IMG/VR virus record: IMGVR_UViG_3300033388_003413
Span: 1-20,045 of that record
Direction: 5' to 3' (one strand)
Length of the DNA: 20,045 nucleotides
DNA from: a virus
Numbering within the stretch: position 1 is the stretch's first letter; each line of letters opens with the position of its first letter. Of this stretch, positions 1 through 20,045 are shown piece by piece. The translations under genes were made by a program, and so were the position numbers. Under the pieces are notes generated by a model, which ran no database searches, was not told where the DNA came from, and worked only from the letters and a program-made list of their open reading frames with translations.

Positions 1-2
1 TA

Positions 3-380
3 GCTAAACAGGTTACTGATTTGTCTTGTCTTATCGGGCAGAATGATGTATTAGCAGGTACAGCAGATTCAGTATTTTATAATAGCTATGAAGCTGAGAT
101 ACAACGTGCTATTGCAGATGGGATTAAACGTATTTATTTATTCGAAATACAAGGTCGAACCGATTCAGCTTATGATGCCGTAATTGACAGACTGAATATG
201 CAGATAAGGGCGCTGGTTGCTGCTTATAGCTCTAACTGTATTCTTATTCCCATATTCAAGGCGTTGGGTGGACACAACATCCCTGCGTCCTATATGATTG
301 ATGGCGAGCATTACAGCGCACTAGGTCAGTACAAGGCTGGTATGGTTGCTGCACCTGTAATCTATGCAAATATAGTTTAA
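3..380 (+). CDS. SGNH/GDSL-type hydrolase, C-terminal part (5' end outside window)
   Basis: The reading frame is open to the left edge, so this is the last ~125 residues of a longer protein. I see two of the family's conserved blocks. G-Q-N-D (bases ~36-47) matches block III (G-x-N-D), which contributes to the oxyanion hole. D-G-E-H followed by Y-S (bases ~301-312) matches block V (D-x-x-H), which supplies the catalytic Asp and His. The spacing of ~85 residues between them is normal for the family. The Ser-bearing block I would lie upstream. Family members hydrolyse esters such as O-acetyl groups on glycans and occur in phage virion proteins. The position in the late operon suggests a virion-associated esterase, but the substrate is unknown. 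The ATG 37 bases after its stop belongs to the next gene, so the two are probably cotranscribed. Confidence 0.7.
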   Translation, partial: AKQVTDLSCLIGQNDVLAGTADSVFYNSYEAEIQRAIADGIKRIYLFEIQGRTDSAYDAVIDRLNMQIRALVAAYSSNCILIPIFKALGGHNIPASYMIDGEHYSALGQYKAGMVAAPVIYANIV

Positions 381-416
381 CATGATTTATTTTAACAACA
401 AAGAGGAAAACATAAA

Positions 417-3400
417 ATGTTAATTACACTACACTGTGGTGGAATGCCTTTCGATGGTACTACTATTGAAAGCAAATCCCTAGGCGGTTCAGAATCTGCT
501 GCTTATTATATGGCTAAAGAGCTTGCTGCTCTGGGTCACTCGGTGACACTGTTCACTAATACTACTGAAGAATCATTCTCAGACGAAGTACGCTATGTGC
601 CAATGGGTACATCATCTGAACAGTATCCACTTGGCGAGACATTCCATTTCTTTGCTGAGAATACTCCAACTGACGTCATGATCATACAACGTCATCCTCG
701 AGCATTCGATTTTCCCTGGGCAAGTAAAATAAACTTATGGTGGATACATGATTTAGCACTATACAGAAATACTCCAGTAGTTAATCAGATGATGTGGAAC
801 ATTGATGGAGTTCTATGTGTAAGTGAATGGCACAAGAAGCAAGTAGTAGAAGTATACAGTCTCAACCCCAGCATTGTCTATCCGATTACTAATGGGGTGG
901 ATCTTAGTTTGTTTGAAAATGATAAAAAAGATTGCTTAAAATCCGGCAAGTCTCTTGGGTTAAACCCAGAAACTACAGCTTTATTATATACATCAAGGCC
1001 AGAACGAGGTTTGGAAGCACTGGTTAAACCTAATGGTATCGTGGAGAAACTCTATGAAACTGATAAAAACTTCCATCTTTATGTCTGCGGTTATGATAAC
1101 ACAGTACCTCAGCAGCGCGATTATTATAATCACTTATGGAGCCGCTGTGACGCTTTACCTAATGTTACAAACTTAGGTTCTTTAACTAAGCAAGAACTTG
1201 CTGATGTTATGCGACAGTGTGACATGCACATCTATCCATCTACCTTTGAAGAGACTTCTTGTATAACTGCTATGGAATGTATGGCCGCAGGATTACCAAT
1301 GGTAGCATGCAAGGTCGGGGCATTGCCTGAAACTGTTAGAAATGCAGGAGTTATATTAATAGACTTACTAGATGATGGTAGTATTGATGAGACTGGATTT
1401 GAATATGCTATTGCAAACGCTATAGATTGCGAAGCGGCACCAATTTCTCTATTAGACACGCTACGAGATACTCAGCTATCTGCTTCTGAATATTACTCAT
1501 GGCAATTTGCTGCAGACAGAATGTTAAGTGCCGTATCGAATTGCTTCGAGACTTCTCGTGTTAGTGATGCTTCAGTTGTGAAAGAACTTATACAGATGAG
1601 TGATTACTATGCTACAGGGAGAATGGATCATCACTTTGATACAAGCAGTATAGATGCCGCAATAACAAAAGAACTAAGAGAATGCTACGACTTTACTAAA
1701 GAACCTATATGGGATAACCATTATGCAAACTACTACCAATACGAAAAAGACCGCGGAGTTAACTACGGGCCAGAAGATCTATCAAACAGTCATCGCTTTA
1801 TGCATGTGGCTAATATCATCAGTAATCTCCCTGCCGGTAGCACTGTACTTGATTACGGTTGCGCTCACGGACACTATACAATCAATCTGGCAAAAGCCTT
1901 CCCAGAACTTAACTTCATCGGGATCGACATCACAGAATCAAACATCGAAAAAGCAAAAGCATGGTGGGCTGATGTATGTTCCACAATGCAAGAAGGAGCC
2001 GATGCTGGACGGAGAGATAATCTTAAGTTCAGAGTCGGTCGCGTTGAAAACGGAGTCATCACAAATAGAATCGAACAAAAAGTCGGTAGTTCTGCACTAG
2101 CTATTGAGCATAACATTGCTGATTGTATCATTGCTGCAGAAGTACTAGAACATGTATCAAACCCAGAAGAACATGTGAACACTTTACAGTCTTACTTAAA
2201 ATCTGATGGGTTAATGTTAATCACGACACCTTATGGGCCGTGGGAAGCACAAGGATTCAAAGAACATTGGCCTTGGCGCGCTCATGTGCATCACTTCGAG
2301 CGTGAAGATCTGAGCGAGCTTTGGGGTTCTAACGAAAACTTTAAAGTTGTTAATGTACCAAGCGGTCGAGCTCCAAGTGGAGAATTGCTGGGTAGCTTTA
2401 TTACTACCTGGAATAATACAGGAATAAAATCTGGTGAAATTGACTATGCTCGCAAACTGTCATTAGTAGCCCCAAGACAAACTGTATCATGTTGCATGAT
2501 AGTTAAAGATGCAGCTTCAAGTATTCGACGTTGCTTAGAATCTGTGATGCCTTATGTAGACGAGTTAGTAATCGGGTTCGATGAGAGATGCGATTTAGAA
2601 ACACAGTTTTTAGTGAAGCACTACATTGAAGATAAATGGTTTGAGAAATCCTACATAGAGTTTTCGATTGATTCTCCTTTAGAAATAGGTTTTGATGCTG
2701 CGAGAAACGCTACCGCAGAAAAAGCTTCAGGTGATTGGATACTCTGGGTTGATGCTGATGAGTATTTATATAATGGTAAGAATCTAGCTAAGTACCTAAG
2801 AAATAATCAGTATAATGGCTATGCTATTCCACAACATCATTTTTCTATGCAGCCACTAGGTGTAGGAAAAACTGACTACCCTGTTAGATTGTTCAGAAGT
2901 AATAAAGGAATACAGTTCATGGGTAAAGTACATGAGCATCCTGAGCAAGTACTTAATGAAGGCGTTGGGCATGTTACTTCGATCCATAATCTTTCTATTT
3001 TACATGATGGATATACAGATGAAGCTACTCGTAGGAAACGATTCAGCAGAAATGTTGGTTTGCTTACGAAAGACCGAGAAGAGAATCCTGAGAGGCTGCT
3101 AGGTAAGTTCTTATGGTTACGTGACCTCGCTCAGGTATCTCAATGGGAACTTGAAGACACTCGGGGTAGGATTACTCAAGCAATAGTAAACAGAGTTGTA
3201 GAAGGTCTCGCATTGTGGAGAGAACTTTTAGAGAATGGAGATTTAAGAATATCAATAGATGCTCTTGAGTACTACTCTGCATTAAGTCGTATGAAAGGAG
3301 AGGGTTTTGAGATGAGCTTACAGCTCGATACGAGTAGCCATGGCACTGCAAAAGCAAATGAAGTTCGACCAGTACAAGCCTACTTCGATTCTAAAGAGGA

Positions 3401-3467
3401 TGCAGAAAAGCTAATGAGCTTAATCTTCAAGGAACGCACTAAACTATATGGGGTGAAATATCAATAA
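417..3467 (+). CDS. Three-domain GT4 glycosyltransferase / class I methyltransferase / GT2 glycosyltransferase
   Basis: This is a 1016-residue protein of three fused enzymes. Residues ~1-380 resemble GT-B family 4 transferases: an N-terminal GGSES loop (~23-27) and the E-x7-E pair E279/E287 within FEETSCITAMECMAAGLP, which contacts the nucleotide-sugar. Residues ~435-660 are a class I SAM methyltransferase: motif I VLDYGCAHGHY (477-487), an acidic GID after the second strand, and EVLEH (575-579). Residues ~690-900 are a GT-A family 2 transferase: VSCCMIVKD at 690 and the metal-binding DAD at 779-781. The tail (~900-1016) is unassigned. The AAGAGGA site at 401-407 sets the start. It sits between the esterase and head-tail connector genes and overlaps the latter by one base, so it is a late gene. 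It probably builds or modifies a methylated glycan on virion or host surface; the acceptor is unknown. Confidence 0.8.
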   Translation: MLITLHCGGMPFDGTTIESKSLGGSESAAYYMAKELAALGHSVTLFTNTTEESFSDEVRYVPMGTSSEQYPLGETFHFFAENTPTDVMIIQRHPRAFDFPWASKINLWWIHDLALYRNTPVVNQMMWNIDGVLCVSEWHKKQVVEVYSLNPSIVYPITNGVDLSLFENDKKDCLKSGKSLGLNPETTALLYTSRPERGLEALVKPNGIVEKLYETDKNFHLYVCGYDNTVPQQRDYYNHLWSRCDALPNVTNLGSLTKQELADVMRQCDMHIYPSTFEETSCITAMECMAAGLPMVACKVGALPETVRNAGVILIDLLDDGSIDETGFEYAIANAIDCEAAPISLLDTLRDTQLSASEYYSWQFAADRMLSAVSNCFETSRVSDASVVKELIQMSDYYATGRMDHHFDTSSIDAAITKELRECYDFTKEPIWDNHYANYYQYEKDRGVNYGPEDLSNSHRFMHVANIISNLPAGSTVLDYGCAHGHYTINLAKAFPELNFIGIDITESNIEKAKAWWADVCSTMQEGADAGRRDNLKFRVGRVENGVITNRIEQKVGSSALAIEHNIADCIIAAEVLEHVSNPEEHVNTLQSYLKSDGLMLITTPYGPWEAQGFKEHWPWRAHVHHFEREDLSELWGSNENFKVVNVPSGRAPSGELLGSFITTWNNTGIKSGEIDYARKLSLVAPRQTVSCCMIVKDAASSIRRCLESVMPYVDELVIGFDERCDLETQFLVKHYIEDKWFEKSYIEFSIDSPLEIGFDAARNATAEKASGDWILWVDADEYLYNGKNLAKYLRNNQYNGYAIPQHHFSMQPLGVGKTDYPVRLFRSNKGIQFMGKVHEHPEQVLNEGVGHVTSIHNLSILHDGYTDEATRRKRFSRNVGLLTKDREENPERLLGKFLWLRDLAQVSQWELEDTRGRITQAIVNRVVEGLALWRELLENGDLRISIDALEYYSALSRMKGEGFEMSLQLDTSSHGTAKANEVRPVQAYFDSKEDAEKLMSLIFKERTKLYGVKYQ

Positions 3468-3913
3468 TGAGTAGATACATTGACTACAGTGATGTTATAG
3501 GGCGTTACCCTAAAGCAACTGATGTCGGAAGTGCTTCTAATGTTGAGAGCACTTATATTCGATACTCGGAAGCATGGGCAGATGGAGCTTTGTCCGCTGC
3601 GTTTACTGCGCCCTTTTCTGATAACAACCTTACAGTAAAGGATCTTTGTATAGACCATACATATATGAAGATCATAGAATTTAAAGATACTAAAAAATCT
3701 AATTCTATACAGAAAAGCTTAGATGCAAGAGTTAAGGCTTTACTTGAAGGTTCGAGTCAGATGACTCTAGAAGATGGTACAGTGCTTGGTCAAAATGTTG
3801 CGTCTGCTTGGTCAGAGGCGCAAGAGCACTCACCTACTTTCGGAATAGGAGGTACAGACTATGCTGCTGTATCTTCTTCTCGATTGTATGAAGAGGAGCA
3901 AGCTCGTGATTAG
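3467..3913 (+). CDS. Head-tail connector / adaptor, Mu gp36-like (DUF1320-type) candidate
   Basis: A 148-residue protein. The N-terminal pattern (YIDYSDVIGRYP, then IRYSEAWADGAL, then a second helix around VKDLCIDHTYMK) resembles the helical gp36/gp6-like connectors that sit under the portal and join head to tail. These start with a short strand, then a helix with 'a-E-x-x-i-d-g-L', then a helix ending the domain. Gene order supports this: the next genes are tail completion, tail terminator and tail tube. The start ATG overlaps the stop of the preceding glycosyltransferase (TAATG). The ribosome binding site is only GGGGTGA about 11 bases upstream, so translation is probably coupled. The C-terminal ~50 residues are acidic and poorly structured. 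The family assignment rests on pattern and order. Confidence 0.6.
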   Translation: MSRYIDYSDVIGRYPKATDVGSASNVESTYIRYSEAWADGALSAAFTAPFSDNNLTVKDLCIDHTYMKIIEFKDTKKSNSIQKSLDARVKALLEGSSQMTLEDGTVLGQNVASAWSEAQEHSPTFGIGGTDYAAVSSSRLYEEEQARD

Positions 3914-4301
3914 AATGAAGCCAATGAATCCAACACAGATTAGAGCTAAACTTAAAAAGATGTCTAGTCACATCGACAATATGAGTATACCTCATAAAAA
4001 GATCTCTATCATGTTGGATCAATGGGTTCAAAGAAACTTTAAAACGCAAGGTGGACAAGTTGGGGGTTGGGCGGCGATAAAGCGAGAAGGTTCAATCCTT
4101 CAATTGTCTGGCCGGTTACGACTTAGCTTCATACCTTTCTTTGATAAGAAAGATGCAGGCATTGGCTCAGAACTTCCTTATTCTAAAAAGCACAATGAAG
4201 GAATAGGGGTTAAGAAACGTAGGATTTTACCTGAACTCAGTGAAGTTAAGCGGGATATAACTAGCGTTTACAATGACCATATTAGAAAGGCTGCAAAATG
4301 A
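3906..4301 (+). CDS. Phage virion morphogenesis / tail completion protein
   Basis: I place the start at GTG 3906, giving 131 residues, because AGGAG at 3894-3898 is 7 bases upstream of it. The in-frame ATGs at 3861 and 3888 lie deep inside the preceding gene without such a site, and ATG 3915 is 16 bases from the AGGAG. The first bases overlap the previous gene by 8. The core pattern GGWAAIKREG, ILQLSGRLRLSF, IGSELPYSKKHNEG matches the tail completion family (P2 gpS / Mu virion morphogenesis type): a Trp motif, an L-x-x-[ST]-G-x-L-x-x-S motif, then a PY-A-x-x-H-x-x-G motif. These proteins close the head-tail joint or the tail. An ATGA overlap links it to the next gene. Confidence 0.7.
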   Translation: MIRMKPMNPTQIRAKLKKMSSHIDNMSIPHKKISIMLDQWVQRNFKTQGGQVGGWAAIKREGSILQLSGRLRLSFIPFFDKKDAGIGSELPYSKKHNEGIGVKKRRILPELSEVKRDITSVYNDHIRKAAK

Positions 4302-4735
4302 TAAATGCTTCTACAATAACTCGGGCCGCAACTGCTCAACTTGAAACTGCGCTTGATGATACATACAAGATTGAACGTGGTGAGTATGTTAATACTGATC
4401 CTGACAAGACTCCATGGATCGGTGTCTATCGTGGAGACTTAGATTATGACGTTGCTACACTTGGTAGAGGAGCAAACACTTGGAAAGCAGGTTTTGACTT
4501 AACAATAATAGTCCAATCTGCAACTCTACACGGCGAAGCTAGTATTGCAGAAGATAGACTTGAAGCTTCAATAGTAGAAGTCCTAGATGCTATTATGGCA
4601 GATAAAACTATAGGAGGTACTGTTGCTATGATTAATAAAGTAAAAGTTAAGTACTCATATAATGAAACAGAATCTGAAGAGATGTATTTTCAGAATGCCA
4701 CTATCACAATTTCAACAGAGAAGAGGACATCATGA
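4298..4735 (+). CDS. Tail terminator-like minor tail protein
   Basis: A 145-residue alpha/beta protein. It begins with a helix (ITRAATAQLETAL), then a strand-rich region with GVYRGDLDYD and WKAGFDLTIIVQSA, a helix (EASIAEDRLEASIVEVLDAIM) and two C-terminal strands ending in FQNATITISTEKR. This arrangement fits tail terminators (lambda gpU-like, HK97 gp10-neighbour type) that cap the tail tube before head joining. Position decides more than sequence: it lies between tail completion and tail tube, where terminators normally occur. The start ATG overlaps the upstream stop (ATGA), with AAGG 7 bases before it. Its own stop overlaps the ATG of the following small gene. Confidence 0.55.
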   Translation: MINASTITRAATAQLETALDDTYKIERGEYVNTDPDKTPWIGVYRGDLDYDVATLGRGANTWKAGFDLTIIVQSATLHGEASIAEDRLEASIVEVLDAIMADKTIGGTVAMINKVKVKYSYNETESEEMYFQNATITISTEKRTS

Positions 4736-4899
4736 AAAAGATAACTTGGCTTGGAGAAGACAGGGTTATACCTAAATATGGATCTGTTACTAAAGGCTCA
4801 GAAATATCTCTGCCTGCTTACATTGCAGATTCTTTTATAAAACAGAAACTAGCAAAAGTTTCTAAAAAGACTAATCAACCAAATGAGGAGAGATCATAA
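4732..4899 (+). CDS. Small conserved-type phage protein, 55 residues
   Basis: A 55-residue gene that is short enough to be missed by gene finders. It begins at ATG 4732 (MKKITWLGEDRVIP) inside an ATGA overlap with the tail terminator, with an AAGAGG site 6-7 bases upstream. It ends in a TAATG overlap with the tail tube ATG. The middle is GSVTKGSEISLPAYIADSFI, then a Lys-rich tail. Short proteins with a G-x-x-x-x-G-x-x-x-x-L-P-x-x-x-A-x-x-[FL] core are common just upstream of tail tube genes in siphoviruses. I know of no demonstrated function. The overlaps at both ends and codon use like its neighbours make it a real gene. Confidence 0.8.
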   Translation: MKKITWLGEDRVIPKYGSVTKGSEISLPAYIADSFIKQKLAKVSKKTNQPNEERS

Positions 4900-5867
4900 T
4901 GGGTTACGGTCAAAATGCAAAAATCGGAATATCTTTCCAGAACTCGTATGGTGCTGGTCAGTCATTGCAGGACTCTGTGTATTGGATTCCTAAGCTATCT
5001 GAAGGCATCAACAAAGACATTCCACCTCTGATTGAAGGAAATCTTCGTGGAGTGTTCGATGAAGGTGCTCATCACGAAGGGCTTAAGACAATTGCAGGTC
5101 CTATAGAATGTGAAGCTTCACCTATTCCTTTAGGCGTATTGCTTCAGTGTGCTTTAGGTGCGCCGACTACTGTTACTTCTGGTGCCTTATACACTCACAC
5201 TTTTAAACCTCGAACTTCAGACTGGAGTGCTGAATGTGCAAATATACCACTTACTATCGAGAAGTTTGTAGATGCGGGCTCAGCAGATCTGTTCTATAAC
5301 ATGAATGCTACAGCCATTACTTTGTCTGTTGCTAATGCTGAGTTTGTTAAAGCATCTGTAGACTTTGTTGGTGGTGACCATTCGCAGCAGTCAGATACCG
5401 CTGAAGCATATCCTACAAGTGAACTGTGGTCTTGGGATGCTACTTCTATCTCTATAGGGGGTACAGGAAAGCCTGAGATAATGGACTTAACAGTTGTCAT
5501 CAACGATCAGCTTGAAGCAATGGGCACACTTGATGGTACTAAGACTCCTAGTCGTATCAAAAGAACAGGATTTCGTACTACTGAAATCTCTGGTACTTTA
5601 AAGTTTGATAATGCTAATGAATATCAAGCATTTCTTGATCAAGATGAACGAGAACTTATTGCTCACTATGAAGGCGTCACTGAAGTACAATCTGGATACA
5701 ATGAGTCACTGACTTTGGCAATTCCCTTGTTCCGACATGTTGACTTTAAACCTGCAGCTAGTGGGCCTGGGGAAATGGAAGTGGGATTCACTTCTAAAGG
5801 CGTTTATTCAGTGTCAAGTGCTACTGCTATACAAATCGAACTAAGGAACACTCAACCCGCTTATTAA
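4899..5867 (+). CDS. Major tail protein (tail tube)
   Basis: A 322-residue, beta-rich protein without membrane segments. The opening MGYGQNAKIGISFQNSYG resembles tail tube subunits that start with a short strand and a 'f-G-t-a-t' loop. The body alternates strands and turns (CALGAPTTVTSGALYTHTF, LDLTVVIND-like strand, RTTEISGTLKF, ESLTLAIPLF). The fold expected is the hexameric beta-barrel ring that stacks to form the tail tube. The size and place, directly before the G/GT chaperone genes and tape measure, are the classic signature. GAGGAG at 4885-4890 lies 8 bases before the start, the best ribosome binding site in this block, as expected for a highly made structural protein. Confidence 0.8.
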   Translation: MGYGQNAKIGISFQNSYGAGQSLQDSVYWIPKLSEGINKDIPPLIEGNLRGVFDEGAHHEGLKTIAGPIECEASPIPLGVLLQCALGAPTTVTSGALYTHTFKPRTSDWSAECANIPLTIEKFVDAGSADLFYNMNATAITLSVANAEFVKASVDFVGGDHSQQSDTAEAYPTSELWSWDATSISIGGTGKPEIMDLTVVINDQLEAMGTLDGTKTPSRIKRTGFRTTEISGTLKFDNANEYQAFLDQDERELIAHYEGVTEVQSGYNESLTLAIPLFRHVDFKPAASGPGEMEVGFTSKGVYSVSSATAIQIELRNTQPAY

Positions 5868-5881
5868 TAGGAGAAACTACA

Positions 5882-6253
5882 ATGAGCAAATTTCTACCAA
5901 ACATAAGTAAGACTTATGAATTTGAAGGCGATACTATCGCTGCTACTTTCAAACGACTTACTCGCCAGCAGATGATGGCTATACAACCTCTTAGCCCTAA
6001 AGTAGTTGGCCGAAAAGATGATAAGCCGATACTTGAAGAGCAAGCGCCTGATCAGCAAGTGGCTATGATGGATCTTGCTATTAATTCTCTTAAAGAGAAC
6101 ATGGTTTCGTTCACTGGACTTAAAGATGGTAACGGCGAAGAAGTCAAGTTTGAAGTAGCAGTAGATCAAGCTTATTTTACTGGACTAATGTCAGGCATGA
6201 CTGGGGACTTACTTTCAGAAAGTATGGTGAACGAAAAAAAGCCGAAGCAGTAA
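5882..6253 (+). CDS. Tail assembly chaperone, G-type product
   Basis: A 123-residue protein. The N-terminal part (FLPNISKTYEFEGDTIAATFKRLTRQQ) and helical middle (QQVAMMDLAINSLKENMVSFTGLKD) fit the first tail assembly chaperone, the lambda gpG equivalent. This protein binds the tape measure during tube assembly and is absent from the finished virion. AGGAG (5869-5873) is 8 bases upstream of the ATG. The gene ends 12 bases after a seven-A run containing the zero-frame heptamer A AAA AAG at 6235-6241. Slippage there yields a longer GT-type protein. The position between tail tube and tape measure is where this pair always sits. Confidence 0.8.
   Translation: MSKFLPNISKTYEFEGDTIAATFKRLTRQQMMAIQPLSPKVVGRKDDKPILEEQAPDQQVAMMDLAINSLKENMVSFTGLKDGNGEEVKFEVAVDQAYFTGLMSGMTGDLLSESMVNEKKPKQ
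6235..6241 (+). promoter_or_regulatory. Programmed -1 ribosomal frameshift site (A AAA AAG)
   Basis: The upstream gene reads GAA AAA AAG CCG here, so the heptamer A AAA AAG is in the exact phase for simultaneous tRNA slippage by -1. This is the same heptamer used by E. coli dnaX. After slippage the next codon starts at 6241 (GCC GAA GCA GTA), and the frame stays open to 6474. This skips the zero-frame TAA at 6251-6253. Position and direction match the -1 G-to-GT shift known in lambda and many long-tailed phages. Confidence 0.85.
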
Positions 6254-6474
6254 ACAAGTCTTTATATAAAGCGCTTCGAGGAATGAAGCACTTTCCACAG
6301 CACGTAGGAGGCATGGAGGTCTCTCAGTGGATAGATTTGTTTGAAGGATGCCACCGCAAGAATGGAAAGGATTCAGTACAATGGTCTTGGCCTGATGGTG
6401 AATGTTATCTTAAGCAGGATAATTTAACCATAGTTATGTTTGAACTTATAAGAGCCCAACTTGGAGATAATTGA
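6241..6474 (+). CDS. T-domain of tail assembly chaperone, made as -1 frameshift fusion (GT)
   Basis: This frame encodes the T part: AEAVNKSLYKALRG, then MKHFPQHVGGMEVSQW, to IRAQLGDN. Decoding 120 codons from 5882 plus 77 after the slip gives a fusion of about 197 residues. The internal ATG at 6283 (63 residues) has no convincing ribosome binding site, so a fusion is more likely than a separate protein. In lambda the T domain contacts the tail tube subunit while the G domain binds the tape measure; the same division is inferred here. The stop overlaps the tape measure ATG (TGATG). Confidence 0.8.
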   Translation, partial: AEAVNKSLYKALRGMKHFPQHVGGMEVSQWIDLFEGCHRKNGKDSVQWSWPDGECYLKQDNLTIVMFELIRAQLGDN

Positions 6475-8351
6475 TGGCTAATGTTATACAGTTCTCAATA
6501 GAAGCAGTAGACAAGTTTTCTACTCAGTTTACGAGCTTGAGAAGTAACATAAATAAGACAGCGAAGTTGGCAGCGGGCTTTGGAGTTGCCTTTGCTGCTG
6601 GAGCTGCTGTTGCAAGTAAAGCTATAATTGATGTCGGTAGTACTACTGAGAACTTGCGTTTAAGAATGAATGCAATGCTTGGTGATGTCGCTGAAGGGAA
6701 TAAAGTTTTCCAAGATATGTCTAAGTTTGCAGGGGAAGTTCCTTTTGCTTATGAAGAGATAATGAATTCAGCTACACAACTATCTGGCATATTAAAAGGT
6801 GGCTCACAAGAGATAGCTGCTACTATGCCAATGATTGCTGACCTTGCAGCAGTATCTGGTTTGTCTATACAGAAGACTACAGAACAAGTATCGAGAATGT
6901 TTTCTGCAGGTGCTGGTTCTGCTGACTTGTTCAGAGAACAAGGCATTCTTGCTATGCTAGGTTTTGAAGCTGGAGTCTCAATATCAGCAGAGGAAACAAA
7001 GAAAAAATTAATAGAAGCATTCGAAAGTCCACTTTCTAAGTTTCGAGGAGCTGCTACTGAGATGGCAACTACTTGGGATGGCATTATGTCTATGATTGGG
7101 GATAAATGGTTTAACATCAAAGCTCAGATTGCAGACGAAGGATTGTTTAATTACTTTAAAGCCTTGGCGACTGTCATCAATGACTTGATGGGGCAAGCTC
7201 TCGACAACACACGAGAGAATGCAGCTGTGTGGTCTAATTCCCTTATTGATGGAATAAGATCTGTATCTAATGCTGTTGGGTTTCTTGCCGATATGTTCAG
7301 AGGTTTAGAAGTAGTCTGGGAAGGTTTGAAGTTTGCTTTTGCTAAAGTAGCAGAAGGGATATACATTGGCATAGACAAGATGGCGGAATCCATGCGTTTC
7401 TGGATGAACATGATTCCAGGAATCAACATAGAAAAATTTGAAACAATAGGGAGAATCTTAAAAGGAGCAAAAGAAAGATCAGATGAACTCGGGCAAAGCT
7501 TACAAGATCTAGCTCTGAAGCCTTTACCGAGTGAATCTATAGACGCTTACATGGTAAAAGTAGAAGCTACATTCAAAAAACTACAAGACATGTCTCTTGC
7601 TGCAACTACAGCTATAAAAGACGTATCTAAAGCTGCAGCAAATGACGCGAAGATTGCATCAGACAAGTTGGCTGAGGATTATAAAGTTTTCCTAGAAGGA
7701 ATGGGGCTTTCCACTGCAACTTTTGGGGAACAATTTAAAACTATAATGGGTTCAGCAATAGAAAGTGTTTCTGATGGTATGGCTCAAGCCATAGTAGCAG
7801 GTGAAAGCTTACAAGATAGTTTTAGAAAAATAGGAAGACAAATCTTAGCTCAATTAGTTTCCATGCTAATAAAAATGGGGATACAAAGATTGGTATTTAG
7901 CGCTATTACCAGTGGCGCTGTAGCAACAGAATCCGCTCAAGCACTTGGAGCATCCAATGCTCTAGCATTCTCTAACGCCTTTGCTTCGACTGCTGCGATA
8001 CCTATAGTAGGACCAGCATTAGCTCCAGGAGTCGCAGCAGCTGCGTCTGCCGCCAACCTAGCTGGTTCTGCTGCAGCAGGTGCAGCAGGTGCCGCCCTTG
8101 GAGGCATAGCGCACGGTGGTTTAACCAATGTACCTGCTGAATCTACTTTCTTATTACAAAAAGGAGAAAGAGTTGTATCTCCAAATCAAAACAAAGATCT
8201 CACAGAATTTATGAGTGGTGGCACAGGTGGAAACTCAGTTACTATAAATATCTACGCCCATGACACTCAATCTGTAGAAGATCTGTTTACTAACAATAGC
8301 TCACTAATATACAACACCGTGATAGAAGCTATGAAAGACGAGGGTAGATAA
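6474..8351 (+). CDS. Tail tape measure protein
   Basis: I choose ATG 6474 (625 residues) over TTG 6471 because GGAG at 6463-6466 is 7 bases upstream and the ATG overlaps the chaperone stop. The protein has a hydrophobic Gly/Ala segment at ~32-51 and a long helical region. The stretch around WDGIMSMIGDKWFNIKAQIA followed by GLFNYFKALATVINDL is typical of the tape measure N-domain family. A second Ala-rich hydrophobic region lies at ~490-545. Near the end, HGGLTNVPAESTFLLQKGER and VVSP match the lambda-type tail tape measure C-terminus. It sets tail length and is ejected with DNA. It is short for the family; at about 0.15 nm per residue, the tail would be near 90-95 nm. Confidence 0.85.
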   Translation: MANVIQFSIEAVDKFSTQFTSLRSNINKTAKLAAGFGVAFAAGAAVASKAIIDVGSTTENLRLRMNAMLGDVAEGNKVFQDMSKFAGEVPFAYEEIMNSATQLSGILKGGSQEIAATMPMIADLAAVSGLSIQKTTEQVSRMFSAGAGSADLFREQGILAMLGFEAGVSISAEETKKKLIEAFESPLSKFRGAATEMATTWDGIMSMIGDKWFNIKAQIADEGLFNYFKALATVINDLMGQALDNTRENAAVWSNSLIDGIRSVSNAVGFLADMFRGLEVVWEGLKFAFAKVAEGIYIGIDKMAESMRFWMNMIPGINIEKFETIGRILKGAKERSDELGQSLQDLALKPLPSESIDAYMVKVEATFKKLQDMSLAATTAIKDVSKAAANDAKIASDKLAEDYKVFLEGMGLSTATFGEQFKTIMGSAIESVSDGMAQAIVAGESLQDSFRKIGRQILAQLVSMLIKMGIQRLVFSAITSGAVATESAQALGASNALAFSNAFASTAAIPIVGPALAPGVAAAASAANLAGSAAAGAAGAALGGIAHGGLTNVPAESTFLLQKGERVVSPNQNKDLTEFMSGGTGGNSVTINIYAHDTQSVEDLFTNNSSLIYNTVIEAMKDEGR

Positions 8352-8957
8352 ATGTCAGGAACTTTTCCAAGTACTCCAGCTCCTTCTGGTGCCAAAATAT
8401 CTAGCAGCAAACAAACGGCTATAAGCTTTGCTGAGAATAGTAGAAGGCAAGCAAGAAATATATACGGCCATTTATGGGAAATGGATTTACTATTTGAGTC
8501 TATGTCCAGAATAGAGTTTGCCCCTATAATGGGTTTCTCCGCAAAACAAAAAGGAATGTCTGGTTCTTTTCAGATAGTACTTCAACATCTTGCTGACCCT
8601 TTGGGGATTGCGACTGGTACACCTCTTTGTGATGCAGGAGATGCTGCTGGATCAGATACTGTGTCTTCTAAAGGGTGGACACCGAGCATTACTGGGATAT
8701 TTAAAGCGGGGAGTTTTTTAAGATTTACAAACCATAGCAAAGTATACATGCTAACAGAAGATGTTGACTCGGATGGTTCTGGCAATTGTGAGCTACCAAT
8801 ATTTCCACCAACATACGAATCTGTAATTAATGATGAAGCTATAGTGATCTCAGATGTAGAGTTCACTATGTCTTTCGCAAACGACGTCCAGGAATTCAAC
8901 ACTAGTGTCCCTGACATATACAGATTCAAAGCTAAACTTATGGAGAGCATAGCATAA
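8352..8957 (+). CDS. Tail protein between tape measure and tip (distal-tail candidate)
   Basis: A 201-residue protein with no catalytic motif and no membrane segment. After a Ser/Pro-rich start there are strand-like segments (HLWEMDLLFESM, GSFQIVLQHLAD, GSFLRFTNHSKVYML, AIVISDVEFTMSF). The middle Asp/Gly loop (DAGDAAGSD) and DSDGSGNCELP could be loops of a beta domain. By order (tape measure, this gene, tip protein) it is expected to build the tail end, equivalent to lambda gpM/gpL or a Dit-like distal tail protein. Sequence alone does not decide which. GAGGG at 8340-8344 is 7 bases upstream of the start. It ends with a TAATG overlap to the tip gene. Confidence 0.5.
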   Translation: MSGTFPSTPAPSGAKISSSKQTAISFAENSRRQARNIYGHLWEMDLLFESMSRIEFAPIMGFSAKQKGMSGSFQIVLQHLADPLGIATGTPLCDAGDAAGSDTVSSKGWTPSITGIFKAGSFLRFTNHSKVYMLTEDVDSDGSGNCELPIFPPTYESVINDEAIVISDVEFTMSFANDVQEFNTSVPDIYRFKAKLMESIA

Positions 8958-11900
8958 TGACTGATAGATCTCTCACTGCAGCAGCCATAACCAATTTAGA
9001 ATCCCCAGAAGCTGAATTCTATAAGTTAGTAAGAATGGACTTGGCTTCGCCTATATACTATACAACTGCGACATATGAAATAGTGTACGGTGGAAATACT
9101 TACTTACCCAATCCTACTCTAAAAGATATTCCTGATTTTTCTGAAACTATCAGAATGAGGCCTGCTACTCAGAAGATCACATTCAGTGGTGTCTTGCTAT
9201 CAGCTCAAGCCTTAACTCAGGGAAGTTATAAGAATAAAGATGTGTATGTTTATGAGTACTACCCCGTAGACGCTTCAGCTATTGAACTCTTTACAGGTAC
9301 TCTAGACAGCTATTCATCTACTGACGATAAAATTACTTGGAGTGTAGCCAATCATTGGTCGAACTTCGACGAAAGGAGAGGTCGGATATTGACTGATGAG
9401 TATCAGCAAAGACTATTCCCTGGAGATCGAGGTTTAGAGTTTATCAGCAAAACTGCCCCAGCTCTCGATTACTGGGGAAAATATAAAATAGGTACTTCCT
9501 ATTCTCAGTCCCAAGGTAGATTTGTTAGTAACACTCTAATCCCAGTCGCCAGTCCAACTGCTAGGGTAAGAGATTCAAGCAGAGAGATACTTGGTTCTGA
9601 TGGCGGTTTTACTTTTAGTGATACTTTTGAAGACACAAAGAAAACAGTTAATTCTGCTTTCTTACCAGTATACTATGGAACTACTATTGCTGGAGGTATG
9701 CCATGTTTTAGATTTGTTTCTGGAGCTAACTCTGAATTCTTACATGTAGTATACATAGTAGGCGAAGGCCAAGTAAACTATTTCTCAGATGTAACTTTCA
9801 ATTTTGGAGATGAAGTAAGAAGCTATACTGATGGGAGTATCTCTGCCAAAGTTACAGCTTACTTCCATCAAGGGATAGACTCAGCAGTGGTGGATGCTGC
9901 GTTACAAACCGCAACATCTACTTATGGTTCTGGTGAGTGGTCAGTTAATCACAGACTTAGGGGGATAGCTTATGTCCACATGGTCTATGAATATGACGAA
10001 GAAATCTGGGATGGTGAACCCCTGCCTATCTTTCACTTTACCGGCAGGAAGCCAGACACAACCACAACCTCTGGTATTTATAACGACAACCCAGCATGGG
10101 TGGTATATGACTATTTAACTAATACTACTTTCGGAAAAGGAATTCCTTCTGCAGAGCTGGATGCTGCTTCTTTCGTTACGGCTGCGGCTTATTGTGCTGC
10201 ACTTGTAGTTAAAGATGACAGTGGTCCTGGAACCATTTCTCGCTTTGCTTTTGGTGGAGGTATCAGTACAAAAGAAACACTGAAGGCCAATCTTGATACT
10301 GTATTAGCAACTATGCGAGGTTTCCTAGTTAAGGTTGGTGGTACTTATCGAATCATACAAGAAAGACATGATGAATCTTCAGTATATAGCTTTGATGAAT
10401 CAAACTACAAAGCAAAATCACTAAAAGTAAAAGATGGAGGGCTTAGCAAACTAGCCAATGTAGTTTACTATACATACTCTGATGAAGACAATGATGGGGA
10501 GAATGACACAGTAATCTCTGACTCCGCTGCATATTTAGCAGAAGATGGTGGTACTGAGTTTAGAATGGACATTGAATCTCTACTCGAAAAGAGCAGATCC
10601 AGGGCAAGGAACAAAGCAGACACGGCACTGAAACGATCTAGAGAACAAATTCAAATAGAACTTATAGCTTCTCATGCTGATGCTCGGAGGATAGAGTCTG
10701 GCAAGATAATAGACCTTTCAAATAGCACTAGATCTTGGTCAGCAAAACTATTCAGAGTTGTAGAAACTGTCATTATGAATGACGGAGATGTGAAACTCTA
10801 CTGCTGGGAATACGAACCAACTGTATTTGATTGGTCGGTCCCCGCAGTTTACATACTGCCTAATTCGGTTGCCACTATCGATCACTTTACTGTTACCCCT
10901 CCTTCTGCGCTCACGGTTGCTTCAGGCACAGCACACTTATTACTAGGTGGAGACGGCACTGTAACTTCAAGAGCTTATGTTAGTTTCACCCTTGCAGCTA
11001 GCATCTTCGTACATGGCTATGAACTTGAATATAAAAAGACAACTGAGTCTACTTACACTAAGGTCCCAATGCCTGGACCAGACAATGACTCTGTTTATTT
11101 ATCTCCAATGGAAGATGGGACTAATTATAATATCCGTGTTCGTTCGGGAAATGGCCTAGGAAGGTACTCTGCATGGGTGGCTGTCATCCATACTGTCGCC
11201 GGGAAATTACTATCACCGAATCCGCCATCTGCCCTTGCTTCTGCTCCAGACGAAAATGCCAATAACTTAACTTGGACTAATCCTTCAGATGTTGACTTAA
11301 GCCACACAGAAATATGGGCATCTACCACGAATAACAGATCGTTAGCCGTTTTAGTTGGCTCAGAAGATAAGACATTCAATCACTCAACAAGCACAGCTCA
11401 ATATTACTGGATTCGTTCAATTGATACTACAGGTTTATTTTCGACTTGGCATCCGACCGGGGCGTCGTCGGGTGTCTTAGGTACGCCGGACGCTATTCCA
11501 GGATTAGGCGACATAACATTAGACCAATTCGGCGGCGATGGAATTAACATAATGAACGAGCCTTTTTCTTCGTTTGAGGATGGGACATCTACGAACAGCA
11601 CTAATGCCGATTGGGACACCGACAATACTCACCAGAGATTCGGGTCCAAGTGTGCGAAGGTAACTTTAGTTGCTACAGGGTCTGGTTTAGTGTGGCTTGT
11701 TGAGGGAGGTGTTGGTTCGCAACAGCCGATAAAATATCCTGACGCGGGCGGTTTAATCTTATCCTTTTATGCCGAGGCGTCTAATTCAGGGATGACAGCG
11801 CGAATATCTCTTGAGAGCGAAACATCACCAGCCTATCAATCTATAACTACTGGAAGTATGAACAGGTATGAGTTTTTAATACCTTCTGTCACTGATGTCG

Positions 11901-12724
11901 AGTCTTATGCTACTTTAGATATTACAGGTAATGCCGGAGAAACCGTCTACTTTGATGGCATCCAGATAGAAAGAAAACTAGGAACACTTAATACTTCGAC
12001 GCCTTATACTTTGCCCATTTTTAACTGGCAAGAATTAACAGACTACCGAGCAACACTGGGTGCGACATGGGGTACAAGTGGCAACATAGGTGGGGACAGG
12101 TTTCCTGATTATTGGGACAACGATGGACTGGTCTATCATAACTATATTGAGGCAATCTCGTCCTGGAATCTAACGGCGGGGCTATCCATTTCAAATGGCG
12201 AAATTTTAGTTCAAGGGCGAACCGCCGGAAATTCCATCGGCTTTAGGTTGATGAAACATTATAGTAATTTACTAACATTCAGCAAGCGAAGAAGTTGTCG
12301 AATGTCATTATCTGTTGATAATGTTTCAGACTACAGCACGACACTGTATTTCGTTGTCGGTGCTGGTGGAGGTGATATATCAGCCAATTTTGTAGGTGTT
12401 GGGCTTAAACGTATCGGTTCTACGCTACAAGTCTATCTCGTTTCTTGCAACGGCACGACGACAACTTATACAACAGTTACTGGGTGTACTCTAGCAGATA
12501 ATGACTATATAAGCGCCGCGATTGTCGGAGTTGCGGCGGGTGGGTATTCGACATTAGCAATATTAAAAAACGGAACGACCACATATTCTTCAAATACTAC
12601 GTCGACTTTACCAACCGGGACAACTTACGCGGAATGGTTTGGTTACTTAAGGATGCCATCTACAGCCGCAGGAACTGCGATTTGTAAAGTTGGTGATTTC
12701 TTTACAATGCAGGAGGAAAGTTAA
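8957..12724 (+). CDS. Tail tip / central fibre protein with FnIII and carbohydrate-binding-like modules
   Basis: A 1255-residue modular protein. Residues ~1-200 resemble the hub domain seen in DUF2163-type tail proteins (YGGNTYLPNPTLKDIPDFSE, then a beta-rich repeat). Residues ~229-620 resemble the lambda gpJ/TipJ core: AFLPVYYGTTIAGGMPCF, IWDGEPLPIFHFTGRKP, NPAWVVYDYLTNTTFGKGIP, then MRGFLVKVGGTYRIIQERH. Two fibronectin III-like domains follow at ~645-745 and ~752-835 (ELEYKKTTESTYTKV; HTEIWAS with YYWIRSIDTTGLFS). Residues ~865-1005 look like a jelly-roll carbohydrate-binding module (FSSFEDGT opening, ETVYFDGIQIE closing). Residues ~1010-1255 are Ser/Thr/Gly-rich strands, probably the receptor-binding end. 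CpG density rises about three-fold in the last 1.3-1.5 kb, suggesting a transferred tip. Confidence 0.75.
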   Translation: MTDRSLTAAAITNLESPEAEFYKLVRMDLASPIYYTTATYEIVYGGNTYLPNPTLKDIPDFSETIRMRPATQKITFSGVLLSAQALTQGSYKNKDVYVYEYYPVDASAIELFTGTLDSYSSTDDKITWSVANHWSNFDERRGRILTDEYQQRLFPGDRGLEFISKTAPALDYWGKYKIGTSYSQSQGRFVSNTLIPVASPTARVRDSSREILGSDGGFTFSDTFEDTKKTVNSAFLPVYYGTTIAGGMPCFRFVSGANSEFLHVVYIVGEGQVNYFSDVTFNFGDEVRSYTDGSISAKVTAYFHQGIDSAVVDAALQTATSTYGSGEWSVNHRLRGIAYVHMVYEYDEEIWDGEPLPIFHFTGRKPDTTTTSGIYNDNPAWVVYDYLTNTTFGKGIPSAELDAASFVTAAAYCAALVVKDDSGPGTISRFAFGGGISTKETLKANLDTVLATMRGFLVKVGGTYRIIQERHDESSVYSFDESNYKAKSLKVKDGGLSKLANVVYYTYSDEDNDGENDTVISDSAAYLAEDGGTEFRMDIESLLEKSRSRARNKADTALKRSREQIQIELIASHADARRIESGKIIDLSNSTRSWSAKLFRVVETVIMNDGDVKLYCWEYEPTVFDWSVPAVYILPNSVATIDHFTVTPPSALTVASGTAHLLLGGDGTVTSRAYVSFTLAASIFVHGYELEYKKTTESTYTKVPMPGPDNDSVYLSPMEDGTNYNIRVRSGNGLGRYSAWVAVIHTVAGKLLSPNPPSALASAPDENANNLTWTNPSDVDLSHTEIWASTTNNRSLAVLVGSEDKTFNHSTSTAQYYWIRSIDTTGLFSTWHPTGASSGVLGTPDAIPGLGDITLDQFGGDGINIMNEPFSSFEDGTSTNSTNADWDTDNTHQRFGSKCAKVTLVATGSGLVWLVEGGVGSQQPIKYPDAGGLILSFYAEASNSGMTARISLESETSPAYQSITTGSMNRYEFLIPSVTDVESYATLDITGNAGETVYFDGIQIERKLGTLNTSTPYTLPIFNWQELTDYRATLGATWGTSGNIGGDRFPDYWDNDGLVYHNYIEAISSWNLTAGLSISNGEILVQGRTAGNSIGFRLMKHYSNLLTFSKRRSCRMSLSVDNVSDYSTTLYFVVGAGGGDISANFVGVGLKRIGSTLQVYLVSCNGTTTTYTTVTGCTLADNDYISAAIVGVAAGGYSTLAILKNGTTTYSSNTTSTLPTGTTYAEWFGYLRMPSTAAGTAICKVGDFFTMQEES

Positions 12725-13176
12725 TGCTAGTTATTGATGATATAGAAAATATTCCAGATGGTGCAAAAGTAATAAACGTCATCTCCGACACGGAAATAGA
12801 AGTTTATTTTGAGGACGACGACTTAGTTATGGGAATGGATGTTCTGCAGCCTGAGAAAGAGATGCAAAGTATTAGAGCTAGGCAAGATCTCATAGGACAA
12901 CTAAAGCAAGAAGTTACTCTGTCAGGTGTAATTTATAAAATGGATCTAAAATCTATGCTGGACTTGCTCGTGGTTTCAGCTGGAGGAAGAGGTGGAAGAC
13001 TACGGAGTAAGCTTGCAACAGATCAGCATTTTACAATGCGTGACTACACATCTGCCGAAATTATCTCAGTTATCGACTTTATAATTTCTGATAGAACAAG
13101 CAAGGCTGAAAACAAATACAACAGATTGGTTTCCATTAGTAACGCTACAACTAAAGAGGAGTTGAGAAACTTATGA
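12724..13176 (+). CDS. Tip-associated accessory protein, DUF4376-like pattern (fibre assembly candidate)
   Basis: A 150-residue acidic protein. It begins with a small strand pair (MLVIDDIENIPDGAKVINVI, then EIEVYFEDDDLV). Then comes a helical C-terminal part: IRARQDLIGQLK, SGVIYKMDLKSM, FTMRDYTSAEIISVIDFI, and a final NATTKEELRNL. The order 'R-x-x-r then G-x-x-y then t-x-x-e-i then a final t-x-e-E-L' resembles DUF4376-type domains found in tail fibre assembly proteins. I regard this as a pattern resemblance only. Translation is well supported: AGGAGG at 12711-12716 is 7 bases upstream, and the ATG overlaps the tip gene's stop. A role as chaperone or small subunit of the tip is inferred from adjacency. 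Confidence 0.5.
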   Translation: MLVIDDIENIPDGAKVINVISDTEIEVYFEDDDLVMGMDVLQPEKEMQSIRARQDLIGQLKQEVTLSGVIYKMDLKSMLDLLVVSAGGRGGRLRSKLATDQHFTMRDYTSAEIISVIDFIISDRTSKAENKYNRLVSISNATTKEELRNL

Positions 13177-13748
13177 TACTTATCTCAGCAGGACACTATC
13201 CTGAGAGGCCTGGAGCATGTTTCGGTTCTTTCTGTGAACACGAAGAGGCAATGGCTTGGGCTATACTTATAACTGACTACTTAATACGTGAGGGACAGGA
13301 AGCCATGCTGGTCCCCGTTGGGACTCTCAGGACAAAGACAGAATTTATAAACAGCCGCAATCCAGAACTTGCTATCGAGATACATTTTAATAGCTTTAAG
13401 ATTTGGGAAGACGCAAACCGAGACGGTCTGATTACAGATGATGAGCTCCATCATGCAGGTAGAGGTTGTGAGACTTTATATTTTCCTGGCTCTCAGAAAG
13501 GAGTATTGTTGGCTGACAACATGCAGAAATCTTTGTCCTCTATATTTCCCCCTAACCGTGGTGCAAAGGAGGGCTGGTATCGAATGAACCCAAAGAATGG
13601 TCCTGACTATTTTCTTGAGAAGACATCTTGTCCTTCTGTCATTGTGGAACCTGAGTTCATACATAAGAAAAATAAAATACAGAGCAACATGAGAGAAGCA
13701 TGTGACGCTATTGGCAATGCTATAATAAAAACTATTGAGGAATTTTAA
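13173..13748 (+). CDS. N-acetylmuramoyl-L-alanine amidase endolysin with EF-hand-like loop
   Basis: A 191-residue zinc amidase of the Amidase_3 type, cutting the bond between muramic acid and the peptide stem. Motifs in order: ISAGHYPERPGA with zinc ligand H8; an acidic cluster E22-H23-E24-E25 likely supplying the zinc Glu; EIHFNS with H71; ETLYFPGS (~100-107); and VIVEPEF with E159 or E161 as catalytic Glu. Inserted just after the H71 motif is D80-x-N82-x-D84-G-L-I87-x-x-x-E91, a textbook 12-residue EF-hand calcium loop. There is no signal peptide or membrane segment, so export should depend on a holin. The start overlaps the previous stop (ATGA). It heads the lysis cassette and is directly followed by membrane protein genes. 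Confidence 0.85.
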   Translation: MILISAGHYPERPGACFGSFCEHEEAMAWAILITDYLIREGQEAMLVPVGTLRTKTEFINSRNPELAIEIHFNSFKIWEDANRDGLITDDELHHAGRGCETLYFPGSQKGVLLADNMQKSLSSIFPPNRGAKEGWYRMNPKNGPDYFLEKTSCPSVIVEPEFIHKKNKIQSNMREACDAIGNAIIKTIEEF

Positions 13749-14164
13749 TGGGTGAAAAGATAGAACTGACTCAGGAAGAACTTGATGCAAAGATTGCTGA
13801 AGGCATAAAAGTCGGAGTACAAGAGGCTAAACTCGAAATCTTAATAGGTGATTTCCAATCTCATAAGAATGAAGAAGAAACTAGGTGGGCTGAGATGTTT
13901 GCTTTGGTGCGCGCTTTTCCTGAAAAAGTAACAGCATGTAAGGATACACTTGAGACTGACTTCTATAAAGAACTTGAAGATCACTATGTAACAAAAGCAG
14001 ACATTAAACTATTGAAGCAAGAGATAAAAAGTCAAAACAAAGAAATCTCAAACAAGTTTAAATGGACCGTTGGGGTCATTGCTGCAGTCGCTGGTGTACT
14101 CCAGTTTGCTGCAACAATGATTTATTTAAGTTATCAAATAGCAAGATTATCTGGAGTAACCTGA
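13748..14164 (+). CDS. C-tail-anchored membrane protein of lysis cassette (XhlA-like/holin-associated candidate)
   Basis: A 138-residue protein. Residues ~1-100 are charged and helical (LTQEELDAKIAEGIKVG; later DHYVTKADIKLLKQEIKSQN), with a coiled-coil look towards residue 100. One membrane segment follows at ~107-130 (VGVIAAVAGVLQFAATMIYL), then a short tail. This coiled-coil-plus-C-terminal-anchor plan resembles XhlA-type hemolysin/holin partners, though the N-terminal part is longer. GAGG at 13737-13740 is 7 bases upstream, and the ATG overlaps the amidase stop. It could be a holin, a holin partner or an antiholin; the next gene, with two membrane segments, is the better holin. Its stop overlaps the following ATG (TGATG). 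Confidence 0.55.
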   Translation: MGEKIELTQEELDAKIAEGIKVGVQEAKLEILIGDFQSHKNEEETRWAEMFALVRAFPEKVTACKDTLETDFYKELEDHYVTKADIKLLKQEIKSQNKEISNKFKWTVGVIAAVAGVLQFAATMIYLSYQIARLSGVT

Positions 14165-14373
14165 TGTTGACGCCAAAAGAGCTGAACAGTTGGAGGATAA
14201 TACCTCGATTATTAATATTCTTGTACGGAGCGTTCTGCCTACATGTTGGAATCTGGTTCATGGAGTTGCTAGATCCCTCTGCTGCCCAAAGCGCTTTTGT
14301 CTCAGTAATATGGGGGGCATCTTCTGCTTGGTTCGGCTTATATGTGAATAGTGGAGGTAGTAAAGATGGCTGA
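14164..14373 (+). CDS. Probable holin, two transmembrane segments
   Basis: A 69-residue membrane protein starting at ATG 14164. The frame is open further upstream to an ATG at 14062, but that lies inside the preceding gene. The TGATG overlap with GGAG at 14153-14156, 7 bases upstream, fixes the start. Segment 1 is about PRLLIFLYGAFCLHVGIWF, segment 2 about FVSVIWGASSAWFGLYV, with a short loop (ELLDPSAAQ) and a GGSKDG tail. Length and topology fit class II holins, which form membrane lesions that release the endolysin. Its last 8 bases overlap the i-spanin start at 14366, as in compact lysis cassettes. Confidence 0.6.
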   Translation: MLTPKELNSWRIIPRLLIFLYGAFCLHVGIWFMELLDPSAAQSAFVSVIWGASSAWFGLYVNSGGSKDG

Positions 14374-14737
14374 AAATACTTATAAAGTAATGCTAGGAAA
14401 AGGCTTACAGTTTTTAGTGATAGTACTTTCCGTATGCTTGTTGTTAGGCCTTGGCTATGTTGGAGGTAAAGTTACTACGCTATACCACATTAGCGAAGCT
14501 TCACAAGAGCTTCAATCAGTTGACTCAGAAAGAGGTTTGGAGATAAGAAATGAAACAGAACAACTACTCGAACAGAATGAAGATTGGTTCAAAACTCATA
14601 AAGCTTATGATGCTGATGGCAATCCTACTACAGAGTTCTTGCAGTATCTTGAGTCCCAGAGGACAGCTGCGCTCAAGCGAAGTGACTCGACCTCTCTCGA
14701 TAGAAAAATTGCCAAATGGTGGCAAGATCTCTGGTAA
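14366..14737 (+). CDS. i-spanin (Rz-like inner membrane spanin subunit)
   Basis: A 123-residue type II membrane protein. I choose ATG 14366 over the in-frame GTG at 14351 because GGAGG at 14353-14357 is 8 bases before it. A membrane segment at ~14-32 (LQFLVIVLSVCLLLGLGYV) is followed by a helical periplasmic region (EASQELQSVDSERGLEI, then TEQLLEQNEDWF). The protein ends in a basic/aromatic tail (KIAKWWQDLW). This is the plan of lambda Rz, which links to an outer-membrane lipoprotein and fuses the two membranes in the last step of lysis. The case rests on topology, position and the lipoprotein gene overlapping it in the +1 frame. Confidence 0.7.
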   Translation: MAENTYKVMLGKGLQFLVIVLSVCLLLGLGYVGGKVTTLYHISEASQELQSVDSERGLEIRNETEQLLEQNEDWFKTHKAYDADGNPTTEFLQYLESQRTAALKRSDSTSLDRKIAKWWQDLW

Positions 14738-14834
14738 GGAAGAACGCGAAGCTTATGCTAAGTGGCAAGTGAGACAGATAATTCTGTCAAGTGATATTGG
14801 CGCTAGAATGAAACGAATTAAAGAAGGAGAGTAA
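14550..14834 (+). CDS. o-spanin (Rz1-like outer membrane lipoprotein), overlapping i-spanin in +1 frame
   Basis: A 94-residue protein. ATG 14550 has GGAG at 14539-14542, 7 bases upstream; the later ATG 14577 has none. A basic start and hydrophobic run (LIKLMMLMAILLQSSC) end at C31, which would be lipidated. The lipobox Q-S-S-C is slightly off consensus at position -3, but small residues precede the Cys. The mature part is ~64 residues, with Pro residues early and a charged helical end (EEREAYAKWQVRQIILSSD). The first 188 bases lie inside the i-spanin gene in the +1 frame, and 97 bases extend past it: an overlapping, not fully embedded, spanin pair. Together they span the periplasm. Confidence 0.7.
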   Translation: MKQNNYSNRMKIGSKLIKLMMLMAILLQSSCSILSPRGQLRSSEVTRPLSIEKLPNGGKISGKEEREAYAKWQVRQIILSSDIGARMKRIKEGE

Positions 14835-14849
14835 AATCTAGCATAGTAG

Positions 14850-14904
14850 ACTAAACAGAAATAGAGAGCATGAGGCTATATCAAGTTTTCTATTTCTGTT
14901 TAGT
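14850..14904. terminator. Inverted repeat at convergent operon junction, candidate bidirectional terminator
   Basis: Perfect 15-base arms, ACTAAACAGAAATAG at 14850-14864 and its complement at 14890-14904, enclose a 25-base loop whose ends can pair a little further (A-T, G-U). It lies 15 bases past the last rightward stop and ~46 bases past the last leftward stop. Neither side has a proper U-tract, so a classical intrinsic terminator is uncertain. An RNA end-protecting stem or a factor-dependent terminator are alternatives. Confidence 0.5.
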
Positions 14905-14940
14905 ACGTGTACAGAATGGAGCAGCTTTTAAACTAGTATA

Positions 14941-14954
14941 TTAGAATATTCTAA
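14941..14954. repeat. 14-base perfect palindrome
   Basis: TTAGAATATTCTAA is its own reverse complement. It covers the stop codon of the dCMP deaminase gene and sits in the same convergent junction as the long stem-loop. It is AT-rich enough to be chance, but could be a protein binding site. Confidence 0.4.
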
Positions 14955-15385
14955 AGTTCTAGCCAAACTCTTCCTGCTTTCTCCCAAAGATCCTTAGACG
15001 CACTGTGGGGATATTTCTCGCTAAAGACTATAGTTTGACAAGAAGTATTAAGCAATAGCTTCACACAAGTTATACATGGTGAGTGCGTAACATAAGCAAC
15101 TTCTATTTCATTAACGTCTTTACATTGCAACAAAGCATTCTGCTCCGCGTGAATAGCTTCACAAGCACTTAGGTTTTCTCCTGACTTAGAAGCAGCAGCA
15201 GTTTTATTACACGGTTCTTCTTTAGTACAATTATGAAGACCTGCCGCAGTTCCGTTGTAACCCGTTGAAAGAATATGTCCTAAACCATCTACTAAGACAC
15301 AGCCGACAGATCTTCTACAGCAAGTTGCCCGAGTAGAAACTACTCGAGCTATATCCAAGAAATAAGAATCTTTATCAGGTCTCAT
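14951..15385 (-). CDS. dCMP deaminase
   Basis: A 144-residue zinc deaminase converting dCMP to dUMP. The catalytic signature is clear: H79-A-E81 (zinc ligand and proton shuttle), then SPC104-ITC107 supplying the two zinc cysteines. The front half has VGCVLVDG and the GYNGTAAGLHNC loop typical of dCMP deaminases, plus Cys residues (C22/C23, C53, C59, C75) that could form the second zinc site of T4-type enzymes. AAGGA lies 7 bases before the start. The ATG overlaps the stop of the upstream thymidylate-synthase-family gene (ATGA), so the two are coupled. It is the last gene of the leftward operon. In T4, deaminase and dCMP hydroxymethylase occur together, so its presence does not decide which way the pathway runs. 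Confidence 0.9.
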   Translation of the reverse strand: MRPDKDSYFLDIARVVSTRATCCRRSVGCVLVDGLGHILSTGYNGTAAGLHNCTKEEPCNKTAAASKSGENLSACEAIHAEQNALLQCKDVNEIEVAYVTHSPCITCVKLLLNTSCQTIVFSEKYPHSASKDLWEKAGRVWLEL

Positions 15386-16179
15386 TTTAAATCCTTAATC
15401 TGAAGCAAGAATGGACTATCAATAACTTCCCAATTCTCTAATCCAGCTTGTTCTAACAGATAAGTCAAATCATAAGGGCTATCAAACTCAAATAAATCAA
15501 TTGGATTAATTTCTTCACGCTCAAAGTTTTCTATTACTGATTCAGCTGCTTCAAAGTTATTCTCATATAAGTGTTGAGAACCCGTACTTAAGAATAAACT
15601 ACCAAGTTCTAAACCTGGATAATCATTAAGTAAACAGATAGCGACCCAAGCTGAGATCATCGAAAAGTTAAAAGTATCGTAAACCCAACCAAGCCAAGCA
15701 TCTGATGAACGCATGTTAGCTTTGCAATGTAGCTTATTGCCTCTAATAAACCATTGGAGATTTAATGTACATGGAATATCTTTTGAAGGACCAGGGTTTT
15801 CTCTCCAGATATTAAGTACAGCTTGTCTGGAATCAGCATCACGCTTTAAACATTGTACTACATAACTCAACTGGTCAATTACTTTTGGACCATAAGCTCC
15901 ATTAAACATCATTCCATCATCACTAAACTTTGCAATAGCTTTCATAAACCTTGTAATATCTTCTACTCGATTACTGCCACTTAAAATCCAATGAGCTTCA
16001 CCGCACATGAACTTATAATTCATATCACGTTGTGGAACTGTTATAATTGGTTGATTCATATCTATAACAGATTGATAGCCTATTATCTCTTTTGTTTTCA
16101 TGCCTCTGGGTTTAGAATTGACACCATGTTCCATTATAGCTGTTAGTAACATGTGCCATGATTCGTTAATATTATTCAT
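15382..16179 (-). CDS. Thymidylate synthase-family enzyme, predicted dCMP hydroxymethylase
   Basis: A 265-residue folate-dependent pyrimidine C5 enzyme. Conserved family points: catalytic C137 in DIPCTLNLQW, Glu E61 (GEAHWILSG), Y96-G97, phosphate-binding R118 (DADSRQAV), R157-S158-S159-D160, L163-G164, and H-L-Y near the end (SQHLYEN). The telling site is D168 (LGWVYD). Counting from R157/D160/G164, it aligns with E. coli TS N177, the Asn that reads uracil. T4 dCMP hydroxymethylase has Asp (D179) there, and also Thr after the catalytic Cys, as here (C137-T138), where TS has His. The C-terminus lacks the usual TS ending. I infer dCMP is the substrate, giving 5-hydroxymethyl-dCMP. Ordinary TS activity or dCMP methylation are alternatives. 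It overlaps its upstream gene by 8 bases; AAGG is 8 bases upstream. Confidence 0.7.
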   Translation of the reverse strand: MNNINESWHMLLTAIMEHGVNSKPRGMKTKEIIGYQSVIDMNQPIITVPQRDMNYKFMCGEAHWILSGSNRVEDITRFMKAIAKFSDDGMMFNGAYGPKVIDQLSYVVQCLKRDADSRQAVLNIWRENPGPSKDIPCTLNLQWFIRGNKLHCKANMRSSDAWLGWVYDTFNFSMISAWVAICLLNDYPGLELGSLFLSTGSQHLYENNFEAAESVIENFEREEINPIDLFEFDSPYDLTYLLEQAGLENWEVIDSPFLLQIKDLK

Positions 16180-17227
16180 TACTTTTACCTTTTAATTCAG
16201 TTAAACGGCCGATTGTTGTTTTGCAATAATCGGTTAAGTTACAGCCATCAATTTCAAAATCATAATCTATATAATCTTCACGAAGCATTAAACCTCCTGC
16301 TTCAATTATATGATTTGCATACTCTGATTTAAACTTAGTATTTGCTATGCCATGATAAATAGATCCATAGTACTTAAATATATTATCGATATTCTCATAC
16401 ATTTCTTTGCGTTCAGATTTAAGAGAATTAAATCGCTCAATTCCACGATTAACATTTAAAGGCTTACATACAATATTAAAAGCGCGGTTACTTATCAACA
16501 ATGAATCACAATTATGATGTAAGCCTTCCCAATTAGTACCATCCCTAAATGCTTCAGAATAGCAGATTTCACTTAACCATGCTCTATCAAGTATAACAAG
16601 ATTATCTTTTGACAAATCAACTGCTTCTTGTATAGCATCAATCATATAGCTATCCATAACTTCTTCTAATTCTTTAGACCAAGTTAAATGGATTATTTTA
16701 GCTCCGTACATTTCTTGGAACTTTTCGGCGAGGGTAGTTTTACCACATCCATCAGGTCCATCTAAAACAATAATGCCTTTCGGCTGTCCAACTAAGTCGG
16801 TTAATATTGGAGATTTCCATCCATCAGGTTTTACAAGATCCCGCTTAAACCCACGCTTAGATGCCTCATTAGATCCAGCAAGTTCTTTTTGAAGATTAGT
16901 TGTCATTACACGCATGAAGCCTTCATCCCATGGAAAGCCTTGGCGCTCAGCAGTTCCCATAGTAAATACTCCAAGATCTATAAGAGCATCAAATTGACTT
17001 TCTAAATCTTGATCTTCTTTATATTTTACTTGGTTTATCCGTTGATTAAAGATTCTTATTTCCTCATCAAAATCAGTCTCAAATACAGCGCTAATGTACT
17101 CCATTAACTCTTCATACATCGCTTTACAGCGAAATATTGCTTCTTCTTTAGTTAAAGGTTGTGGACCAATATTATTGCTAAGTTGAAACTTATCATGCAT
17201 TTGTTTTACTAATTGAAAGTTATTCAC
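16172..17227 (-). CDS. MazG-like NTP pyrophosphohydrolase fused to thymidylate-kinase-like nucleotide kinase
   Basis: A 351-residue fusion. Residues ~1-140 fit the all-alpha MazG/dCTPase superfamily: E39-E40-L-M-E43 metal ligands, D80-A-L-I-D84 with the hydrophobic helix after it, RQGFPWDEGFMRV, a NLQKE motif and the closing KPDGWKSP (133-140). These enzymes cut (d)NTPs to monophosphate. Residues ~150-350 are a P-loop kinase: LDGPDGCGKTT (Walker A G157-T165), then LVILDRAWLSEICYSE, the DR-x(n)-S-x-x-Y block of thymidylate/nucleotide kinases. The start is GTG 17227, with AGGAG 6 bases upstream. One polypeptide thus combines dNTP hydrolysis and dNMP phosphorylation, the T4 gp56 and gp1 activities, next to the predicted hydroxymethylase. 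Substrates are inferred. Confidence 0.75.
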   Translation of the reverse strand: MNNFQLVKQMHDKFQLSNNIGPQPLTKEEAIFRCKAMYEELMEYISAVFETDFDEEIRIFNQRINQVKYKEDQDLESQFDALIDLGVFTMGTAERQGFPWDEGFMRVMTTNLQKELAGSNEASKRGFKRDLVKPDGWKSPILTDLVGQPKGIIVLDGPDGCGKTTLAEKFQEMYGAKIIHLTWSKELEEVMDSYMIDAIQEAVDLSKDNLVILDRAWLSEICYSEAFRDGTNWEGLHHNCDSLLISNRAFNIVCKPLNVNRGIERFNSLKSERKEMYENIDNIFKYYGSIYHGIANTKFKSEYANHIIEAGGLMLREDYIDYDFEIDGCNLTDYCKTTIGRLTELKGKSNE

Positions 17228-17236
17228 TTTATTCTC

Positions 17237-18136
17237 CTATTGGATTATAGATTTTTTAAGTTCCGGTGATTCAAAGTTCTCATTGTCTTTATGACAACAA
17301 ACATGAGTTATGTTACGAGCAGCTTCTGGATATTTAGGGCTTAAGAAACAACCTAGCAAATCATTGCTATAGAATTCACCGACAGTTTTATAAAGAGCGA
17401 TTTCATCTTTAGTTGCTACTTTCTTTAAGTCATTCCAGTTGCCAAATGTTCCAAACTGCTTAGCTATATTAAAGCCTGCAGATTGAAGTTCGTCTTCTAT
17501 TTCTGATTTACGTAATTCGTTAATATGATTCTTTGCCATTTTATATCGGTCAGAATAAACAGGTATACTAAATATTAGTATACCATCATCTGCTAATAAC
17601 TTTTTAAATGCTCTAAGCATCTTACGGCCATGTTTCATTTGCATGTGTTCGAATACTTCAAAGTTAACTATAACATCGAACTTACCATACTGCTTTCTAA
17701 GAGCTTTCCAGTTGTTAATGATGTTAAACTCATCTTTAACTTCAAAATTCTTACGAGTAAGTGGTTCTTTAATTTTATTTAAATCAACGCCTACATATAA
17801 TTCTGGAACTGTATTTGGATTAGCACCGCCAAGGCTTCTTGCAAAGGGCATTTCTTGACCGCAACCTACATCAAGAACTCGGGTCTTGCGATTAATGTAT
17901 TTACCAGCGAAGCCCCAGCGGAATATATGGCCTAAATAATCTTTATGGGGCTGATGTTTGAACTGAGCCATTTTAAGCTGTGTCCGATCGAATTCGCGAG
18001 TAACTTCTTTACCATCTTTAGCTCGAGATTCTGTAGTTTTAGATTTACGTTTAGAACGCTTAGCTTTGCGCTTTTCTTTTTCAGATCGTTTAAAAGACTC
18101 TTGGGCTTTTTCTAATATGGATTTACGGTAACCCAT
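17237..18136 (-). CDS. Class I SAM-dependent methyltransferase with basic N-terminus
   Basis: A 299-residue protein. Residues ~1-50 are very Lys/Arg-rich (SEKEKRKAKRSKRKSK), suggesting contact with nucleic acid. A Rossmann methyltransferase follows: motif I VLDVGCGQEMPFARS, motif II YVGVDLNKI with the ribose-binding Asp, motif IV VNFEVFEHM, and a post-motif strand LLADDGILIFSIP. Residues after ~230 contain a Cys/His cluster (HVCCHKD) of unknown role. It has no N6-adenine (DPPY) or C5-cytosine (PC) target motif, so it does not look like a standard DNA methylase. AGGAG is 8 bases before the ATG. The position in the nucleotide cassette makes a role in base modification possible, though a small-molecule, RNA or protein target is equally open. 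Confidence 0.75.
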   Translation of the reverse strand: MGYRKSILEKAQESFKRSEKEKRKAKRSKRKSKTTESRAKDGKEVTREFDRTQLKMAQFKHQPHKDYLGHIFRWGFAGKYINRKTRVLDVGCGQEMPFARSLGGANPNTVPELYVGVDLNKIKEPLTRKNFEVKDEFNIINNWKALRKQYGKFDVIVNFEVFEHMQMKHGRKMLRAFKKLLADDGILIFSIPVYSDRYKMAKNHINELRKSEIEDELQSAGFNIAKQFGTFGNWNDLKKVATKDEIALYKTVGEFYSNDLLGCFLSPKYPEAARNITHVCCHKDNENFESPELKKSIIQ

Positions 18137-18369
18137 TATTTTCTCCTACCAGTTAACTTATCGTCATTGGCGCAATGGCCACCATAGTTATTTATATGAA
18201 CATCAAACACTTTGTATACCTCATGAACCAGTTTATCACCAGCACTATCTTCATTAAACAGAGAAGTGCTATGCCTAGCCATATCTAATAAAGCTAGTAT
18301 TTCAGTTCTATCTGCAAAAGTCACTGTGATAGGTGGTACTTCTGGGCGGGTTTCTTTTTCTATATCCAT
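18136..18369 (-). CDS. Hypothetical protein, 77 residues
   Basis: A small acidic-to-neutral protein with no recognised family. A strand-like start (PPITVTFADRT) leads to a helix (EILALLDMARHST), then a region with a His/Tyr-rich end (KVFDVHINNYGGHC) and a basic tail (KLTGRRK). The stop overlaps the methyltransferase start (TAATG on the minus strand). The start is preceded by AAGGTGA about 7 bases upstream, and the next gene ends one base before it. Tight packing and consistent codon use argue that it is expressed. No membrane segment or signal peptide is present. Confidence 0.6.
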   Translation of the reverse strand: MDIEKETRPEVPPITVTFADRTEILALLDMARHSTSLFNEDSAGDKLVHEVYKVFDVHINNYGGHCANDDKLTGRRK

Positions 18370-18370
18370 C

Positions 18371-18685
18371 TTAATTCACCTTCGGTTTCTTTGTTCGCTT
18401 ACGAGGTGTCCCTGGTTCAGGCGCTTCTCTATCTTCATTGCCACGACTATCTAAATAAGTATCGTTAACCATGTATTCAGTGCAACCATAAGGACCTTTA
18501 TCTCCATCAATATCAATTAGTATATCTTCGGTTCCAAGTTTCCATAATGCTGCAGATATACTCGATCTAGTAAGGTATGACACAGAATCAGTAATCATAC
18601 AAGAGTTTAGTATATCCCCAGGTTTAAAATGTTCTTTAATGTACGAGTGGACTTGAGTGATTGAAGTCATTTGTTTTGCTGGCAT
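18371..18685 (-). CDS. Hypothetical protein with possible winged-helix domain
   Basis: A 104-residue protein. The first ~70 residues look like a winged helix-turn-helix: helix 1 SITQVHSYIKEHF, a turn with PGDILNSCMI, a recognition-like helix YLTRSSISAALWKLG, then a beta wing (ILIDIDGDKGPYGCTEYMV). The remainder is a charged, Pro-rich, flexible tail (APEPGTPRKRTKKPK). This suggests a DNA-binding regulator or a DNA-associated accessory factor. The call is structural guesswork from the residue pattern. The ribosome binding site is weak, and the upstream gene ends 3 bases before the ATG, so translation is probably coupled. Confidence 0.55.
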   Translation of the reverse strand: MPAKQMTSITQVHSYIKEHFKPGDILNSCMITDSVSYLTRSSISAALWKLGTEDILIDIDGDKGPYGCTEYMVNDTYLDSRGNEDREAPEPGTPRKRTKKPKVN

Positions 18686-18688
18686 AGT

Positions 18689-18967
18689 TTAATTCCAATT
18701 GTTATTAGGATCGGTAATTGTAATTGATTCTCTTACTATTTGAACTATGTTATCTCCTTTTTTGTAAATGAGTCTACCTGTTGCCATGTTCATAACAAGA
18801 ATTCTTCCTAATTCATCTTTAGGAAGATTAGTATTGCCAATTTTACATACTTTATAAAATCCAATAGTATTATCTGGATCTACTGTTTGAACTGTTATAC
18901 CTGGGCTTATTTCATTAAGAAGTCTTTCAATCACAACTTCATTTTTTCTTTGATTTAAAATAGACAT
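18689..18967 (-). CDS. Hypothetical protein, 92 residues
   Basis: I do not recognise this protein. A short helix (QRKNEVVIERLLNEI) is followed by an all-beta part: GITVQTV, TIGFYKVCKI, RILVMNMATGRLIYKKGD, then IVQIVRESITI. It resembles a small beta-barrel but shows no catalytic signature. The ATG at 18967 has no good ribosome binding site of its own. Its start lies 4 bases after the stop (18972-18974) of the -1 frame extension of the upstream lysine-rich gene. That placement suggests translation by re-initiation from the frameshifted reading and supports that frame being translated. Confidence 0.6.
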   Translation of the reverse strand: MSILNQRKNEVVIERLLNEISPGITVQTVDPDNTIGFYKVCKIGNTNLPKDELGRILVMNMATGRLIYKKGDNIVQIVRESITITDPNNNWN

Positions 18968-18971
18968 AATT

Positions 18972-19181
18972 TTATTTATGATCTAACCGCTTCATTAGAT
19001 CCCTTAAAGTTTTTCTTACTTGGCTTTCATGGCAAGTTGAAGTAGCAAATCCAGGAGAGAACTTAGTTGGCTCTCTTAGTTTTACTTGGACTAAACATTG
19101 CTTCAGATCTTCATTCTGAAGAGTGACGGAGTATAGAAACTCCGCCCCTTTTCTTACTTTTAACGTTAGTCCTTTTTCGAC
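18972..19181 (-). CDS. Candidate -1 frameshift extension of the lysine-rich protein (69 codons)
   Basis: On the minus strand, this frame opens at the A AAA AAG heptamer at 19181-19187 and runs 69 sense codons to TAA. It contains no ATG, GTG or TTG until codon 63, so it lacks a usual start. The product looks like a folded domain: GLTLKVRKGAEFLYSVTLQ, EDLKQCLVQVKL, FSPGFATSTCHES, then a helix VRKTLRDLMKRLDHK. The fusion from 19552 would be ~193 residues, giving a lysine-rich linker between two domains. Alternatives are a natural or sequencing indel in the six-A run, or an unusual start such as CTG at codon 26. It fills an otherwise empty 198-base gap and ends 4 bases before the next gene. Confidence 0.55.
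   Translation of the reverse strand, partial: VEKGLTLKVRKGAEFLYSVTLQNEDLKQCLVQVKLREPTKFSPGFATSTCHESQVRKTLRDLMKRLDHK
19127..19144. repeat. Small stem-loop (CGGAGT / ACTCCG, 6-base loop)
   Basis: A perfect 6-base inverted repeat with a 6-base loop, inside the -1 frame extension. It is GC-richer than its surroundings. It has no U-tract in either direction, so a terminator is unlikely, and it is 36 bases past the candidate slip site. Confidence 0.3.
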
Positions 19182-19552
19182 TTTTTTGAACGTTTGCGCT
19201 CTTTCTTTTCTTTAACCTTCTTTTCTTTAGCAGGTTTTTTGGTAACTTTCTTTTCTTTAGCTACTTTTTTAACTCGCTTTTCTTTAACTGCACTTTTCTT
19301 TTTAGAAGGCTTTTCTTTCTTAACAGTCTTTTCTTTAGCTACAGTCCTACGAGCTATATACTTCGCGTGTTGTTCAGGTGTAATGTCACCATCACGTTTT
19401 AACTGAGCTGAGTAGAACTTAACATGCGATTCATCAGCTACAGAGTTTGGACATTTCTTTGCAACTGCCTTAAGGATTTTATCCATAGTCCAGCCATTGG
19501 TAATGCCTTTGACGACTACAGATTTTACTGTAGTTTTTACTGCTTTAGCCAT
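19166..19552 (-). CDS. Lysine-rich protein with small N-terminal domain and H1-like tail
   Basis: A 128-residue protein in the zero frame. Residues ~15-70 form a small helical domain (GWTMDKILKAVAKKCPNS, then HVKFYSAQLKRDGDI) shared with the next gene to the right (pattern FPKS, H-[IV]-x-x-Y, L-x-RDG, ARR). Residues ~75-128 are repeats of the A/K-E-K-K type (VAKEKKVTKKPAKEKK), resembling histone H1 or bacterial H1-like tails, so it probably binds nucleic acid through charge. AGGAG is 8 bases before the ATG. Just before its stop the frame meets A AAA AAG, and the -1 frame continues for 69 codons, so the true product may be longer. Confidence 0.7.
   Translation of the reverse strand: MAKAVKTTVKSVVVKGITNGWTMDKILKAVAKKCPNSVADESHVKFYSAQLKRDGDITPEQHAKYIARRTVAKEKTVKKEKPSKKKSAVKEKRVKKVAKEKKVTKKPAKEKKVKEKKERKRSKKSKKD
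19181..19187 (-). promoter_or_regulatory. Candidate -1 frameshift site (A AAA AAG) in the lysine-rich gene
   Basis: The zero frame reads TCA AAA AAG TCG, so the heptamer is in slippage phase, like the tail chaperone site at 6235-6241. It lies five codons before the zero-frame stop at 19166-19168. The -1 frame is closed upstream by a TAA nine codons before the shift, so a productive shift must occur in this short window, exactly where the heptamer is. A 6-base stem (19127-19132 with 19139-19144) lies 36 bases downstream, too far to be a classical stimulator. Confidence 0.55.
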
Positions 19553-19605
19553 AATTTTTCTCCTAATGTTTTAATAACGGCGAGGGTAATTGTATCATAA
19601 ATTGT

Positions 19606-19983
19606 TTATTTGGTTTGGGTTTTTAACCAATCTTTATAAGCTTTAGATCTTCTTGGTGCATATTGAGGACCAAGGATTCCATCACGGAATAATGTCGAGC
19701 GATACCAAGAGATATGGTTATTGTTAAATGCAGACTTTGGAAATGCTTTTTGGATAAGCTCAACGATCTCTTTATCAGTTTTATCTTCAAGAATTAAATC
19801 CAGAACCATAGTCTTTATAGAAAATGCTGGTTTAGCTTCTGGATAAAGTTCTTCTAATTTCTTTTTGATTTTAGGAACTGATGGACCAGATGCTATTTTC
19901 TTATCGTCAAGAAATGCATCCAAAGTATGTTTGGTTCTTCTAACTAAATCAAAAGTTATATTGTTTACTATTACTTGTTTCAT
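19606..19983 (-). CDS. Hypothetical protein with the small domain shared by the lysine-rich neighbour
   Basis: I choose ATG 19983 (125 residues), which has GGAG about 10 bases upstream. An in-frame ATG at 20028 would add 15 residues but has only a weak site. The N-terminal part has a strand pair (VIVNNITFDLVRRTKH) and a helix with SVPKIKKKLEELYP. Residues ~55-110 hold the shared domain: TDKEIVELIQKAFPKS, HISWYRSTLFRDG, YAPRRSK. This [IV]-x-WY-R/K-S-x-L pattern recurs in phage proteins and looks like a small helical, perhaps nucleic-acid-binding, fold. No catalytic motif is seen. The stop lies ~53 bases before the lysine-rich gene, whose strong AGGAG suggests independent initiation. Confidence 0.65.
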   Translation of the reverse strand: MKQVIVNNITFDLVRRTKHTLDAFLDDKKIASGPSVPKIKKKLEELYPEAKPAFSIKTMVLDLILEDKTDKEIVELIQKAFPKSAFNNNHISWYRSTLFRDGILGPQYAPRRSKAYKDWLKTQTK

Positions 19984-20045
19984 AATCTTAATTCTCCGGG
20001 GTAAATTTTGATATAAATACTTGGCCAAATGATGCTTTCTTTTTG

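Follow-up and report, generated by a model that had tools for sequence, protein, structure and literature searches.

A phage operon predicted to make hydroxymethylcytosine, with a methyltransferase in a probably swappable tailoring slot

A leftward four-gene operon in the DNA analysed here appears, with better than even probability, to replace genomic cytosine by way of hydroxymethyl-dCMP, which a methyltransferase would then tailor. The window, as we call this stretch, is an entire viral record of 20,045 bases with a G+C content of 39%, and is probably a fragment of a phage genome. In reading order, the operon encodes a SAM-dependent methyltransferase (MT), a MazG-kinase fusion, an enzyme of the thymidylate synthase (TS) family and a dCMP deaminase (Table 1). 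Altered cytosine is predicted to block bacterial defence enzymes, and the MT suggests a base that has not yet been described.

Operon layout and conservation

Rightward genes for tail, endolysin and similar proteins share the window with the leftward operon, which begins at 14951. The preliminary description had reported a compact cassette of three overlapping genes, and these lie where it placed them, all on the minus strand, with overlaps of 4 and 8 bases. It had overlooked a fourth gene, that of the MT, which ends 9 bases upstream of the MazG-kinase gene. An AGGAG- or AAGG-like stretch, read by eye, precedes all four starts.

Table 1. Genes of the leftward operon, with positions in the window
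Feature	Coordinates	Strand	Evidence
SAM-dependent methyltransferase, 299 aa, operon gene 1	17237..18136	-	Pfam Methyltransf_23 5.6e-18
MazG/NTP-pyrophosphohydrolase domain fused to thymidylate-kinase-like domain	16172..17227	-	Pfam, PHROG
Thymidylate-synthase-family enzyme, predicted dCMP 5-hydroxymethylase (C137, T138, D168)	15382..16179	-	Pfam Thymidylat_synt 3.8e-25, alignments
dCMP deaminase (HAE at 79, PCITC at 103)	14951..15385	-	Pfam dCMP_cyt_deam_1 1.4e-18; PHROG dCMP deaminase 2.5e-40

Domain searches bear out the hydrolase-kinase fusion. The MazG domain, at about residues 1-143 (EELME at 39, QFDALID at 78), has an EExxE-type motif and matches Pfam PRA-PH (4.1e-6, 27.5 bits against a cut-off of 21.3). 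The kinase domain, at about residues 150-351 (Walker A at 157, DRAWLSE at 214), matches Thymidylate_kin when searched alone (1.1e-6, 29 bits against a cut-off of 27), and the full-length protein matches Thymidylate_kin/AAA in Pfam at about 5e-6. Its PHROG matches are nucleotide pyrophosphohydrolase and thymidylate kinase. The MazG-like domain is a candidate dCTPase. The fusion itself, however, is an optional variant: the two parts are joined in loci L021, L022, L023, L046 and others, but most relatives, including Stenotrophomonas phage AXL3, carry two separate genes.

The whole window had no megablast match among phage records. As single queries against a viral contig collection, the MazG-kinase protein found only distant MazG genes and the TS-like protein had no match at all, so that a profile search was needed. 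From three collection searches we took the best 80 of 341, 277 and 347 relatives, and merged loci whose last 150 TS residues (or MT residues, where there was no TS) were identical, reducing 239 loci to 176. The full set of MT, MazG, kinase, TS and deaminase is present in 39 of the best 80 loci found by the TS profile. Another 32 show only kinase and TS, in 6 no MT could be detected, 2 have the MT without a detectable kinase, and 1, whose stretch ends 125 bases upstream, shows nothing further. Next, on the same strand, 68 loci have a gene of some 610 aa, interpreted as a DNA polymerase.

A search with the MT alone gave 84 loci among the matches listed, and 71 of these have a TS in the same stretch, always with Asp at the base-reading position discussed below. 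We searched 8 of the remaining 13 contigs over their whole length and found a TS, again of the Asp type, in 4. The other four (L111, L121, L137 and L181) yielded no TS in the whole-record search despite carrying the MT; these may be fragments.

Base reading and predicted product of the TS-like enzyme

In a MAFFT alignment, D168 of the window enzyme shares a column with D179 of T4 gp42 and N177 of E. coli ThyA, a placement repeated by two hhalign comparisons. Asn177, which reads uracil in thymidylate synthase, is therefore absent from the window enzyme. The same column holds Asn in SPO1 gp29, a dUMP hydroxymethylase, and Asp in AXL1 gp63. Catalytic Cys137 is followed by Thr138, a Cys-Thr pair also found in T4 gp42 and MilA. 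Both residues that the preliminary description had singled out, the aspartate and the threonine, are thus confirmed. Asp occupies position 177 in 163/163 distinct aligned relatives, beyond what chance would give, although the relatives share inheritance, so that such residue counts are not independent.

Other columns agree with T4 gp42. At position 147 the window, T4 and MilA share Thr, in place of the His of ThyA, the Asn of SPO1 and the Pro of AXL1; the 163 relatives have 158 Thr, 4 Ser and 1 His. Position 143, three before the catalytic Cys, is Asp in T4 gp42, SPO1 gp29 and all 163 relatives, but not in ThyA or AXL1. The catalytic Cys and the phosphate- and sugar-binding residues are retained (C146, R126, R166, D169, H207, Y209, E58). 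Positions 177 and 147 are described as the two most associated with modified-cytosine contigs (PMC8670742). Together, these residues indicate that the substrate of the window enzyme is very probably a cytosine nucleotide.

Cytosine reading does not by itself fix the product. As cited in PMC8670742, the Asn177-to-Asp change is enough to turn a thymidylate synthase into a dCMP methylase, and D168 therefore leaves the choice between methyl and hydroxymethyl unsettled. Likewise, the C-terminal closing segment of thymidylate synthase (columns 261-264) is empty in the window enzyme and T4 gp42 but also in AXL1, and so cannot tell a hydroxymethylase from a methylase. AXL1 serves here as a stand-in for its near relative, the 5-methylcytosine (5mC) phage XP12; its own 5mC was deduced by its authors from kinship with XP12 and from digests.

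Four observations favour hydroxymethyl over methyl: the nearest structure, the side of the tree, the absence of dihydrofolate reductase (DHFR), and a carbamoyltransferase in the same operon elsewhere. The predicted structure (pLDDT 94) is closest to MilA among the 50 matches listed (Z 26.2, rmsd 2.6 over 254 residues; best thymidylate synthase, Z 24.1), and MilA is also the top match by sequence among solved structures. T4 dCMP hydroxymethylase is not among these best 50 matches, a list that does not exclude likeness to gp42. MilA is a cytidylate hydroxymethylase that acts mainly on CMP and also uses dCMP (PMC5175136). In a tree, a branch with support 100/96 parts ThyA and AXL1 from T4 gp42, SPO1 gp29 and the window clade, though several branches are very long (9.85 for T4 gp42), which weakens the grouping.

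A methylase yields dihydrofolate and profits from DHFR, whereas a hydroxymethylase needs none (PMC5175136). We found DHFR in 0/42 cassette records, with AXL1 as the control (positive, 1/1, at a score just below the family cut-off), and none among the ORFs called in the 20 kb window fragment. Finally, because a carbamoyltransferase requires a hydroxyl, its presence in the same operon elsewhere points to a hydroxymethyl product. With gene order added to this evidence, the dCMP hydroxymethylase proposed in the preliminary description stands as a prediction: we consider hydroxymethyl highly likely to be the product, with slightly less assurance than for the base.

The methyltransferase and the slot it occupies

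The MT family has invariant residues H64, D66, H70, R73, W74, GCG 91-93, EH 163-164, NH 203-204, E207 and RN 274-275. The window MT matches only 5 of 50,697 phage records (AXL3 in two records, PW916, MW202621 and MW202510), and the cassette is present in all five. Of 72,556 plasmids, 11 matched, with 27-32% identity across 38-66% of the MT length. Its predicted fold (pLDDT 87) is that of a class I methyltransferase, with CmoM as the top structure match (Z 18.2) and several others within one Z unit, which we regard as tied. In E. coli, CmoM modifies a tRNA uridine on the side chain attached to C5. Given the common fold and the tied matches, structure does not fix the acceptor atom, and the likeness to CmoM is a hint only. 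The MT also resembles the RNA methyltransferase Hen1.

Among the 176 distinct loci, 135 have the MT and 2 a carbamoyltransferase, and none has both. In these two loci (L052 and L198) the carbamoyltransferase occupies the usual place of the MT; in the window, the slot before MazG holds the MT and no carbamoyltransferase. The L052 carbamoyltransferase matches 11 phage records, of which we inspected four. Xp15, Effie and MD-2021a encode, in this order, carbamoyltransferase, MazG, kinase, Asp-type TS and deaminase. In Bacteroides phage BF503P2, the carbamoyltransferase lies close to the phage's own Asp-type TS. The TS enzymes of these phages are only 25-27% identical to that of the window. Such a carbamoyltransferase has been shown biochemically to act on 5hmdC and 5hmdCTP, in a study whose main text names no methyltransferase domain (PMC8670742).

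By eye, the MT is present in 114 of the 127 loci that have both TS and deaminase. The 13 without it comprise 6 that end short upstream, the 2 with a carbamoyltransferase, L091, with a DNA-methylase-like gene in the slot, and L078, with an uncharacterised family nearby; L046, L207 and L254, which are not cut upstream, carry the cassette without the MT or a recognised substitute. We dropped a reading of the slot-near family (L078, L111, L120, L091, L219) as GT-B glycosyltransferases, since its members gave no Pfam match (3 scanned), no PDB match (1 searched) and only PHROGs of unknown function (2 scanned). A search of 37 cassette records for a T4-type glucosyltransferase found none, T4 serving as the positive control. 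As the window is a fragment, further tailoring genes may lie beyond it.

As the MT is exchanged with a carbamoyltransferase class acting on 5-hydroxymethylcytosine (5hmC), the simplest reading is that the slot decorates the hydroxymethyl group. The first operon gene would then probably be a swappable tailoring slot, and the MT a second decorator of that group. That the window MT modifies hydroxymethylated cytosine seems to us reasonably likely. Such an operon would be modular, with a constant hydroxymethylcytosine core and an exchanged tailoring enzyme, and its other slot contents (carbamoyl, methyl, DNA-methylase-like) are leads to undescribed DNA bases.

Restriction resistance, proposed pathway and known systems

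AXL3 is a cultured phage with the cassette genes in the same order as the window. Its DNA is reported to resist 35 of 37 restriction enzymes, being cut by TasI and Tru1I, whose sites contain A and T only; its authors suspected an altered G or C, left the cause unexplained and assigned the cassette genes to thymidylate synthesis. KpnI and Eam1105I are among the enzymes reported to fail, and we counted 10 and 4 of their sites, respectively, in the 20.7 kb of AXL3 scanned. By contrast, XP12 DNA (100% 5mC) is cut completely by KpnI and AhdI (PMC7653180), and the AXL3 laboratory reported partial cutting of AXL1 DNA by KpnI and Eam1105I. Since enzymes able to cut 5mC DNA fail on AXL3, its modified base is probably not 5mC.

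We searched AXL3 for two other causes of resistance and rejected both: QueC and TGT of the 7-deazaguanine pathway were not found, and no C5 DNA methylase was detected. The cassette is therefore a candidate cause of the resistance, and one that can be tested; in the open-licence literature we found no work linking AXL3 to cytosine modification. The digests fit any modification of C or G, and plain 5hmC alone blocks most enzymes (T4gt DNA, which contains 5hmC, resists 186 of 227; PMC7653180).

From the residues and gene order observed, the narrow distribution of the MT family and the exchange in its slot, we infer every step of the following pathway. The MazG-like domain would hydrolyse dCTP to dCMP and so deplete the usual precursor. 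The TS-like enzyme, with Cys137 as nucleophile and Asp168 reading cytosine, would transfer the methylene of CH2-tetrahydrofolate to C5 of dCMP, where water would convert it to give 5-hydroxymethyl-dCMP. The fused kinase would begin the conversion of this nucleotide to the triphosphate, for incorporation by the phage polymerase, and the deaminase would use some of the dCMP to supply dUMP for thymidylate. The MT may then modify the hydroxymethylated cytosine, as nucleotide or in DNA, most likely at the new hydroxyl. An O-methyl product, 5-methoxymethylcytosine, is our tentative proposal, somewhat below an even chance; that the whole phage group replaces its cytosine with this base, by means of a SAM methyltransferase that serves this purpose from a swappable slot, we hold a shade more tentatively still. 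The open-licence literature that we searched held no report of 5-methoxymethylcytosine in phage DNA, and none that by its title describes the cassette.

The chief alternative is that plain 5hmC is the end product and the MT does unrelated work, such as RNA or protein methylation. The residues and neighbouring genes would suffice for this, Hen1 and CmoM are among the general class I enzymes that the MT resembles, and cassettes without the MT exist, as in the 32 of 80 best loci with only kinase and TS. Against it stand the confinement of the MT family to so few phage records, each with the cassette, and the carbamoyltransferase class that fills the MT slot in other phages. We consider this alternative unlikely, though the least so of those weighed here. 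Hence, where the preliminary description had predicted modified cytosine, hydroxymethylation remains likely, but given the MT, plain hydroxymethylcytosine is probably not the final base.

Less probable by a wide step is an XP12-type dCMP methylase that would give the phage 5mC in its DNA. Asp177 alone can suffice for such an enzyme (PMC8670742) and the TS of AXL1 likewise has it, but the AXL1 enzyme has N at 143, P at 147 and further differences at 127 and 80, groups with ThyA in the tree and is encoded beside a DHFR gene. In the 42 cassette records DHFR was not found, and AXL3 DNA withstands enzymes that cut 5mC DNA. An ordinary thymidylate pathway of deaminase, synthase and thymidylate kinase, as the AXL3 authors proposed, would fit the family names and the published annotation; we find it highly improbable. 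Asp replaces Asn177 throughout the relatives, and the AXL3 DNA phenotype demands a modified base. Furthermore, AXL3 and PW916 carry ThyX as a separate gene, which makes the TS-like enzyme dispensable for dTMP.

If tailoring of the hydroxymethyl group by the MT is correct, conversion to a methyl ether would shield the hydroxyl from glucosyltransferases and 5hmC-recognising enzymes, and the MT would provide a new enzymatic reagent for work on 5hmC.

Comparison with T4, the model named in the preliminary description, shows shared logic in a different cassette. T4 gp42 and the window enzyme have in common the base-reading Asp, the Thr after Cys, the Asp three before Cys and the missing TS C-terminus. 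Beside gp42, the T4 system comprises the gp56 dCTPase, cd and beta-glucosyltransferase. T4 genes 42 and 56, however, lie about 9 kb apart, whereas the window has a single operon, and T4 decorates with glucose, where the window operon has a methyltransferase and a thymidylate-kinase-like enzyme instead. MilA, of mildiomycin biosynthesis, is the closest solved structure and has Asp and Thr at the window's columns, but prefers CMP (PMC5175136) and has extra C-terminal helices.

The XP12/AXL1 5mC cassette (MazG, TS, deaminase, DHFR) shares Asp177, MazG and deaminase with the window; it differs in its DHFR, its methylase-side TS and the lack of an annotated adjacent kinase or methyltransferase. The 5hmC carbamoyltransferase cassettes of Xp15, Effie and MD-2021a (PMC8670742) keep the order of hydrolase, kinase, Asp-type TS and deaminase, but begin with a carbamoyltransferase rather than the MT and have a distant TS (25-27% identical). 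In AXL3 and Pseudoxanthomonas phage PW916 the genes follow the same order and converge with endolysin and tail genes; there MazG and kinase are separate, the TS is about 45% identical to that of the window, and the genes were published as serving thymidylate synthesis.

Methylase-like genes and the nearest methyltransferase relative

DNA C5-cytosine-methylase-like ORFs lie beside or within the modification cassette in 11 of the 176 distinct loci. Such genes are unexpected where the C5 position of phage cytosine should already be substituted. Among the relatives kept, the methyltransferase closest to that of the window (78% identical) is found at locus L183, on a 10-kb contig assigned by binning to the genome of an uncultured Mollicutes, together with a fused MazG-kinase and an Asp-type thymidylate-synthase-like enzyme (TS). 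This contig may derive from the host or from a mis-binned phage.

Variation at the kinase position

At their C-terminus, split-type kinases have a further domain of ~130 aa, absent from the window kinase, that looks like a uracil-DNA-glycosylase fold; a Pfam scan returned no match within it. At four related loci, a small protein lies at the usual place of the kinase.

Features in the window and at related loci (L-numbers; coordinates within each locus)
Feature	Position	Context	Match
Split-type kinase, ~330 aa	L008:9022-10005	similar ones elsewhere	
122-131 aa protein	L115:7157-7534	between MazG and TS	
122-131 aa protein	L144:7163-7546	between MazG and TS	PHROG 18404 hydrolase
122-131 aa protein	L155:7214-7609	between MazG and TS	
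122-131 aa protein	L140:7361-7729	between MazG and TS	
C5-methylase-like ORF	L124:6852-7961	adjoins cassette methyltransferase	Pfam DNA_methylase
C5-methylase-like ORF	L146:6753-8288	adjoins cassette methyltransferase	
C5-methylase-like ORF	L164:6795-8117	adjoins cassette methyltransferase	Pfam DNA_methylase
C5-methylase-like ORF	L112:4810-6819	fused with cassette methyltransferase	Pfam DNA_methylase
C5-methylase-like ORF	L091:2877-5489	occupies methyltransferase slot	Pfam DNA_methylase
~340 aa family	L078:1167-2174	near Asp-type cassette	
~340 aa family	L111:4895-5965	near Asp-type cassette	
~340 aa family	L120:7158-8276	near Asp-type cassette; UDP-galactopyranose mutase gene follows	
~340 aa family	L219:3646-4662	near Asp-type cassette	
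1016 aa single chain	417-3467	window, amid tail genes	glycosyltransferase group 1, methyltransferase and glycosyltransferase family 2 domains
128 aa protein	19166-19552	window	lysine-rich histone-H1-like tail

Neighbouring genes

The N-terminal part of the window's 128 aa protein is similar to part of the adjacent protein (19606-20028). Beside related cassettes, the ~340 aa family corresponds to PHROG 14998, labelled unknown function, and is possibly another candidate decorating enzyme.

Follow-up and report, generated by a model that had tools for sequence, protein, structure and literature searches.

The lysine-rich gene 19552..19166, carried on the minus strand of a virus record, very likely undergoes programmed −1 ribosomal frameshifting, which would yield nucleic-acid-binding proteins of two lengths; the slippage, its rate and the function of the products are inferred, and there are no bench data. 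The record, IMGVR_UViG_3300033388_003413, comprises 20,045 bases and was analysed as a whole. It is referred to here as the window, and all coordinates are those of the whole window. No close match to the window was found among annotated phages.

Frame layout of the lysine-rich gene

The features on which this interpretation rests are as follows.

19166..19552, minus strand: zero-frame lysine-rich gene (128 aa, the short product), with homologues in five other records
19181..19187, minus strand: slippery heptamer A_AAA_AAG, in phase (codons TCA AAA AAG) and kept in 6/6 homologues
18972..19180, minus strand: hidden −1-frame coding region, 69 codons plus stop after the heptamer (profile E 3.5e-32 in the window)
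19125..19146, minus strand: conserved RNA hairpin in the hidden frame, at the codons of the GAEFLYSV motif (innermost 8 pairs)
18689..18967, minus strand: next gene, with its ATG at 18967, 4 nt after the −1 stop, and no Shine-Dalgarno; a homologue follows in L022
19606..19983, minus strand: upstream gene, with a C-terminal half paralogous to the N-domain of the frameshift gene

In the zero-frame product, an N-terminal domain is followed by a lysine-rich tail, and 39 of the 128 residues are lysine. Immediately 3′ of the heptamer, the zero frame reads TCG AAA AAG GAC TAA (four sense codons and a stop), and a gap of 198 nt separates this stop from the next gene. The −1 frame is open from the heptamer until a stop ending at 18972, the first codon of the hidden region also taking in the G at 19181, and the fusion would comprise 193 aa. 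The sole ATG, GTG or TTG in this frame is codon 63. This arrangement is directly supported, and every number given for it in a first-pass annotation of the window was reproduced. The claim of a zero frame ending shortly after an in-phase A AAA AAG held exactly, as did those of a 69-codon −1 frame lacking a start before codon 63 and ending 4 bases before the next gene, of a 198-base gap, and of a poor ribosome binding site for that gene. The conserved hairpin and the coupling geometry described below had been missed.

In the proposed mechanism, ribosomes would translate the HTH-like domain and then the lysine-rich tail, with the majority terminating at the zero-frame stop to give a short form that carries an H1-like tail. 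The remaining fraction, with two Lys-tRNAs on A_AAA_AAG, would slip back one base, read the −1 frame and append a folded C-terminal beta4-alpha domain, giving the long 193-aa protein. Both products would probably act in an early nucleic-acid-metabolism operon, and the shifted ribosomes, finishing at the next start codon, would probably tune translation of the downstream gene. The two forms, one with an H1-like tail and one with a second domain, had been anticipated in the first-pass annotation and fit the present results, but frameshifting lacks experimental demonstration; that slippage occurs, and at what rate, is inferred only.

A heptamer of this kind arises easily in a lysine-rich gene, which is a point against programmed frameshifting. 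An in-phase A_AAA_AAR was found in only two of the 25 window ORFs (6,358 codons), namely the tail-chaperone gene and the frameshift gene, and the single occurrence in the latter is the heptamer at 19187..19181. Synonymous-codon shuffles of the window gene gave an expectation of 3.3 in-phase heptamers against the one observed, and that one falls in the 46-nt stretch where slipping would be productive (P = 0.024). Given the restriction to two of 25 ORFs and this shuffle probability, the arrangement appears to be beyond chance. The same test returned P values of 0.11 for L022, 0.20 for L008, 0.40 for L011, 0.39 for L009 and 0.79 for L012, the genes of L009, L011 and L012 each being non-significant alone; the product of the six probabilities is ∼7e-5, which ignores shared ancestry and is hence optimistic. 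The presence of A_AAA_AAG in the tail-chaperone gene of the same phage further supports the frameshift reading.

Relatives, coding evidence and predicted domains

Direct protein searches against annotated phages gave no real match for either the −1 domain or the zero-frame gene, and scans for close relatives with either as query returned no relatives. Relatives were instead reached through neighbouring genes or an N-domain profile. Six records, ascribed to a family of uncultivated tailed phages, were compared: the window, four IMG/VR contigs (L008, L009, L011 and L012) and L022. The contig L007/L011 (IMGVR_UViG_3300027852_000072) was found by a scan with the upstream gene as query; L008, L009 and L012 were found by a methyltransferase profile, and L022 (CAJYBF010000017.1), a phage contig inside a Mollicutes MAG, by the N-domain profile. 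The latter contig is binned as an uncultured Mollicutes bacterium and encodes the phage operon; it is likely to be misbinned phage DNA. Across the viral and genome scans, relatives total five besides the window, so that only six records are known.

The order HTH-like gene, lysine-rich gene, hidden frame, small genes in some records and methyltransferase is common to all six. A helicase lies upstream of the cluster in L008, L009, L011 and L012; the window does not extend that far. Every record has an in-phase A_AAA_AAG in its lysine-rich gene, followed by 69–121 open codons in the −1 frame. In L008 there is a second site, A_AAA_AAA, just 5′ of the zero-frame stop, and the zero frame of L022 terminates immediately after the heptamer (AAA AAG TAG). 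Profile searches of 13 records located the C-domain in the −1 frame of all six records with the N-domain and never alone; it was not found as a separate gene in any record, and no record with an in-frame fusion of both domains was found. The first-pass annotation had named a decayed downstream frame, or stops within it, in relatives as outcomes that would refute the frameshift; these were sought and not found. Six diverged records thus retain heptamer, frame relation and hidden domain, and this conservation is shown directly.

Further relatives of the methyltransferase (AXL_3, PW916, MW202621, L028 and L029), and also L013, were set aside, as they lack the C-domain and a close N-domain. In Stenotrophomonas phage AXL_3 (L014 2147..3905) and Pseudoxanthomonas phage PW916 (L017 1..930), different lysine-rich/HTH-like genes precede the methyltransferase, with the HTH-like part C-terminal and the lysine-rich part in the same frame.

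Homology of the C-domain is evident in the −1 frame, with E 1.5e-16 for L011 versus L009 and 9e-7 for L011 versus L012. The nearest relative of the window domain is that of L022 (61% identity). Over 70 codons of the −1 frame, these two records have 26, 16 and 35 differences at codon positions 1, 2 and 3, respectively; dN is 0.30 with dS saturated, similar to the dN of 0.27 for the N-domain. The −1 frame is therefore under purifying selection between the window and L022. The junction KKVE[KR]GLTLK is kept from the heptamer onward in the same pair, despite the zero frame of L022 stopping at once. In L009, L011 and L012, an aligned −1-frame stretch (AEKSFEDIA, AENYFSEVT and AKSYVKELV, respectively) precedes the zero-frame stop. 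Since the conserved −1 protein begins 5′ of this stop, the frame change has to occur upstream of it. None of the six records has an ATG, GTG or TTG in the −1 frame before codons 43–65; the earliest start codon in each is located inside the conserved domain or 3′ of it, lacks a clear Shine-Dalgarno, and in three records falls within the hairpin. No alternative route to the downstream domain, whether in-frame fusion or a separate start, exists in the records examined.

An AlphaFold2 model of the C-domain from six sequences was fairly confident (mean pLDDT 82.5) and comprised four strands and a helix (beta4-alpha). The N-domain model (mean pLDDT 73.8) had four helices and is HTH-like over about residues 8–66. 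Searches of the C-domain against Pfam gave no significant family match, and matches to STN1_2 (E 0.03) and to receptor fragments were rejected as chance level. The one PHROG match, phrog_20545 (E 0.001), has one member only, and no PHROG family was matched across its members. Foldseek returned nothing with E below 0.001; its weak top PDB rows include PUR repeats, an RNA-phage coat protein and other nucleic-acid binders, which can serve as a lead only. Because of the HTH-like N-domain, the lysine-rich tail and the operon context, both products are proposed to bind DNA or RNA, which is likely but is an untested inference without a significant match. The SWYRSTLFRDG motif of the upstream gene (19606..19983, minus strand) is very conserved in relatives.

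The early operon comprises helicase, HTH-like gene, frameshift gene, methyltransferase, MazG/dTMP kinase and thymidylate synthase. Its gene at 16172..17227 (minus strand) encodes a MazG-like pyrophosphohydrolase that seems to be fused to a thymidylate kinase-like domain, and thymidylate synthase and dCMP deaminase lie 3′ of it; phage MW202510 has separate genes. In all six records, the −1 frame stops close to the next start codon, the extremes being an overlap of 14 nt with the next gene and a gap of 10 nt ahead of it. Since the frame ends at the next start codon, the slip may also tune downstream translation. That frameshifted ribosomes feed translation of the next gene is possible, but this is inferred from geometry only, and coupling is untested.

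The RNA hairpin and other candidate stimulators

The window hairpin has a minimum free energy of −14.9 kcal/mol (36-nt window 19153..19118), a stability reached by 0/60 codon-shuffled controls, and ranks in the top 0.1% of 36-nt windows. An equivalent hairpin (−12.9 to −23.6 kcal/mol) is found at the GAEFLYSV or equivalent codons in 6/6 homologues, always within the top 0.6% of 36-nt windows of its own locus. None of 60 codon shuffles was as stable in five of the six records; the result for L011 was weak, with 5/60 shuffles reaching it. When L008, L012, L009 and L011 were placed in codon register, 84% of cells paired, and both sides differed in 8 of 14 pairs. These values were matched by 0–1 of 500 shuffles, and pairing dropped to 36–57% in slid controls. 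The hairpins of the window and L022 fold in a register five bases off the other four, with one double change, and for this reason a joint alignment of all six was left out.

Covariation of the hairpin in the four more distant records is thus shown. Its role is inferred only: remote stimulator, operator and reinitiation control are each possible. No Rfam match to the hairpin was found. An intrinsic terminator was rejected, as the window coding strand has no T-tract and an antisense terminator-like match is, by eye, not kept in relatives.

A_AAA_AAG belongs to the most efficient −1 motifs of E. coli; without a stimulator, however, the best three of its class gave ∼0.3% there (PMC4066793). A canonical stimulator, i.e. 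a hairpin or pseudoknot 5–9 nt downstream, was not seen in the window, L022, L008 or L012, and together with the ∼0.3% figure this counts against the frameshift reading. Candidates near the heptamer are confined to three records, in contrast to the remote hairpin conserved in 6/6: dnaX-like AAGGAG ∼10 nt upstream in L012, dnaX-like AGGAGG ∼15 nt upstream in L011, and in L009 alone a dnaX-like hairpin (4703..4735, ∼−9.9 kcal/mol) six bases 3′ of the heptamer.

It could be argued that the conserved hairpin is itself a long-range, IS3411-like frameshift stimulator rather than a separate RNA element. In favour of this, the hairpin is present in 6/6 records and covaries, and stimulators of the IS3 family employ a second stem-loop 44–104 nt downstream (PMC5009743). 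Against it, the hairpin starts 34–175 nt 3′ of the heptamer but only 16–42 nt 3′ of the zero-frame stop, no consistent partner stem was seen near the heptamer (stem 1 is clear only in L009), and an operator bound by its own protein, or reinitiation control, fits equally well. On balance, we lean away from the stimulator interpretation.

A bolder reading, in which the parts form a frameshift-controlled regulatory switch in the phage early operon, is unlikely. The C-domain of the minor long form would recognise the conserved hairpin within the mRNA that encodes it, ribosomes that had shifted and finished at the next start codon would set translation of the downstream genes, and the hairpin would close a feedback loop.

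Alternative explanations and known systems

In transcriptional slippage, bases would be gained or lost as RNA polymerase copies the A-run, and the altered mRNA would be translated in a single frame. Such slippage can look identical at the sequence level, and the site is indeed an A-run. It is nevertheless very unlikely: five of the six records have a run of six A, with one run of six and one of seven in L008, a survey of prokaryotes gives runs of >7 A for transcriptional realignment (PMC3711429), and the conserved feature is a phased heptamer ending in G, a ribosomal signature.

There is similarly very little to recommend independent or coupled initiation, by which the hidden domain would be a protein of its own and not part of a fusion. 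A GTG or TTG does occur within the domain in L009, L011 and L012, but the position of the first starts, the want of a clear Shine-Dalgarno and the three starts inside the hairpin all argue against their use, and the conserved −1 residues begin at the heptamer in the window and L022 and well 5′ of the zero-frame stop in L009, L011 and L012. A decayed gene or sequencing error, whereby an indel split a formerly continuous gene, is all but excluded: homopolymers attract such errors, but the same frame relation recurs in six diverged, independently assembled contigs with differing flanking bases, so that a shared error is not credible, purifying selection persists in the −1 frame, and no in-frame fusion record was found.

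Programmed frameshifting thus remains the preferred reading, and several known systems resemble it. E. coli dnaX has the same A_AAA_AAG in a gene for a cytoplasmic nucleic-acid protein that gives two products with different C-termini, and the Shine-Dalgarno-like stretches of L012 and L011 and the nearby hairpin of L009 add to the likeness; however, the dnaX shift truncates whereas that of the window gene would extend by a new domain, the proteins are unrelated, and the window has no near hairpin. The IS3-family orfA/orfB pair uses A_AAA_AAG or A_AAA_AAA to join an HTH protein to a second domain across overlapping ORFs, and remote stem-loops can stimulate the shift (PMC5009743). The window gene differs in its fixed place in a phage operon and its lack of a transposase domain, and an IS3-type transposon frameshift was rejected as the −1 region gave no transposase match.

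Lambda-type tail chaperone G/GT likewise has a short form and a long form with a second domain, and the tail-chaperone gene of the window shares the heptamer. The frameshift gene encodes an unrelated protein in another operon, on the opposite strand from the 5882..6474 pair and not beside the tape measure gene, and was rejected as a tail assembly chaperone. The gene at 5882..6474 (plus strand) is itself of the tail assembly chaperone type; it has A_AAA_AAG in phase at 6235 and a −1 frame that extends to 6474, and is inferred from its sequence to be an ordinary G/GT-type frameshift candidate.

Phage capsid and tail frameshifts (T7 and T3 gene 10, A2, Listeria PSA/A118) also append a C-terminal domain but concern virion proteins, whereas the window gene is non-virion and lies in an early operon. 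The phage cases covered by one review comprise tail chaperones, proteins of capsid and tail, and one cro, that of phage A2, whose frameshift was seen in E. coli and judged apparently irrelevant in its host (PMC5009743). The first-pass statement that frameshifting is rare outside tail chaperones therefore held in spirit, with capsid, major-tail and A2 cro exceptions. The literature searched, which does not cover all journals, contained no earlier report of this gene family.

Phage frameshifts known so far serve mainly virion assembly, and the conserved case described here lies outside the virion-assembly genes. Phage annotation and protein-family databases thus lack hidden C-terminal domains of this kind. 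The covarying hairpin, whose position is tied to a coding motif and a stop rather than to the slip site, constitutes a testable new element that may be a remote stimulator or an operator.
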